DNA of 64,000 nucleotides. It comes from Mariniblastus fucicola. GTDB lineage: Bacteria; Planctomycetota; Planctomycetia; Pirellulales; Pirellulaceae. The stretch spans positions 868,001 to 932,000 of the forward strand of contig NZ_CP042912.1 of the NCBI RefSeq assembly GCF_008087665.1, read 5' to 3'. The notes beneath the pieces were generated by a model. It did no database searches, was not told where the DNA came from, and worked only from the letters and a program-made list of their open reading frames with translations. This document shows positions 1 through 64,000 of the stretch, in pieces (positions within the stretch are counted from its first letter, which is position 1; each line of letters opens with the position of its first letter). A program made the translations under genes and the position numbers.

Positions 1-907
1 AGCGAGCCGATTTTTCTGGCGACAGTCCGTTGGTCAACCCGTACAGCACGCCTCCGGCGAACGCGTCTCCGGCGCCTACCGTATCGACCGCTTTCACCTC
101 AAAGCCATCGACTTTTGAAATCTGGCCATCGATCACGACATAGCTTCCGTTAGCGCCGTCGGTGATAAAGGAATGATTGCAGATTGCACCGATTTCTTTG
201 ACGCACTGCTGGAGGTCATCGTTGCCGATAAATTTTCGGGCTTCGTCGGCGTTGCAGAAAATGATATCGCAGTGCTCTCGAACGACGTCTTTAAACTGCT
301 CGGCAAACAAATCGACAAGGAAAGAATCAGAGAACGTGAACGCTGAAAGGACTCCATTGGCTTTTGCGTGTTTGAAAACTTCCAAGCAGGCTTCCCGCGG
401 TCCATCAGAACTCCACAAATAGCCTTCGACATAACAGCATTTGGATTGAGCCAGCATGTCGAAATCAACATCGGACTTGCCCAGCGAAGTCGAAACGCCA
501 AGGTGAGTGCACATCGTTCGTTCGGCATCGGGCGTTGTCAGGATGACGCTTGAACCGGTTGGTTCGTGGCCTGTTTCCGAAGGCGGAACGTAGAACAGAA
601 TGCCTTCGCTCTCCATGCCTTTTTTGTAATACTCGCCATTGGTATCGTCGGCAACACGACCTGTGTACACCGCTGATCCGCCGCTTTGAGCAATCGCCAC
701 CATTGTGTTGGCTGCCGATCCGCCGGCGGCGAAAGTCAGCGAGGGATCGTGGATCGCTGTGAGAATGTCGCCCTGCTGCTCGGTCGACATCAGAGCCATG
801 CTGCCTTTGTTCAACGAAAGGTCATTGATGACGTGATCTTCAACCTGAGCCAAAATGTCTACGATTGCGTTGCCCACACCAAAGACGTCGTACTTTTTAT
901 CGCTCAC
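1..907 (-). CDS. PfkB-family kinase, adenosine kinase-like (3' end outside window)
   Basis: Predicted cytoplasmic ATP-dependent sugar or nucleoside kinase of the ribokinase/PfkB family, most like the adenosine kinase subgroup. At least 302 codons are present and the last few dozen residues lie beyond base 1. Seen: an N-terminal GNAIVDI strand, the substrate-binding AAGGSAANT motif, and the family signature DTVGAGDAF near the C-terminus with catalytic Asp281. Start: GTG at 905-907, preceded by AGGAAAC (minus strand, 911-917) at good spacing; no ATG gives an equally complete N-terminus. The gene is divergent from the glucosidase at 1100. The substrate (adenosine, another nucleoside, or a sugar such as ribose or fructose) cannot be fixed from motifs. 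Family is secure, specificity is not. Confidence 0.9.
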   Translation of the reverse strand, partial: MSDKKYDVFGVGNAIVDILAQVEDHVINDLSLNKGSMALMSTEQQGDILTAIHDPSLTFAAGGSAANTMVAIAQSGGSAVYTGRVADDTNGEYYKKGMESEGILFYVPPSETGHEPTGSSVILTTPDAERTMCTHLGVSTSLGKSDVDFDMLAQSKCCYVEGYLWSSDGPREACLEVFKHAKANGVLSAFTFSDSFLVDLFAEQFKDVVREHCDIIFCNADEARKFIGNDDLQQCVKEIGAICNHSFITDGANGSYVVIDGQISKVDGFEVKAVDTVGAGDAFAGGVLYGLTNGLSPEKSAR

Positions 908-1099
908 AATGTTTCCTGTTAGAGTTGCACTTCTTGCAGCGATGTCGCTGCTGGCCGACATTATGGTACAAGGTGAGCTACTGGCAAAGGATGGGAACTC
1001 CAATCACCACTCGAACCCGCGATGCGGCGGATCAAAACCGTTGCCTCGCGGCAGTCTCGGCCTGCTATTTGAGCGTCAAAACTCAGGAACAACAACGTA

Positions 1100-3793
1100 A
1101 TGGAATCGAACGAACCGTCTAAACGCCGTCCACAAAATTGCCCGGAACGTCAACGCATGGAGGACGACCGCCAACGAAAAGCCAACTGGAAACGTTGGGG
1201 GCCGTACCTGGCGGAACGTCAGTGGGGCACGGTCCGCGAGGACTATTCTGAAAACAGTGACTCGTGGCGTTCGTTCACGCACGAAGAAGCAGTCTCTCGC
1301 GCCTATCGTTGGGGCGAAGACGGTTTGCTTGGAATCACCGATCGGCAAGGTCGGCTGAGTTTCGCGCTCGCGCTGTGGAATGGAAAAGATCCGATTTTGA
1401 AAGAGCGTCTGTTTGGGTTGACCGGTCCTGAAGGCAACCACGGCGAGGACGTCAAGGAACACTATTTCTACCTTGATTCGTCACCGACGCATTCTTACAT
1501 GAAGGCGCTGTACAAGTATCCGCAGTGCGAGTTTCCATACCAGCAATTGCGGGAAGAAAACGCCCGGCGTGGCTACGACGATCTGGAGTACGAACTCGAA
1601 GACACTGGTGCGTTCGAAGACGATCGCTACTTTGATGTTACCGCGGAGTATGCCAAGAACGGCCCGAACGACATTCTGATTCGGGTCACGGTTTGCAATC
1701 GCGGACCCGAGACGGCGCCGCTGCACTTGCTGCCAACGCTTTGGTTTCGAAATACATGGTCGTTCGGCAGATCGGGCGAAGGCTATTGGCCCAAACCGAG
1801 ACTGTCAAAGTTGGTGCCCGGACAGATCGAATCCGAACACGCTTCGCTGGGACGATTCCGTTTCTTCGCGGTGGATGATGATCGCAACGAGCCTCTGTTT
1901 CTGTTTACCGATAACGAGACGAACTACCGAAAGTTGTACGGCCAGATCAATGCAGAGCCGTTCGTCAAAGATGCCTTTCATGAACACATTATCGGAGGGC
2001 ATTCGCGTGTCGTAAGTCCGTCTCAAACGGGAACCAAGGCCGCTGTCGTTTACGAAATGGAGCTGGAGCCTGGCGAAAGTCGCACGTTACAGTTTCGGCT
2101 GGTCAGTGAGAAAGAGATGCCTACGGACGACCGTAGTCAGCTACTCGGTTCGGAGTTCGATGAGATTTTCGACTCGCGAATTGCAGAAACCAACTCGTTC
2201 TACGGCGACGTCCTGAAACAGTGGCCCGAACAGTCCGAACGAGCCATTGCCAGGCAGGGGTTCGCAGGGCTGTTTTGGACGAAGCAGTTTTATTTCTACT
2301 CGGTGCGCGACTGGCTGCGCGGTGATCCGGGAAAACCGATTCCCGCCGAAGCACGCAGTTCTGGTCGAAATTCCGAGTGGAATCATTTGTACAACCGCGA
2401 TGTCATTTCGATGCCCGACAAATGGGAGTATCCATGGTACGCGGCGTGGGATTTGGCTTTCCATATGGTGCCGTTTGCGAAAGTCGACATTGAGTTCGCA
2501 AAGTCGCAGTTGTTGCTGTTGCTGCGCGAGTGGTACATGCATCCGAACGGCCAAATTCCGGCCTACGAGTTTCAGTTTTCCGATTGCAATCCGCCCGTTC
2601 ACGCGTGGGCTGCGTGGCAGGTCTATGAGGATTCAGACCAGGGTGACGGGAAAGACCGGCAGTTTTTGGCGCGAGTGTTTCACAAGCTGTTGATCAACTT
2701 TACGTGGTGGATCAATCGGAAGGACCGCGACGAGAACAACATTTTCTCCGGCGGATTCCTTGGACTGGATAATATTGGTGTTTTCGATCGCTCGCAGCCA
2801 GAACACGTCGGCGGCGATCTCGACCAGGCGGATGCGACCGCCTGGATGGCGTTCTACTGTTCGACGATGCTCACGATCGCGATGGAGTTGGCCAGTTTCG
2901 ATGAAAGCTATGAAGATGTGGCATCGAAGTTTTTCGAACACTTCGTTTCCATTGCCAACGCCATGAACTCGCTCGGCAACGGGCTGTGGGACGAGGACGA
3001 TGGTTTTTACTACGATCAGCTTCATCAGGAAGATAACGTCACGCCGCTGAGAATTCGGTCGATGGTTGGACTGCTGCCGATGGTCGCGGTCGGAGTGTTG
3101 AATATGGAAGTCATCGACCGGTTGCCGGGCTTCAAAAAGCGGATGATGTGGTTCCTGGAAAATCGGAAAACGCTGTCCAGCCAGATTACTTACCTCGAAA
3201 AGCATGGTGATGACCCGAAGCTGCTGCTGGCGATTCCATCAAAATCTCGTCTCAAAGCAATCCTCCGCTATATGCTCGACGAGACCGAGTTTTTGTCGGA
3301 CTATGGCGTGCGATCGATGTCAAAGTTTCACGAGTCGAACCCCTACAAGGTCCAGATCAGTCATCAAAACTTTTCAGTGCAATACAAGGCCGGCGAATCA
3401 GATTCCGGTTTGTTCGGCGGTAACTCAAACTGGCGAGGACCGGTGTGGTTTCCGGTCAACTGGTTGCTGATCGAGGCGCTGGATCAGTATCACGATTTCT
3501 ATGGCGAGTCGATGAAAGTTGAATGCCCGGTCGGGTCCGGCACGATGCTGAATTTGAAGGAAGTCGCCGACGAAATAGCACGACGGTTGACCAAACTGTT
3601 CGTCGTCGAAGACGGTAAGCGTCCGGTGAACGAAGGGCGTGACTTCCTCAATGAGGATCCAAACTGGAAAGACTACGTTCTGTTCCACGAGTACTTTCAC
3701 GGCGACTCAGGGCGCGGGCTGGGAGCGAGCCACCAAACGGGCTGGACAGCGTTGGTGATCAACTGCTTTGACCGTTTGCAGAATCGGGAGTAG
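1100..3793 (+). CDS. MGH1/GH63-like glucosidase
   Basis: Large predicted cytoplasmic glycoside hydrolase (897 aa, no signal peptide) of the clan with an (alpha/alpha)6 barrel, as in mannosyl-oligosaccharide glucosidase and MGH1-type enzymes; expected to hydrolyse alpha-glucosidic or related bonds. Seen: an N-terminal beta-rich domain (about residues 20-370) with WGPYLAERQWGTVREDYS, then a helical barrel with WYAAWDLAFHMVPFAK, ADATAWMAFYCSTM, LWDEDDGFYYD and GNSNWRGPVWFPVNWLLIE, all typical of this group. Start: ATG 1100 is the first; an ATG at 1157 (MEDDRQRKANW) would remove 19 poorly conserved, charged residues and is equally plausible. It is convergent with the tolC-like gene. Exact substrate is unknown. 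Confidence 0.88.
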   Translation: MESNEPSKRRPQNCPERQRMEDDRQRKANWKRWGPYLAERQWGTVREDYSENSDSWRSFTHEEAVSRAYRWGEDGLLGITDRQGRLSFALALWNGKDPILKERLFGLTGPEGNHGEDVKEHYFYLDSSPTHSYMKALYKYPQCEFPYQQLREENARRGYDDLEYELEDTGAFEDDRYFDVTAEYAKNGPNDILIRVTVCNRGPETAPLHLLPTLWFRNTWSFGRSGEGYWPKPRLSKLVPGQIESEHASLGRFRFFAVDDDRNEPLFLFTDNETNYRKLYGQINAEPFVKDAFHEHIIGGHSRVVSPSQTGTKAAVVYEMELEPGESRTLQFRLVSEKEMPTDDRSQLLGSEFDEIFDSRIAETNSFYGDVLKQWPEQSERAIARQGFAGLFWTKQFYFYSVRDWLRGDPGKPIPAEARSSGRNSEWNHLYNRDVISMPDKWEYPWYAAWDLAFHMVPFAKVDIEFAKSQLLLLLREWYMHPNGQIPAYEFQFSDCNPPVHAWAAWQVYEDSDQGDGKDRQFLARVFHKLLINFTWWINRKDRDENNIFSGGFLGLDNIGVFDRSQPEHVGGDLDQADATAWMAFYCSTMLTIAMELASFDESYEDVASKFFEHFVSIANAMNSLGNGLWDEDDGFYYDQLHQEDNVTPLRIRSMVGLLPMVAVGVLNMEVIDRLPGFKKRMMWFLENRKTLSSQITYLEKHGDDPKLLLAIPSKSRLKAILRYMLDETEFLSDYGVRSMSKFHESNPYKVQISHQNFSVQYKAGESDSGLFGGNSNWRGPVWFPVNWLLIEALDQYHDFYGESMKVECPVGSGTMLNLKEVADEIARRLTKLFVVEDGKRPVNEGRDFLNEDPNWKDYVLFHEYFHGDSGRGLGASHQTGWTALVINCFDRLQNRE

Positions 3794-3900
3794 CGAAACT
3801 GACATTCGATTGCGAGACGCAAGTTACAAACCGCAAACTGGCAAAATTCGCAGGTGGCGGCGCAACCCTGCAACCGGTGACTGTTGGTTTGCCGCTGCCG

Positions 3901-6042
3901 CTATCGTCGGAAAATGTTCTTGAACGACCAACGTTTCGTCGAGCGTTTCGGCAGCGTCAAGTTGCTGCTCCGCGACGGTCGACGCTGCGAAGAGTCGAGC
4001 AATCCGGGGCTTGAGTCCAGGGAACGCGGCGTCGCGTTGGAATCTGGCGTCGAGTTGAACTCAGGTTCCTGCAGCAACTCCTTCAGGCTCTTGATTCTCA
4101 GTTCGTCATCCGGATTTGTTTCCAGATCGCCCGGTAGTGCGTCGTCGATCAATTCCGAGTTTGGACGCGGAGGGTCGAGGTCTTCAAGATTGAACGCCGA
4201 ATCGGAATTGGTTGGCGATTCGTTGTACCGATCGGTGGCTCCATCGATTCGTAGAGCCTTCGGATAGGCCCGCGACGGACGTTGAACGCCGACCAAAGTC
4301 GGAGCAATCGATCCGTAGCGTTCTTCCACAAAACGAATTCCGTGCGTTTCGAGGATTGAACCCGTTTGGGATTCGACGTTTGCCAGTTCGGTGTTGTACT
4401 GCGTGATCGAACGGGCTTCCTGAGAAATCGCGTTTCCCCAATCCGTAATCGCGGTCAGCACGTTGATTACTTCCCGACGACCTTCAAAAACTTCAGCGGC
4501 CTGATTGTTGTAGCTGATTCTGGCGGCCTCTCTGGCTTCCCGGAACGCTTCAATTTGAAGATAGAACTGGTCAAGGTTTCGATAGTTGATCGTCAACTGG
4601 TGCACCATTTGATGGATGCCCTGTTCCAAATTCTTGCGGTCTTGCAGCAGAATCAGTTCCCTGCGTCGCAAAGCCGCGCGATCGCCTCGCAGGCCAAACG
4701 GAACCGCGAAGTTGACGCCCAGATTGAAGCCCGCGAATCGACCGCCATCGTTTTCCAAAAAGTTTCCGTTGGGCATTTCGCCACTCAGGCCGTCCCAACG
4801 ATAGTTTGCGATTCCGTCGAATTGCGGCCGCGCCGAGTTGTCGGCCAGGCGAAGCTGTTGCTGGTCGGCTTCGAGGATAAGTTTCAATTCGATAATGTCG
4901 GGGCGATGTTCTTCGGCGATCGCAACGATTTCATTCCAATTAAAATCGATCTGTTCCAGAACCGGAACCGAAGTCGGCACGATGACGCTTCCGCTCGACG
5001 GTGGCAGTCCCATCACATTTCGCAGTGCCGTTTCAGCCAAAATCAAGCTCGAACGCGCGGTGATCAGACTGGCGCGAAAGTTCGCCAGCGAAGAACGGGC
5101 CTGAGCCACATCGGCGGCGACGGCCAAGTCGGCATCTTTTCTGGCTTGGGCTCTTTCGAAAGCAAACTTCGCCTGTTCAATCTGCTGCTTCCGAGCCCAA
5201 ACTTCGACTCGGGCCGCAACCAGATTCCAGTATCCGGCGATGACGCTACGAACGAGTTCCTGAACTGAATTCTTGAATTGAAAGTACGATCGCTCTGTGT
5301 TGATGCGAGCAACAATGACGGGCGTCAGATTCGCGTCGCGGCCATAGCCTTTCGCAAAAGGCTGCCGCAATGTGATTTCCGCAAAGGAACGATACTGCGG
5401 TTCAAGCGGAAAGACGCCGGGTTCAAAATAGGATCCGATCGCGTTCGCATTGAATCCCACAGTGGCTCCGTTGTGGGTTCGTTTTTGCAGGTTCAGCGTT
5501 GTGTTAATTGAGTCCGTGCTGGAGCCCGTAAGAATTGCTCCTGTCGGATCGAGAGGATCGAAGATTGCCGCCGGGCTGTCAGACTTGTTCATCGTTGACT
5601 GAAAGTTCAGCGTCGGATCAAAGACGGCGAGTTGCTCATCGATCGAAGCGTTCGAGATCGCCACATCGTAAATGGTACGACCTGTCGTGGACGCTGAAAC
5701 ACCGCTGAGAACCCGGACGACGTCTGCGTTGCGAATCGCAATTTGGATCGCATCGTCCAGTGACAACGGTTCTGCCATGCGATCTTCTTCGAGTGCAACG
5801 GTGAATGGGACGTCAGCGTTGGCGATGTCGAACGCGCAAAGTGCACCCGGATCGCGAACTGCGATGTGACGTTGCTCAGGACAGATGTCGATCAGTTGGG
5901 CGTTTGCCGTATCCGTAACGAAAACGGCGAATATAAATACAAGCATGAAGCTCAAGCGATTGATTGCGTCCGCGATGTGCAGGCTCACTCGCTTGCGCGT
6001 CGTGCTGGTATTTGGTTTGGGGTTCGCTGCGATCATCGTCAT
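3901..6042 (-). CDS. TolC-family outer membrane efflux protein
   Basis: Predicted trimeric outer-membrane channel of the TolC/OEP family (713 aa). Seen: a signal peptide with hydrophobic core LSFMLVFIFAVFV and likely cleavage at TANA-QL (about residue 48); two repeated helical/strand halves, one around EPLSLDDAIQIAIRNADVV and one around VAADVAQARSSLANFRASLITA; and alternating coiled-coil segments such as RREVINVLTAI. The last ~120 residues are a low-complexity Ser/Pro/Asp-rich tail ending in a basic segment (RSTKRWSFKNIFRR), absent from classical TolC and probably periplasmic. It lies 90 bp downstream of the ABC ATPase at 6133-6864 and probably shares its transcript, suggesting one efflux unit, but no permease or adaptor gene is adjacent. 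Start is uncertain between ATG 6042 and ATG 6036. Confidence 0.88.
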   Translation of the reverse strand: MTMIAANPKPNTSTTRKRVSLHIADAINRLSFMLVFIFAVFVTDTANAQLIDICPEQRHIAVRDPGALCAFDIANADVPFTVALEEDRMAEPLSLDDAIQIAIRNADVVRVLSGVSASTTGRTIYDVAISNASIDEQLAVFDPTLNFQSTMNKSDSPAAIFDPLDPTGAILTGSSTDSINTTLNLQKRTHNGATVGFNANAIGSYFEPGVFPLEPQYRSFAEITLRQPFAKGYGRDANLTPVIVARINTERSYFQFKNSVQELVRSVIAGYWNLVAARVEVWARKQQIEQAKFAFERAQARKDADLAVAADVAQARSSLANFRASLITARSSLILAETALRNVMGLPPSSGSVIVPTSVPVLEQIDFNWNEIVAIAEEHRPDIIELKLILEADQQQLRLADNSARPQFDGIANYRWDGLSGEMPNGNFLENDGGRFAGFNLGVNFAVPFGLRGDRAALRRRELILLQDRKNLEQGIHQMVHQLTINYRNLDQFYLQIEAFREAREAARISYNNQAAEVFEGRREVINVLTAITDWGNAISQEARSITQYNTELANVESQTGSILETHGIRFVEERYGSIAPTLVGVQRPSRAYPKALRIDGATDRYNESPTNSDSAFNLEDLDPPRPNSELIDDALPGDLETNPDDELRIKSLKELLQEPEFNSTPDSNATPRSLDSSPGLLDSSQRRPSRSSNLTLPKRSTKRWSFKNIFRR

Positions 6043-6132
6043 CCAGTGCTAGCGTCCGTTTGTAACGGCGGTAGTCATGGAATCGGAAATACGTGTCGCA
6101 ACTATTGAAACGAATGGAAGACTTGCCGACGT

Positions 6133-6864
6133 TTACTCGTCGACGGGGTAGGAATGTAACGATTCGAGCGCTTCGCTAAAGTTTTCCGTGTCGCAAACGA
6201 CATTGCCGTCCCGCAAAACGATCGTGCGGCGGGCGTTGCGAGCGACTTCCTGATCATGCGTTACCAGAATGATGGTCAGCTTGCGTTCTTCGTTCAACTT
6301 CTCCAGCAGCTCGATCACTTCGCGGCTGGTTTTGGTGTCAAGATTTCCGGTCGGCTCATCGCCCATCAAAATCGGAGGCTCGTTTACCAAAGCTCTCGCA
6401 ATCGCCACGCGTTGCTGTTGGCCTCCGGAAAGCTGTGCCGGATGATGGTCCAGACGATCGCCGAGTCCGACCAGGCCCAGCAGTTCACGAGCTTTCTCAC
6501 GTCGCTGTCTGGGAGTGACTCCTTTGGAATAAAGCAGCGGAAGTTCGACGTTCTCCTCGGCCGACGTCCGCGAAAGCAGGTTGAAGTTCTGAAACACGAA
6601 GCCCAGTTTCTTGTTTCGAATGTGAGCCCGTTGGTCGAGCGTCATGTCGACGACTTCTTCGCCGTCAAGAATGTAGCTGCCGGTGGTTGGGCGATCGAGG
6701 CAGCCCAGCGTGTTCATCAAAGTTGACTTGCCGGATCCGGAGGGGCCGATCAGGGCGACGTACTCGCCCTGTTCGATGTTCAGCGTCGTTTGTCGCAGTG
6801 CGTGGACTTTGACCTCGCCCAAATCGTAGGTTTTGCTGACGTCGTTGAGTTCAATAAGTGCCAA
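6133..6864 (-). CDS. ABC transporter ATP-binding protein, MacB/LolD type
   Basis: ATPase subunit (243 aa) of a type VII/MacB-LolD-like ABC system, which normally drives efflux or lipoprotein release through FtsX-like permeases. Seen: Walker [10 protein letters not shown] (residues 40-48), Q-loop FQNFNLL, signature LSGGQ (145-149), Walker B ILMGDE (165-170), D-loop GNLD and switch His203 (VTHD). All catalytic elements are intact. It is first of two genes with the tolC-like gene downstream, and is divergent from the lipoprotein nuclease at 6980. The expected FtsX-type permease and periplasmic adaptor are missing from both sides, so they must be encoded elsewhere or the ATPase is used by a distant transporter. 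The ATG start sits at the proper distance before the conserved [11 protein letters not shown]. Confidence 0.95.
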
Positions 6865-6899
6865 GTGAGACTCCGCCCAGGGTTGTCGAGGATCGCGAC

Positions 6900-6932
6900 G
6901 ACGATTCTAAATGAGTAGCCCCGATTCTAGGT
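6900..6932. promoter_or_regulatory. Direct repeat in divergent intergenic region
   Basis: Two copies of CGATTCTA (6902-6909 and 6922-6929) lie exactly 20 bp apart, about two helical turns, between the ABC ATPase (minus) and the lipoprotein nuclease (plus). This geometry would suit a dimeric regulator, but two 8-mers alone are weak evidence. Confidence 0.25.
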
Positions 6933-6979
6933 GAAGGATCGCGACTTGAGTCGTACCTGCGTTTCAATGTTTCAGTTTC

Positions 6980-7912
6980 ATGACTAAATCCAGAATAATT
7001 CTGTTCTTAACGCTGCTGGCGGCCGCTGTTTCCGGCTGTGATCCGGTCGAAACGCCACCCAGTCCGCGCCCCGATCCAGCGCCGACTGTCGTCAAATCGC
7101 CGGTTGAAATACTGGCGGAGGAATCTGTCGCGCCGACAGTTTCGCCGCCTGCTGAAACGACGCCCGACATTGCATCCGGGACCAGCGAGTTTGATCGCTC
7201 GCCGGCGGTGGATTCGTTTTTGGAAAAGTTCGACATGCTTTCGGAGCAAGGTTTCGTGCCGACGCTTCGCCGTGGGTCAACCGGGATCGGGTATACGCTG
7301 GAAACCATGTTGGGTATTGAAGAAAACAACTCGCCCGGCGGGGACTATATGGGCATGGAGCTGAAAGCATTTCGGGATGACGATCTGACGATGAACGATT
7401 CCGAAAAAATGAATCTGTTTCTCAAGGAACCGAAGTGGACGGATGGGTTGAAGTCAGCAGATCGCGTTCGAAACTATGGCTACGTAGATGACAACGGCAG
7501 AACGGCACTCTATTCGACGGTCACGATCGACATGAGTTCGCACAAATTTGCTTTCGAGGTCGAAGGCGATTCGTCGAAAGTCTGGCTGACGTTCGATGGA
7601 TCGCGGATCGCGTTCTGGACTCGTGAAATTCTCGCCAAACGGTTGAAGGAAAAGCACACCGAAACTGTTTTCGTTTCAGCTCATAGTCGCGGGAAAGGAA
7701 AGGCTGAGGAGTTTCACTACTATGGCGTGACGTGGTGTCGCGAGCCATCGGTCGATGAGTTCATCAAGCTTTTGCGCAAGGGCGACGTGATGCTGGAACT
7801 GAGAATGCACTTGAAGGAATCCGGTGCAGTACGAAATCATGGCAGCTGTTTTCGGATCAAGCAAAATCGGATCCGGGATCTGTTTCGCTACGCTATCCAG
7901 GTGCGTCCGTAG
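6980..7912 (+). CDS. Lipoprotein with MvaI/BcnI-type restriction endonuclease domain
   Basis: Predicted exported lipoprotein (310 aa) carrying a PD-(D/E)XK nuclease domain of the MvaI/BcnI family. Seen: signal peptide RIILFLTLLAAAVSGC with lipobox VSGC (Cys20); a Pro/Thr/Ala-rich linker (21-75); then the nuclease core with RRGSTGIGYTLETMLGIEEN (97-116), Asp122 and E127-L-K129. Glu108, Asp122, Glu127 and Lys129 have the same spacing as the active site of MvaI as I recall it (E36, D50, E55, K57). The C-terminal part contains RNHGSCFRI, also typical of the family. No DNA methyltransferase is adjacent, which argues against a classical restriction-modification pair; an envelope-anchored DNase acting on incoming or environmental DNA is an inference. 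It is divergent from the ABC/TolC genes. Confidence 0.85.
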   Translation: MTKSRIILFLTLLAAAVSGCDPVETPPSPRPDPAPTVVKSPVEILAEESVAPTVSPPAETTPDIASGTSEFDRSPAVDSFLEKFDMLSEQGFVPTLRRGSTGIGYTLETMLGIEENNSPGGDYMGMELKAFRDDDLTMNDSEKMNLFLKEPKWTDGLKSADRVRNYGYVDDNGRTALYSTVTIDMSSHKFAFEVEGDSSKVWLTFDGSRIAFWTREILAKRLKEKHTETVFVSAHSRGKGKAEEFHYYGVTWCREPSVDEFIKLLRKGDVMLELRMHLKESGAVRNHGSCFRIKQNRIRDLFRYAIQVRP

Positions 7913-8042
7913 CTGGCGCTGGCGATCTATCGGCTTCAATCGGCTTTTCGCTCCAGGTTAGGTCCCCTGCCCTGCGCGCGAAAACTGCATGGTCGTCGTG
8001 CTTCTACCTCGCTGCTGAAACAACAATCTGGCGAGACTCCGA

Positions 8043-9896
8043 CTAAGAATTCACCACGTCGCAATACGGATCCTGGCCCATTTCTATGTGCCGTTCCTGT
8101 CGTTCCTTGTCCTGTTTCAGCAGGATCATTCGGTCGACCAAATGTTTTCGCTCGAGTCGTCGTTGAGCAAGCTGGAAATGGCGAAAAACCTTTGGGTTGA
8201 CGCTGCCTTTCTTCGGCAGCGAAGAGTACTTGCGCCGCAGTCGACCCGTCCTTCCCGGACCAAGTCCCTGGAGCAAAACATCGTCGTCCATCGAAACAAA
8301 GATGCGAAAACTGCCAGGCTGACCCTGCCGCGAACCGCGTCCGACAAGCTGCCAATCGATGCGTTGGCTTTCGTGGACTTCCGATAAAATCACGTGCAAT
8401 CCGCCGGCCTGTTTGACTTTGGGAGCAAGAATGAAATCCGTGCCACGGCCCGCCATGTTGGTCGCCACGGTGACTTTCCCGGCTTCACCGGACGCCTTGA
8501 TGATCTCCGCTTCGCGTTCAAGTTGATTGGCGTTGAGGACTTCATGGTCGATGCCGCGATCGCTTAGCAGCCTCGAAAGCAACTCAGACGTTTCGACACT
8601 GCGAGTCCCAATGAGAACCGCACGAGAAGCGTTCGTCATCTCGACTGTTTCCGCAACGATGGCTTCAAACTTTGAGTCCAAATCAGCGAATATTTTTGAG
8701 GCCAATTTCTTTCGAATGACCGGTCGATGCGTCGGCACGACAACCGTTTTTTTCTTGTAGACCTTCTTGAACTCGCGTGAACTCGTTTCCACCGTGCCCG
8801 ACATCCCGCCAAAGCTCTCGTACAATCGAAAGAAAGTCTGCATTGTTACCGTTGCCCCGGAACCCACATTCGGTGTGACCTCAAGCTTCTCCTTGGCTTC
8901 GACAGATTGATGGATGCCGCGTTGCCACTGTCGTCCTTCAGCGATCCGGCCGGTGAATTCGTCAATGATCGCGACCTTGCCCTCCCGAATCGTGTAGTGC
9001 TGATCCAGTTGGAAGTCGCGACGAACTTTGATTGCGTTTTCAATGTACTCGTAGAGCTTGCGAATCGGAACTCGTCGCGTTCCTTCATTCTGCGGCAAGC
9101 CTCGAAGTCGCTGAATACCGCCTGGCTTGAGTTCAACTTTTTTCTTGTCATGCTGATAGTGGAAGTCGCGTTCCTCGATAAACTGCGGCGCGTTTTCGGC
9201 TGCCCAACGAAAGCAAAGCTCTGTCAACTTTTGTTCTTCCGGATCGGTGATGCCAATGATCAACGGTGTCCGGGCTTCATCGATCAGGATGCTGTCGACC
9301 TCATCCACGAGGACATAGTTGAGCTCGCGATGCAGCAGCTGAGAACGAGTCTGTCCGGAAGAAAGCGACAGGCGATCGCGGAGGAAGTCGAAACCGAATT
9401 CTTTGGCTGTTCCGTAAGTAACATCTTTCCGATAGGCCCGTTTTCGCTCCGTCGGTTCGGTGTCGCTGGTGACCACGCCGGAAGAAAGTCCCAGCGTTCT
9501 GAAAACGGGTTCAAGTAGTTTGTGGTCTCGACTGGCGAGGTAATCATTCACCGTCACGACGTGCGAGCCGCGGCCGGACAAAGCGTGCAAGTACGCGGGC
9601 ATGGTCGCGGTCAGCGTTTTGCCTTCGCCAGTTTTCATTTCGGCAACGCGGCCTTTCGCGATCTGCATCGCCGCGAAGATTTGCATGTCGTACGGGACCA
9701 TGTCCAGGGATCGGCGGATCGCTTCGATCACCAGCGGGAATGCTTCTGGAATCAACTTGTCGATCGCAGTCCCGATCGAAGCACGATACTTCAGCGACAG
9801 CCCGGCTTCGCGTAGCTTCTCCGCAGATACGTCGGCGAGCGGTTTTGCTTTCCGGCGAATCTTCTGGACGAGCGAAAATTCGAGGGCGCGATTCAA
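8043..9896 (-). CDS. Short SecA-like translocase ATPase (SecA paralogue)
   Basis: SecA-family motor ATPase of 617 aa, against roughly 850-1,000 for housekeeping SecA. Seen: Walker A MKTGEGKT (87-94), the substrate cross-linking region (about 215-350), Walker B DEVDSILIDEARTPL (DEVD at 198-201), and the second nucleotide-binding fold with NMAGRGTDF and GRGSRQGQPGS. After this the protein keeps only a remnant of the scaffold helix (AQRRLERKHLVDRM) and ends at GQDPYCDVVNS, so the helical wing, most of the scaffold and the Cys-rich SecB-binding tail are absent. Start: TTG at 9894-9896 is the first possible start after an in-frame TGA about 18 bp upstream. It is last in a minus-strand run. It may be an accessory SecA handling special substrates (inference), and is not the main secA. 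Confidence 0.88.
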   Translation of the reverse strand: MNRALEFSLVQKIRRKAKPLADVSAEKLREAGLSLKYRASIGTAIDKLIPEAFPLVIEAIRRSLDMVPYDMQIFAAMQIAKGRVAEMKTGEGKTLTATMPAYLHALSGRGSHVVTVNDYLASRDHKLLEPVFRTLGLSSGVVTSDTEPTERKRAYRKDVTYGTAKEFGFDFLRDRLSLSSGQTRSQLLHRELNYVLVDEVDSILIDEARTPLIIGITDPEEQKLTELCFRWAAENAPQFIEERDFHYQHDKKKVELKPGGIQRLRGLPQNEGTRRVPIRKLYEYIENAIKVRRDFQLDQHYTIREGKVAIIDEFTGRIAEGRQWQRGIHQSVEAKEKLEVTPNVGSGATVTMQTFFRLYESFGGMSGTVETSSREFKKVYKKKTVVVPTHRPVIRKKLASKIFADLDSKFEAIVAETVEMTNASRAVLIGTRSVETSELLSRLLSDRGIDHEVLNANQLEREAEIIKASGEAGKVTVATNMAGRGTDFILAPKVKQAGGLHVILSEVHESQRIDWQLVGRGSRQGQPGSFRIFVSMDDDVLLQGLGPGRTGRLRRKYSSLPKKGSVNPKVFRHFQLAQRRLERKHLVDRMILLKQDKERQERHIEMGQDPYCDVVNS

Positions 9897-9995
9897 GGGA
9901 TTTCGATTCGGTCAGCTGATCGAGAGCGCCGCTCTGCAAACTGGAGTTGCAAGTTTCAAAATCTGCGGAGCTTCTGAAACTGCGTAGCCACGCGA

Positions 9996-11063
9996 CTACG
10001 AGCACGGCGCGAATTCGTCCAGATTAGCCTGAGAGACCGCGTGCGGGCAGCTCCAGACCAGAAAAAACAGGGCTTCCCGGCACCAGCGACCGACTGGGTG
10101 GCCTGTAACGAATCCGGCGCCTTTGGCTGCGACCAACGCCGATTGAGTTGATCGCAACGCCAAACTGTTGGCTTGAGATCGAACCTCCGCGGCGGTCACT
10201 TCGGTGCTGCCTGCGGTCGCTGCAAACAAGTCGTTGCATAGAGCTTCATGTTGCCGCCGCAGAGCCGTCTGTGCCGGAGCAAGATCACTACGTCGCTGCG
10301 ATTCAGATTCGATGAAATCGATCGCGGCTTTGGCTAACCCCAACGCCAAAACGGAAGTCTGTAGTCCGCCCGCGCCGCCCCCGTTTCCTGTGAGGACCTG
10401 TTTGACCGGACCGGCGACGATGTTGGCCTCGGGCACAAAAACGTCTTTCACTTCGGCCGCACCGGTGTGGCTTGAGGACAACGCGATCAGCTCAAAGCCC
10501 GGTTTGACGACCACATTTTCATCATCCGTTTCCACCAGAAAGAGAACTTCTCTCCCGTCAGCGGTTCCAGATTCGTCAACCAGAGAGCCGCCCATCAGAA
10601 TCCAGTCCGCTCCATTGCCGCCGGTGACCCAGGGACTGAGTCCGTTGGCTTGAAACCCGCCGTCGCGTTCGGAAACCGCGAGCACCGGTTTGCCGAGGTG
10701 TTGGCGGCTGGTGGTGAGATGGGAAATCCCAACGGTGGCCGTGCGTTGTCCCGAGAGCATCGGTTCCAGGAATCGTTTTTTAAGTGGCTCGTTCTCACAG
10801 CCTGCGATCCGCCGCAAGGCAGCAACACGCTGAGTCAATATAAACGTTACCGTCAAGTTCGCTTTGCTCAGCTCCAAATATCCCTTCGCGATGTCGGTCG
10901 CGGACCAGCCGAATCCGCCGTCTGCTTTGCTTACGAACCAGCGATAGAAACCGGCGTCGGCGCAACGCTGGAGGGCTTCAGTTGGCCAACCTGTTTCATC
11001 GGCTAGCGACGCCAGGTGGTTGTACAGTGATTCCAGTTCCGGGTTGGAGGGTGTTTCAATCAT
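9996..11063 (-). CDS. Acyl-CoA dehydrogenase-like flavoprotein
   Basis: Predicted cytoplasmic FAD-dependent acyl-CoA dehydrogenase-family protein (355 aa). Seen: an N-terminal helical domain with ADAGFYRWFVSKADGGFGWS; a middle beta domain with TVGISHL, GLSPWVTGGNGADWILMGG (flavin/acyl contact region) and ALSSSHTGAAEVKDVFVPE; and a C-terminal helical domain ending GAGFVTGHPVGRWCREALFF. It is slightly short for the family (about 380 aa), and the usual catalytic Glu could not be located by eye, so the reaction may differ from simple acyl-CoA oxidation. The GNAT gene ends 25 bp upstream and the SecA-like gene begins 99 bp downstream on the same strand, consistent with co-transcription but without an obvious shared pathway. 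Confidence 0.82.
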   Translation of the reverse strand: MIETPSNPELESLYNHLASLADETGWPTEALQRCADAGFYRWFVSKADGGFGWSATDIAKGYLELSKANLTVTFILTQRVAALRRIAGCENEPLKKRFLEPMLSGQRTATVGISHLTTSRQHLGKPVLAVSERDGGFQANGLSPWVTGGNGADWILMGGSLVDESGTADGREVLFLVETDDENVVVKPGFELIALSSSHTGAAEVKDVFVPEANIVAGPVKQVLTGNGGGAGGLQTSVLALGLAKAAIDFIESESQRRSDLAPAQTALRRQHEALCNDLFAATAGSTEVTAAEVRSQANSLALRSTQSALVAAKGAGFVTGHPVGRWCREALFFLVWSCPHAVSQANLDEFAPCS

Positions 11064-11088
11064 GGCCTCAATTCTAAGCCACTGGCGA

Positions 11089-11655
11089 TCAAATCACAGA
11101 CGAGATTTCGGCGGACTTGAAGACGACTTTCAGAATCCGAAATCCAAGACGCTCGTACAGTCGGTACGCCCGAGAGTTATTGGCGGTAACTTCCAAAGTC
11201 ACAAATCGAACGCCGACCGTTGCGAATCCGGCAAGGCATTTCTTCACAATTGCAGTCCCCAGTCCCATGCCGCGGAACTGGGCTGTGATTCCGATGTTCT
11301 GGATCGAGCCGACGTCTTTCTGTTCGCGGATGCCCTGCACGGTCCCGATGCTCTGCGTGCAATGGTTAAGCGGATCGGTCCAGGTCATCAGCCAGGTTGC
11401 TTCCGGGACGAACCCGCTGCGGGAACTGATCTCATTCATTAACCGCTCGCAACCGTCCGCATCGCCAAGGCAAGGGAAAACATTGCAGTCGATTTCATTC
11501 TGAAAACTCAAATGTTTGGCGTTCGCATGAGCCTCGACAAGCGCATCATTCCACGCGTGCAGTTGGATCCCCGGAGGCAGCGCGATGTCTTCGAAGTCGC
11601 CGTACTCCTGCAGATCGATTTGCATTCGATAGCGTTTGAAATAGCTGACTTGCAT
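11089..11655 (-). CDS. GNAT-family N-acetyltransferase
   Basis: Predicted acetyl-CoA-dependent N-acetyltransferase (188 aa). Seen: the acetyl-CoA pyrophosphate-binding loop QFRGMGLGTAIVKKCL and the C-terminal VTANNSRAYRLYERLGFRIL, both standard GNAT motifs; the N-terminal half (about residues 1-95) is not recognisable and probably sets substrate choice. Start: ATG at 11653-11655 is preceded by AGGAG overlapping the 3' end of the upstream gene (stop at 11662), indicating translational coupling. Another ATG ten codons later has no comparable ribosome site. The substrate is unknown. Confidence 0.85.
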   Translation of the reverse strand: MQVSYFKRYRMQIDLQEYGDFEDIALPPGIQLHAWNDALVEAHANAKHLSFQNEIDCNVFPCLGDADGCERLMNEISSRSGFVPEATWLMTWTDPLNHCTQSIGTVQGIREQKDVGSIQNIGITAQFRGMGLGTAIVKKCLAGFATVGVRFVTLEVTANNSRAYRLYERLGFRILKVVFKSAEISSVI

Positions 11656-11661
11656 GAAACG

Positions 11662-13776
11662 CTACTCCTGCGGCGGGACGACCGAGATGATTCTGGAGGT
11701 AGGAATCGAAACTTCATTGCCGCCGAAAGTTACGGTCGCTTCGCGTGCATTGATCGACGTCAACTCAAACAGCCCGCCCTTGGAGTAAACGATCATCTCT
11801 CCGCCATCGAGCCGCAAACAACCTTCACTCGCAATCATGCCAGACGGTTTTGCGAACCAGATCGTCGGCAGTTCGAACTCGTCCAGCTTACTGGCGTCGA
11901 AAGTGAATTCAGATTTTCTGGGTGCGACTGAATCTGCAAAATCGTCCGATCGCTGATCGACTTTCGTTTCGCCAGGCTCGTGCAAAGGTTCGGTAAGTAC
12001 ATCGCCGTCGGACCAGCGGAAACCTTTTTCGTCAAACACTACCTCTGGCGTCGTGACGCGACATCCCGGATAAACCAGAACGTTGTTGCCGCGTTCAAAA
12101 TCGCCAGCAAGCGGAAGTCTTGGCGGACGTCCCGCTGGCCAAATCGCGACGACATCCTGCCGAGTCAACTCTTGCTGCAAAGTTTTGCTGCGAAGCTTCG
12201 TTCCAGGAGTCCACTGGACGATGCTGTTGTCACGAAGCATTGCCATCCAGTTCGAATCGTTCTTTAACCTTTTCGGCAACGGTTTGGGAACCGGTTTGAG
12301 CGCGACTGTATTGGCAACGTCCAGGCTGACGGTCAGTTGTCGCACGTTACGAGCACTGATTTCGATTCGATCCGGCCCGAACATACGCACCGCAGTCGCT
12401 GGCACGACGTCTCCGTTTCGACCAAGGAAATGGCGATCGGTGCGTCCGCTGTCGACCGGGACGGGAGCGGAATACATGATGCTGTCGACCGCGTAGTCCT
12501 TGTCGACTTTCAGATTTGAGCGAGCCTTGTCCAGCTGCCGCTTCATCGCGTCCTTCTCGACTTTAACCGCGTCGCTATCGGCAATTTTCGAGTACGCGGC
12601 TTCTTTTTCTTTCACCAATCGCCGTCGGGAATCGAGAACCCAGGGGTTCGACAGGACGCGAAGTTTGGCAATCGGAACGGACGAGCTGATGCCGCAGAAC
12701 GTGCAAGGTTCGTCGTTCGATTCGCAAACTCCAATCAGTCGACCTTTTGAATCGTAAGCTTGCAACAACATGTCGCGGCTGTGGTTCACTCGCGACAGGA
12801 ACAGTCCGAAACTGTTGACGCCATGCGGAACGCTGCCCTTTCCGGGTTGGCAGAACGTGATCTCCATCACGCCCTGAAATCGTTTAACGGATCGCGTCTT
12901 TGACGGGTAAACGCAAACCGAGTTTCCTCCGACCGGTTTGTCGCCGCCTTTAATGTTGTAGCCGCTGACACCAACGCAACCCATCGGGAACTCGGTGCCC
13001 AGTTTCAGGCCGAACGGAACAAAATGGCCAGTGATGTTTTTGTCGAGCGATTGCAATGGCGTGCCGTCGGGTTTATTCTCGAAATCGACCAGTTTCAGAT
13101 TGCGATTTTCCATAAAGCTGGCGTGGTCGTGATAAAGTTTCGTCTCGATGACAGGACGAGTGCGAGGGCGAGTCTTCAGGTCTGCGACGCCTGCCGTGAT
13201 TTGGGCTAGACGTTTGCGAGGCACCGAAACGGTTTCCCCGCGAGTAATGAACTGGAGGTCGTTGCTGCCTGCGTCACCGGTAAGCTTCGTGCCGTCGGTG
13301 AGAGTCAGGATATCCAACGCGAACCCCGTTTGCTTTTGAGAGCCGCTTTTCAACGACGACAGGATTCGACCCAGTCGATAGATGCCGTCCGGAGTCGTGA
13401 GGGTGCTGTTGCGTTCGATCAGCGAACGAAATCGTTTGCCGTTTTTCGTAAGCTGCTTTTCAGCTTCTTCGCGGGCGAAAAAATCATCCGAGTCCAGATC
13501 GTTGATCAGCTTCAGGGTTTGTGCCAACTGTTCGCTTGCCGGTTCCATGGTCAGCGTCAGCGACTCGATGCGCGACACGTCGATCAACTGCTTGGTCATT
13601 TGCCCAAGCTCCGAAACGTTCGTCCAACCGAGCTTCGAATCTGCAAAATTGCTGGTCAGGATCGTGCCGTCACGATATTCCAGCTGGAAAGCTTTACTTT
13701 CCTGCGGCTCTGTTTTTACAGGAGCCAGCAGCACACAAGCCGATGCAATTATTCCGACGATCGTTCTGAAAATCAT
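11662..13776 (-). CDS. Exported protein of unknown function
   Basis: Not recognised as a named family (704 aa from this start). Seen: a signal peptide MIFRTIVGIIASACVLLAPV; a short segment DSDDFFAREEAEKQLTKNGK resembling one HEAT-type repeat that planctomycetes often place near N-termini; a central beta-rich region (about 215-385) with VDFENKPDGTPL and GVNSFGLFLSRV resembling extracellular jelly-roll or PEP-CTERM-type carbohydrate-binding folds; a Lys/Asp-rich helical stretch; then more beta structure to SRIISVVPPQE. Start: ATG 13776 places the signal peptide at the very N-terminus; an upstream start at 13812 adds 12 residues. It sits between the VWA protein and GNAT genes with short gaps and is probably co-transcribed. 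Likely periplasmic or surface protein. Confidence 0.75.
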   Translation of the reverse strand: MIFRTIVGIIASACVLLAPVKTEPQESKAFQLEYRDGTILTSNFADSKLGWTNVSELGQMTKQLIDVSRIESLTLTMEPASEQLAQTLKLINDLDSDDFFAREEAEKQLTKNGKRFRSLIERNSTLTTPDGIYRLGRILSSLKSGSQKQTGFALDILTLTDGTKLTGDAGSNDLQFITRGETVSVPRKRLAQITAGVADLKTRPRTRPVIETKLYHDHASFMENRNLKLVDFENKPDGTPLQSLDKNITGHFVPFGLKLGTEFPMGCVGVSGYNIKGGDKPVGGNSVCVYPSKTRSVKRFQGVMEITFCQPGKGSVPHGVNSFGLFLSRVNHSRDMLLQAYDSKGRLIGVCESNDEPCTFCGISSSVPIAKLRVLSNPWVLDSRRRLVKEKEAAYSKIADSDAVKVEKDAMKRQLDKARSNLKVDKDYAVDSIMYSAPVPVDSGRTDRHFLGRNGDVVPATAVRMFGPDRIEISARNVRQLTVSLDVANTVALKPVPKPLPKRLKNDSNWMAMLRDNSIVQWTPGTKLRSKTLQQELTRQDVVAIWPAGRPPRLPLAGDFERGNNVLVYPGCRVTTPEVVFDEKGFRWSDGDVLTEPLHEPGETKVDQRSDDFADSVAPRKSEFTFDASKLDEFELPTIWFAKPSGMIASEGCLRLDGGEMIVYSKGGLFELTSINAREATVTFGGNEVSIPTSRIISVVPPQE

Positions 13777-13833
13777 GGCAGGCTGGCCTTTTGGTTGGAG
13801 CGTTCGAATCAAACGAGCAAGGACAAATCAGCC

Positions 13834-14880
13834 TTATTCATCCCAGTCACGAACATCAATATACCTGAACGTGCCGTTACATTCGCTGGCCAATCGCATC
13901 ATAAAGTTCGAGGACTCCTGCTGCGTACCGAGTCCAAACTGAATGCAATGGAACTCGGCATTGCCCGCCACGCGACGAATCAGTTTCAGCTGAGACGCGG
14001 TCAGGCCGGGATAGCCGCCGTCGGTTAACAGCACAATCGCGTCCGGTCGAAACGCAAGTCCGGCGTTGATTCCGTAATTGTGTTCGGTGGCTCCGAAAGC
14101 CGCCAGGTTCTGCAGAAACGGTTTGACGAGAGCCTTGTTCGAGTCGGTCGCTGGCAAAAGTTGCCGTTTTGAAATCGTTACCGTTCGGCTGTGGTACGCC
14201 ACGATCTGAAATTCGTGGTTGGGTTTCAGTTGTTGAATCGCCGAACTCAATTCGGTTTGAGCCCTCGCCAAAACTCCCAGCCCCTGGCTGCCCATGCTGC
14301 GGGATCGATCGATAATGAACACGAACCGCCGGCCCGTCATGTTCGTACCATCAAACACATTGATCGACATCGGATCGCCTTTGGGCTGGCGAGACTTCAG
14401 TCGCCTCTGTTCCCGAGCGATCTCTGCAAGTTCTGCTTCGGAGAGTTCGAACTGATGAGTCGCAGCATCGGTGTGCGACTCGTTTACCATTTCGGTAGCG
14501 TTGGGCGTCGGTTCAATCGGTGGTGGCCCGGGCAAACTTTCAACGACAGGCATGTCGATCGCAGGTGCAGTTTCGGCGGCAGCAGCAGCGGCTGCCGCAG
14601 CGACAGCCGTTTCGTCCAGCGTTTCCTCAATGTCTTCTTCGGTGAGGAAGTCTTCCTGCTGATTTTCGTCGATGGAAGTCAGCACAATGCTTCCGCGCCT
14701 CAGCGGTTCATCAGGAGTCGGCGAACGAAAAATCGAAAACAGCAGCACGGCCAAACCCAGCAGACAGCCGTGCAGCAGCAGTGACATCAAAAGCGAAGCG
14801 GATCGCCGCTGCCTGAAGCGCTCGAAGTTTTCTGGTTGCGCTGCGGTTTCTGGCAACGCCGAGTTTGGCTGAGCCGACAT
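13834..14880 (-). CDS. Membrane-anchored VWA-domain protein
   Basis: Predicted inner-membrane protein of 348 aa with a cytoplasmic N-terminus, one transmembrane segment (about 30-50, LLMSLLLHGCLLGLAVLLFS), an acidic and Ala-rich linker with a run of ten alanines (about 93-102), a Glu/Arg helical segment, and a von Willebrand factor A domain from about 183. The metal-ion-dependent adhesion site is intact (FIIDRSRSMGS: D191, S193, S195), with later IVLLTDGGYPGL. The N-terminal arrangement resembles TonB/energy-coupling proteins only superficially. It is first in a minus-strand run of five genes. VWA proteins often work with MoxR ATPases and such a cluster begins 1.5 kb away (16418), so functional linkage is possible but inferred. 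Confidence 0.85.
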   Translation of the reverse strand: MSAQPNSALPETAAQPENFERFRQRRSASLLMSLLLHGCLLGLAVLLFSIFRSPTPDEPLRRGSIVLTSIDENQQEDFLTEEDIEETLDETAVAAAAAAAAAETAPAIDMPVVESLPGPPPIEPTPNATEMVNESHTDAATHQFELSEAELAEIAREQRRLKSRQPKGDPMSINVFDGTNMTGRRFVFIIDRSRSMGSQGLGVLARAQTELSSAIQQLKPNHEFQIVAYHSRTVTISKRQLLPATDSNKALVKPFLQNLAAFGATEHNYGINAGLAFRPDAIVLLTDGGYPGLTASQLKLIRRVAGNAEFHCIQFGLGTQQESSNFMMRLASECNGTFRYIDVRDWDE

Positions 14881-14974
14881 CTGTCCTCCGGGTTAGCCTT
14901 TATTATTGCACGACGCCGACATCAAACCAGTCGAATTTGTCAGTCCCGAAGACTGAGGGGTGAGATGATGACAC

Positions 14975-15009
14975 GAAAAAAGGTCGAACCTGAAACCAGA
15001 TTCGACCTT
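14975..15009 (-). terminator. Rho-independent terminator after the 15035 gene
   Basis: On the minus strand AGGTCGAA (15008-15001) pairs with TTCGACCT (14988-14981) around a 12-nt loop and is followed by a run of six T. It lies 26 bp beyond the stop of the 15035-15703 gene and separates it from the VWA gene cluster. Confidence 0.8.
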
Positions 15010-15034
15010 TGATTTTGTGTTCAGCTCAATCGGC

Positions 15035-15703
15035 TTAGCGATCAGGGCTTGAATCTTCCAGAGCCGCAAGGCCACCGGCGAGACCACCGATGAACAGCAG
15101 GCGACGAGGGCTGCTGAGCAGTCCACGGCCAAGGCGTCCGCCCAAACGGCCTCCGGCAACGCTGCCGCCGCCGTATCCGCCACCAAAACCAGATCCGCTG
15201 CATGTGTTGCAAGCAGGGCTTGGAGCGAAAGATGTTACTGGAGCAGAACCGTAGCTGTCGTAGATTACGTCAGGAGCAGCGCTGTTGAGCATGACTGTGC
15301 TTGGAGCAGCCGGCGTTGATTTCGCGAACGGTGCAACGGTCAGCAACTTGGAACCAACAAGGCCTGCGGCTGAACCGACGACCTGATAAGGACCTGGATG
15401 AACGTTTGCGAAAGAAAAGCTGCCTGTTGAATCAGTCGTCACAGAGTCGATGACTTTGCCCTGAGAAACGAGTGATACTTTGGCATTTGGAACTTGAGTG
15501 ATTTGGTCAGCAGAAGACGTCAAAACGTTTCCTGTCAGTTCGCCATCGGCTGAAAGCATCGCTGCTTCGCCGCTATCGGCAACGTTGATCGTTGCAGGTT
15601 GAGTTTCGGTGGCGATGTCTGCTTCCTGAGCCATGACCGGGGAAGCGATCAGGCAGACTGCTGCCACGGTGGTGATTTTTTTGAAGACGTTGTCAAGGAG
15701 CAT
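15035..15703 (-). CDS. Small exported protein with carboxypeptidase-regulatory-like beta domain
   Basis: Predicted secreted protein (222 aa). Seen: signal peptide KKITTVAAVCLIASPVMAQE; a beta-sandwich segment (about 50-115) of the carboxypeptidase regulatory/Cna-B type, with LTGNVLTSSADQ, PNAKVSLVSQGKVIDSV, TDSTGSFSFANVHPGPYQV; then a Gly-rich stretch (GFGGGYGGGSVAGGRLGGRLGR) and a short hydrophobic end. Start: ATG 15701-15703 follows AAGGAAAC at ideal spacing; the frame stays open for 53 more codons upstream but that extension lacks a signal peptide at its start. It has its own terminator, so it is probably a single-gene unit. Likely a structural or binding protein of the envelope; partner unknown. 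Confidence 0.82.
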   Translation of the reverse strand: MLLDNVFKKITTVAAVCLIASPVMAQEADIATETQPATINVADSGEAAMLSADGELTGNVLTSSADQITQVPNAKVSLVSQGKVIDSVTTDSTGSFSFANVHPGPYQVVGSAAGLVGSKLLTVAPFAKSTPAAPSTVMLNSAAPDVIYDSYGSAPVTSFAPSPACNTCSGSGFGGGYGGGSVAGGRLGGRLGRGLLSSPRRLLFIGGLAGGLAALEDSSPDR

Positions 15704-16417
15704 TTGTGTTTCCTTCGCGGGTGGGGTTCGATAGTTGTTGGCTCGCCCGGTCAATTTTGGGCTTTGCCAAACATTGCTTGCAGGGATCGCGAAAAACGAA
15801 AAAAGTTTAAAAAGTTGGTATCCCCTAACAAATGCTGAGTTTGACGATTGTCCTGAAAGCATCGGCGATACCGTTCAGGAGCGTTCAAAACCAGAGGGCT
15901 CAACGAAACGTTTCGAATCACTTTCGAGTCGTCGAACCTGCATTTGCACGGGGTGCGATATATCGACTTTCGAAAATTGACGGCCCTGAAATCCAGTCGC
16001 ATCGATCGCGGGCGAAACTTCGCCAGGATCCGCCCGCATGTATTCGCGGTCGCAATGGTTTTGCAGGATTTCGCTCGTGATGAGTGATCGCCGCACACAC
16101 CCGGGCAATTTGGCGCAAGGTTTGAAACTGGATGTTCAATGCAGGCCCAAATGTGTCCAAGCAGTTTCTTGGTACATGTTCGAACAATTCCACGCCAGCA
16201 ATCTTGTGCTTCGCCCCGAGCGATACTGCGATTTGCAATCCCAAATGGCGGCTTTTTGACAACAATTCTTCCCGCAGCCAAAATCCTGCAACCTTTGGGC
16301 ACTTCGGGAGTTGTTAATAAGCAGGTGGCGGTTTTTGACGCTAGAATGGTCTGTAAGAAAGGCGCTGCCGAGCTAAACCGCTGCGCCGATGACACAAAAT
16401 AAAGGGATCAAGCCGAT
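15704..16417. other. Divergent intergenic region, no convincing gene
   Basis: About 710 bp between the minus-strand 15035 gene and the plus-strand MoxR cluster. Open frames here (for example minus 15751-16395) are rich in Cys, Arg and Ser, have no family motif and no clear ribosome site. Two near copies of TGGCGG(C)TTTTTGAC occur at 16246-16260 and 16326-16339, 80 bp apart and both pointing toward the MoxR gene. They may mark promoters or an operator, but no good paired -10 box could be seen. Confidence 0.5.
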
Positions 16418-17488
16418 ATGAACGACCAGAGAACGGGGCAGCCAGAACTTGGTAGCGAAGATATCGCCGCATTGGAAAAACTGAGTTCCGCTTACCAGTC
16501 TGTTGGCCGCGAGCTCTCGAAAATCATCGTCGGGCAGCAGGAAGTCATCGAACAGTTGATGATCGCGATCTTTGCTCGAGGCCACTGTTTGCTCGAAGGC
16601 GTTCCGGGGCTGGCGAAGACTTTGATGGTCAGCACGCTGGCTCGAACAATGAATCTGGATTTCGCACGGATTCAGTTTACGCCTGACCTGATGCCCAGTG
16701 ACATCGTGGGCACCGAAGTGATCCAGGAAGACAAGACTTCCGGAAAGCGTGAGTTCAAGTTTCTCAAAGGTCCCGTTTTCTCAAACGTCATCCTGGCGGA
16801 CGAAATCAACCGTACGCCACCGAAGACTCAGGCCGCGTTGCTGGAAGCGATGCAGGAAAAGCAGGTCACGATCGGTGGTCAGCGTCACGAGTTACCGGCT
16901 CCGTTCTTTGTTCTGGCGACTCAAAACCCGATCGAGCAGGAAGGAACCTATACGCTTCCCGAAGCTCAGCAGGATCGTTTCATGTTCAAGGTGTTCGTGA
17001 AATACCCCAGCTACGAGGAAGAGTTTCGGATTGCTGAAACCACGACGGCGGATATCAAAGTCGACGTCGAGCAGATTCTCAGCGGCGAAGAAATTCTGCG
17101 ACTGCAACAGCTTGTTCGTCGAGTTCCCGTTCCATCCCACGTGATTCATTTCGCTTTGCGTCTGGTTCGTGCAACTCGAATTCTCGAAGACGACTGTCCG
17201 GATTTCGTGAAGGAGTCAATCAGTTGGGGAGCGGGCCCGCGTGGTGTGCAAAACCTGCTGGTCGGAGCCAAAGCGCGTGCGGTCCTCGAGGGGCGAACTT
17301 TCGTCAACACCGATGATGTCAAAGCGGTCGCTCGCCCGGTGCTGCGGCATCGCGTGATTACGAACTTTAGCGCGGAATCGTCCGGGATAACTTCGGACGA
17401 TATCATTGACCGGTTGCTTGTGGAGATTCCTGACCGCAGCGATGGCGACAAGATTGCGCCCGAGTTGGCAAATGCCTTCGGTGGGTAG
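16418..17488 (+). CDS. MoxR-family AAA+ ATPase
   Basis: Cytoplasmic AAA+ ATPase of the MoxR family (356 aa), which acts as a chaperone-like motor on VWA-domain partners. Seen: Walker [10 protein letters not shown] (60-68), Walker [10 protein letters not shown], the family loop [20 protein letters not shown], sensor-1 [18 protein letters not shown], and a C-terminal lid with [12 protein letters not shown]. All ATPase elements are intact. First gene of an eight-gene plus-strand cluster followed directly by DUF58 and BatA-like genes, the classic MoxR-VWA order of Bacteroides-aerotolerance-like loci. The ATG at 16418 is close to a modest AAGGGATCAAG purine stretch. Strong identification. Confidence 0.96.
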
Positions 17489-17500
17489 TTTTTTCGTTGC

Positions 17501-17544
17501 GATGGCTTAGCCGTCGTTTTGCGCTGTCAACGGCTTGAAGCCGT
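17501..17544. repeat. Two related short palindromes between moxR and DUF58 genes
   Basis: GATGGCTTAGCCGTC (17501-17515) and ACGGCTTGAAGCCGT (17530-17544, 7-bp perfect arms) are both followed by CGTT. They could form small RNA hairpins between the two cistrons. There is no U-tract, so they are not a standard terminator; processing or stability elements, or remnants of a dispersed palindromic repeat, are alternatives. Confidence 0.4.
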
Positions 17545-17564
17545 CGTTACGTTTGCCTGACCTG

Positions 17565-18488
17565 ATGAACTCAATGCCCGAAACCTCCAAACCAGATTAT
17601 CTCGATCCGGAAACGCTGGACAAAATCAAGCGTCTTGACGTGAAGGCTCGTCTGGTGGTCGAAGGCTTCGTGACCGGTCAGCACCGTTCGCCTCACAATG
17701 GTTTCGCGATCGAGTTCGCGGCGCATCGGGAGTACGCACCCGGAGACGATCTGCGGCACATCGACTGGAAGGTCTGGTCCAAGACTGATCGGCTGTACAT
17801 CAAGGAGTACGAAGAGGAAACGAACCTCAAGTGCCATCTGCTGGTGGACTGTAGCAAGTCCATGCGTTACGGCGAAGCGACGGGACGCAGCAAGTTTGAC
17901 TATGCCGCCACGGCTGCGGCAAGCGTTGCGGTCCTGATGCAGCAACAGGCAGATTCGGTCGGGCTGGTACTTTTTAGCAATCAGATCGACAAGACATTGC
18001 GAAACAGCTCACATCCTTCGCACATCAAGGCGATCTTGCACGAGCTTGAGCAGGCTGAACCGGAAAACAAAACCGATGTCAGCGACCCGTTCATGGCGCT
18101 CGCGTCGCAGTTGAGTTCGCGAGGGATGGTGGTGCTGTTTTCCGATCTGTTTCTGGATCCGGAAGAACTCGGCAAGTCCTTGCAGCAATTTCGTCTTCGC
18201 CGCCATGAAGTGATCGTGTTTCACGTCATGCACCACGACGAACTTGAGTTTCCCTTCGAGGACAACACGCTGTTTCGTGGCCTTGAGGTCGAAGCAGAGT
18301 TGCATACCGAACCGCGGGCGCTACGGAAATCCTATCTCGAAGCGGTGGACCGCTATATGAAACGAGTCAAAAAAGTCTGTGGCGCGGCGGGCATCGACCA
18401 CGTGTTGCTGGATACCTCGAAGTCTCTCGGCGGCGTGCTGGCTTCCTATTTGAACTTCAGAGCCAAATCGAGAAGGAAGCTGCGTTAG
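17565..18488 (+). CDS. DUF58 / VWA-like protein
   Basis: Predicted DUF58-family protein (307 aa) that partners MoxR ATPases. Seen: LDVKARLVVEGFVTGQHRSP; the DUF58 signature REYAPGDDLRHIDWKVWSKTD (about 55-75) followed by IKEYEEE; then a VWA-like fold with metal-site remnant LLVDCSKSMRYG (D95, S97, S99) and VVLFSDLFLDPEEL. No signal peptide or transmembrane helix, so a cytoplasmic adaptor. Start: ATG 17565 is preferred; the frame opens at a TTG (17535) inside the intergenic palindromes, and ATG 17574 is also possible. It lies 76 bp after moxR and is probably co-transcribed. Confidence 0.93.
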   Translation: MNSMPETSKPDYLDPETLDKIKRLDVKARLVVEGFVTGQHRSPHNGFAIEFAAHREYAPGDDLRHIDWKVWSKTDRLYIKEYEEETNLKCHLLVDCSKSMRYGEATGRSKFDYAATAAASVAVLMQQQADSVGLVLFSNQIDKTLRNSSHPSHIKAILHELEQAEPENKTDVSDPFMALASQLSSRGMVVLFSDLFLDPEELGKSLQQFRLRRHEVIVFHVMHHDELEFPFEDNTLFRGLEVEAELHTEPRALRKSYLEAVDRYMKRVKKVCGAAGIDHVLLDTSKSLGGVLASYLNFRAKSRRKLR

Positions 18489-18569
18489 TTCTGGTTGCGG
18501 CGTCAGGCTGCGGCTTCTGCAACGTCGGCTTCCGGCGAGCACAAACTCCCAAACCAATCCAAAACAAAT

Positions 18570-20849
18570 ATGCTTAGCTGGTTTTTCAATCCATGGATGC
18601 TGATGGGTGGCCTCGCGGTTGCGTCGCCGATCCTGATCCATCTGCTCAACAAACGACGCTTCAAGATTGTCGAATGGGCAGCCATGGACTTTCTGTTTGA
18701 CGCGGAAAAGAAAAACAAACGCCGCGTCCAGATCGAAAACATGATCCTGCTGTTGCTGCGTTGTTTGGCGATGTTGCTGATTGCCCTGATGCTGGCCAGA
18801 CCTTTTCTTCCATCGAATGTTATCGGAGCGTTTTCGCAAACGCGTCAGCTTGAGCGAATCATCGTGATCGACGACTCGTTGTCGCAACGCGTGCTGGTTG
18901 ATTCGATACCAGCGATGCAAAAGACCAAAGAAAGCGTCAAGGATTTGTTGCGTGGTTTCGCGTCTTCGAATGAAAGCGAAGACTGGGTGAGCGTTTGGCT
19001 GACCAGCGACCCGTCGCAGCGACTGATCGACTATAAGCCGCTAACTGAAAGCACGTTGCCGGAGATTTTGCAGGTCGTTGAGCAGATTGACTGTTCAGAT
19101 CAGGTTGCCGACTACAGCGCTTCGTTAGGTGAGCTTGATCGGTATTTGCAAGGCCAGCGTGAAGATGTTGGTCGGGCTGTTTACATCTATTCTGACTTGC
19201 GAGACCGCGACTGGCGCCCGCTCGCCAATCAGGATGCTGAAGCGGCGCCGCGAAATGTTGCCAAGCGAATCGGCGAAAACTCAGTCGGCACGTTTGTTGT
19301 CGATACGGGTGGCGAGCAGGATCAGAACCTCGCCATCACCGGCATTCGTCCTGATGGGCTGTTGGTGTCGGACAAATCCGTCAGCTTTTTGGTCGACGTG
19401 ACGAACTTTGGCAAACAGACGGTCAACGAAATCAGCGTCCTGTTTCAGGTCAACGACGCTCAGGCAGAATACGAATCGATCGGAGTCCTCGGTCCCGGGA
19501 AAACAGAAACACTGGTTTTCAACTATTTCTTCAACCGCCCTGCCCCGAACGATTTGCTGAATCAAAACTTGCAGCGTAAGAGCCGCGTTCGAAATTTTCG
19601 GATTCGCGCTGAGATCGACCGTCAGTCGCTGGGTGAAGATCTGAAGCAGGATCAGCTGATCGAAGACAGTTCGCGATTTTACGCCGCCCGGATTCTCGAA
19701 GGCATTCCTGTGCTGCTGGTCGACGGCGATCCTTCGGCGATCTCGGAACGTAGCGAAACGCATTATCTGCAATCGCTGAACGTGCCTGGCACGGGGTTGT
19801 CGATGACGGATGTGACCGTTAGTGAGCTGGAAACTGTTTCCCTGGCGGACTTTCAAATCATCTTTCTGTGTAACGTCGATGAGGCATCTCCCGATCGAAT
19901 CAAGGAGTTGACCAAGTGGGTCGAAGACGGCGGATCGTTGGTTTTCATGCCGGGCAATCGTGTTCGGGCGACGACATTTAACGATGCGTTTCACCGAAGT
20001 GGTGATGGGCTTTCGCCGTTGAAGCTTGATCGCATGGCCGGTGATCCGACGATGAGCCGCTGGGTGAACTTTGAGCCCGACCCGCAAGTCCACCCGTCGC
20101 TTCGCGTGATCCTCGAAAGCGACGCTTCGAGTCTTGGCAAAATCGATGTGTTCAGCTGGTGGACTTCGATTCTGGACGAAAATCTGATCGGCAAAACGGT
20201 TTCGGTTCCGCTGCGTTTGACTGACAAAGACAATTCTCCGGCGATGGTGGATCGTACTCTCGGCAATGGACGCGTCATCGTGTTCACGATTCCTGGCGAT
20301 GGCGATTGGACCATGTGGCCCAGCAGTCCAACCTATGCACCGGTGATGATCGACTTGATCGATTACCTGTTGGGGCAATCCAAAGAAGCTTCGACGATTT
20401 TGTTAGGCGACACGATTTCGCAACCGATTGATTTGAGTGCGTTCGCGAACCGCGCGACACTGCGAGATCCGGCTGAAGAGTCGGTCGAAGCGGTTGCCAA
20501 GCCTGTCGATGCTGAGGATTCTGACGCAATCATTCAGGAAGTGACCTTTGAAAACACAGGCCGAGCCGGTTTTTACGATTTGAAGTTTCAGCGACATGAT
20601 GGCGGAACTGAATCGACGCTCTATGCGTCCAATTACGACCCGCAGGAGAGTCGGCTGGATCGTTTGGCCCCGACTGAGCAGGAAGACTTTTTCTCGGGCA
20701 AGAACCTGCAACTGATTTCTGGCGAGGAGTTGGCCAGCCAGTCGGTTTCAGGTAGCAACACGGAGATTTGGCTGCAGATTTTGATGATCCTGTTCGGTGT
20801 TTTGGTGACCGAACAACTGTTGGCATACTGGTGGGGGCGAAAGAGATAG
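18570..20849 (+). CDS. BatA-like membrane protein with VWA/GATase-like region
   Basis: Predicted inner-membrane protein (759 aa). Seen: the BatA N-terminal domain with two transmembrane helices (WFFNPWMLMGGLAVASPIL, then LLLLRCLAMLLIALMLARPF) separated by the cytoplasmic loop HLLNKRRFKIVEWAAMDFL; a large periplasmic part with VIDDSLSQRVLVDS, where the VWA metal site is only partly kept; a GATase1-like segment (IPVLLVDGDPSA, LTKWVEDGGSLVFMPG); and a final transmembrane helix ending GRKR. Start: ATG 18570 begins directly before the first helix; a TTG at 18495 would add 25 unlikely residues. The stop is 2 bp before the next start, so translational coupling is likely. A membrane substrate or scaffold for the MoxR machine (inference). 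Confidence 0.9.
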   Translation: MLSWFFNPWMLMGGLAVASPILIHLLNKRRFKIVEWAAMDFLFDAEKKNKRRVQIENMILLLLRCLAMLLIALMLARPFLPSNVIGAFSQTRQLERIIVIDDSLSQRVLVDSIPAMQKTKESVKDLLRGFASSNESEDWVSVWLTSDPSQRLIDYKPLTESTLPEILQVVEQIDCSDQVADYSASLGELDRYLQGQREDVGRAVYIYSDLRDRDWRPLANQDAEAAPRNVAKRIGENSVGTFVVDTGGEQDQNLAITGIRPDGLLVSDKSVSFLVDVTNFGKQTVNEISVLFQVNDAQAEYESIGVLGPGKTETLVFNYFFNRPAPNDLLNQNLQRKSRVRNFRIRAEIDRQSLGEDLKQDQLIEDSSRFYAARILEGIPVLLVDGDPSAISERSETHYLQSLNVPGTGLSMTDVTVSELETVSLADFQIIFLCNVDEASPDRIKELTKWVEDGGSLVFMPGNRVRATTFNDAFHRSGDGLSPLKLDRMAGDPTMSRWVNFEPDPQVHPSLRVILESDASSLGKIDVFSWWTSILDENLIGKTVSVPLRLTDKDNSPAMVDRTLGNGRVIVFTIPGDGDWTMWPSSPTYAPVMIDLIDYLLGQSKEASTILLGDTISQPIDLSAFANRATLRDPAEESVEAVAKPVDAEDSDAIIQEVTFENTGRAGFYDLKFQRHDGGTESTLYASNYDPQESRLDRLAPTEQEDFFSGKNLQLISGEELASQSVSGSNTEIWLQILMILFGVLVTEQLLAYWWGRKR

Positions 20850-20851
20850 TC

Positions 20852-23374
20852 ATGAAAGCTATACCTTGCATTCGGATCCTTGCTGTCACTGTTCTCGTGT
20901 TTGGGTTTGCCGTCCCCAATGCGTTCGCACAACTGCGTCGACTGGCCGATCCGGTGATCATCGAGCCGGGAGCGCTGCGACGCGTTCGTGTGTTTGGCGC
21001 TTTGGATGTAGCGGCTGGCAGAGCGAGCTCTGAAGATGGAGAAGCTCAGGAAGTTGCCGGCGCGGTTCTTAAAACGGATCCCGATCTCGAAGCGTTGCTC
21101 GACAAAGCCAACCGTCATGCAAGCGAAGGTAACTTTCGTGTCGCCACACGTCTGTGGCAGGCGGTGCTCGAACGCAGCGGCGATTCGCTCTACAGCGAAG
21201 ACGAAATCAACTACTACTCGATCAGTGATCAGGTCGAGCAGATTCTTGCCCAGCTTCCTGCCGAAGCGTTGGATATTTATCGTGTGACGGCGGATGCGTC
21301 TGCGAAACAGATTTTGGCCGAAGCCGATGATCCGAACGACATTGCAGCATTGATGCGAGTTGCAGGGAACTTTTTCGTTAGCTCTGAAGGAGACGACGCC
21401 GCGTTTCGGTTGGGTTGTCTGTACCTTGACCGTCACGATTTTTCAGGAGCGCTTCGCGTGTTCAGGAAGATCGCGTCCCAGCATCCTGACCCTTCAGTTT
21501 CGCTCGACGAAGTCCATGCCAGGATCGCGATTTGCCATGCGTTTATGGGGAACCCGGATTTGGCTCGCGATTCGCTTTCGGCCGGTCGTGGATACGGCGC
21601 CGATTCGGCAGCGATCGATGCTGTTGAGCGTTCGATTGTCAGCATCGCGCCAACGGACACGCGTGATGCAGCGCTCTCTCAGTGGAAGACTTCGCACGGA
21701 AATTCAAAGCGGCTTGCGGCGATGCCGTCTCTTCCAGATTCCTCGTTCACGGTGGATCAGGTTGCAAAGTGGCAGTTCTTTGTGCCGCCGCGCGACGATC
21801 GATACATCAGTCGCCCGGAAACGATCGGCAAAGTGCTTGCCGGCGAAAAAAGCCATGGCGAGTACGCTGCCTCGACTCGCAATCCGGTCGAGAAAAAGAT
21901 GGTTGCTGAGTGGGCTGAGAAAGGCTGGCGTCCGGCAGGCCATCTGCTGTTTGACGAAAACCAGATCTATTTCAAGGCACCTGCAGACGTGATCGCGTTT
22001 GACCGAAAAAAGATCGCGGACTTGATTGCCTCTTCGCCCGATCCTCTGCAAGACAAATCATCCGAACCCAGAAGCACAGGTTTTGACATCGAAGATTTTG
22101 CTTCCTGGCGCAGTGTTTGGCGAAACGTGTTTGAGGTTGATCCGGCGACGACTCGCAAGCAGCAACTTTCTGGCGCGCGGCAAAGAATCAATATTCGTCG
22201 CACGGGCCGTCAGGTCAATTCGGCGACCAAGCTGGCTCTGTTCCCGAAAACGATGCACTTTGATGACCTGATTCACCAGCAAATGTCGATGCTTGACGGA
22301 GTCGTTTATACGATCGAAGGCAAATCATTCAATGATCGCAGCAGACACGCGGCCGCGCGACAGGTGAACCATGGCTGGAACGTGAACTTTCGCCGGACGC
22401 GTACCAATTTCCTGACGGCTTACGAAAGTGAGTCGGGGCGAATGCTGTGGCGGTTGCCGCGAGTCAACATTCCCGAGTCGCCTTCCTATGATCCGACGAA
22501 AAAACCTGAGGACATCGACGAGACTGATCGCTGGCTTCGCAGTGGCGGAATGATGGCGGCACCGGTCAAGTTCGCGGATCTGCTAATCGTTCCAGTGAAT
22601 CAGAACGGAGCCATTCATCTTTATGGAATCGATCCGGCGAACGAAGGCCAAACTGTTTGGTCGGCGTTTCTGTGCGACGAGCCCGAAACGGGTTCGGTGG
22701 CGACGTCTCCGATCAACTTGACGATTGACGGCAGCGACCTGTTTGTGACTTGCGGGACGGGAGTCCTGTTTGTGGTCGATCCGACGACCGGGAAAATTCG
22801 CTTTGCAAAACGCTATACACGCTCGGGTGAGACCAATGATTTACTGCGTCGCTCGTTCAATTCGATCATGACAGACTTCGACGGTTGGAGCAGTGACGTG
22901 ATCCTGCCTAATGGTCGCGAGTTAATTTGTCTGTGCAGCGATACGGATGAGATCGTTGCGATCGATCGCAATAACGGTTCGATGGTTTGGAAAACGAGTT
23001 TGCGACCATACGGCGCGAAAGTTGACTACATCATTGGAGCCTGGGGAGATCTGTTGTACCTCGGCGGCAAGCAGACCATCATCGCGATCGATCTCAAAGC
23101 CGAAGGTTACGTTGCGTGGGGTGGCGAGCCGATGTTCGATGGCTCAAACTCGACAGGCCGTGGCATGGTGACGCCGCAAGGAGTCTTCGTGCCGGTCGGC
23201 AACGCGATCTGGCGGTTCGGACTCAAGGCCAAAAAGGGCCGCGCGGAAGTTCTGAATCAGGTCGAAGCTTTCCTGGGAACGGAAGCTCCGGTTGGAAATT
23301 TATATAGCGATGGCGAGCGAATCTGGGTGCACGGTGCATCTCGACTGTACGCGTTGTCACCGAAAGAGGAATAG
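20852..23374 (+). CDS. Exported TPR plus PQQ/BamB-like beta-propeller protein
   Basis: Predicted periplasmic protein (840 aa). Seen: signal peptide KAIPCIRILAVTVLVFGFAVPNAFAQ; a helical TPR-like region (about 80-260) with RHASEGNFRVATRLWQAVL and LGCLYLDRHDFSGALRVFRK; and from about 380 a beta-propeller of PQQ/BamB-like blades (LTAYESESGRMLWRLPR, LFVVDPTTGKIRF, VAIDRNNGSMVWKTSL). No PQQ-dehydrogenase catalytic motif was seen, so this is a binding or scaffold propeller rather than an enzyme. Start: ATG 20852 sits 2 bp after the previous stop. The tight spacing on both sides ties it to the membrane proteins of this cluster. Confidence 0.9.
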   Translation: MKAIPCIRILAVTVLVFGFAVPNAFAQLRRLADPVIIEPGALRRVRVFGALDVAAGRASSEDGEAQEVAGAVLKTDPDLEALLDKANRHASEGNFRVATRLWQAVLERSGDSLYSEDEINYYSISDQVEQILAQLPAEALDIYRVTADASAKQILAEADDPNDIAALMRVAGNFFVSSEGDDAAFRLGCLYLDRHDFSGALRVFRKIASQHPDPSVSLDEVHARIAICHAFMGNPDLARDSLSAGRGYGADSAAIDAVERSIVSIAPTDTRDAALSQWKTSHGNSKRLAAMPSLPDSSFTVDQVAKWQFFVPPRDDRYISRPETIGKVLAGEKSHGEYAASTRNPVEKKMVAEWAEKGWRPAGHLLFDENQIYFKAPADVIAFDRKKIADLIASSPDPLQDKSSEPRSTGFDIEDFASWRSVWRNVFEVDPATTRKQQLSGARQRINIRRTGRQVNSATKLALFPKTMHFDDLIHQQMSMLDGVVYTIEGKSFNDRSRHAAARQVNHGWNVNFRRTRTNFLTAYESESGRMLWRLPRVNIPESPSYDPTKKPEDIDETDRWLRSGGMMAAPVKFADLLIVPVNQNGAIHLYGIDPANEGQTVWSAFLCDEPETGSVATSPINLTIDGSDLFVTCGTGVLFVVDPTTGKIRFAKRYTRSGETNDLLRRSFNSIMTDFDGWSSDVILPNGRELICLCSDTDEIVAIDRNNGSMVWKTSLRPYGAKVDYIIGAWGDLLYLGGKQTIIAIDLKAEGYVAWGGEPMFDGSNSTGRGMVTPQGVFVPVGNAIWRFGLKAKKGRAEVLNQVEAFLGTEAPVGNLYSDGERIWVHGASRLYALSPKEE

Positions 23375-23376
23375 AG

Positions 23377-25956
23377 TTGAACCTGATCGCTGAAAATTCC
23401 GGAATCTTGCAGTGGCTTGTTGGCGAACGCCCCGACCGCACGGGAACGCCTGCGCTGCAGTGGGCGAACCTTCCCGAGTCCTGGGGCGTGTTTGTGCTGA
23501 TCGCGATCGTCGGGCTTTTATGCTACGGAGTGTTCTGGCTTTACAAACGCGAGATCAACACCTGTCCGATGCCGGTCAAAATGTTGATGGCCGGGATTCG
23601 CCTGTTTGTGTTGCTGTTGTTGGTGCTACTGTTTCTCAAACCATCGCTCTATTTTCAAAAAGTCGACGAAGTTCGACCGCCGATCGAGTTGCTGCGCGAT
23701 TCCAGTTTGTCGCTGGCACGCGGGGATTTGTATCGCAATGACGAACAGGTCAAACTGTTGGCTGGATTGACCGGGCTGGATGCGGATTCGATCGACGCCG
23801 GATCGATTTCACGAACCGAGTTGTTGAATCGTGCTTTTGAAAAGCACCCGGAAATTCTGGAGCAAATGCGACTCAAGGGCCCCGTGCATGTCGTGGACTT
23901 TGCAGATGGCTCCACGCCGTACGAGCTGATTCCATCGATCACGCAAGAAGACCTCGACCAGGCTGCCGCGGGCAAGGGCTCTGATGAACAGGATTCGGCG
24001 GTGGAAGACTCGCCTGTTAAAGAAGATCCGGCAACGGAATCTGTCGATGTAAAATTGCCGGAACTGATTGCGTCGGGCGCCGCGACCGACATCTGGCAGG
24101 CGCTAAAGAATGTGCTCGATGCGACAACGACGCCGTCATCGATCGTGTTGATCAGCGAAGGCCAGCACAACGGCAATGGTGATCCGTTGGAGATGGCCGA
24201 GAAAGCCGCCTCGCTGGATATTCCTATCTACACGATTGGCGTCGGTGATCCGAATCCGCCCAAAAACGTTGCTGTTAAAGAAGTCTACGTTCGCAACAAA
24301 GCCTATCCGGACGAGCCGTTTGAGGTCGAAGCCGTCGTGCAGACCAGTCGTCGCAACGAAACCAATTTGCCCGCCCGTTTGAAGGTCGCCTTGCTTGAAC
24401 AGCGCCGCGATTCGACAGGAAAGCTGTCCCAGCCGATCGAAGTTAAATCCGAAAGCGTCAACGTGCCTGAAAACGGCGGACGCATCCGGCTGAATTTTCA
24501 GCACGCGACCAATCGCCCTGGAAAGTACGTCTACACGGTTCGCAGTGAAACGCTGCCCGACGAAACCGACACTGACGACAATGAGTTGGTGTCATCGCAG
24601 TTGGAAGTCGTCGACGAGAAAGTCAAGGTGCTGCTGATTTCCGGTTTGCCGAACTGGGACTACCAACAGGTTTACAAGCTGTTGCAACGAGATCAGACGA
24701 TCGATCTCAGCTGCTGGCTGCAGTCGATGGACGAATCACGTCCGCAGGAAGGCAACACGCCGATCACGCGACTGCCGCAGACGATTGAAGAGCTGGGGCA
24801 GTACAACGTTATTCTTTTGCTTGATCCGGATCCGAGCGAGTTCGACGATCGCTGGGTCGGACTGTTGAAGGACTTTTGCGAATACAAAGCCGGCGGCGTG
24901 ATGTTCATGGCCGGGCCGCAGTTCTCCAGCGAGTTTCTGACCAAACCCAGCCTGAAACCATTTCGCGACATCGTCCCGGTTCGCTTTGGTGATCTTGAAG
25001 AAATCGAAGTCAACGAAGCCCTCGCGTCGGCGACCGATGACCGCGCTGGCAAAATGCTGCTGGTCCCTTTCAATATGGACCATCCGGTGATGAGCTTTCG
25101 CAGCGAACCGGAAGAGAATCTCAAGATCTGGAATCTGATGCCCGGGATTTATTGGAGCTTTCCTGCTTCACGGGCCAAGCCGACGGCTCGGGTGTTGATG
25201 GAGCGTGGTGATCAGGTTAGCGCCGAAGGCAACCAACCGCTGATGGTGTCCGGCCGTTTCGGTGCCGGTTCCGTTTTGTATCTCGGTTTCCAGGGAACGT
25301 GGCGCTGGCGTCCAATCGGTTTGCAGGCTCAATACTTTGATCGGTTTTGGATTCAGGTTGTCCGTTTTCTGGTCGAGACACGTTCCTTGCAGGGATCGCG
25401 CCGCGGATTCATTGATCGCGAGAAAACCGAATACGAACTTGGTCAGCGTGTGACGTTGGTGGCCCGGTTGTTGGATGAGCAGTTTAAACCTTCCAAAGAG
25501 CCGACGTTTGATGCGGTGATCAAGTCCGACGACGGTCGCGAGCAAACGATCAAGCTCAAGCTGCTGCCGAACCAGGAAGGGCGATACGAAGGCTCGTTTC
25601 CGGCGACGCGAATCGGCGCCTACGAAGCAACGGTCAAGATCGGTGACTCTGCGGAAAAGCTAATTGACCCGGTCTCCTTTCGAGTGGTGTCGCCAAGTGC
25701 TGAAACCGGATCGTACTGGCTCAATGAGAAACTGTTGCGAGACATTTCGGATCGTTCAGGCGGGCAATATTTTCGCCTTGATTCAATCAGAAAGCTTCCT
25801 GACGTTTTGCCGAACACGGTTGAGCGTTTTACGTTTAACAGTCCGCCAGAACCGCTGTGGGATGCCAGCCCCAAGTTGCGTTGGCTAATCTTTTTGCTGC
25901 CCGTTGTGTTGCTGACAATCGAATGGGCCGCGCGAAAATGGTACAAGTTGTTGTAA
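23377..25956 (+). CDS. Membrane protein with GATase-like/VWA-like periplasmic domain
   Basis: Predicted inner-membrane protein (859 aa). Seen: two N-terminal transmembrane helices (GVFVLIAIVGLLCYGVFWLY; GIRLFVLLLLVLLFL), a degenerate VWA-like site (LLRDSSLSLA) followed by SSIVLISEGQHNG and IPIYTIGVGDPNPP, a periplasmic beta-sandwich, a GATase1-like core (VKVLLISGLPNWDYQQVYKL; GGVMFMAGPQF), more beta structure, and a C-terminal helix (LIFLLPVVLLTIEWAAR). Start: TTG 23377 is supported by AGAGGAA (23365-23371) and by the 2-bp distance from the previous stop. Companion of the BatA-like protein in the same cluster; probably non-enzymatic. Confidence 0.88.
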   Translation: MNLIAENSGILQWLVGERPDRTGTPALQWANLPESWGVFVLIAIVGLLCYGVFWLYKREINTCPMPVKMLMAGIRLFVLLLLVLLFLKPSLYFQKVDEVRPPIELLRDSSLSLARGDLYRNDEQVKLLAGLTGLDADSIDAGSISRTELLNRAFEKHPEILEQMRLKGPVHVVDFADGSTPYELIPSITQEDLDQAAAGKGSDEQDSAVEDSPVKEDPATESVDVKLPELIASGAATDIWQALKNVLDATTTPSSIVLISEGQHNGNGDPLEMAEKAASLDIPIYTIGVGDPNPPKNVAVKEVYVRNKAYPDEPFEVEAVVQTSRRNETNLPARLKVALLEQRRDSTGKLSQPIEVKSESVNVPENGGRIRLNFQHATNRPGKYVYTVRSETLPDETDTDDNELVSSQLEVVDEKVKVLLISGLPNWDYQQVYKLLQRDQTIDLSCWLQSMDESRPQEGNTPITRLPQTIEELGQYNVILLLDPDPSEFDDRWVGLLKDFCEYKAGGVMFMAGPQFSSEFLTKPSLKPFRDIVPVRFGDLEEIEVNEALASATDDRAGKMLLVPFNMDHPVMSFRSEPEENLKIWNLMPGIYWSFPASRAKPTARVLMERGDQVSAEGNQPLMVSGRFGAGSVLYLGFQGTWRWRPIGLQAQYFDRFWIQVVRFLVETRSLQGSRRGFIDREKTEYELGQRVTLVARLLDEQFKPSKEPTFDAVIKSDDGREQTIKLKLLPNQEGRYEGSFPATRIGAYEATVKIGDSAEKLIDPVSFRVVSPSAETGSYWLNEKLLRDISDRSGGQYFRLDSIRKLPDVLPNTVERFTFNSPPEPLWDASPKLRWLIFLLPVVLLTIEWAARKWYKLL

Positions 25957-28200
25957 ATGAACGCTAAACCGAACAAATCAATTCCCAAAACGATTCTTGA
26001 TCGATTGTCGGCCCTGCGGTCTCAGTTGACTCAATGGATTGTCGTGCGCGGACTGTCGCGATGGTTGTTGATCGTGCTGGGCGTGTTGCTGTTGGACATC
26101 CTGATTGATCGCGTCTTTAAGATGGACTTCAGCCAGCGGCTGATCATGTTGGGCGTAATGATCGTCGTCGCGGCCCTGTTCCTGTTCTGGAGATTGCTCA
26201 AGCCCCTCGCTGCCATGCCTGGCAATGACGCGTTACTGCATGAGATCGAACGCGGCAACGGTTCGCTCAAAGAAAGCATCATCAGCAGCGTCGAGCTTTC
26301 GCGAGTTGAAGATTTCGAATCTGTTGGCGTTTCCCGGGAACTGGCTTCGTTGTCGATCGAAAAAGGCATCAAAGACGCACAGCAAATTGACTTTGGCAAA
26401 GTCATCGACCGTGACGCGCACCGCAAGAATCTTGGCATCCTTGGCGTCGGAGCAGTCGCCCTGGTACTGCTGGGGGTCGGCGTCGGCACAACGAACTTTC
26501 TTGGCACCTGGTTTAATCGAAATATTTTGCTGGGTGACCAACAGTGGCCTCAAGGGACGTATCTGGAAATCGTTGGCGCCAAAGACGGTGTCGTAACGTT
26601 GCCTCGCGGTGTGAACCATCGACAACTGGTCCAGATCACCGAAGATTCGACAGTGACCGACATTAGCCTGAATCTGGAGATCGAAAATTCGGGCGGCGGT
26701 CGTACGATTTACAGCATGAAGCCGACCGGAAAACTGGACGGTCGCCAACACGCTTTTGTGTTCAACAATATTTCGTCGACTTTCCGATTCAGAGCCAGCG
26801 GCGGCGATGATGTGACCGAGTGGGTTTCTGTCGATTTGGTCGAACCGCCAGCAATTGTGGAGCTGGATATGAAAGTCCATTTGCCTGGCTACACGCAGGC
26901 GGATCCGGTTTCGCTCAAAGGCGATGGGCCGCATCCAGTGTTGGCGGGAAGTTGGTTGGAGGTCAATGCGACGACGAACAAGCCGATCGAGACTGCCGTT
27001 TTGAAAAGCGGTGAAACAGTCTTTCCGATGAAGCTGGCCGAAGACGGGCTGACGTTTACGGCTTCTCCTGGAAAGGATTCAAAGCTGGTCAGCGGACCTT
27101 ATGAATTTTCGCTTTCCGATGAAGGTGGCTTGGGCAACGCACGGAAATCGAAGTTTACGCTTTCGCTCAAAGAAGACGCGGTTCCACGAGTTCGGGCTGA
27201 ACTGCTCGGGATCAGCGGTTTGATTTCGACTCGGGCCATGTTGCCAACCGAATATCAGGTGGCCGATGAGTACGGTTTGCAGGATATTCAGTTTGCGGCC
27301 AACTGGAAAACGGAGCAACCGCAACCAGATCAGGCTCAGTCTACAACCGCCATGATTGCGACGCTCGAACAGCAGGAATCCAGTCCGTGGCGAAGCGCGG
27401 AAAATGTAGCCGTGTTCGATATCCTGCCGATGCAATTGCCGCCAGGGACAAGCCTGCGGTTGGCTGTCGTGGCTCACGACAATCGGCCCGATACGCCTGG
27501 CGAGGGCAAGTCTCAGGAGTTCCTGCTGCGAGTGGTGACCGATGATGAATTGCGAGCCGACCTGTTGCGTCGCGAAGACGAGCAACGCAAAGCGTTTGAG
27601 CAGGCTTATGAGATTCAGCTTTCACTTGCGACAGAGTTGGAGGCACTTTCGATTAGCCGACCGGAAGGTGGCCAGAGCGAAGTTGACTTTCACAAGCAAC
27701 GCGAAATGAAACTGCTTGGTTTGGTCCGCGACCAGAAAGGCATTGGAACCGCGATCGATCGGATTGCGACACGCTTCGAAGAGTTCCTTGTCGAGATCGG
27801 GAACAACCGGCTTGAGGAAGCCGAAAAAGAAGTCGTTCCTGGCCGGCCTGGCATTGAAGAACGCTACAACAACCGAATCATCCAACCGATTCGTGAACTT
27901 GATACCGAATTGATTACGCTGGCGACCCAGTATCTCGACAACTGTCGTCGCGTGGAGCAAAATCCGCCGGAGCTCGACAAAGCTGTCCAGCAAACGGGCG
28001 AGACACAACAACTGATTCTTGAACGCATGAAAGTTATTCTCGAAGCGATGAACGATTCGAGATCCTTTCAGGACTTCCTCAATAAACTGCTGGAACTGAA
28101 GAGCATCGAGGAAGGTATCAAGAAAGCGAATCAGGAGAAGATGAAACCGAAGGATATTTTTGACGACGCCGATCCCGACGATATCTTTGATGACGAGTAA
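25957..28200 (+). CDS. Large membrane protein of MoxR cluster, unknown function
   Basis: Not assigned to a named family (747 aa). Seen: two N-terminal transmembrane helices (WLLIVLGVLLLDILI; LIMLGVMIVVAALFLFW), a third around residue 150-170 (ILGVGAVALVLLGVGVGTTNF), a long extracytoplasmic beta-rich region (about 180-520) with Ig-like strands, a helical/coiled-coil region rich in Glu, Gln and Arg, and an acidic C-terminus (DIFDDADPDDIFDDE). The start ATG follows the previous stop without a gap. Such proteins (DUF4175-like in layout) recur at this place in planctomycetal MoxR clusters, in my recollection. Possibly anchors the coiled-coil protein encoded next; inference only. Confidence 0.82.
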   Translation: MNAKPNKSIPKTILDRLSALRSQLTQWIVVRGLSRWLLIVLGVLLLDILIDRVFKMDFSQRLIMLGVMIVVAALFLFWRLLKPLAAMPGNDALLHEIERGNGSLKESIISSVELSRVEDFESVGVSRELASLSIEKGIKDAQQIDFGKVIDRDAHRKNLGILGVGAVALVLLGVGVGTTNFLGTWFNRNILLGDQQWPQGTYLEIVGAKDGVVTLPRGVNHRQLVQITEDSTVTDISLNLEIENSGGGRTIYSMKPTGKLDGRQHAFVFNNISSTFRFRASGGDDVTEWVSVDLVEPPAIVELDMKVHLPGYTQADPVSLKGDGPHPVLAGSWLEVNATTNKPIETAVLKSGETVFPMKLAEDGLTFTASPGKDSKLVSGPYEFSLSDEGGLGNARKSKFTLSLKEDAVPRVRAELLGISGLISTRAMLPTEYQVADEYGLQDIQFAANWKTEQPQPDQAQSTTAMIATLEQQESSPWRSAENVAVFDILPMQLPPGTSLRLAVVAHDNRPDTPGEGKSQEFLLRVVTDDELRADLLRREDEQRKAFEQAYEIQLSLATELEALSISRPEGGQSEVDFHKQREMKLLGLVRDQKGIGTAIDRIATRFEEFLVEIGNNRLEEAEKEVVPGRPGIEERYNNRIIQPIRELDTELITLATQYLDNCRRVEQNPPELDKAVQQTGETQQLILERMKVILEAMNDSRSFQDFLNKLLELKSIEEGIKKANQEKMKPKDIFDDADPDDIFDDE

Positions 28201-28259
28201 AACGGTGGCGTAGGCTTGGGGCCTGCGGATGTTCAGGTGAGAGGCCTGAGCCGCCAAAC
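28201..28259. repeat. REP-like palindromic element, copy 1
   Basis: Begins with AACGGTGGCGTAGGCTT and shares 23 of 28 bases (28201-28228) with the reverse complement of 45973-46000. Here it extends into a larger imperfect hairpin, with GGTGGCGTAGGC (28204-28215) pairing with GCCTGAGCCGCC (28244-28255). It fills the gap between two genes of the MoxR cluster and could act in mRNA processing or attenuation. Two separated copies with arms conserved and loop varied suggest a dispersed element. Confidence 0.55.
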
Positions 28260-28280
28260 ATATGCACATTGGAGCTTGCC

Positions 28281-30434
28281 ATGAACAGCTTTCCGAAACT
28301 GGCCGTCTGTCTTTCGATCGCATTTGCGATGTTTTGCGGCAACCTGTTCGCTCAGGATACTCAGGATCAAAAGTCCGAACTCGCGGTTCGCCAGCGTCAG
28401 GTTGAGCGGAAGATGGTCGAGCTTGAAGCCATGTTCACTGCCGCGGCAGAACGCATTCGGGAGAAAGATCCCAAGCGTGCTGATCGCCTGATCAAAACGT
28501 ATCAGAAATCGAAAGAGCAATCGCTGTCGAAGAAGATGGCCAATGTCAGTGCATTGCTGGACGAAGGCAGTTTTGCCGAAGCCGATAAAGAGCTCGACGA
28601 AGTCATTCAGGTGCTCGAGTCGATGATTCGATTGCTGACCAACGACAAGGAAAAAACGGTCTCGAAGAAAGAAGAAATCGCGTCGCTCGAAAAGTTTAAG
28701 CGTGAGATTCAAAAACAGCTGGAAGAGCAACGAAAGCAGACTGCAGAGAACAAGAAGGTTGGAAACAAGAAGCAGGCGATCGAAAATCTCAAGGCTCAGA
28801 TCAAAAAGCTTGAAGGTTTGATCAAGCAGCAGGACGAGAACATTTCTGAAACGAAAGCCAACCTGAAATCAGGGTTGCGAAAGCTTGATAAACTCGCGGA
28901 CAAACAGTTTCAGATTCGCAAAGAGACCGAAGAGTTGGCGAACGCGATTCGCGAACAGAAAATGAAGCAGGACGAACCTGGCGATCAGGTCAGTGCCAAA
29001 AAAGACGCCGATGGAAAGCCAACTGATGCAAAGCCCGGTGACGGCAAGCCCGGCGAAAAGAAGGACGGTTCGGATTCGGAGAACAAGGAAGACAAAAAAC
29101 TGGAAGAGCTGCAGAAGCGAAAAGAGGATTTGGAGAGAAAGCTGCAGGAAGGCGAGGGAAAGCCTGGCGATGGCAAACCCGGCGAGAAGAAAGATGGCAA
29201 GCCTTCCGACGGCAAGCCTGGTGAGAAGAAAGACGGCAAGCCTTCGGATGGTAAACCTTCGGATGGTAAACCCGGCGAAAGTAAGTCTGGCGAACAGAAG
29301 TCCGGGCAGCAGCAACCGAAGCCGCAGCAGCCCGGTTCCAAACAGCTCGACAAGGCCGCCGAAAGGCAACGGATGGCAGAAGAAAAACTGGCCAGTGGCA
29401 AACCTCAGGACGCTGCACGTCAACAAGAGGCTGCGAAGGAAGAACTCGAAGAAGCGCTCAAGGAACTGAAGAAAGAGCAACGTCGTCTCGAGTCGTTGCC
29501 GCCGGAAGCTCTCAAGCAGTTGGCCGACAAGCAGCGTCGGACGCGCGACAAAACAATGGACATCCTTGAGGAGATGAAAAAGGCTCCCAAGTCCAAGGAC
29601 GAGCAACAGGAAGGCCAGCAGCCTGGCAAGCCAAATCAGGCTGGACAGAAGCCGGCTGAACAGGCCGGCGGTGCGATGAAAAAGGCGGCTGATGACCTGG
29701 ATAAAAATGACTCCAAGAAAGCCGAACAGGAACAGAAAAAGGCCGAAGAGAAACTTGAGGAAACGATCGAAGAACTCGAGGAACGTCTGAAGCAGCTTCG
29801 TGAGGAAACCCGCGAGGAAAAACTGGCTCGCCTCGAATCGCGATTCAGCGAGATGCTCAAGCGTCAGCAAATTGCTTCGATTATGACGATCGAGCTCGAC
29901 GACAAACGTACGAATCTTGGACAAATACGCCGCCGCGATCAGCTGTTGATTTTGCGTTTGGCGACAGAAGAAATTCAAATCCACGAACTGGGACAACAGG
30001 CTTATGACTTGCTTGTTGAAGACGGAACCAGCGTCGTATTTCCGGAGGTCGTTGAGGACTTGAAGAAAGACCTGGTGGAAGCCGGCGAGCTTCTGCAATC
30101 CGAGAAAACGACTCAGTACACACAGCTTGTCCAAAAGGAAATTGAAACCACGATCGAGGATCTGATCGACGCGCTCAAAGAAGAACAAAAGAAAGGCGGC
30201 GGCGGTGGAGGCGGCGGAGGCGGCGGCAAACAACCGTTGCTGAAAAAGAGTGCCGAGCTGAAGATGCTTCGCATGCGGCAGCGTCGAGTGAACCGTCGCA
30301 CAATAAAAATTGAGGAAATGAGAGATAACCCTGACCTCGCCGAAATTTTGCGGAAAGAGTCCGATGATGCCGCGGAAATCCAGCGGAAAATCATCGAGAT
30401 GACCGAGCGAATCATGGAAGATGCCCAGCAATAG
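28281..30434 (+). CDS. Exported Lys/Glu-rich coiled-coil protein with Gly-Lys-Pro repeats
   Basis: Unrecognised, highly charged protein (717 aa). Seen: signal peptide SFPKLAVCLSIAFAMFCGNLFAQ; long heptad-like coiled coil (about 25-235) with many KK/EE/Q residues; a low-complexity disordered segment (about 240-350) built of GKPGDGKPGEKKDGKPSDGK-like units; a second coiled coil (about 350-530) with EKLEETIEELEERLKQLREE; a folded-looking region (about 540-640); a run of eleven glycines (about 642-652); and a final basic helix. Start: ATG 28281; the frame also opens at TTG 28269. Probably a periplasmic filament- or spacer-like partner of the preceding membrane proteins (inference). Its opposite strand contains a 520-codon open frame caused by composition only. 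Confidence 0.85.
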   Translation: MNSFPKLAVCLSIAFAMFCGNLFAQDTQDQKSELAVRQRQVERKMVELEAMFTAAAERIREKDPKRADRLIKTYQKSKEQSLSKKMANVSALLDEGSFAEADKELDEVIQVLESMIRLLTNDKEKTVSKKEEIASLEKFKREIQKQLEEQRKQTAENKKVGNKKQAIENLKAQIKKLEGLIKQQDENISETKANLKSGLRKLDKLADKQFQIRKETEELANAIREQKMKQDEPGDQVSAKKDADGKPTDAKPGDGKPGEKKDGSDSENKEDKKLEELQKRKEDLERKLQEGEGKPGDGKPGEKKDGKPSDGKPGEKKDGKPSDGKPSDGKPGESKSGEQKSGQQQPKPQQPGSKQLDKAAERQRMAEEKLASGKPQDAARQQEAAKEELEEALKELKKEQRRLESLPPEALKQLADKQRRTRDKTMDILEEMKKAPKSKDEQQEGQQPGKPNQAGQKPAEQAGGAMKKAADDLDKNDSKKAEQEQKKAEEKLEETIEELEERLKQLREETREEKLARLESRFSEMLKRQQIASIMTIELDDKRTNLGQIRRRDQLLILRLATEEIQIHELGQQAYDLLVEDGTSVVFPEVVEDLKKDLVEAGELLQSEKTTQYTQLVQKEIETTIEDLIDALKEEQKKGGGGGGGGGGGKQPLLKKSAELKMLRMRQRRVNRRTIKIEEMRDNPDLAEILRKESDDAAEIQRKIIEMTERIMEDAQQ
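29158..29300 (+). repeat. Short in-gene repeats encoding GKPGEKKD/GKPSD units
   Basis: Consecutive imperfect repeats such as GATGGCAAGCCTTCCGAC and GGTGAGAAGAAAGACGGC encode GKPGEKKD and GKPSD motifs inside the coiled-coil gene. Such repeats slip easily, so copy number is likely variable between strains. Confidence 0.75.
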
Positions 30435-30522
30435 GGCTCTGCTTGCAGAACTTTCGCGTGGAAATACGGTTTATCAAGTGCTATCATTGGATCGACGATT
30501 TGTCCAAATATAAGGTGAAACA

Positions 30523-31572
30523 ATGAGCGTAAATCGCTGGAACTTTTTGACTGCAGCTTTGCTTGGGATGTTTCTCTGCCTGCCCTCGGTTGCCGCAGAA
30601 ACCGATGTTGTGGATTCGTTCCGCGATCACGTTCAATCACTCGACGTGAAGGACTCGCAAAAGTCACTCGCGGAAGAATCGATCGATGCCTTTAGTGAAG
30701 ACTCGCCTGGCGAAGCGATCACGGCCGGGCTGATCGCGATCTACCCGGAGTACGGGACTGCCATTGATTCGTCGGAAGTCGATGATTCTGAAAAGACAGT
30801 CAAGCTGCTTAAACCTCTGACCGAATCTGCTGACAAATTTTTGGCTGCAGATTCATCGTTCTTCCTGGCACGCACGCTGATGAACGAAGAGCAGTTTGAA
30901 TCCGCGCTGCCGTTGCTTGAGTCGCTCAAGAAAAATTACGCCGACCACACAATGCACACGGGCACCAGCGATTACTATCTTGGCGTCGCCCATGCCGGTC
31001 TTCTGGAAAATCAAAAAGCGATCGATTCGTTCGTTGAGTTCCTCGATTCGAATCCGGATGCTCCTGAGCGGATGCGAGTCAGTGCCTGGCGTCAGGTTCA
31101 GGGATTGCAAACGATCGAAGAAGGAAAGCTGGACGATGTCCATCAGCGAATGGAATATTCCCGTCGGCGATTGGACCTTGAAAAGACAGATGATCCGACT
31201 CAGGTTGAGCAGGAAAAAGTCGTCACGATGCTGACCAAGCTGATCAAGGAAGCTGAAAAGAAAGAGTGCTCAGGCAGCTGCAAAAATTGCAACAAGCCAG
31301 GCGAGAACAAGCCTTCGGCTGGTAAGAAGCCACAGCAAGCCAGCAAGAAGCCGCAGCAGAAGAAAAGTGAGAGCGGTAAGAATGCTAAAGCTGCTGACGG
31401 CAAGGCCGTAGTCAAAACTTACGAGGACACACCGGCCAGTCCGTGGAGTCGACTTCGCGACCGCAGCCGAGATCCGGCAAACAACGCGATCAAGGAAAAG
31501 CTTCCTGCCAAGTACCGCGACATCGTGGAAAAGTACATGGAGAAAGCCAACGGCGAACCTTCAGGCCAATAG
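30523..31572 (+). CDS. Exported TPR-like protein
   Basis: Predicted periplasmic protein (349 aa), last gene of the MoxR cluster. Seen: signal peptide NFLTAALLGMFLCLPSVAAE; helical TPR-like repeats (about 60-200), for example SSFFLARTLMNEEQFESALPLLES and TSDYYLGVAHAGLLENQKAIDSF; a Cys motif CSGSCKNC near residue 248 that could bind a metal or form disulfides; and a Lys/Pro/Gln-rich basic stretch (about 255-300) before a short folded end. Start: ATG 30523 follows AAGGTGAAACA. Probably a protein-interaction module. The preceding 88-bp gap could hold an internal promoter but none was convincing. A strong terminator follows. Confidence 0.85.
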   Translation: MSVNRWNFLTAALLGMFLCLPSVAAETDVVDSFRDHVQSLDVKDSQKSLAEESIDAFSEDSPGEAITAGLIAIYPEYGTAIDSSEVDDSEKTVKLLKPLTESADKFLAADSSFFLARTLMNEEQFESALPLLESLKKNYADHTMHTGTSDYYLGVAHAGLLENQKAIDSFVEFLDSNPDAPERMRVSAWRQVQGLQTIEEGKLDDVHQRMEYSRRRLDLEKTDDPTQVEQEKVVTMLTKLIKEAEKKECSGSCKNCNKPGENKPSAGKKPQQASKKPQQKKSESGKNAKAADGKAVVKTYEDTPASPWSRLRDRSRDPANNAIKEKLPAKYRDIVEKYMEKANGEPSGQ

Positions 31573-31593
31573 TTGGCTGGGGTTACCTGAAAC

Positions 31594-31623
31594 AAAGCGA
31601 CGCTCGATGGGCGTCGTTTTTTT
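31594..31623 (+). terminator. Rho-independent terminator ending the MoxR cluster
   Basis: GCGACGC (31597-31603) pairs with GCGTCGT (31611-31617, one G-T pair) around a 7-nt loop; a T run (31617-31623) follows. It lies 25 bp after the last stop of the eight-gene cluster. Confidence 0.85.
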
Positions 31624-31651
31624 ATGCGCAATTGCGTCATCCACCTCGCCA

Positions 31652-32356
31652 TCACGACTCTTCTGGCCCACCGAACGCACTGAGAAACTCATAAGCCTCC
31701 GCCATGAATTCGGAGATCTGCTCAGGTTTTAGTCTGCCCGGTTTTCGAAACGTCAGCAGTCCACCGTTTGCATCAACGTAGACTCCTCGATTGTTTGCAA
31801 ACAGGTCCAACATGTGTTGGTCAAAGAATTGGCGGATCGCGACCTCGTTGTGGCCTTTGAGCACAAACGCATTCGAGAACTCCGGATGATTCTCAAAGTC
31901 GATGTCCTGAAACCCCATCGCCGAACCAATTCGATCCAGGAATCCTTCCGGACGGACCGTGAAGTGTGGCAAAGCCAACTCCGTCTGCATCGCGGCCATG
32001 GTGAAGCGGTGAGTTTGAGATTGTTTGCCGCTGCCTGTCGTGTATTGGTATTCAAAAATTGCCAGGCCCGTCGATTCAGTTTCCGCGGTCATGACGTTCT
32101 TCATTTTGCGAGATCGGCCCTTGTTGAACATCGGAAAAACGGAAAGCTTCTCCTGCAGGTCGGGGCTGCCTTCAGCGGTAAACTCAAGTCCCAGCTCTTG
32201 GGCGATCGCAGCCAGATTTTCGGTGCGTTTCTTTTCGTATTTGCGGACCAGCCAGACGATCAGACCAACGATTCCCAGCATGACAACAAGGGTCAGGGGG
32301 AGCACAACGAAGGCTTCGACTTTGTTGGCAAGCAAAGAAGCGTCCACTATCAGCAT
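31652..32356 (-). CDS. Small membrane protein, unknown function
   Basis: Unrecognised protein (234 aa). Seen: one N-terminal transmembrane helix (EAFVVLPLTLVVMLGIVGLIVWLVRKYEKK, about 12-35) followed by a soluble domain that includes IAQELGLEFTAEGSPDLQEK, a beta-rich centre (LAIFEYQYTTGSG) and AFVLKGHNEVAIRQFFDQH. The layout (membrane helix, then a domain comparing a short-lived property across proteins) resembles DUF3137-like proteins, but this is only a loose likeness. Start: ATG 32354-32356 is preceded by GGAGAT at good spacing; the TTG at 32395 would lie inside a divergent palindrome region and is rejected. Single gene on the minus strand between the MoxR terminator and the 15-bp inverted repeat. 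Confidence 0.75.
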   Translation of the reverse strand: MLIVDASLLANKVEAFVVLPLTLVVMLGIVGLIVWLVRKYEKKRTENLAAIAQELGLEFTAEGSPDLQEKLSVFPMFNKGRSRKMKNVMTAETESTGLAIFEYQYTTGSGKQSQTHRFTMAAMQTELALPHFTVRPEGFLDRIGSAMGFQDIDFENHPEFSNAFVLKGHNEVAIRQFFDQHMLDLFANNRGVYVDANGGLLTFRKPGRLKPEQISEFMAEAYEFLSAFGGPEES

Positions 32357-32402
32357 CGTAAATCTCCATGCGTTTCCAACGGATACGATCCGCAATTCTT
32401 AA

Positions 32403-32462
32403 TCTAGGCACTGTTTGGCCACGTTGATGACATGAAAATCAATTTGTCAAACAGTGCCTAGA
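32403..32462. repeat. 15-bp perfect inverted repeat with 30-bp spacer
   Basis: TCTAGGCACTGTTTG (32403-32417) is exactly mirrored by CAAACAGTGCCTAGA (32448-32462). The right arm contains the TAG stop codon of the thymidine phosphorylase gene. No U-tract and no transposase is present, so it is either a long mRNA hairpin, a tiny non-autonomous terminal-repeat element, or a protein-binding site. Confidence 0.8.
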
Positions 32463-33690
32463 TCCCGATCGAAGCGCCCACCAGATTCGTCGCGACAGCA
32501 GCCAGTTTTGCATCACAAAAAACATTGGCCACCACATCGCCTTTATTAATCTTGTCGCCGATGCGAACCAGAAACTCGATGCCGCAGGCGTGGTCGATCG
32601 GATCTCCAATCTTTTTGCGACCGCCGCCCATTTCGATCACGGCCAATCCAAGTCGATCCGTGTTGATACGTGAGATGGTTCCAGATTCCATCGACGTCAC
32701 CGGGTGGCTGTCAGCACGCTCCCGCGGTTGATTCAAATCACCGCCATGAGCTTCGACCATTTCAGCCAGTTTCTTCAGCGCTGAACCGTCATCGATCGTC
32801 GTTTGCAATCGTTGCGACGCCGCCTCGACGTCCTGCTCAACATTCGCAGCAACCAGCAGACGGCTGCCCAGAAGCAGCGTCAACTCACGCACGTCGTCGG
32901 GGCCTTTCCCCTGCAGAACCTCAACGGATTCGTCGATCTCGACCGAGTTGCCGATCATCTTTCCAAGTGGCTGATTCATGTCCGAGATTTCGGCAATCGT
33001 CTTTGTGCCCAATTCATTGCCGACAACAGTCAGCATCTCCGCCAGTTGCTGGGCTTTGTCGATCGTTTTCATGAACGCACCGCTGCCCCATTTTACGTCC
33101 AGCACCAAAGCATCCACACCGGCAGCGATTTTCTTGCTAAGGATACTGCCAACAATCAGAGGAATCGATGGGACGGTTCCTGTAACATCGCGAAGCGCAT
33201 AAAGCTTGCGATCAGCCGGAGCCAGTTTCTCGCTCGCACTCGCGATGCTGCAACCGCACCAGTTCACAATGCTGCGAAATTCGTCCGACGACAGATCCGT
33301 GCGATATCCCTGAATCGATTCCAGTTTGTCGAGTGTTCCGCCCGTCGAGCCCAGTCCGCGGCCAGAGATCATCGGGACTTCCACGTCACAACAGGCCAGC
33401 ATAGGGGCCAGCACGATGGAGATTTTATCACCGACACCACCGGTCGAATGCTTGTCCACCGCTGGCTTGCTGGATTCCCATTTCATCGTGTCGCCGGAAT
33501 TGATCATCGCGCGTGTGAGCGAAACGATTTCGTCCTTGGTCATCGACTGAAAAAAAACAGCCATCGCGAAGGCTGACATCTGATAGTCCGGCACAGAGCC
33601 ATCTGCGTATCCGGCGAGCAGTTGCCCAATCGAATCCGCGTCCAGTTCTTTGCCTTCGCGTTTGGCTTCGATTATTTGTGCGACATTCAT
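32458..33690 (-). CDS. deoA: Thymidine/pyrimidine-nucleoside phosphorylase
   Basis: Predicted cytoplasmic phosphorylase (410 aa) that splits thymidine, and perhaps uridine, with phosphate to base and (deoxy)ribose-1-phosphate. Seen: glycosyltransferase-like N-terminal helices, phosphate loop KHSTGGVGDK, SGRGLGSTGGTLDKLES, base-binding ALRDVT and LSKKIAAG, and the DVKWGSGAFM strand. The substrate Arg, Ser and Lys positions are kept, but the catalytic-region His of DeoA (in GLGHTGG) is replaced by Ser115. Length is slightly under the usual 430-440. The stop codon lies in an inverted repeat (32403-32462). The divergent 2-hydroxyacid dehydrogenase starts 126 bp away. Family is certain; activity with a Ser at 115 is uncertain. 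Confidence 0.92.
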   Translation of the reverse strand: MNVAQIIEAKREGKELDADSIGQLLAGYADGSVPDYQMSAFAMAVFFQSMTKDEIVSLTRAMINSGDTMKWESSKPAVDKHSTGGVGDKISIVLAPMLACCDVEVPMISGRGLGSTGGTLDKLESIQGYRTDLSSDEFRSIVNWCGCSIASASEKLAPADRKLYALRDVTGTVPSIPLIVGSILSKKIAAGVDALVLDVKWGSGAFMKTIDKAQQLAEMLTVVGNELGTKTIAEISDMNQPLGKMIGNSVEIDESVEVLQGKGPDDVRELTLLLGSRLLVAANVEQDVEAASQRLQTTIDDGSALKKLAEMVEAHGGDLNQPRERADSHPVTSMESGTISRINTDRLGLAVIEMGGGRKKIGDPIDHACGIEFLVRIGDKINKGDVVANVFCDAKLAAVATNLVGASIGI

Positions 33691-33816
33691 GGAGAGGTGG
33701 CTTGTCAGGGAAAGGGGCTGAAATTGACAGGAGTTCCGATTGTAGGCTCGTCAATTCAGGACGTTAACTTAAACTTGATACCTTGATATGTTACCAGACT
33801 TTTTTGCGACGATTCC

Positions 33817-34797
33817 ATGACCAAAATCCTACTGACCACGACCTCCTATCAGGACACTCCCGGACCGCACCACGAATTGTTGGACAGCATTGGAGCCGAA
33901 ATTCATCGCGAAAGAGGACCGCTTTCGGAAGACAAGATGCTGGAACTGGCTGGTGAGTTTGACGCATTTTTGTGTGGCGACGACATGATCACGCAAGCCG
34001 TTATCGACAAGAGTTTGCCACGATTGAAAATCATTTCGAAGTACGGAATTGGCGTCGACAAGATCGATGTGAAGTACGCGACCGAAAAAGGAATTCCGCT
34101 GCTGTTTTGCCCTGGCGTCAATCACACGACCGTTGCCGAGCATACTTTCGCGTTGATGCTAAGCCTGAGTCGCAAGTTCGTCGAAGAAGTAAACTTTGTT
34201 CGGGAGGGAAACTGGAAACGGCTGACCGGCAACGAGCTGATGGGAAAAAAGATTGGTGTCATTGGTTTGGGCCGAATTGGCAAAGAGGTTTCGACTCGCG
34301 CCAAAGCATTCAGCATGCCGGTGATGGGCTACGATCTTTACTGGCCGGAAGAATTCGCCAATGAGCACGAAATCGAGAAAGCAGGATCGCTTGAAGACAT
34401 CTTTACGACTTGCGATATCGTTTCACTGCACACGAACCTGACGCCTGAAACCGAGAACATGATCAACGCGGCTTCGATGGCGACGATGAAAAAAGGAGTC
34501 ATGATTCTCAACTGTGCACGTGGAGAACTGGTGAGCACATCGGACATGGTGGCCGCGCTGGAATCCGGACAAGTCGGTGGTTATGGGACGGACGTTCTCG
34601 ATCAGGAACCGCCTCCGGCTGACCACCCGTTGCTGACGGCTCCGAATTGTGTGATCACGCCACACATTGGATCGCGGACCTACGAGTCCGTTGAACGCCA
34701 GGCAATGATGGCGACTCAAAATCTCCTGAATTGCCTTAAAGGGGAAAAACCGCTGGCTCAGGTAAACGACGCTCCAATCCCGGAAGCTTTGATTTAG
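33817..34797 (+). CDS. D-isomer-specific 2-hydroxyacid dehydrogenase (phosphoglycerate dehydrogenase-like)
   Basis: Predicted NAD-dependent dehydrogenase (326 aa). Seen: N-terminal substrate domain with GDDMITQAVIDKSLPRLKII and YGIGVDKID; nucleotide-binding fold GVIGLGRIGKEV (GxGxxG) after MGKK; and the catalytic trio Arg in NCARGELVS, Glu in DVLDQEPPP, His in ITPHIGSRTYES. It matches the phosphoglycerate dehydrogenase branch most closely but has no C-terminal ACT domain, so it may be a short SerA form or act on another 2-hydroxyacid. The start ATG 33817 is the only one giving a full N-terminus. It is divergent from deoA and followed by the haloperoxidase gene in the same direction (142 bp). 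Confidence 0.93.
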   Translation: MTKILLTTTSYQDTPGPHHELLDSIGAEIHRERGPLSEDKMLELAGEFDAFLCGDDMITQAVIDKSLPRLKIISKYGIGVDKIDVKYATEKGIPLLFCPGVNHTTVAEHTFALMLSLSRKFVEEVNFVREGNWKRLTGNELMGKKIGVIGLGRIGKEVSTRAKAFSMPVMGYDLYWPEEFANEHEIEKAGSLEDIFTTCDIVSLHTNLTPETENMINAASMATMKKGVMILNCARGELVSTSDMVAALESGQVGGYGTDVLDQEPPPADHPLLTAPNCVITPHIGSRTYESVERQAMMATQNLLNCLKGEKPLAQVNDAPIPEALI

Positions 34798-34939
34798 CGT
34801 TAATTTGGCGAGAATCTGAGGGTTGGTGAAGAGCCTGGGTGATTGCTTCTTTGTTTTCGCTAACCTTGGCGAGTTGAACTTTTCCTGTCGATCTGAAAAA
34901 CTGGAGAGGTCTTTTTCAACGCAGAACATCAGGTCCAAA

Positions 34940-37402
34940 ATGTCACGTCAACGACAATCAAGAAATCGTTTGGATTTCGCAACGCTTGAACCGAAACAAC
35001 TGCTGGCTGGAAACGTCTTCGCCAATCTGAGTGGCGAAGACCTCGTTGTGATCTGCGACAGCAACGACAACTCCGTCGCGATCAACCTCAACGCGTCGGA
35101 CTTGTCACAGTTGGTCCAGGGACAGGATGGGACGCAGGTTCGATTTTCGGATTCGTTGCAGACAGGATTTTCGTCGACGGAACTCTCCGGTTTGTTTGTG
35201 TATGCCAATGACGGGAACGACACCGTCACGGTCGATGCACGAAGCAACACGGTGCGTGGCGGGATGGTTGCTTCGCTGGGTGCGGGCAACGACTCGCTTT
35301 ATGTCAAAGGCGGCGTGTTCGGCGATCAAGCCACGGTGTACGCCGGCGAAGGCGATGACGCGGTCTATTTTGAAGACACATTACTGCAGCAGAACTTTGC
35401 CGTCATTGCTGGCGGTGGAACGGATGTGCTGGGCTTGAACGGCGTGAGTGCGCGAAGCGAAACGCGTTTCTTTGGGCAAACAGGAGAAGACACCGTTCTG
35501 GTTAACGGTACGACTTTTGGGGGGAACGCCTATATCGAGATGGGAGACGGCGATGACCGTTTCGAAACCGTCGGATCAGACTACATGGGACGTATTTCCG
35601 TTCGCGGTCGAATCGATGTGGACACGGCGATGTTCAACGATTCCAACAGCTACGCTTTTAACCCCAACCTGCAAACGATCGAAGCCCAGTCAATGACTCC
35701 GAACGAGAACGGCGCCATTGAGTCGTCGCTCGGACAATTGAAAATGAAATTCATTGACGTCGGACCAGAGTTGCGAAACTATACCGCCAGTTCGATGCAG
35801 GAAGGGATGTCTGATCTGGCTACCGCATTTGAAACTTCGCTGATCCAGTTGGACGTGAACAGCGTGACTCAATACGTCACGGCCGAAGATCCGACGCCCA
35901 GCGTTTCCGTGATGTGGGATCAAGTCGTCCAGGAGGCTGTGATCGTGACCGCACCGGGACCGACGATCGCTTCAAGGGCTTATGCGATGATGCACACTGC
36001 GATGTACGATGCGTGGTCAGCCTATGATGCGGATGCTGTATCCACCGGCTTGAACGATCAGCTCCAGCGTCCCGAATCAGAGAACACTGAATCGAACAAG
36101 AAGGCTGCGATGAGTTTTGCGGCGTATCGAGTCCTGGAGGATCTGTTCGCTGACCAGTCGCAATCGTTCGAAAACTTGATGCGCCAGCTTGGGCTTAATC
36201 CGGCAAATCAAAGCGACGACGTGACGACACCTGCAGGGATCGGCAATCGTATGGCAGAGGTTCTGCTGGAAAGTCGACATGAAGATGGTTCAAACCAGTT
36301 GGGCGACGATCCGTCCGGCGACGCTGGCGTAGCGTATTCGGATATCTCGGGGTATGAGTCAGTCAATGTTGCCGGCAACCTGACCGAAATTGATTCGTGG
36401 AGCCCCGAACTGGTGCCGATCGATGCAATTCCTGGAACGGAGATTCGCACGCAGCAATTTTTGACGCCGCACTGGGGCGGTGTGACCACGTTTGCTCCTG
36501 GAACGTCAGAGGACTTTCTTCCCGAGGCACCGGAGCCCTTTTTGCTGGTCGATGCAACCGTTGATCTGGATGCCAAAACGATCACCCTGGAAAACAACAC
36601 GGTGCTGGATATCGATCGCAGCTTGATTGGCGACATCATCAATCCTGCTTTCGTTGCCCAAGCCGAAGAGGTGATTGCTTACAGCGCGAATTTGACCGAT
36701 GAACACAAGTTGATCGCCGAGTTCTGGGAAGACGGTGGAGGGACTTCTTTCCCGCCGGGCACGTTCATGACGTTTGGCCAGTTTGTGTCAGCTCGCGACA
36801 ACAATTCGACAGACCTGGACGCCCAAATGTTTTTCACCCTCAGTAACGCGATTTTCGATGCTGGCGTAGCGACTTGGGAAGCGAAGACTCACTATGACTA
36901 TACCCGTCCGGTGCGAGCGATTCGCGAGCTTGGTGAGCTGGGGCTGATCGGAAACTTTGATGCTGAACTTGATGGTTTTGCAATCGAAGCGTGGAGTCCG
37001 GAAGGAGGCACGCAAACCATTTTGGCGACGGACTTCTTGACATATCAAACTCCGGGTTCGGATCCTTCTCCTCCGTTCGCCGAGTACACTTCTGGGCATA
37101 GTGCGTTCAGTGCAGCCGGCGCGGCCGTGTTGCAGATGTTTACTGGCAGCGATGAGTTTGGTGCTTCGGTTTCATTTGACGCCAGCTCGTCCCGATTTGA
37201 GCCGGGCGTCACGCCATTGTCAGAGTTGACCCTGACGTGGGATACTTTTTCCGCCGCCGCGGATGAGGCCGGGCTTTCACGGCTATATGGAGGAATTCAC
37301 TTCACCGATGGCGACCTCAACGGTCGCACACTGGGAGCTTCGGTTGCAGAGCGTGTTATTGAGCAAGCCGGGTACTTTATCGACGGCACGATCGTCACTT
37401 AA
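34940..37402 (+). CDS. Surface vanadium-haloperoxidase/PAP2-like protein with LEPKQLLA leader
   Basis: Predicted exported or surface protein (820 aa). Seen: basic leader with the planctomycetal motif LEPKQLLA (residues 16-23); a repetitive beta region (about 25-290) with NDGNDTVTV, GAGNDSLYV, GEGDDAVYF, GDGDDRFE, resembling RTX calcium-binding turns; then a helical vanadium-haloperoxidase/PAP2 domain with KTHYDYTRP (K649, R656), SGHSAFSAAG (H720) and SRLYGGIHF (R781, H787). These are the vanadate/phosphate-binding residues. Expected to be a vanadium haloperoxidase or acid phosphatase. Start: ATG 34940 gives the motif its usual distance from the N-terminus; an upstream ATG at 34823 would add 39 unlikely residues. 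Convergent with the next gene, 8 bp apart. Confidence 0.88.
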   Translation: MSRQRQSRNRLDFATLEPKQLLAGNVFANLSGEDLVVICDSNDNSVAINLNASDLSQLVQGQDGTQVRFSDSLQTGFSSTELSGLFVYANDGNDTVTVDARSNTVRGGMVASLGAGNDSLYVKGGVFGDQATVYAGEGDDAVYFEDTLLQQNFAVIAGGGTDVLGLNGVSARSETRFFGQTGEDTVLVNGTTFGGNAYIEMGDGDDRFETVGSDYMGRISVRGRIDVDTAMFNDSNSYAFNPNLQTIEAQSMTPNENGAIESSLGQLKMKFIDVGPELRNYTASSMQEGMSDLATAFETSLIQLDVNSVTQYVTAEDPTPSVSVMWDQVVQEAVIVTAPGPTIASRAYAMMHTAMYDAWSAYDADAVSTGLNDQLQRPESENTESNKKAAMSFAAYRVLEDLFADQSQSFENLMRQLGLNPANQSDDVTTPAGIGNRMAEVLLESRHEDGSNQLGDDPSGDAGVAYSDISGYESVNVAGNLTEIDSWSPELVPIDAIPGTEIRTQQFLTPHWGGVTTFAPGTSEDFLPEAPEPFLLVDATVDLDAKTITLENNTVLDIDRSLIGDIINPAFVAQAEEVIAYSANLTDEHKLIAEFWEDGGGTSFPPGTFMTFGQFVSARDNNSTDLDAQMFFTLSNAIFDAGVATWEAKTHYDYTRPVRAIRELGELGLIGNFDAELDGFAIEAWSPEGGTQTILATDFLTYQTPGSDPSPPFAEYTSGHSAFSAAGAAVLQMFTGSDEFGASVSFDASSSRFEPGVTPLSELTLTWDTFSAAADEAGLSRLYGGIHFTDGDLNGRTLGASVAERVIEQAGYFIDGTIVT

Positions 37403-37410
37403 GACCGCGA

Positions 37411-40400
37411 CTATTTTGGTTTTCGCAGTGACATCAGATAGTCCACCAAATCGATGAGCTCCTGTTCGCTGAACTCCCTGATCAGGTCCGCCGGCATCAA
37501 CGAAAGCTTGAGTCGTTTTTGTTGCTCGATTTCGTCCGCGTCGATCTCGTGAACGATCCCGTTGATATCTTTCACGGTCGTCGTCGCGTCGGTTTTCGTC
37601 AGCAACAGTCCTGAAACGATCTCGCCGTCGTCTTTCGCAATCAACCAGTTCTCGTAGTTGTGGCTGATTCCGGCCGACGGAAACAGAATCGATTCAAACA
37701 TTGCTTCCCGAGAAAGCTTGCTTCCTATTTCGCTCAGGTCCGGTCCGATTTCGACTCCTTTGCCGTTAACAACATGGCACTTGGCACAGGTTCCGACGCC
37801 AGCGAAAATCGCTTCGCCTTTCCTGTTGTCGCCGGAACGCTTCAGCAGATCTGCGATCGCAGGCAGTGGCTTCGCGTCTTTGAATGGCGGCAACGGGAAG
37901 TGCTTGGCCGCCGCGTCTCGAATGTAGCCCCAAGGCGCGCTGTGAAGTGTGGCAGCGATGACAGGTTCCAGCTCCGGATCGTTTTTGCCGTTCTGAACTC
38001 GCCACAAAAGATCGCCGGCGCCTGAACTGGTTTTGCCAAGAGCCCGAACTGCGGCGACGCGACGCTCCATTGGTTTGTCCTTGCCGTCCGAGAATCCGGC
38101 CAGCACGTGTCCACCCTCCCTGACGCCACAGCGAACCAACGCGTTGACATAACGGGCAAACTGCTCGTCACCTGATGTCACCAACGCGCGTTGCACCATT
38201 CCCAGCTTTTTTCGCCGCATCAAAATCGCCATGGCATCCGCTCCGACTTTTTTATCCGAGTTTTCTAGTGCGATGCTCAAGAGTTTTTTGTCGCGATCGT
38301 CGTCGCCGAAGTTCAGAGCCAGTTCGACAAACTCGGCGTCGTCGCAGTTCGACATGATTTCATCGATGCGAGCAGACTGTTCTGGTGACAACGATTCAAG
38401 CTGGATTCGATTCGTGGACTCGCGAAAGATTACTTTCGGTTTTTGCCCAGGGGTACGCTCAGCGAAAGCAAGTTTGCCAAGCCTCGATTCAGCGTCGCGC
38501 TGTGATGATTCGGAACACAGCGACTTGATAAAATCGAAGGCTCGAAAGTATCGTAAAACCTGGCTATCCGTCACATCCGGCTGGTTGATGATCTCGATCA
38601 ACAGTTGCGGAGTCTGCCTCCCGCGAGACCGCCACACGATGTCTCGGAACGCAGCGGTAGAGATCTTTCCGTTTTCTTTCGCGACCACCAGCAAGTCCAG
38701 ACAAGCGTCCCAATGGCCTTCTGCGGCAATCCCAAGGGCTTCGAGGTACCAACGATCATCACCATTGTGCTGCATTGCGAGCTGAATCCATTGCTCTGCC
38801 AGATTCGCGGGCTGCATGTCTCTTAGACCCACAGCGATCTCCCGGCGAACCTGAAGGCTCGGGTCAGCGTGATCAATTTTTTTCTCGACTGCATCCACGT
38901 TCAGCTTGCTACTGTATCGACGGCAGAACCGCAGCGTTGCAATTCGAATGTTCGGGTCCGAATCGGCAAGGCCCGTGTCGACGATCGATTCAAGTTTCTC
39001 TTGCGCGTCGGTCACCTCGCCCAGCAACCACATGGCTCGTGCCCGAAACCGTGGGTTAGAGTCGTTCCTCCAGGTTTTCCAGAGAGCGTCGATTACGTCT
39101 GCAGGCTTGTTCTTCTGGATGAAAGACCAGGCAAGAAAACGCCGTGATTGATTCGGGCTCTTGAGCCATTCAATCGCTGACTCATTGGTTAGCCGATCTG
39201 CAAACGACCAGGCTGTGCCAGTGCCCTTTGCGAATACACGAAACAGACGGCCGCGCTGGACGTCTCGCATTCGATGTCCGCCAACCCCGGGATCGTACCA
39301 GTCGGCAACGATCAAGGTTCCGTGGGGAGCAATGCAAACATCTGACGGTCGAAACCACTGATTTTTTTTCGCCCCGTCGACCATGTTGACGGTAGACGCC
39401 TGATACCCTGCCCCGTCATTTTCAACCGGATAGCTGCGAACGATGTTTGGGCCTGCATCGCAGTGGATAATCTGATTTCGGAAGACTTCAGGCAAAGCGT
39501 CGCCTTCGTACAGGCAGATTCCTGTCGGCGATCCGGCACCTGTTTGAAGCAAGTTGGGGATCACTCCAGGGTCGTTTAGATGCCAGTGTTTGAGCGGTAC
39601 TTCGCTGTGCATGCCCGTGCGATTGGACCGCCATCCGCTGCCATCAGTTTCATCGCGATAGCCATAGTTTCCGTACGGCATCACGTAGTTGATGCGCGTC
39701 GACCGGTTTCCGTCGTCATCGTTGTCGGACTGCCAAAGCGTACCGAATGAGTCCACACAGACTTCCCAGTTATTACGGAAATTCCAAGCCAGTGTTTCGA
39801 ATTCACTTCCATCAAGATTGCAACGAAAAACCATACCCTGTTGGTATGGCCGAATCGAATCCTTGACGACATTGCCTGCTCGGTCGACGATCGGTTCGCC
39901 TTGCGCATCGCAGATCTGTTTGCCTTCGTTACCAAAGTTAAAATACAGTTTGCCGTCTGGCCCAAAAACAAACGCATGAATGCCGTGGTCATGCTGTGTA
40001 CCGCCGATGCCCGTGAAGAGAATTTCTTTGCGGTCAGCTTTCAGGTCGCCATCGTCATCGATCAGATAGAACACTGAATCGTTCGCCGACACGATGACTC
40101 GATTTCCAAGCACGCAGATTCCATGAGCCGAATCCACATCGCGGCCTTGATAGAAGACGCGCGTTTCATCGGCCTTTCCATCGCCGTCGGAGTCTTCGAC
40201 GATGATGATACGATCGCCTTCGGTTCGTTCAGGGATGTCTCCGTTGGCGATTTTTTGCCGATAGTTGATGACCTCGCAAACCCAGACTCGGCCGGAGTGA
40301 TCGACGTCGATATTCGTAGGGTTCGCGAGTAGCGGTTCCGCCGCAAAAAGCGTAACGTCGAGTTCCGGGTGAACGTCGAATTGTGACGTGGAAAGTTCGG

Positions 40401-40482
40401 GGCGGTGCTGACCGTCTTGAGCGAATCCGTTGGTGCCATGCGTGAGCACGACCACCGCCAGAAAGAATAAGTAGAGTCTCAC
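37411..40482 (-). CDS. PVC-type membrane-bound dehydrogenase with CxxCH heme domain
   Basis: Predicted exported c-type cytochrome fusion (1023 aa), typical of Planctomycetes/Verrucomicrobia. Seen: signal peptide LYLFFLAVVVLTHGTNGFAQ; a beta-propeller dehydrogenase-like domain (about 30-420) with NIDVDHSGRVWVCEVINYR, GVGGHRMRDVQRGRLFR; HEAT-like helical repeats (about 430-880), for example ARAMWLLGEVTDAQEKLESI; and a C-terminal cytochrome c domain with CAKCH (C899, C902, H903) and a candidate distal ligand in FSEQELIDLVDYLM. One covalent heme is expected. Start: GTG 40480-40482 precedes the signal peptide directly. These proteins are thought to work in sugar or carbohydrate oxidation with electron transfer; the substrate here is unknown. 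Confidence 0.92.
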   Translation of the reverse strand: MRLYLFFLAVVVLTHGTNGFAQDGQHRPELSTSQFDVHPELDVTLFAAEPLLANPTNIDVDHSGRVWVCEVINYRQKIANGDIPERTEGDRIIIVEDSDGDGKADETRVFYQGRDVDSAHGICVLGNRVIVSANDSVFYLIDDDGDLKADRKEILFTGIGGTQHDHGIHAFVFGPDGKLYFNFGNEGKQICDAQGEPIVDRAGNVVKDSIRPYQQGMVFRCNLDGSEFETLAWNFRNNWEVCVDSFGTLWQSDNDDDGNRSTRINYVMPYGNYGYRDETDGSGWRSNRTGMHSEVPLKHWHLNDPGVIPNLLQTGAGSPTGICLYEGDALPEVFRNQIIHCDAGPNIVRSYPVENDGAGYQASTVNMVDGAKKNQWFRPSDVCIAPHGTLIVADWYDPGVGGHRMRDVQRGRLFRVFAKGTGTAWSFADRLTNESAIEWLKSPNQSRRFLAWSFIQKNKPADVIDALWKTWRNDSNPRFRARAMWLLGEVTDAQEKLESIVDTGLADSDPNIRIATLRFCRRYSSKLNVDAVEKKIDHADPSLQVRREIAVGLRDMQPANLAEQWIQLAMQHNGDDRWYLEALGIAAEGHWDACLDLLVVAKENGKISTAAFRDIVWRSRGRQTPQLLIEIINQPDVTDSQVLRYFRAFDFIKSLCSESSQRDAESRLGKLAFAERTPGQKPKVIFRESTNRIQLESLSPEQSARIDEIMSNCDDAEFVELALNFGDDDRDKKLLSIALENSDKKVGADAMAILMRRKKLGMVQRALVTSGDEQFARYVNALVRCGVREGGHVLAGFSDGKDKPMERRVAAVRALGKTSSGAGDLLWRVQNGKNDPELEPVIAATLHSAPWGYIRDAAAKHFPLPPFKDAKPLPAIADLLKRSGDNRKGEAIFAGVGTCAKCHVVNGKGVEIGPDLSEIGSKLSREAMFESILFPSAGISHNYENWLIAKDDGEIVSGLLLTKTDATTTVKDINGIVHEIDADEIEQQKRLKLSLMPADLIREFSEQELIDLVDYLMSLRKPK

Positions 40483-40917
40483 AGTAGGCTCACATCATGG
40501 GGAGTTCTTGAGTCAATGGATTCAGTGCGATTGAATCTTCACGATTGAATAGGACAAACCCGTCTCTTGAAACAACTCTGGCTATGAAAATGCCTGAAAT
40601 TCATGAAAAGAGTTTTGCGTCTAGCCGGTTAATGAATTCCGGCATTGATCCTGACGGATTGTGGCAGAATCCTGCTTACGCCGGACCTTAGGGTGCTCTT
40701 TTGGCGGCTGCGTGCTACTGTCGTGCGTCTTCGGCCGAACGTCAGAAGTGGCGCAATCTGAACACCCGGTAGATATGTGAAGTTTTAAGGAAAATTTCGT
40801 TACCAAATCGTTGAAAGGACATTCTGTTCTGCCCACAATGTAGGGTCGAACGAGGGTAATCGATACACCACAGCCACACTTCCGTATCCCCCAAAAAAAC
40901 CTATTGAGGCCAACAAC
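40483..40917. other. Intergenic region upstream of the PEP-CTERM gene, no gene seen
   Basis: About 435 bp between two divergent genes. Short open frames lack motifs and ribosome sites. GCCGGTTAATGAATTCCGGC (40624-40643) is a small palindrome. The final 120 bp is probably the leader of the 40918 gene. Confidence 0.5.
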
Positions 40918-41562
40918 ATGAATAAACAGAACGATTCGTCCAGTGTGAACAAAAAAAGATGGGCAGCATATAGCGCAGCGGGTTTAGCTGCGTTGGTATC
41001 TGGTGCTGATTCGGCTGAAGCTGAGATCACACACATCGAAGTTGGGACTACATGGACGACTGACAGTGATTTCTACTACGCGTTGGATGGAAGTGCTGCG
41101 TTGAATTTTTACCACCCTGGTGATCGCGCACTAGTTGGGGTATGGAACGGTGGGTACTACGGAAGCCTCGTTGGTGTGTCGAGTGGAGGCTTCAACTACG
41201 CGTCGAATCTTGCGTCAGGGGTGAATGTTTCAACGCAGGGTTTTCTTGGCTCTGTCTTTGCTGACTTTGCCGATGGCGGTGGGTATACGAACAGCCAGTT
41301 TGTCAATACATCCGGATTTTTCGCGTTTCGTTTCGACGGGGGTGCAGGCCAGCAATTTGGTTGGGGACGCCTCACTGCTGCGGGAGACTCGCCGGTAAAC
41401 ACTTTCACGATCGAAGAGTATGCGTTTGCAGATGTTGGAGAAGCAATCGAAGTAGGTCAGACTGTGTCAGCGGTTCCTGAACCTGGTTCATTGGGATTGC
41501 TCGCACTTGGAGCAGTTGGCGTTCTTGCCAGTCGCCGCAAGAAGCTTGCCTTGGCAAGTTAG
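40918..41562 (+). CDS. PEP-CTERM sorted surface protein
   Basis: Predicted secreted protein (214 aa) processed by an exosortase-like system. Seen: a basic N-terminus and short hydrophobic signal (KKRWAAYSAAGLAALVSGADSAEAE), a Gly/Asn/Tyr/Phe-rich beta domain, and a C-terminal sorting tail VPEPGSLGLLALGAVGVLASRRKK. The three tail parts (PEP, hydrophobic stretch, Arg/Lys cluster) are all present. No exosortase gene lies in the window. The body resembles other PEP-CTERM proteins with FAFRFDGGAGQQFGWGRLT. Terminator directly follows, so it is a single-gene unit. Confidence 0.88.
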   Translation: MNKQNDSSSVNKKRWAAYSAAGLAALVSGADSAEAEITHIEVGTTWTTDSDFYYALDGSAALNFYHPGDRALVGVWNGGYYGSLVGVSSGGFNYASNLASGVNVSTQGFLGSVFADFADGGGYTNSQFVNTSGFFAFRFDGGAGQQFGWGRLTAAGDSPVNTFTIEEYAFADVGEAIEVGQTVSAVPEPGSLGLLALGAVGVLASRRKKLALAS

Positions 41563-41586
41563 TTTGCTTCACGCATTCAAGATTTT

Positions 41587-41621
41587 AAAGTCGCTCGCAA
41601 GTCGCGAGGGACTTTTTTTTT
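41587..41621 (+). terminator. Rho-independent terminator after the 40918 gene
   Basis: AAAGTCGCTCGC (41587-41598) pairs with GCGAGGGACTTT (41604-41615, one mismatch) around a 5-nt loop, with nine T at 41613-41621. It ends 25 bp before the next start. Confidence 0.88.
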
Positions 41622-41645
41622 GTCATGATATTTGGATAGAGTTGT

Positions 41646-44363
41646 ATGGCCGAAGCTAAGAAGAAAGTCCTTTTGATCGGTTGGGACGGAGCGGATTGGG
41701 AACATATCAACCCACTCATGGATGAAGGCCTCTTACCAACTCTGGAAGGGTTGGTAAATGAAGGCACGATGGCAAACTTGGCAACTTTGCAGCCTGTGCT
41801 TTCGCCGATGCTATGGAACTCGGTTGCGACATGCAAATTTGCTGACAAGCACGGCATTCACGGATTTGTCGAACCAGATGAAAATGGCGGTGCTCGGCCC
41901 TATTCCAGTGTTTCACGGAAGACCAAGGCTCTTTGGAATATTTTTTCTCAGAATGGAATTCGATCCAACGTAATCAATTGGTGGGCAAGCCATCCCGCTG
42001 AAAAGATTGATGGATGTGTAGTCAGCAACCTTTTCGGTGGTGTTCGCATTGATCCCGAATCTGGTTGGCAAATTACTCCTGGTACGGTTCATCCCGAGGA
42101 AAAGGAGTCTTTTTATGCACAGATGAAATTCTTTCCAAATGAGATCGGGCAAGAACATATCCTGCCATTCATTCCTCTTGCTGCGGAAATTGACCAGAAG
42201 AAGGACAAGCGTCTAAGTTCATTTGCCAAAACTTTCGCCGAGATGATGACAACTCATTCAGTGGCGACTGGAGTAATGGAGTTGGAGCCGTGGGACTTCA
42301 TGGCCATCTATTACACAGGTATCGACCATTTCTCTCATGGGTTCATGGAATACCATCCGCCGAAACTGCCACGCATTTCGGAAAAGGACTTTGAAATCTA
42401 CAAGGATGTCGTGAAAGGCGCCTATCAGTTTCACGACATGATGCTGGCCAGGATTCTGGAACTGGCTGACGAAAATACAACCATTGTGCTTTGCTCGGAT
42501 CATGGGTTTCAATCTGGCGCCTACCGGCCGCGTGGTACACCTCGTGAACCAGCAGGTCCAGCAGTTTGGCACCGACAATACGGAATCCTCGTAATGAAGG
42601 GGCCCGGCATTAAGAAGGACGAGAGGATTTATGGAGCCAGCCTTATCGATGTTGGACCGACATTGCTGCAGTTGTATGGACTTCCCGTCGGCGACGATAT
42701 GGACGGGCGAGTACTGATTGAAGCTTTCGAGGATCCGGAAGAAACGACAACGATACCTTCGTGGGACGATGTGCCGGGCAATCATGGCATGCCCGACAAA
42801 GAAGAGGTCGTTTCGAATGCCAAATCCGAAGAACTGCTTAAGCAGTTTGTGGCGTTAGGCTACGTTGAGGATTTTGGTGGTGACAAAGAAAAGCAATCCT
42901 TGGCTGCCGATACTGAGGGGAAATACAATCTCTCGCGCTGTTTGATGTGGCAGAATCGTAACGATGAAGCGAAGACGATTTTGGAAGAGCTTCTTGTTCT
43001 GGCGCCCTGGGAAAATCGTTTCATAATCCAGCTCGCTGACTGTTATTTTCGTTGCGGCTATTTGAAGCAAGCTGAAGCGCTAATTGACAAAGCGTTTGAT
43101 CTTGAAAAGACAGTCGTTTTTCAGGCAATCGTGATCTATGCAAAGTTACAGTTTGAGCTGGGCGATGTAGAGAAAGGTATGAAATACCTGACTCTTGCGT
43201 CACGTAGATCTCCTCGATTTCCGAAGCTGCACGCCCAGATCGGCGATGCTTTTTCGTCGCTTCGAAATTGGAAGCAGGCAGAGAAGTCTTACCGGAAAGC
43301 GATCGAGCTTCATCCGGACCTCGCACAAGCCTATCAAGGTTTGGCAAAAGCGAGTCTGCGAATGAACCGAATTGATGATGCGATTGATTCAGCGCTGTCT
43401 GCCGTCGGTCTGGTCCACCGTTTGCCGAAGGCCCACCTGACTCTGGGGATCGCATTGGCGCGGAAAAAGGATTTTGAGAAAGCGACTCTGGCGTTTAAAA
43501 ACGCTGCAAAATTCGCTCCTAAAATGGTGCATCCACATCGCTGGTTGGTTCGTATCTACGAGATGCACGGAGAGCAAGCACTGGCGGACCAGCATCGCAA
43601 ACAGGTTGCACTGCTGAGTAGTTTCCAGGTGGGCGAACGTAAAACGGAAGACGAACGCCGGGGGACGAAGTTTCAGCTGCCAGAAATTGAGGACGAAGCC
43701 ACACGTGAGGAAAGATTGCTCAAGGAGCGACCGTCACCAAATGATCCAGTCGAGGAATCCGGGAAAACGTTTGTACTTGTTTCCGGCCTACCACGTTCCG
43801 GAACGTCGTTGATGATGCAGATGCTCGTGGCCGGGGGGATGGAACCCATCTCTGATGGTGAGCGGGAAGCGGATACTGACAATCCCAAAGGCTACTTCGA
43901 ATGGGAGGCGATCAAACAAATCGGAGAGAAACCGGAGTTGCTCGATGACGACGCGCACGCTGGAAAAGTGCTTAAAACAATTTCCATGCTGTTGGACAAA
44001 ATGCCAAGAAAGCATCGCTATAAAGTTATCTTTATGATGCGACCGCTTTCCGAGATCGCGGCGTCGCAGACGAAGATGATTCAAAGGTTGGGGACGACTG
44101 GGGCGGAGGTCGAAGAAAAACGACTGGTTAGAGAGCTAGCGAGGCATCGAGCCGAGTCAGTAAGCTGGTTGGACAAGGCTCAGAACGTTGAGCACATTCT
44201 TGTCGATTATCCTGCCCTCATTTCGGATCCGGAATCGAGTCTGGAGAAGATCGTTGAGCTTTTGGGCGATGAGTACCTGTCGACTCCGGATCAAATGATC
44301 TCAGCGATCGACAAGTCTTTGTACCGAAACCGAACTGAAGCCAAGGGCGGGAACAAAAACTGA
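41646..44363 (+). CDS. Phosphodiesterase-TPR-sulfotransferase fusion protein
   Basis: Three-part predicted enzyme (905 aa). Seen: an N-terminal type I phosphodiesterase/nucleotide pyrophosphatase (alkaline-phosphatase fold, about 1-370) with VLLIGWDGADWEHINPLM, TGIDHFSHGFMEYH and VLCSDHGFQSGAY as metal-binding motifs; a TPR region (about 415-650) with PWENRFIIQLADCYFRCGY, WKQAEKSYRKAIELHPDLA and AYQGLAKASLRMNRIDDAI; and a sulfotransferase-like domain (about 705-900) with the PAPS 5'-phosphosulfate loop SGLPRSGTS near residue 713 and MMRPLSEIAASQTK. No signal peptide. It could couple release and transfer of sulfate or phosphate groups (inference). ATG 41646 is the sole likely start. Gene stands alone between two terminated PEP-CTERM genes. 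Confidence 0.9.
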   Translation: MAEAKKKVLLIGWDGADWEHINPLMDEGLLPTLEGLVNEGTMANLATLQPVLSPMLWNSVATCKFADKHGIHGFVEPDENGGARPYSSVSRKTKALWNIFSQNGIRSNVINWWASHPAEKIDGCVVSNLFGGVRIDPESGWQITPGTVHPEEKESFYAQMKFFPNEIGQEHILPFIPLAAEIDQKKDKRLSSFAKTFAEMMTTHSVATGVMELEPWDFMAIYYTGIDHFSHGFMEYHPPKLPRISEKDFEIYKDVVKGAYQFHDMMLARILELADENTTIVLCSDHGFQSGAYRPRGTPREPAGPAVWHRQYGILVMKGPGIKKDERIYGASLIDVGPTLLQLYGLPVGDDMDGRVLIEAFEDPEETTTIPSWDDVPGNHGMPDKEEVVSNAKSEELLKQFVALGYVEDFGGDKEKQSLAADTEGKYNLSRCLMWQNRNDEAKTILEELLVLAPWENRFIIQLADCYFRCGYLKQAEALIDKAFDLEKTVVFQAIVIYAKLQFELGDVEKGMKYLTLASRRSPRFPKLHAQIGDAFSSLRNWKQAEKSYRKAIELHPDLAQAYQGLAKASLRMNRIDDAIDSALSAVGLVHRLPKAHLTLGIALARKKDFEKATLAFKNAAKFAPKMVHPHRWLVRIYEMHGEQALADQHRKQVALLSSFQVGERKTEDERRGTKFQLPEIEDEATREERLLKERPSPNDPVEESGKTFVLVSGLPRSGTSLMMQMLVAGGMEPISDGEREADTDNPKGYFEWEAIKQIGEKPELLDDDAHAGKVLKTISMLLDKMPRKHRYKVIFMMRPLSEIAASQTKMIQRLGTTGAEVEEKRLVRELARHRAESVSWLDKAQNVEHILVDYPALISDPESSLEKIVELLGDEYLSTPDQMISAIDKSLYRNRTEAKGGNKN

Positions 44364-44564
44364 TTGGCTGATTTTGCAGGCGACGATTTCCGCATGGTTG
44401 CTATCGCCAAATTTGCCACCTGCGGTACATCGCCCTGAATCACTCTCAGTGAGTTTCGGTTGTGATTTGAATATGAAAATCCGCGACCGATCCGAAAAAA
44501 AATCTGTCCGGTTTAGGCGGCAGCGAAGTCCTATGGAGTAAACAAACTCCAGGGATTCATTGCC

Positions 44565-45866
44565 ATGAGAAAAATATTCTTTCTATGTGCCCTTCTGATC
44601 GTCAGCTGGGCACAATTCGATTCCGCAGTCGCACAGGGATTTTTTAACCCTCTCGAGGAGCTGGATTTCTGGAGCGAAGAAGAGCTTCCGTTGCCGGTTT
44701 ACTATTGGGACAACGGCTATACCGGAATCGATTCAGTCACCGGGCTAGCGCTCGACAGTAGCAGTGCTCTTCAAGCATCAATCAACACGTGGAACGAGGC
44801 CAGCGTTAACAGCCTTGGGTTCTCCTTCATGGGAACATCCACGACATACCAAGAAAATGCGGTCAACGTAAGCTTTGGAAGCAATGCAATCTTTGATCAA
44901 TTTGGCGCGATTGGCGTCGCGCTCATTGACTACAACGTGGATTTTCAAAATCCACATCTGCCTCGGTGCGAATGGAAGGCAACTGGGGCGGATGTTGTGA
45001 TCAACGAGAATTTCTCGTACACAAATCATGAACAGGCCTCTCCGTTGGGCCCATATGATTTGCAGGGTCTGTTTACGCATGAGCTGGGGCACGTGCTTGG
45101 ATTGCCGCACGTTGATAATCAGCCCGCCGTAATGAACAGTACATATAGCGGTTTGAGGGAATTGCAGCAGATCGACATCGAGATGTTGGCAAACGAAAAA
45201 GTCTTCACGCCTTCCATCTGTGGTCTCCCGCTTTCATCAGCCGGGCGGCTGGAGTGGTCTTTATCGGCCGACTCAGGTTCGGGTTTCTCAAATATCGAAG
45301 ATGCACTCGTGCTGAGTACTCTTTCGGGTGACATTCCACAGACTACGATTCCCGGAGTCTTTGAGCCAGAGGCGAAAGCCATTGTTTCTTTGAATTTTGA
45401 TGAAGATGAAAGCCGCGACGACCTGGTGATTTCACTGGAGGACGGCTATCTGGCGGATGGAAGTTTGGGAATCGAATTTGGCGTGACGATCGAAGACCTT
45501 GCCTGGGAAGATCAGCTTGAGAGACAGTTGCTGGGGGTGGATGAGAACGGCCAGGTTCAACTGGAGATTGAATTCTTGCGTTTGGAATCGATCGGGCCGA
45601 CAGAATTTGGTGACGTCGTCGATTCAACAACAATGATGGCGACAGTAGCGTTCGATGGAAGTCGGCTTCAAATTGAACCGATGAGTTACGAATTCGACGA
45701 AGCTCTGTTTTTTGATTTCGCAACTTTCAGCAGCAACGGATTGAAGGGTATTGAGATTCGCGGGATTTCGTTTGGACTTCAGGCAGTTCCTGAGCCCAAC
45801 GCCGGAAGCTTGCTATTGCTTGTCTGGATCGCTGCTTTCAATCGAAGGCGAAGAATTGCTTGTTAA
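44565..45866 (+). CDS. Matrixin-like metalloprotease with PEP-CTERM tail
   Basis: Predicted secreted zinc metalloprotease (433 aa). Seen: signal peptide FFLCALLIVSWAQFDSAVAQG; a catalytic domain (about 30-210) with zinc motif HELGHVLGLPH (H172, E173, H176, H182) and Met-turn AVMNS shortly after, as in matrixin/metzincin proteases; a beta-rich region (about 225-400) lacking recognised motifs; and a C-terminal sorting signal VPEPNAGSLLLLVWIAAFNRRRR. The tail is a little unusual (PEP followed by Asn) but complete. It probably is exported and sorted like the other PEP-CTERM proteins here. Start: ATG 44565 in a leader with a small inverted repeat TGGAGT/ACTCCA (44534-44551). Confidence 0.88.
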   Translation: MRKIFFLCALLIVSWAQFDSAVAQGFFNPLEELDFWSEEELPLPVYYWDNGYTGIDSVTGLALDSSSALQASINTWNEASVNSLGFSFMGTSTTYQENAVNVSFGSNAIFDQFGAIGVALIDYNVDFQNPHLPRCEWKATGADVVINENFSYTNHEQASPLGPYDLQGLFTHELGHVLGLPHVDNQPAVMNSTYSGLRELQQIDIEMLANEKVFTPSICGLPLSSAGRLEWSLSADSGSGFSNIEDALVLSTLSGDIPQTTIPGVFEPEAKAIVSLNFDEDESRDDLVISLEDGYLADGSLGIEFGVTIEDLAWEDQLERQLLGVDENGQVQLEIEFLRLESIGPTEFGDVVDSTTMMATVAFDGSRLQIEPMSYEFDEALFFDFATFSSNGLKGIEIRGISFGLQAVPEPNAGSLLLLVWIAAFNRRRRIAC

Positions 45867-45886
45867 ATAAAGCGATCGGCAATGCA

Positions 45887-45922
45887 AAAAACGGCGACAT
45901 CGAACAATCGATGTCGCCGTTT
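45887..45922. terminator. Bidirectional hairpin terminator between convergent genes
   Basis: AAACGGCGACATCGA (45889-45903) and TCGATGTCGCCGTTT (45908-45922) form a perfect 15-bp stem with a 4-nt loop. On the minus strand six T follow, suiting the dikinase gene; on the plus strand only three T, so it may be weaker for the metalloprotease gene. Confidence 0.85.
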
Positions 45923-45972
45923 GAGATTTCAAATGGTTGTGGCTGATGCCGCCGCAACCGCGTTTATCATGA

Positions 45973-46000
45973 CCACAGGCTGGAAGCCTATGCCACCGTT
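45973..46000. repeat. REP-like palindromic element, copy 2
   Basis: The reverse complement begins AACGGTGGCATAGGCTT and matches 23 of 28 bases of 28201-28228. It lies between the convergent terminator and the end of the dikinase gene. Confidence 0.55.
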
Positions 46001-46007
46001 CTACGCC

Positions 46008-48749
<2,742 letters not shown>

Positions 48750-49307
48750 CGTGGTTTGCCTTTGTAAGCTAGTCAAAATTTGGTTCTAAGGTTAGTACAC
48801 AGAACCCCCGCAGACGGTATCAAGGGATACCAAAAATTGAGTCTGGTGAACCGTCTCTAAAAGAAGGTGGTCTTGGCGTCTATCGAAGCGGAAGCTCAAA
48901 AACGCGAATGTCGGTTCGCCAGTTGAAAGTCAGCCGTAGCTGGCCTTTTTGCGGCAGTTCTTGGCTCGATAGGGTAGCAGTCAAGCTCAAGCCCGTAAAG
49001 CCGCAAGGACTGCTTGAATTGCGTATTTTGCCGTAGAAAACATGACTTTTCCAATGAATCGCTGATCTCCAAAGCCCTCGGCTGGTGGAGCTGCATTTCC
49101 CGCTAAGCATTCGCCCCCGCATATTCTCGAAAATCTTTGCAGTTAACAGAATTGTCACAATTGCACCCCGGACTGGCAGAACTAGCATGGTTAAACAGGC
49201 GGGGGGGCGCCTTGAGGAATTGGGATGGATGTCCGTTTGGTTAAGCAGAATGAAGCTGACCACCAACCGTGATTTCCTTTTTTGACTTGGACATTTAGAG
49301 AGCAAAA
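48750..49307. other. Intergenic region between dikinase and PEP-CTERM genes
   Basis: About 560 bp with no convincing coding frame; the 155-codon minus frame (48880-49347) has no motif or ribosome site. Several short complementary segments (for example CCAG/CTGG around 48921-48945) suggest RNA structure but match no known riboswitch. The stretch nearest 49308 is probably the leader and promoter of that gene. Confidence 0.5.
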
Positions 49308-50135
49308 ATGAGTATGAAGATTCGAGAAGGCGTAGCGCTGAACGCAAAAAAACTGTCGGCGTTCGGTTTGGCGTTCACCCTGATATTGACTGGCTTCAGC
49401 CAGGAAGGTCGCTGCGATGTTATGGGGAGTACGTATTCTATTGGGGCGACAGTCTTCACCGATGATATTGACGGTGACGGCTTTTTGGACGCCGGGTTCT
49501 TCGCGGATGATGGCGCAGCCGAGGTCACGTTCGATGGAACTTCAAAAGCGATCGGAAACTTTGTTTTCGGCAACGCAGGAGATCAGCTTTTTGTCGAAGA
49601 GTCTTTGGATGTGACCGGGGATACTTTCACCGTTACGGTCTTTGCGGTTGGGCGTGACTCGAGCGGCAACCTCACAACATGGGTTGCTGATGGAACAACA
49701 ACCGATCACGATGGCGATCTGCTTACTGCGGAGGTCCCCTTTACTACCAGTTTCTTTGGCTTGGCCGCGAGCAACGGTGGGACGGACGCTCTCGAAGTCA
49801 ACACTGGCGGCTTGGACTACACGTTCGTGTCCTCTGAAGCTCTGCTTGTCGGTTTCGATGAGGCTGATTTGCCAGCGGGTGGGACCGTTCTTTCTTTCGG
49901 GGATGGACCTACATCGGCGTCAGGCCCATCAGGACTATTTGCTGCGAACGTTGGATTCAACGGTAGTCCAGATCTCGCGGGACCTGCAGACGGCCTTGCA
50001 GGGTTTGGCAACCTGTCCATCGCAGGCTACGGTTTTTCGTGGACCTACACGTTGACTGCTGTTCCGGAGCCATCGTCTGCGATTGGAATCTTGCTGCTTG
50101 GTCTGACTGCCTTGGGTAGTCGACGAAGAAGCTAG
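49308..50135 (+). CDS. PEP-CTERM sorted surface protein
   Basis: Predicted secreted protein (275 aa). Seen: N-terminal signal with basic start and hydrophobic core (KLSAFGLAFTLILTGFSQ); a beta-rich body with Asp-rich loops such as TDDIDGDGFLDAG that may bind calcium; and a C-terminal tail VPEPSSAIGILLLGLTALGSRRR of the PEP-CTERM type. Start: ATG 49308 follows AGAGAGCAAAA; ATG 49314 is also possible. The terminator downstream overlaps the end of the opposite gene. Third PEP-CTERM protein in 10 kb. Confidence 0.88.
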   Translation: MSMKIREGVALNAKKLSAFGLAFTLILTGFSQEGRCDVMGSTYSIGATVFTDDIDGDGFLDAGFFADDGAAEVTFDGTSKAIGNFVFGNAGDQLFVEESLDVTGDTFTVTVFAVGRDSSGNLTTWVADGTTTDHDGDLLTAEVPFTTSFFGLAASNGGTDALEVNTGGLDYTFVSSEALLVGFDEADLPAGGTVLSFGDGPTSASGPSGLFAANVGFNGSPDLAGPADGLAGFGNLSIAGYGFSWTYTLTAVPEPSSAIGILLLGLTALGSRRRS

Positions 50136-50162
50136 ATCATTCACTGGCTAAAAACGACAAAG

Positions 50163-50194
50163 AGGTTGCGGCTAATCAGTCGCAGCCTTTTTTT
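50163..50194 (+). terminator. Terminator overlapping the opposite coding end
   Basis: AGGTTGCGGCT (50163-50173) pairs with AGTCGCAGCCT (50178-50188, two G-T pairs) around AATC, followed by seven T (50188-50194). The right half and U-tract are the last codons of the minus-strand phosphatase gene (KKAATD-stop). Confidence 0.85.
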
Positions 50195-50726
50195 GTGCCT
50201 TTTCAAACTCAATCACCACTGGCCTCGAACAGAGATGCTGATTGATATGAGGCCTGGCTTTGCTCAGGATCTCTTGGCCTTCTTCTTTCGAGATTCCGCG
50301 GCTTTTCACTAGCCAGCAAATGGCGACGGTTGCACTCCTTGCACGCCCTGCCTTGCAGTGAATGTAGACTCGATGGCCTCGAGCAACATGCGACTCGATA
50401 AACGCCACAGCTGCCGTGACGTCTTCCAATGACGGATGAGTAAAGTCAACGGTCGGCATCCGAAACTGATCGATACCAAACTTTTCGTACTCAGCGACAG
50501 GTCCACAAGCTTCTTCGCAGGTGTTGACCACCGCTCGCACACCCAGATCGTACATCGCCTCAACGTCTCGGGCGAAAGGGAATGCACCAAGCACGATGTC
50601 ATCGTCGACAACGTCCCACCAGTTGCGAACTTTCAGCCAACGGCCAAGCAGCATGTTCCAAAGCAGTGTCGGATAGTAGATAGCCCGAGCGTAGATCCAG
50701 CTAAGGCTGTTTTGTGAATTGGCCAT
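50172..50726 (-). CDS. Dual-specificity phosphatase, PTPMT1-like
   Basis: Predicted protein/lipid phosphatase (184 aa). Seen: an N-terminal segment with a possible membrane-near hydrophobic patch (YYPTLLWNMLLGRW), active-site loop HCKAGRARS (H123, C124, R130, S131), and a nearby candidate acid Asp94 in PTVDFTHPS. The pattern HCKAGRxRSAT plus TVDFTHPSLEDV resembles the PTPMT1 group, which dephosphorylates phosphatidylglycerophosphate in cardiolipin synthesis; whether it does so here is inference. Start: ATG 50726. Adjacent to the Minf_1886-like gene (16 bp) and probably co-transcribed with it. Confidence 0.88.
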   Translation of the reverse strand: MANSQNSLSWIYARAIYYPTLLWNMLLGRWLKVRNWWDVVDDDIVLGAFPFARDVEAMYDLGVRAVVNTCEEACGPVAEYEKFGIDQFRMPTVDFTHPSLEDVTAAVAFIESHVARGHRVYIHCKAGRARSATVAICWLVKSRGISKEEGQEILSKARPHINQHLCSRPVVIEFEKAQKKAATD

Positions 50727-50742
50727 GGTGTAGCAAGCGATC

Positions 50743-51174
50743 CTAGACGCGGCGTTTCACCAGGGAGCTGCAGATTTCAAACTGTTCGTCGAACGCAGGC
50801 TCAAACTCGTAGACATCGTTGAAATGTGAGCGGCGATCCTGATCGGACTTCTTCATCAAACCGATCTCAATCATGTTGTAGACGATGTCGCCGAAACAGG
50901 ACGTCGACACGATGCCCCAGTTCTTGAGCACGATACGAGCCATCAAGCCAAACTGATTCAGGGCGAATTCGCGTATCGCTTCGCAAAGCTGTTGACCGGT
51001 CAGATGGTGTTCCTCAGCGGATTCGTACACCTCAGTCTCGTGACGGTACTGATTGCTCAATTCCATCGAATCAGCAGCATAAGAAAGCGCGTCTCGAACA
51101 AAAAAATAGGCCTCAATCGGGTATCGCCTGTCTCTTGCCACCAGTTGGTGCAATGCGAAAGTTTCGTCGGCCAT
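50743..51174 (-). CDS. Minf_1886-family conserved protein
   Basis: Small predicted cytoplasmic protein (143 aa) resembling the Minf_1886 family found in Planctomycetes and Verrucomicrobia; function unknown. Seen: YPIEAYFFVRDALSYA, HLTGQQLCEAIREFALNQFG, LKNWGIVSTSCFGDIVYNMI and DVYEFEPAFDEQF, conserved blocks in the family as I remember it. Start: ATG 51172-51174 (MADETFALHQL); the frame runs 29 codons farther upstream but without a suitable start context. Precedes the phosphatase gene by 16 bp, so they probably share a transcript. Confidence 0.8.
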   Translation of the reverse strand: MADETFALHQLVARDRRYPIEAYFFVRDALSYAADSMELSNQYRHETEVYESAEEHHLTGQQLCEAIREFALNQFGLMARIVLKNWGIVSTSCFGDIVYNMIEIGLMKKSDQDRRSHFNDVYEFEPAFDEQFEICSSLVKRRV

Positions 51175-51408
51175 GCTGAGTCCCAGTTGTAGGTGTCGGA
51201 AGCGATTCAATTGTATCAGTCGGGTTCCGGAATCCAATCGCCAGTTGCCACGCCAGCACATTATTCTCGAAAACCAGGCTCAAGCAACAAGCCAACTTTG
51301 TTCGGACACATGGTCAGCCTGTCGTGTGGGCAAACGATGAACCCTATAATGACAACTACGGAGCGAAGCATCCTGTCGCTCGTCTCAAGTTCATAGAGTG
51401 CTGGCTGA

Positions 51409-52044
51409 ATGAAATATTGGATTAGACTCCTGGCTCTGGTCGCTTGCGTAATCCTCGTTTTCGCAATTATCGGTTCGCTGCTGCCTCATGGCTATTCGTT
51501 TTCAGCGTCCCGGGAAATCAACGCGACGCCGGCGGAGGTCTACGCGCAAATCGATAGTTTGCCAGATTGGAAATCGTGGTCGCAGTGGGATCCCGATTCT
51601 ATCGAGGACTTGACGGTAGAATATAGTGCCGACGGGAAAAGCCAAACTTGGACCGATGTTCGCGGCGACGGCAAGTTGTGGTTTGCGGACCAAAAGCCGA
51701 ACGAGCAAGTTGACTATCGGATGCGATTTGCGAACTTCCCTGAAATGGAAGCTTCGATTTCTCTGGAGCCCAAAGACGACGGAACTTTGGTTACATGGAA
51801 AAGTGACGGGACGCTTCCTTCTGGTCCCTTCTACGGCTACTTCAGACACGTTTTCGTGAACGGCATGACGCGCGAGTATGAGCAGAGCCTTGGGAAGCTA
51901 AAAGAAGTTGTTGAAAGCGTCAGTCGCAAATCAGATCAGGGTGAATCTAACGCAGCTGAAACAGATTCTGCCGACAAAGATTTGGAGCAGGCAACTTCAG
52001 ATACTGCAAACTCGAACGCCGTGCCGCCGAATCAGACTCAGTAA
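51409..52044 (+). CDS. SRPBCC-family membrane-anchored protein
   Basis: Predicted protein (211 aa) with one N-terminal transmembrane helix (IRLLALVACVILVFAIIGSLL) and an SRPBCC/START-like helix-grip domain (about 30-175). Seen: FSASREINATPAEVYAQIDSL, LPDWKSWSQWDPDS and TLVTWKSDGTLPSGPF, typical of polyketide-cyclase/SRPBCC proteins that bind small hydrophobic ligands. The last 35 residues are acidic and Ser/Asn/Thr-rich and probably disordered. Convergent with the HTH gene at 52059, 14 bp apart. Ligand unknown. The start ATG 51409 is clear. Confidence 0.87.
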   Translation: MKYWIRLLALVACVILVFAIIGSLLPHGYSFSASREINATPAEVYAQIDSLPDWKSWSQWDPDSIEDLTVEYSADGKSQTWTDVRGDGKLWFADQKPNEQVDYRMRFANFPEMEASISLEPKDDGTLVTWKSDGTLPSGPFYGYFRHVFVNGMTREYEQSLGKLKEVVESVSRKSDQGESNAAETDSADKDLEQATSDTANSNAVPPNQTQ

Positions 52045-52058
52045 CATCTTGCTGATTT

Positions 52059-52760
52059 TCAAGAGCTACTTTGGAACCGACGACGGTCTTCGTGATTCGT
52101 TCGATTTGAATCGACGGTCGAAGACAGGCTCGCGTCATATCGATTCTCGAAATAGCAAACCTTGTCGTTTCTGATTTCAATGCGTTGCGTGATATCGAGC
52201 GGACTGTCTAAAGGCGATCCGATGGGATGAATCCAGGATTGACCCCAAACCACAACAACGTTTTCATTTTTTGGACAATGGAAATAGTCATACCACTGCG
52301 TGTGGTCGACATTCGCCGGGACCTCCATGCAGGAGAAGAAACGATCGATGGCTTCGCGAAAACCGTCGACACCCTCGTACCTGCCAACGAATGGAAACTG
52401 CTTCGGGTCTCCAATGGCCTCGAGGACAAAGTCATCCGCGATCATGTGTTGCATGCGGGTGAACATGTTCCGTTGCAGTACGTAGGTCGCGTGCGTAATT
52501 GATTTCGCAATAGCGATCGGATCAAACACCAGTTGCTCAGGGCGAACAATTTCCTGCGGAGTGCTGAGAGCTTGTGCAAGATCAACCAGAGTTGCCAGGA
52601 CGATACTGCCGTTGGCTTCTGCTTTGGAAATTAATCGCTCGCTGTATCCCGAAGCGATTTTCAATTCACGTTGCGACCATCCCATCCGTTTTCGCAGATA
52701 CTTGATGTAGGCCCCGTTGCAAGTGAAAGACTGCTTTAACTCTTGTCGCGTCCAACTCAT
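52059..52760 (-). CDS. XRE helix-turn-helix regulator fused to NTF2/SnoaL-like domain (copy 1)
   Basis: Predicted one-component transcription regulator (233 aa). Seen: N-terminal XRE-type helix-turn-helix (about 17-70) with RKRMGWSQRELKIASGYSERLISKAE, and a C-terminal region (about 85-205) resembling the NTF2/SnoaL fold, with FVGRYEGVDGFREAIDRFF, HTQWYDYFHCPKNENVVVVWGQ and ENRYDAS. It would bind DNA and sense a small molecule (inference). It is a paralogue of the protein at 53121-53840 over its whole length. Start ATG 52760. Convergent with the SRPBCC gene. Confidence 0.85.
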   Translation of the reverse strand: MSWTRQELKQSFTCNGAYIKYLRKRMGWSQRELKIASGYSERLISKAEANGSIVLATLVDLAQALSTPQEIVRPEQLVFDPIAIAKSITHATYVLQRNMFTRMQHMIADDFVLEAIGDPKQFPFVGRYEGVDGFREAIDRFFSCMEVPANVDHTQWYDYFHCPKNENVVVVWGQSWIHPIGSPLDSPLDITQRIEIRNDKVCYFENRYDASLSSTVDSNRTNHEDRRRFQSSS

Positions 52761-53120
52761 GATGCGTCTCCGTGGTGGTTGACCAGCAGAAAAGTTAGTC
52801 CGGCTTTACGCGTGTGTGGTCGGGCGTGAAAGCGTTTTCCAACTGGCCGTTTTATCCATCTAATCGTTCTTATCCGGTTGCAGTTTACTACGTTTGTGCA
52901 TCGGTCGCATCGGCCAGTAAGGCGCGATGTTGAACAGAAGCCGGCCATTTGACGTTGAAGATTGATGCCAACATTAACGGTTCATTCGATAAGCTGCATC
53001 TGTCGATAAATGTTGCTTGTTTCTGCCCTCTTGAACAATCAACGAATCCAGGCAGTCAAAGTCCGCATTTCGCTGACCGTTCGGCCCCGCAATTTGCGTT
53101 GTCGTTGTATTGCGCTTTTG
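52761..53120. other. Gap between the two paralogous regulators
   Basis: About 360 bp with no convincing gene; short frames here lack motifs. It should contain the promoter of the 52059-52760 gene and possibly the 3' end signals of the 53121 gene; no hairpin with a U-tract was found. Confidence 0.5.
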
Positions 53121-53840
53121 CTACAGGTTGATGCCACACGTGCTGTCCTCCAGTGGGTCGTAGACCTTTTTCCCTTGAACTTCGGCAGCAGTGGCGACAC
53201 TTTGCTCGCCTTTCTCAACGTCGTAATGGTCTTCGAACGAAACCAGAATCCCTCGCCGAAAGCGGAATCGCTTTCGATACTGAACTTTTTCGGCGGGTGC
53301 TTTACTGCCGACAAGCCTCAGGCAGGTCGCGCCCCAAAGCACGACCTCGGTGCCTTTGGGGAAATACTCGTACGCAGTTGTATGGTCGAAGTCATTCGGT
53401 ATCTCGAAGATCTGATAAAACTTTTTAAGTGCTCGTCGATACGCTCGAGGGCCACGGTGAAGGCCGGCGAAGGGGATTTTTCTGGGGTTGCCAACAATTC
53501 GAAACTCAGCCCCCGGGTCAATCATGTCGCCAATAGAATCCAACAAGTTTTGCCGGTGAACGTGCAATGCATTCACAAATCGTTCTGCAAGTTGTCGCGG
53601 GTCACTGATCAGGTCTTCCGGATAGACTTCGTGTTCTGGCATCGACAAAGCCGTCGAGAATTTGTCGATCGAAGTTGTCGATATGGCTGCGCCTGTTTCT
53701 GCTTTGCAGACGACGCGAACGCTCACGTCCGCTGCTTCGCACAGCTGTTGCTGCGACCATCCTTTGCGCTTGCGAAAAAATTTGAGCATCTGATGGTTGC
53801 AGGCGTAAGACCTGTCCAAACTTTTTCGCGTCCACGCCAT
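53121..53840 (-). CDS. XRE helix-turn-helix regulator fused to NTF2/SnoaL-like domain (copy 2)
   Basis: Predicted one-component regulator (239 aa), paralogue of the preceding gene product. Seen: matching N-terminus (MAWTRKSL against MSWTRQEL) and helix-turn-helix RKRKGWSQQQLCEAADVSVRVVCKAE; the C-terminal NTF2-like region FAGLHRGPRAYRRALKKFY, DHTTAYEYFPKGTEVVLWGA and FEDHYDVEK follows the copy-1 blocks in the same order. The last ~25 residues are unlike copy 1. Start: ATG 53838-53840 follows AAGGAAACC at ideal distance; a GTG six codons upstream is less likely. It is divergent from the giant surface gene that starts at 54679, which makes that gene a candidate target (inference). Confidence 0.85.
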   Translation of the reverse strand: MAWTRKSLDRSYACNHQMLKFFRKRKGWSQQQLCEAADVSVRVVCKAETGAAISTTSIDKFSTALSMPEHEVYPEDLISDPRQLAERFVNALHVHRQNLLDSIGDMIDPGAEFRIVGNPRKIPFAGLHRGPRAYRRALKKFYQIFEIPNDFDHTTAYEYFPKGTEVVLWGATCLRLVGSKAPAEKVQYRKRFRFRRGILVSFEDHYDVEKGEQSVATAAEVQGKKVYDPLEDSTCGINL

Positions 53841-54678
53841 CGGGTTTCCTTTCTGCACTTTGAACTATTCAGTAAATGGAGTCAGTGGTTCTGAAAAGTC
53901 GGCCAGCTACAGCAACGAAAGCTCGACGATCTTCAGGAGAGCCAACTAAGTTTAGGGCGGTGCTGCAACCGATTGCAACGGATGGTCGCACATGTTTTAG
54001 GCCACGACCCTGATCGGTGACCCTGTCGTGGAACTCCATGGAATGTCGGGTGTTAGAATACACGGGAAACGTAGAACCGCCATGGAAAGATGGCCCAACC
54101 TTCTGTCTTTTTGCTGATTGTGCGTGCGGGTGTCGTGCGTGTGTTTTGCGGGTTGGCAAACGTAGTTCAGATTTCGAATGTTCACGCATTTTGAGATCGC
54201 ATAAGTGGCCCAAATGGCTGCCTGTCTGTCCCGTCATGACAAAGTGGCCGTTTCGAACAACTGGTTGCAACGAAAAACGCGTTCTGTTCGGCGATTTCAA
54301 TGTCGCATTGCTGTGGCGACGTTGTCGCGACGTTTCTGGGTGAGCTTTTTCATTTTGCGATTCGATTGAATTTTCGCTCGAGCGTACCTCTGTTAGCTCG
54401 CGGGAGTGCATGGGAAAGTGCGTTCTGCGTGCGTGAATTTTGCGATCGCTATTTCTTGCAAAGTGCATTTTCGTTCATACGATGCACCAGTTAATCCATA
54501 GCGTTGCAATTCACGCAGTCGGTTCATTTCGTGCAACCGCAGTGTTTGTTTTTGTCAACAACGATGGAAAGTTCGAACATCTCGTTTTCACATCTGATGC
54601 ATGCCGCGAGTTGTTGGTTTGAGCTCAGGCAACTGAACAATCCAGGCAACAAACGCATTCCACTTCCGGAGTTCCAAT
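53841..54678. other. Long non-coding stretch before the giant gene
   Basis: About 840 bp without a convincing gene. Open frames here, including minus 53869-54468, have no motifs. It holds a 7-bp inverted repeat CCACGAC/GTCGTGG (54002-54031) and many T/A-rich patches near 54340-54470. It probably contains divergent promoters for the copy-2 regulator and the giant gene, and perhaps a long leader RNA. Confidence 0.5.
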
Positions 54679-57600
54679 ATGTTTCGTCGCAATAATCGCT
54701 CTGTATTTTCGTCTGTATCTCGCAACGTCAGGCGAGCTCAGGCAGCTATCCTGCGAGCCAATCGCAACAATGCGAAATGGATGAAACGATACACGGAACG
54801 TCAGCGTGAACAGCAGGATCGGTTTGCACGTTTCCGTGCAGCGATCCGCAAGGCATTCAGTTTTGTGCCAATGCTTCGGTCAGGCCTTTCGGTAGTTTGG
54901 GCAACGATGACCAGCTTGTTCGTGAGCATGTTCGCGACTCCTCCAACTCGCCCGATTCGCGTCGCTGTGAATCGCGATGGCATGCTCGGCAGCAGCCGAA
55001 AGCGTCGTCGTCAACGCCGCAAGAACGCTCGCTCAAAAGCGAAAGCGGAAACTGGAAACACATACGAGAACCTTGAGCCACGGCAATTGCTGGCAGTCGA
55101 CTTGCCGGTGTTTCCGGCTTTGGGCGGAGTTGACAACACGGGGACGGCCGGCTCGACGATCCACTCGGGCGGTAGAACTTTCGTGCATGACCTCACAGCA
55201 AATCAGTACGCTAAGGCGTTGGATCAAGTAGATACGTTGTACTACGGGCTTTACAGTGTGGAGTTCGGTATGGACGGTTCCGCGAGCCCGGTTTCCTTCA
55301 CGGCAAGTGATCTCACGATAAGCGGAAACACGGCGACTTGGCTACGTAACGATGTGCCTTTCAAGCCGACCTCGAGTGCTCCCGTCCAGTCGGTCACAGG
55401 GCGGATGGTCATCGATTTTACTGATGCAACCGACAGCAGTGTGTTGAGCGGTTCGTCGCTGCCTGCGGGATACGACGTTCCGTCCGGAAATACAGTTCAC
55501 GGTCGACCGCACACGGAGGGGGGGGCCGTTCTCGCGGTCCGTGAGTCCGATCAGGATTTCAACGCGAATGTTAAGTTTGAGGTATTCAGCGGCGGTTCGT
55601 GGATTCCCGCAAAGACATTTTTCGACGCGAATACTGATTCATCGATGAACGGAAAACTCTTCACGAGTTTCTATGGTGGCTATTGGCAGGAAAAAGACCC
55701 GAACCTGGCAGGGCTTGCTCCAACTCCCGATGCGAGTGCCGATACTTGGGCGCTCAGTTCAAACGGTATTGACGCGGTGGTGGAGATCAATTCCTCGGAG
55801 GAGTTTCGGTACCCATTGTCATTGATGGAATCGATCTCGATCACAGGCTCGGCAGATGCGGATAAGTTGATCGTGGATCAGACCACGCCGATCACGGAGT
55901 TAATTAGCTTTGATGGTGCGGATCCGACTTCCGGCTTGGGCGATTCTCTGGAGGTTATCAATGCTCCGTCCGGTGCCGCAGTGTTCAACTACCTCGATGC
56001 GTCTAGTGGCGACATTGTTGTTCCAGGTGCCGGCACCATATCCTACACCGGGCTTGAGCCGATTGCTTATACATCGGCCGGTGGAACTCTAGCATTTAAT
56101 TTCCCAGCCGTCGCCAATGATGTGACCGTAACAACTTCGGGGGCGAATATTGTTTTAACAACCTCGACATTCGAGAATACGACTGTCTCGTTGGCTGGGA
56201 TCACTGACATTTCCTTCAACGGCAATGTTGCAACAGATAAAGTTACTATTGGTTCGCCTTTGATCGGCCTGAACGTCAACTTGAACGTTGAGGAAGTCAC
56301 GCTTGATGCTGACATCGGCGGAACGGTTACTGGAACCGCAGCTGTTGTCAATGTGACGGCCAATGGTGTAGTTCAGGATGGCGTGGATGTCGCCGCTTCG
56401 GGTGCCACCATTAATGTGGGTGCCGGGACGTTTGTTGAAAATGTAACAATCAGTCAGCCAGTAACGTTGCTAGGGACCGGGCTGACGAGCATCATCGAGC
56501 CAACAGGTGGCTCAGCCATTGAATTAACTGCTTCTGCTGCTCTCGATGTCGTAACCATTGATGGCTTCCTGATCAGCGGTGCTGGTGGTGGTGTCCGGGG
56601 GATTTACGCTGATGACATTGGATCAGCACTCGTTGGATCGCTTGTTGTCGGCAACGTGACGGTACAGGATTTCTCAACTCACGGTATTGCCGTATTCGGA
56701 ACGAGTCTTGGCGCTCCAACAACTCCATCGAATTTGACGGTTTCCGTCTCCAGCAGCACTGTCCAAGGAAACGGCGTTGGTGCAGGGGGCGATGGCGATC
56801 TAATTTTCTGGTCGGGTGGTGATGTGACGTTGGACACGGTCATGGTTAATGGAACCAGTTCGCCAGCTGCTGAAAATGGAATTCAGTTTCGTTCTGACAC
56901 CGGCTCGATTGGCAATGTCATTCTGACGGATGTTACGGTCACCGGCAGCTACGAGAAAACTCCACTTGCAGTCTACAACTACGACGACGTCGCAGGATTG
57001 GTAGCTACTGGCGTAGTGGTCACTGCCGACAGTGTCGTATTTAATCGAAGCGTCGCAATCGAAGGCATCGGTAGCGGCGATGTAGAACTTTCGGGTATGG
57101 ACCTTACTGGTGCTCCGGATCCAGCTCTAATTGCCATGGGAACTTCTGGTACTACGGGGCCAAACGTGCTTACTGGAGGTGATGAAGATACGGTCTTCTT
57201 CGGCGCCGATGGCGATGACACCATTAACGGTGGCGATGGCGATGACACTTCTTTCTATCCATTTAGCCCTCGTGCTGACTACACGATTAGTCAAACGACT
57301 GACGCAAAAGGTCGCGTTACCGCTTTCACGAGCATTGACGATAACGTCGGCACGGGGCTCGACGATGGCACTGACACACTCTCCAGCATTGAAATTTTGA
57401 GCTTCTCGGATGTCGTTCTCGACTTGAATCAAAATGTTCAGCAATTCAACGTCGGTAACGAGCTGATAGGCACGTTTGATACGATTCAGGAAGCGATTGT
57501 TGCGTCCAGTCCTGGCGAGACTATTCGCGTATTTTCAGACATCTACATTGAAGATGTAACAATTCCGAACAATTCGGATATTACCTTGGAGCTCGAAGGA

Positions 57601-60600
57601 ACAGTCCAAGGCGATTTTTCTGGTTTGGACGACGGATCGACAGTTAAGGCAATTGGCAATCTGGTTATCGGTGAAGGTGGTAGTTTTGCTGGTTTCGCTC
57701 ATATAGGAACCCTGCTAACTGAAGCCAACAAGGTTACGCTCAAAGATGCCAACACAGCGAGCCTCGGAGAACAGACAACCGTTGCAACGGGCGGCGAACT
57801 GGAAGCTGATAACGCCGTTCGTTTGAGCGGCTCAGATGTCTTGACTGGTAGCGGTTTGGTCGACGGTGATGTTCAGTTGTACAACGGTACCGTCACCGGC
57901 AACCTGACTGTTGAAGGGCAGCTCAACGGAGCAATTGGAGGCACGGGTTCGTCAGCGCAGGGCGTCGTGTCGGCAGGCAACAGTCCTGGAGTCATGAATG
58001 TCGGTGACCTGTCATTGACATCTGGCGATACGTTCGTTGTCGAAGTTGACGGAACCGCAGGTGCCGGAGTTGCTGGCGGTCATGATCTGACGAATGTCGC
58101 AGCCAGCTTTGGAGGCGGAGGTGTAGTCTCGCTGGGCAGTGCCACTCTGGACCCGACTCAATCGGTCGCCGGTCCGCTTCCGTCTGATGGCGTTTACACG
58201 ATCATCGACAATGATGGAGTCGATGCCGTGACCGGAGAGTTTGATGGCCTGCCAGAGGGTGCGACGATTGCTCTTGGCGGACAGACTCTTGTTATCACCT
58301 ATGTTGGTGGCGACGGTAACGATGTGATGCTATTCACCGCCGGCATGGCGGAAATTGAGTTCGCGAATGGCGGTGAGCCTGATGATTCAAGCGCTGAAGG
58401 TGAAGGCGGTACGGGAGGCACGACGCCGACCATCCTGGTAAATGGAGATCTTACCGGGATTCCTGCAGCCTATCGTACAGTTACATTTTCGCTTACTCCT
58501 GGGTCGGCAACGCCAGGATTTGCTGATGACTTCACACTCGACGCCAGTTTCACGATTCCAGCTGGTGACTACAGCACAACGACAGGTTTTGATCTAACCG
58601 AGTACGATTCGGCTGGCTTGCAAAGTGGTGACGTTGGCTTCACAGATCCTGTGCTGGAAATTAACCAGGACACTCTAATTGAAGGCATCGAAGATTTCAG
58701 TTTTGATTTCGATGGTATTGGTATCGCACTTACAAATGGCCCAACGACTGACCTGGATGGCGACGCCAGCTCTCGAAACGGAACGACTCATAACATCGTC
58801 GATGACGACTTCGTGCGAGTAACTATTCAGGACGCAACGGTTACTGAAGGCACGACCGTGATGGGAACTGTCCTTGTCGAGACTTCTTCAGACAACGGCG
58901 TTTGGGACAATAGCGCGACAATTGCTCCTGGTTCAACGATCAGTTTCAGCATTTCCGATGCCGGGACAGGTGATGCGGTAAATCCTGATGACTTTACCTA
59001 CGTGACCACTTCCTTCACGCTCGACGACACGTCCGTTTTCACTCCGTCTGGCCTGATGCTGGCATTCACCATGCCGACGGTTGATGACGCTGTTGTCGAA
59101 GGAACAGAAACTGTCGATCTTGTTGTCGACAATATCAGTAGCACCGCTGGCCTTTCGACTAGTAACCCATTGAACTCACAGGTGGTAACGGACGATGGTG
59201 TCATCACGATTGAAGACAACGACGTTGCAGTTTGGAATCTGACTCAGGCAACTTCGCCAGTTGTTGAAGGTGGCAGCGTTGCTTATACGTTCAGCCTGAC
59301 TGCCAGCGGCAGTGGCACTGGTCCATTCCTTTTCCAGGCTGGTGAGACAGCCTCGGTTGAGGTTCAGGTCACCGACATCACAACGGTTTACGGCGTTGAC
59401 TACGACAACGCAGTGACAGCGATTCAGAATGCGGTAACAGCCTGGAATGCGGCCAATCCAACAGCTGGTTCTCTGGCAGCAACGTTTGCCGGTGGAGCTG
59501 CTCCAGTGGTTCTGACGTACCTTGCTGGTAGCGATGGAGTCGGTGGCGGTGCTGACACGGCGATGACACCTGACTTGATCGTCAACGTCACAGCGACGGA
59601 CGACTCGTTGGTCGAAGGTTCTGAAACGGTTGATATCACGATCGACAATCCTGGCAGCACAACAGGTGCTGATGTTCGATTGGCGGGTGATGATGGAACT
59701 GGAACGGTTGTTCCAGACATCACTGTCACAACGGAAATCACTGACAATGATCTTGCCGAGTGGAATCTGACTCAGGCAACTTCGCCAGTTGTTGAAGGTG
59801 GCAGCGTTGCTTATACGTTCAGCCTGACTGCCAGCGGCAGTGGCACTGGTCCATTCCTTTTCCAGGCTGGTGAGACAGCCTCGGTTGAGGTTCAGGTCAC
59901 CGACATCACAACGGTTTACGGCGTTGACTACGACAACGCAGTGACAGCGATTCAGAATGCGGTAACAGCCTGGAATGCGGCCAATCCAACAGCTGGTTCT
60001 CTGGCAGCAACGTTTGCCGGTGGAGCTGCTCCAGTGGTTCTGACGTACCTTGCTGGTAGCGATGGAGTCGGTGGCGGTGCTGACACGGCGATGACACCTG
60101 ACTTGATCGTCAACGTCACAGCGACGGACGACTCGTTGGTCGAAGGTTCTGAAACGGTTGATATCACGATCGACAATCCTGGCAGCACAACAGGTGCTGA
60201 TGTTCGATTGGCGGGTGATGATGGAACTGGAACGGTTGTTCCAGACATCACTGTCACAACGGAAATCACTGACAATGATCTTGCCGAGTGGAATCTGACT
60301 CAGGCAACTTCGCCAGTTGTTGAAGGTGGCAGCGTTGCTTATACGTTCAGCCTGACTGCCAGCGGCAGTGGCACTGGTCCATTCCTTTTCCAGGCTGGTG
60401 AGACAGCCTCGGTTGAGGTTCAGGTCACCGACATCACAACGGTTTACGGCGTTGACTACGACAACGCAGTGACAGCGATTCAGAATGCGGTAACAGCCTG
60501 GAATGCGGCCAATCCAACAGCTGGTTCTCTGGCAGCAACGTTTGCCGGTGGAGCTGCTCCAGTGGTTCTGACGTACCTTGCTGGTAGCGATGGAGTCGGT

Positions 60601-63600
60601 GGCGGTGCTGACACGGCGATGACACCTGACTTGATCGTCAACGTCACAGCGACGGACGACTCGTTGGTCGAAGGTTCTGAAACGGTTGATATCACGATCG
60701 ACAATCCTGGCAGCACAACAGGTGCTGATGTTCGATTGGCGGGTGATGATGGAACTGGAACGGTTGTTCCAGACATCACTGTCACAACGGAAATCACTGA
60801 CAATGATCTTGCCGAGTGGAATCTGACTCAGGCAACTTCGCCAGTTGTTGAAGGTGGCAGCGTTGCTTATACGTTCAGCCTGACTGCCAGCGGCAGTGGC
60901 ACTGGTCCATTCCTTTTCCAGGCTGGTGAGACAGCCTCGGTTGAGGTTCAGGTCACCGACATCACAACGGTTTACGGCGTTGACTACGACAACGCAGTGA
61001 CAGCGATTCAGAATGCGGTAACAGCCTGGAATGCGGCCAATCCAACAGCTGGTTCTCTGGCAGCAACGTTTGCCGGTGGAGCTGCTCCAGTGGTTCTGAC
61101 GTACCTTGCTGGTAGCGATGGAGTCGGTGGCGGTGCTGACACGGCGATGACACCTGACTTGATCGTCAACGTCACAGCGACGGACGACTCGTTGGTCGAA
61201 GGTTCTGAAACGGTTGATATCACGATCGACAATCCTGGCAGCACAACAGGTGCTGATGTTCGATTGGCGGGTGATGATGGAACTGGAACGGTTGTTCCAG
61301 ACATCACTGTCACAACGGAAATCACTGACAATGATCTTGCCGAGTGGAATCTGACTCAGGCAACTTCGCCAGTTGTTGAAGGTGGCAGCGTTGCTTATAC
61401 GTTCAGCCTGACTGCCAGCGGCAGTGGCACTGGTCCATTCCTTTTCCAGGCTGGTGAGACAGCCTCGGTTGAGGTTCAGGTCACCGACATCACAACGGTT
61501 TACGGCGTTGACTACGACAACGCAGTGACAGCGATTCAGAATGCGGTAACAGCCTGGAATGCGGCCAATCCAACAGCTGGTTCTCTGGCAGCAACGTTTG
61601 CCGGTGGAGCTGCTCCAGTGGTTCTGACGTACCTTGCTGGTAGCGATGGAGTCGGTGGTGGTGCTGACACGGCGATGACACCTGACTTGATCGTCAACGT
61701 CACAGCGACGGACGACTCGTTGGTCGAAGGTTCTGAAACGGTTGATATCACGATCGACAATCCTGGCAGCACAACAGGTGCTGATGTTCGATTGGCGGGT
61801 GATGATGGAACTGGAACGGTTGTTCCAGACATCACTGTCACAACGGAAATCACTGACAATGATCTTGCCGAGTGGAATCTGACTCAGGCAACTTCGCCAG
61901 TTGTTGAAGGTGGCAGCGTTGCTTATACGTTCAGCCTGACTGCCAGCGGCAGTGGCACTGGTCCATTCCTTTTCCAGGCTGGTGAGACAGCCTCGGTTGA
62001 GGTTCAGGTCACCGACATCACAACGGTTTACGGCGTTGACTACGACAACGCAGTGACAGCGATTCAGAATGCGGTAACAGCCTGGAATGCGGCCAATCCA
62101 ACAGCTGGTTCTCTGGCAGCAACGTTTGCCGGTGGAGCTGCTCCAGTGGTTCTGACGTACCTTGCTGGTAGCGATGGAGTCGGTGGCGGTGCTGACACGG
62201 CGATGACACCTGACTTGATCGTCAACGTCACAGCGACGGACGACTCGTTGGTCGAAGGTTCTGAAACGGTTGATATCACGATCGACAATCCTGGCAGCAC
62301 AACAGGTGCTGATGTTCGATTGGCGGGTGATGATGGAACTGGAACGGTTGTTCCAGACATCACTGTCACAACGGAAATCACTGACAATGATTCGGCGAAC
62401 TGGACGTTAACAGAAACAACAACAGGGTTGATTGATGAAGGCGATGCGGCCGTCTACGAGCTGACGCTTAATGGAAGTGCCAGTGGCATGCCTTCAGCAG
62501 CGGCCGTCCAGTCGGGCGACAACGCGTCGATAACGATGGCACTTGGATTGCTTGGTCCAACTTCGTTGAACGACTTCGATGAATTCACCGATGCGGACAT
62601 ACTTGGGGCTCAGCTGCTTGATGAGACCAGCCCTCTGGCGATGGCAATTCAGGATGCAGTGGATGCCTACAACCTGGCAGCCGGAACTTCACCGATGGAT
62701 CCGGACTCGTTCGACTTCGATGCCGGTGCGGGCGAAGTGACCTTCTATGGTGATAGTGTCCAAACGGCACCGACGTTGACCATCGATCTCAATACGTTTG
62801 AGGACGACGGCTTCGAGCAAGGTGCAGGAGCACTCAAGCACCTGTCGAATTTCGTTGAACCAAACGAAGATTTCACGGTTTCGATTTCCGATCCGCAATT
62901 CAATGGAGTTTCTGCGACTCCAGAGATTACCGCGACGGGACCCAATACTGTTATGACGACAATCGTGGACAATGACACTACTGAAGTTTCGATCATGAAA
63001 CTCAATGATGCTCAGGAAGGCAACGATGGCGATCTGACCAACGAAGCGATCATTGATGGTCGATTCAAGATCTCTCTGTCCAATCCAAGTCAGAACACGA
63101 TCACCGTGACGCTGACCGATGGACTCGGCAGCCTCATCATCAACAACGGTACGGCTTCCAACAATGGAGTCCCAACACCAGGTGGTGATGACTATGCCAA
63201 CAGCTCGCTGTCGGATGTCACGTTCTCACCTGGTAGCGTGTTAGAGATTGCTTCCGTTGATGTTAAAGATGACATGGTGGTCGAAGGAACCGAGACGGTC
63301 ATTGCCACAGTGACTTCCATCACCGACGTAACCGGAACACTTAATCCGGGTGCCATTTCGATATCGTCAACTGACGAAGCCTCGCTGGACATCATCGATG
63401 ACGATTCGGCTGTCTTGACGGTTGTTGACATGACCGAAGACGAAGAGACCGGAATGATCACGTTCACAGTAGAGCTTGATAAAGATGTTCAAGATGGCTT
63501 CTCGGTTGATTACAGCGTGACCGACGTTTCTACCGAGGCAGCCGATTTCACGGGTGCTCTGACCGGTACCTTGAATTTCGCGGGTACGGCAGGTGAAACG

Positions 63601-64000
63601 GAAACGTTCACTATTGGCATCAATGATGACATGATTGTTGAAGGCGATGAGACGTTTACCGTAAACCTTGGCAACGTCGTCCCGGTGAGTGTTTCACCAG
63701 CAAGCCTGATTGATGCCACGGACACCGCTACAGGTACGATCACCAACACTGACACGGCTGACTTGACGGTTACTGACGTGACCGAAGATGAAGAGAACGG
63801 CACGATGACGTTCACCGTGACACTTGATAATCCAGTTGAAGGCGGCTTCGATGTTGACTGGTCAACAGCCAATGTGAGCACCGAGAACGCTGACTTCGAT
63901 CCATCCGGATTGCCATCAGGAACGATCACGTTCGCTGGTACAGCGGGTGAGACTCAGGCGATCACGATCAACATCGAAGATGACATGATCGTGGAAGGTG
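54679..64000 (+). CDS. Giant surface protein with Calx-beta-like repeats (3' end outside window)
   Basis: Open reading frame of at least 3,107 codons continuing past the window end. Start: ATG 54679 with GGAG (54668-54671) 7 bp upstream. Seen in order: an Arg-rich N-terminus with a hydrophobic helix (about 60-95); the planctomycetal leader motif LEPRQLLA (132-139); a beta-rich region; a beta-helix-like stretch with GAGTFVENVTISQP (about 580-700); an RTX-like patch GADGDDTINGGDGDD (about 843-857); a region with SAGNSPGVMNVGD resembling autotransporter repeats; then Calx-beta-like modules. Six of these are near-identical 176-residue copies (1519-2574), followed by more divergent modules. Likely a very large adhesin or S-layer-type fibre; calcium binding is expected from the Asp-rich loops. 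Confidence 0.93.
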   Translation, partial: MFRRNNRSVFSSVSRNVRRAQAAILRANRNNAKWMKRYTERQREQQDRFARFRAAIRKAFSFVPMLRSGLSVVWATMTSLFVSMFATPPTRPIRVAVNRDGMLGSSRKRRRQRRKNARSKAKAETGNTYENLEPRQLLAVDLPVFPALGGVDNTGTAGSTIHSGGRTFVHDLTANQYAKALDQVDTLYYGLYSVEFGMDGSASPVSFTASDLTISGNTATWLRNDVPFKPTSSAPVQSVTGRMVIDFTDATDSSVLSGSSLPAGYDVPSGNTVHGRPHTEGGAVLAVRESDQDFNANVKFEVFSGGSWIPAKTFFDANTDSSMNGKLFTSFYGGYWQEKDPNLAGLAPTPDASADTWALSSNGIDAVVEINSSEEFRYPLSLMESISITGSADADKLIVDQTTPITELISFDGADPTSGLGDSLEVINAPSGAAVFNYLDASSGDIVVPGAGTISYTGLEPIAYTSAGGTLAFNFPAVANDVTVTTSGANIVLTTSTFENTTVSLAGITDISFNGNVATDKVTIGSPLIGLNVNLNVEEVTLDADIGGTVTGTAAVVNVTANGVVQDGVDVAASGATINVGAGTFVENVTISQPVTLLGTGLTSIIEPTGGSAIELTASAALDVVTIDGFLISGAGGGVRGIYADDIGSALVGSLVVGNVTVQDFSTHGIAVFGTSLGAPTTPSNLTVSVSSSTVQGNGVGAGGDGDLIFWSGGDVTLDTVMVNGTSSPAAENGIQFRSDTGSIGNVILTDVTVTGSYEKTPLAVYNYDDVAGLVATGVVVTADSVVFNRSVAIEGIGSGDVELSGMDLTGAPDPALIAMGTSGTTGPNVLTGGDEDTVFFGADGDDTINGGDGDDTSFYPFSPRADYTISQTTDAKGRVTAFTSIDDNVGTGLDDGTDTLSSIEILSFSDVVLDLNQNVQQFNVGNELIGTFDTIQEAIVASSPGETIRVFSDIYIEDVTIPNNSDITLELEGTVQGDFSGLDDGSTVKAIGNLVIGEGGSFAGFAHIGTLLTEANKVTLKDANTASLGEQTTVATGGELEADNAVRLSGSDVLTGSGLVDGDVQLYNGTVTGNLTVEGQLNGAIGGTGSSAQGVVSAGNSPGVMNVGDLSLTSGDTFVVEVDGTAGAGVAGGHDLTNVAASFGGGGVVSLGSATLDPTQSVAGPLPSDGVYTIIDNDGVDAVTGEFDGLPEGATIALGGQTLVITYVGGDGNDVMLFTAGMAEIEFANGGEPDDSSAEGEGGTGGTTPTILVNGDLTGIPAAYRTVTFSLTPGSATPGFADDFTLDASFTIPAGDYSTTTGFDLTEYDSAGLQSGDVGFTDPVLEINQDTLIEGIEDFSFDFDGIGIALTNGPTTDLDGDASSRNGTTHNIVDDDFVRVTIQDATVTEGTTVMGTVLVETSSDNGVWDNSATIAPGSTISFSISDAGTGDAVNPDDFTYVTTSFTLDDTSVFTPSGLMLAFTMPTVDDAVVEGTETVDLVVDNISSTAGLSTSNPLNSQVVTDDGVITIEDNDVAVWNLTQATSPVVEGGSVAYTFSLTASGSGTGPFLFQAGETASVEVQVTDITTVYGVDYDNAVTAIQNAVTAWNAANPTAGSLAATFAGGAAPVVLTYLAGSDGVGGGADTAMTPDLIVNVTATDDSLVEGSETVDITIDNPGSTTGADVRLAGDDGTGTVVPDITVTTEITDNDLAEWNLTQATSPVVEGGSVAYTFSLTASGSGTGPFLFQAGETASVEVQVTDITTVYGVDYDNAVTAIQNAVTAWNAANPTAGSLAATFAGGAAPVVLTYLAGSDGVGGGADTAMTPDLIVNVTATDDSLVEGSETVDITIDNPGSTTGADVRLAGDDGTGTVVPDITVTTEITDNDLAEWNLTQATSPVVEGGSVAYTFSLTASGSGTGPFLFQAGETASVEVQVTDITTVYGVDYDNAVTAIQNAVTAWNAANPTAGSLAATFAGGAAPVVLTYLAGSDGVGGGADTAMTPDLIVNVTATDDSLVEGSETVDITIDNPGSTTGADVRLAGDDGTGTVVPDITVTTEITDNDLAEWNLTQATSPVVEGGSVAYTFSLTASGSGTGPFLFQAGETASVEVQVTDITTVYGVDYDNAVTAIQNAVTAWNAANPTAGSLAATFAGGAAPVVLTYLAGSDGVGGGADTAMTPDLIVNVTATDDSLVEGSETVDITIDNPGSTTGADVRLAGDDGTGTVVPDITVTTEITDNDLAEWNLTQATSPVVEGGSVAYTFSLTASGSGTGPFLFQAGETASVEVQVTDITTVYGVDYDNAVTAIQNAVTAWNAANPTAGSLAATFAGGAAPVVLTYLAGSDGVGGGADTAMTPDLIVNVTATDDSLVEGSETVDITIDNPGSTTGADVRLAGDDGTGTVVPDITVTTEITDNDLAEWNLTQATSPVVEGGSVAYTFSLTASGSGTGPFLFQAGETASVEVQVTDITTVYGVDYDNAVTAIQNAVTAWNAANPTAGSLAATFAGGAAPVVLTYLAGSDGVGGGADTAMTPDLIVNVTATDDSLVEGSETVDITIDNPGSTTGADVRLAGDDGTGTVVPDITVTTEITDNDSANWTLTETTTGLIDEGDAAVYELTLNGSASGMPSAAAVQSGDNASITMALGLLGPTSLNDFDEFTDADILGAQLLDETSPLAMAIQDAVDAYNLAAGTSPMDPDSFDFDAGAGEVTFYGDSVQTAPTLTIDLNTFEDDGFEQGAGALKHLSNFVEPNEDFTVSISDPQFNGVSATPEITATGPNTVMTTIVDNDTTEVSIMKLNDAQEGNDGDLTNEAIIDGRFKISLSNPSQNTITVTLTDGLGSLIINNGTASNNGVPTPGGDDYANSSLSDVTFSPGSVLEIASVDVKDDMVVEGTETVIATVTSITDVTGTLNPGAISISSTDEASLDIIDDDSAVLTVVDMTEDEETGMITFTVELDKDVQDGFSVDYSVTDVSTEAADFTGALTGTLNFAGTAGETETFTIGINDDMIVEGDETFTVNLGNVVPVSVSPASLIDATDTATGTITNTDTADLTVTDVTEDEENGTMTFTVTLDNPVEGGFDVDWSTANVSTENADFDPSGLPSGTITFAGTAGETQAITINIEDDMIVEG
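59233..62400 (+). repeat. Six tandem 528-bp near-identical repeats
   Basis: Copies start at 59233, 59761, 60289, 60817, 61345 and 61873, each 528 bp (176 codons, beginning WNLTQATSPVVEGG). Adjacent copies appear identical except a synonymous C to T at 61659 in copy five; the last copy diverges in its final ~10 bases and the sequence leaves the unit at 62401. Each unit holds one Calx-beta-like module, ending in EITDND and carrying a SLVEGSETVDITIDNP motif. Confidence 0.95.

Follow-up and report, generated by a model that had tools for sequence, protein, structure and literature searches.

A predicted envelope-anchored MvaI-type endonuclease in Mariniblastus fucicola and an unlinked Dcm-like methyltransferase as its possible partner

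The nuclease gene and its product

The window, which is the whole 64,000-nucleotide stretch of Mariniblastus fucicola DNA that was analysed (NZ_CP042912.1, positions 868,001 to 932,000), contains a gene whose product combines a putative lipoprotein signal, a linker and a nuclease domain (Table 1). It is adjoined by genes for an outer-membrane efflux protein (3901-6042, minus strand) and an ABC transporter ATPase (6133-6864, minus strand), both of which are also present in the congeneric genome G016. Directly downstream, on the opposite strand, lies a gene for a 617 amino acid SecA-like protein (8043-9896, minus strand), again common to G016; this protein has SecA DEAD, P-loop and preprotein-binding domains and is possibly a second, short SecA. 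In total, neighbouring genes are common to M. fucicola and G016 (L023) and to the pair L033/L034, and one further family occurs in three loci. A conserved operon partner was considered and rejected, no neighbourhood being shared beyond close relatives.

Table 1. Features of the predicted exported nuclease gene (positions in the window)
Feature	Position	Strand	Remarks and basis
Predicted exported MvaI/BcnI-type nuclease, whole gene	6980..7912	+	310 aa plus stop, ATG start; Pfam PF15515
Putative signal peptide (residues 1-19) and lipid-attachment Cys20	6980..7039	+	sequence; lipobox in 5/5 genus members
Lipobox VSGC, residues 17-20	7028-7039	+	sequence
Linker, residues 21-73, Pro/Glu/Ser/Thr-rich	7040..7198	+	low model confidence (AlphaFold2)
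Nuclease domain, residues 74-310, predicted MvaI-type PD-(D/E)XK fold	7199..7909	+	Pfam, PDB alignment, AlphaFold2, fold match
E108 codon	7301..7303	+	ORF translation, phmmer alignment, conservation
D122 codon	7343..7345	+	ORF translation, phmmer alignment, conservation
E127-x-K129 codons	7358..7366	+	ORF translation, phmmer alignment, conservation

By sequence, modelled fold and active site the product is a member of the MvaI/BcnI family, and DNA cleavage is predicted. PF15515 covers profile positions 1-227 of 227 with 154 bits (cut-off 25, E=6.7e-45); a search with this family found one gene in the M. fucicola genome and none in 14 control genomes. Sequence matches in the PDB were R.MvaI (E=1e-13) and R.BcnI (E=8e-4). 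The AlphaFold2 model, built from 26 sequences, has a mean pLDDT of 85, with 218 of the 310 residues at 90 or above, nearly all of them in the domain. Its best fold match is DNA-bound R.MvaI (E=1.5e-19), R.BcnI being matched with E=4.4e-16; all six PDB matches with E of 0.001 or less are MvaI or BcnI, and the next is MutH (0.035). The model thus has the PD-(D/E)XK fold implied by the first-pass annotation, which had also named E108, D122 and E127-x-K129 as an MvaI/BcnI-type active site. These residues stand where they were placed, and phmmer aligns all four with acidic and lysine residues of R.MvaI which we take to be its catalytic residues; D122, E127 and K129 are likewise aligned with the corresponding residues of R.BcnI. 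No tolerance of replacement is seen at the four positions, which are invariant in 16/16 intact exported relatives. Between M. fucicola and G016 the nuclease domain has a dN of about 0.09 and a dS of about 2 (near saturation), which indicates purifying selection.

R.MvaI (PDB accession numbers 2oa9 and 2oaa; CCWGG) shares with the window protein its catalytic domain, fold and active-site residues. MvaI is not known to have an export signal and is part of a Type II restriction-modification (R-M) system; the window protein carries a predicted lipoprotein signal followed by a linker, and its gene is not linked to a methyltransferase gene. R.BcnI (PDB accession numbers 2odh and 2odi; CCSGG) is of the same fold and family, but the window protein has Leu and Cys in alignment with BcnI His77 and His219, presumably the readers of the central base pair, and in this is nearer to MvaI. 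Viral contigs searched with peptide patterns yielded no relative of the nuclease, and a viral origin was set aside, only one of 50,697 phage records being matched, at 27% identity.

Export signals among the relatives

The lipobox VSGC at Cys20, reported in the first-pass annotation, is present, and the protein begins as bacterial lipoproteins do, with a hydrophobic signal peptide followed by the lipobox cysteine. Taken alone this lipobox is a weak signal, and the Pfam profile LPAM_1 does not reach its threshold (10.6 bits, cut-off 20, E=0.9). All five genus members with the nuclease (M. fucicola, G006, G015, G016 and G021) have a hydrophobic stretch followed by a lipobox; the background for both features by the same crude test is 6/231 long ORFs in 400 kb of the M. 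fucicola genome. The residue right after the lipid-attachment cysteine is Asp in M. fucicola and G016, Arg in G015 and G021, and Trp in G006; in E. coli, Asp in this position is an inner-membrane retention signal. Both the length and the sequence of the linker differ among relatives.

Whether a protein was classed as exported depended on the start codon chosen for it, on visual inspection and on a hydropathy score. PF15515 was detected in 6 of the 60 genomes of a sample of relatives (M. fucicola included), five of which, M. fucicola among them, show lipoprotein N-termini; the sixth (G029) has a conventional R-M system in which the methyltransferase, of N4/N6 type, is linked to the nuclease. 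A scan of a species-genome collection revealed 31 loci, 14 with export signals (L023-L035 and L039, the last with its nuclease gene broken in two frames) and 17 without them or not assignable. By record title, 12 of the 14 are planctomycete, one (L027) is Verrucomicrobiales and one (L031) is only 'bacterium', which was placed in family f21. The nuclease of L027, a MAG, is 62% identical to that of the window and clusters with the nucleases of the window's genus (support 0.974), so that transfer or mis-binning is possible. The record of another locus (L041) is titled Bifidobacterium breve; it belongs to an environmental-looking MAG series and its title is probably wrong.

The hydrophobic stretch scores at least 1.9 in 16 of 17 exported N-termini and 1.53 in the remaining one (G720), and six of the 17 fit the lipobox pattern. 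Eight of nine non-exported N-termini are without such a stretch, the exception (G325, 2.15) arising via a doubtful upstream start. A FastTree tree of the nuclease domain unites the exported members (support 0.988); their group joins one of conventional enzymes with a support of only 0.632, and several of these conventional enzymes adjoin C5 methyltransferases. Lipoprotein forms, which the first-pass annotation had proposed to look for in other planctomycetes, occur in 5/5 genus members (M. fucicola included), with Sec-type signals in more distant planctomycetes and in one Verrucomicrobiales MAG, and export signals recur through the clade although the N-terminal sequence diverges. The window nuclease therefore appears, from its sequence, to be a lipoprotein situated outside the cytoplasmic membrane. 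The first-pass interpretation is supported as regards the lipoprotein signal, the intact active-site residues, the lack of a linked methyltransferase and an unusual use of the MvaI/BcnI family.

Among the 20 exported nuclease copies, four are either interrupted by stops or frame changes or reduced to remnants: G672 (L137), G749 (L138), G766 (L136, L139 and L039) and G800 (L128). All four are MAGs, and they still have an unbroken gene for a Dcm-like methyltransferase of the kind described below.

Linked and unlinked methyltransferases

Queries for C5, N4 and N6 enzymes revealed no linked methyltransferase at any of the 14 exported loci (flanks short on one side in several), compared with matches of these types at 14 of 24 non-exported loci. 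The window is without PF01555 or PF00145 matches. Since linkage of a methyltransferase to the endonuclease gene, on which a Type II assignment depends, was tested and not found, the window nuclease does not qualify as a Type II R-M system of the standard kind; it may still act like one across the membrane.

A profile search of the entire genome for these two families found two PF01555 proteins and one PF00145 protein, the latter encoded about 0.96 Mb from the nuclease gene. The earlier statement that a methyltransferase is missing here holds for the locus; elsewhere on the chromosome there is a C5 candidate. This PF00145 protein reaches 319 bits against the dcm superfamily model (cut-off 101); against PRK10458 its 413 bits fall short of the cut-off of 710. 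In the PDB it is matched best by 3lx6 and 3me5, titled 'cytosine-specific methyltransferase', which we assume to be Dcm. Its target-recognition region closely resembles that of E. coli K-12 Dcm, the target of which is given as CCWGG in the excerpted text of PMC10305163. The comparison with EcoRII/Dcm (CCWGG) ends there, as an EcoRII-type gene is lacking in 19/20 exported-nuclease genomes. No recognisable restriction gene lies within about 1.4 kb of the M. fucicola Dcm-like gene.

All samples together, 19 of the 20 genomes with an exported nuclease carry a Dcm-like C5 methyltransferase, the sole exception being G778 (89% complete); for the genomes behind the exported loci of the relatives and species-collection searches the figure is 15/16 distinct genomes, M. 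fucicola included. Among the 60 relatives, M. fucicola included, Dcm-like genes occur in 5/5 nuclease genomes versus 4/55 others (Fisher p=2e-5), among 397 genomes of the class in 12/13 versus 23/384 (p=4e-13) and among 170 genomes of family f21 in 13/14 versus 29/156 (p=3e-8), although these samples overlap and share ancestry, for which no correction was made, and the p-values are not independent tests. With broken nucleases dropped, the f21 figures become 9/10 versus 29/156 (p=6e-6), and by genus 7/7 nuclease genera versus 15/58 overall (p=2e-5). Left out of the counts were G029 and G563, which have linked R-M systems, and G687 and G832, whose enzymes are of a divergent, non-exported type; the four broken or remnant copies were retained in the main counts. 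Genomes reached by two routes (identical coordinates and E-values) were counted once, and weaker Dcm matches (36-41% identity, E >1e-60; G037, G040 and G044) were not scored. The proposal that the nuclease would have no need for self-methylation is not borne out by this excess over background. The association is asymmetric, Dcm-like genes often being found without the nuclease and the nuclease without a Dcm-like gene once, which is the pattern expected of R and M. Two Dcm lineages occur inside one nuclease clade, separating G760 from its nuclease sister G825, and M. fucicola, G015 and G016 from G006 and G021.

EcoRII-type genes were sought in 56 genomes and found in six, of which one (G006) has an exported nuclease and five fall among the 33 that have a Dcm-like gene and lack an exported nuclease. 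EcoRII was rejected as a general reason for the Dcm-like genes, as it accounts for 1/20 exported-nuclease genomes. The gene beside the Dcm-like gene is EcoRII-type in G006 and MvaI-type in G453 (Verrucomicrobiales-titled); 15 other exported-nuclease genomes have no EcoRII-, MvaI- or Vsr-type gene beside it (about 1.5 kb per side, less at contig ends). EcoRII-C is absent genome-wide from G672 and G749, in which PF15515 occurs only on a contig other than that of the Dcm-like gene.

Linked R-M systems in which a PF15515 enzyme is paired with a Dcm-like methyltransferase are present in Sagittula (p8), Celeribacter (pP73D) and Marinibacterium (pLA6_010), and in the planctomycetes G563 and G832. Their PF15515 enzymes differ from that of the window in belonging to a distant branch, in apparently not being exported and in being linked. 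The pairs were seen at L134 and L145 (G563), L170 (G832) and, on alphaproteobacterial plasmids, L182, L184 and L185; the enzymes have about 180 extra N-terminal residues, and L182 and L184 include a Vsr-type gene. Since a Dcm-like gene accompanies 19/20 exported nucleases and linked Dcm pairs exist in the family, the window protein looks, from these sequence comparisons, less like a plain DNase than like a restriction enzyme that has been relocated beyond the cytoplasmic membrane.

Site specificity and possible function

Three lines point to CCWGG, none of them decisive: the non-histidine residues at the two BcnI positions, a B3-like domain in relatives and the candidate partner methyltransferase. 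The domain in question, of about 190 residues and without a Pfam match, lies between signal and nuclease in the exported proteins of L029-L032. A model of it from four sequences (pLDDT 72) gave five PDB hits with E of 0.001 or less, namely the UbaLAI and EcoRII B3 domains (E=3e-5 to 2e-4); no support for B3 identity was found at the sequence level. Both UbaLAI and EcoRII are CCWGG enzymes, the former a monomeric Type IIE enzyme with an MvaI-like catalytic domain (B3 domain, PDB accession number 5o63) which, to our knowledge, has not been described as exported. With export signal, B3-like domain and MvaI domain in succession, L029-L032 resemble a secreted UbaLAI-like layout, as far as the model goes; the window protein differs in having no N-terminal B3 effector domain, a low-confidence linker standing there.

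Nine plasmid regions around close Dcm-like relatives were collected, and in the eight that were scanned the neighbouring endonuclease was PF15515 (three) or EcoRII (five). The PF15515 enzymes of such linked pairs with Dcm-like genes are only remotely related to the exported clade and do not share the residues conserved at its C-terminus, which speaks against the pairing. R.MvaI itself is listed, in the excerpted text of PMC10305163, as cutting CCWGG regardless of cytosine methylation; a Dcm-like mark might therefore not protect, a second point against the pairing. The observed/expected ratio of CCWGG is 0.78 in M. fucicola, 0.77 in G365, 0.87 in G720 and 0.88 in G800 (all with the nuclease), compared with 0.87-0.97 in four genomes with neither gene, and with 0.97 and 0.61 in two genomes whose Dcm-like gene is linked to one of EcoRII type. 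Depletion being inconsistent between genomes, CCWGG avoidance was discarded as a footprint and is not counted as support; the CTWGG enrichment expected from 5mC deamination is absent in the four nuclease genomes (0.77-0.86).

The reading that we prefer, tentatively and at a little under an even chance, is that of a restriction nuclease anchored in the envelope and probably specific for CCWGG, which would act on the outside while the unlinked Dcm-like enzyme marks self DNA within the cell. The predicted lipoprotein would be exported, and its flexible linker would tether an MvaI-type endonuclease, active as a monomer, on the far side of the cytoplasmic membrane, where it would probably still recognise CCWGG-like sites and, like MvaI, cut the two strands singly. 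The cell's own CCWGG sites would probably be marked in the cytoplasm by the Dcm-like C5 methyltransferase from its separate chromosomal locus; this would keep self DNA safe from the nuclease before export and spare kin DNA outside. Unmarked DNA at the envelope, whether phage DNA under injection, DNA in uptake or environmental DNA, would be cut. The two halves of this R-M pair would be separated by the membrane, and their genes would not be linked. It is possible, if somewhat doubtful, that in such a pair, split by membrane and chromosome, methylation serves as a label of self and kin by which phage and environmental DNA is filtered before entry. Besides the points already raised against the pairing, the preferred reading has to contend with the nuclease genome G778, which has no Dcm-like gene, with an N4-type methyltransferase in all five nuclease genomes of the genus and with the four broken or remnant nuclease copies.

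Alternatively, and closer to the first-pass annotation, the protein may be a DNase anchored in the membrane that serves nutrition or the turnover of eDNA and does not require methylation, the Dcm-like gene being there for other reasons or through shared ancestry. The export signals, the lack of a linked methyltransferase, the indifference of MvaI to CCWGG methylation noted above and a gene neighbourhood not conserved beyond close relatives all agree with this, but we consider it unlikely, because the Dcm-like association holds for family, class and genus alike, an enzyme that cuts only at specific sites would serve digestion poorly, and the B3-like domain modelled in four relatives suggests that sequence recognition is retained. 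An exported nuclease might also cut any DNA with its site outside, the Dcm-like enzyme being only an antidote to nuclease molecules that fail to be exported. The same Dcm association would then be seen, and the nuclease is made in the cytoplasm; since Sec substrates are exported unfolded, however, its activity there should be low, and this explanation seems improbable.

That the cognate methyltransferase in the genus is instead a solitary N4-type enzyme (1464566-1465324 of the M. fucicola genome, L063) strikes us as decidedly improbable. Orthologues 78-87% identical occur in 5/5 nuclease-bearing genus genomes (only nuclease-bearing members being compared), and the enzyme shares 32% identity with the N4-type methyltransferase to which the PF15515 nuclease of G029 is linked. 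Against this, nuclease genomes G365 and G402 have no close relative of it (24% identity), and its plasmid relatives adjoin proteins without a PF15515 match in 4/4 cases examined. These plasmid relatives (L302-L305) are up to 60% identical to it; the adjoining proteins lack any Pfam match and are possibly restriction enzymes of an unknown kind. Finally, a spurious N-terminal signal or a decaying gene, leaving a cytoplasmic or inactive R-M remnant, would fit the LPAM_1 score, the assignment of signals by eye and hydropathy rather than by a trained predictor and the 4/20 broken copies, but is very improbable given signals that recur across the clade despite N-terminal divergence and are missing from 8/9 non-exported relatives, purifying selection and catalytic residues that do not vary among intact copies.

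Restriction enzymes are generally assumed to work inside the cytoplasm, together with their methyltransferase, and in the open-access literature, a scope that leaves most subscription papers and preprints outside, we found no report of an exported restriction endonuclease. If the envelope-anchored restriction nuclease proposed here is real, discrimination between self and non-self DNA would be placed at the cell envelope, and there would be a testable reason why planctomycetes keep Dcm-like genes without a linked restriction gene.
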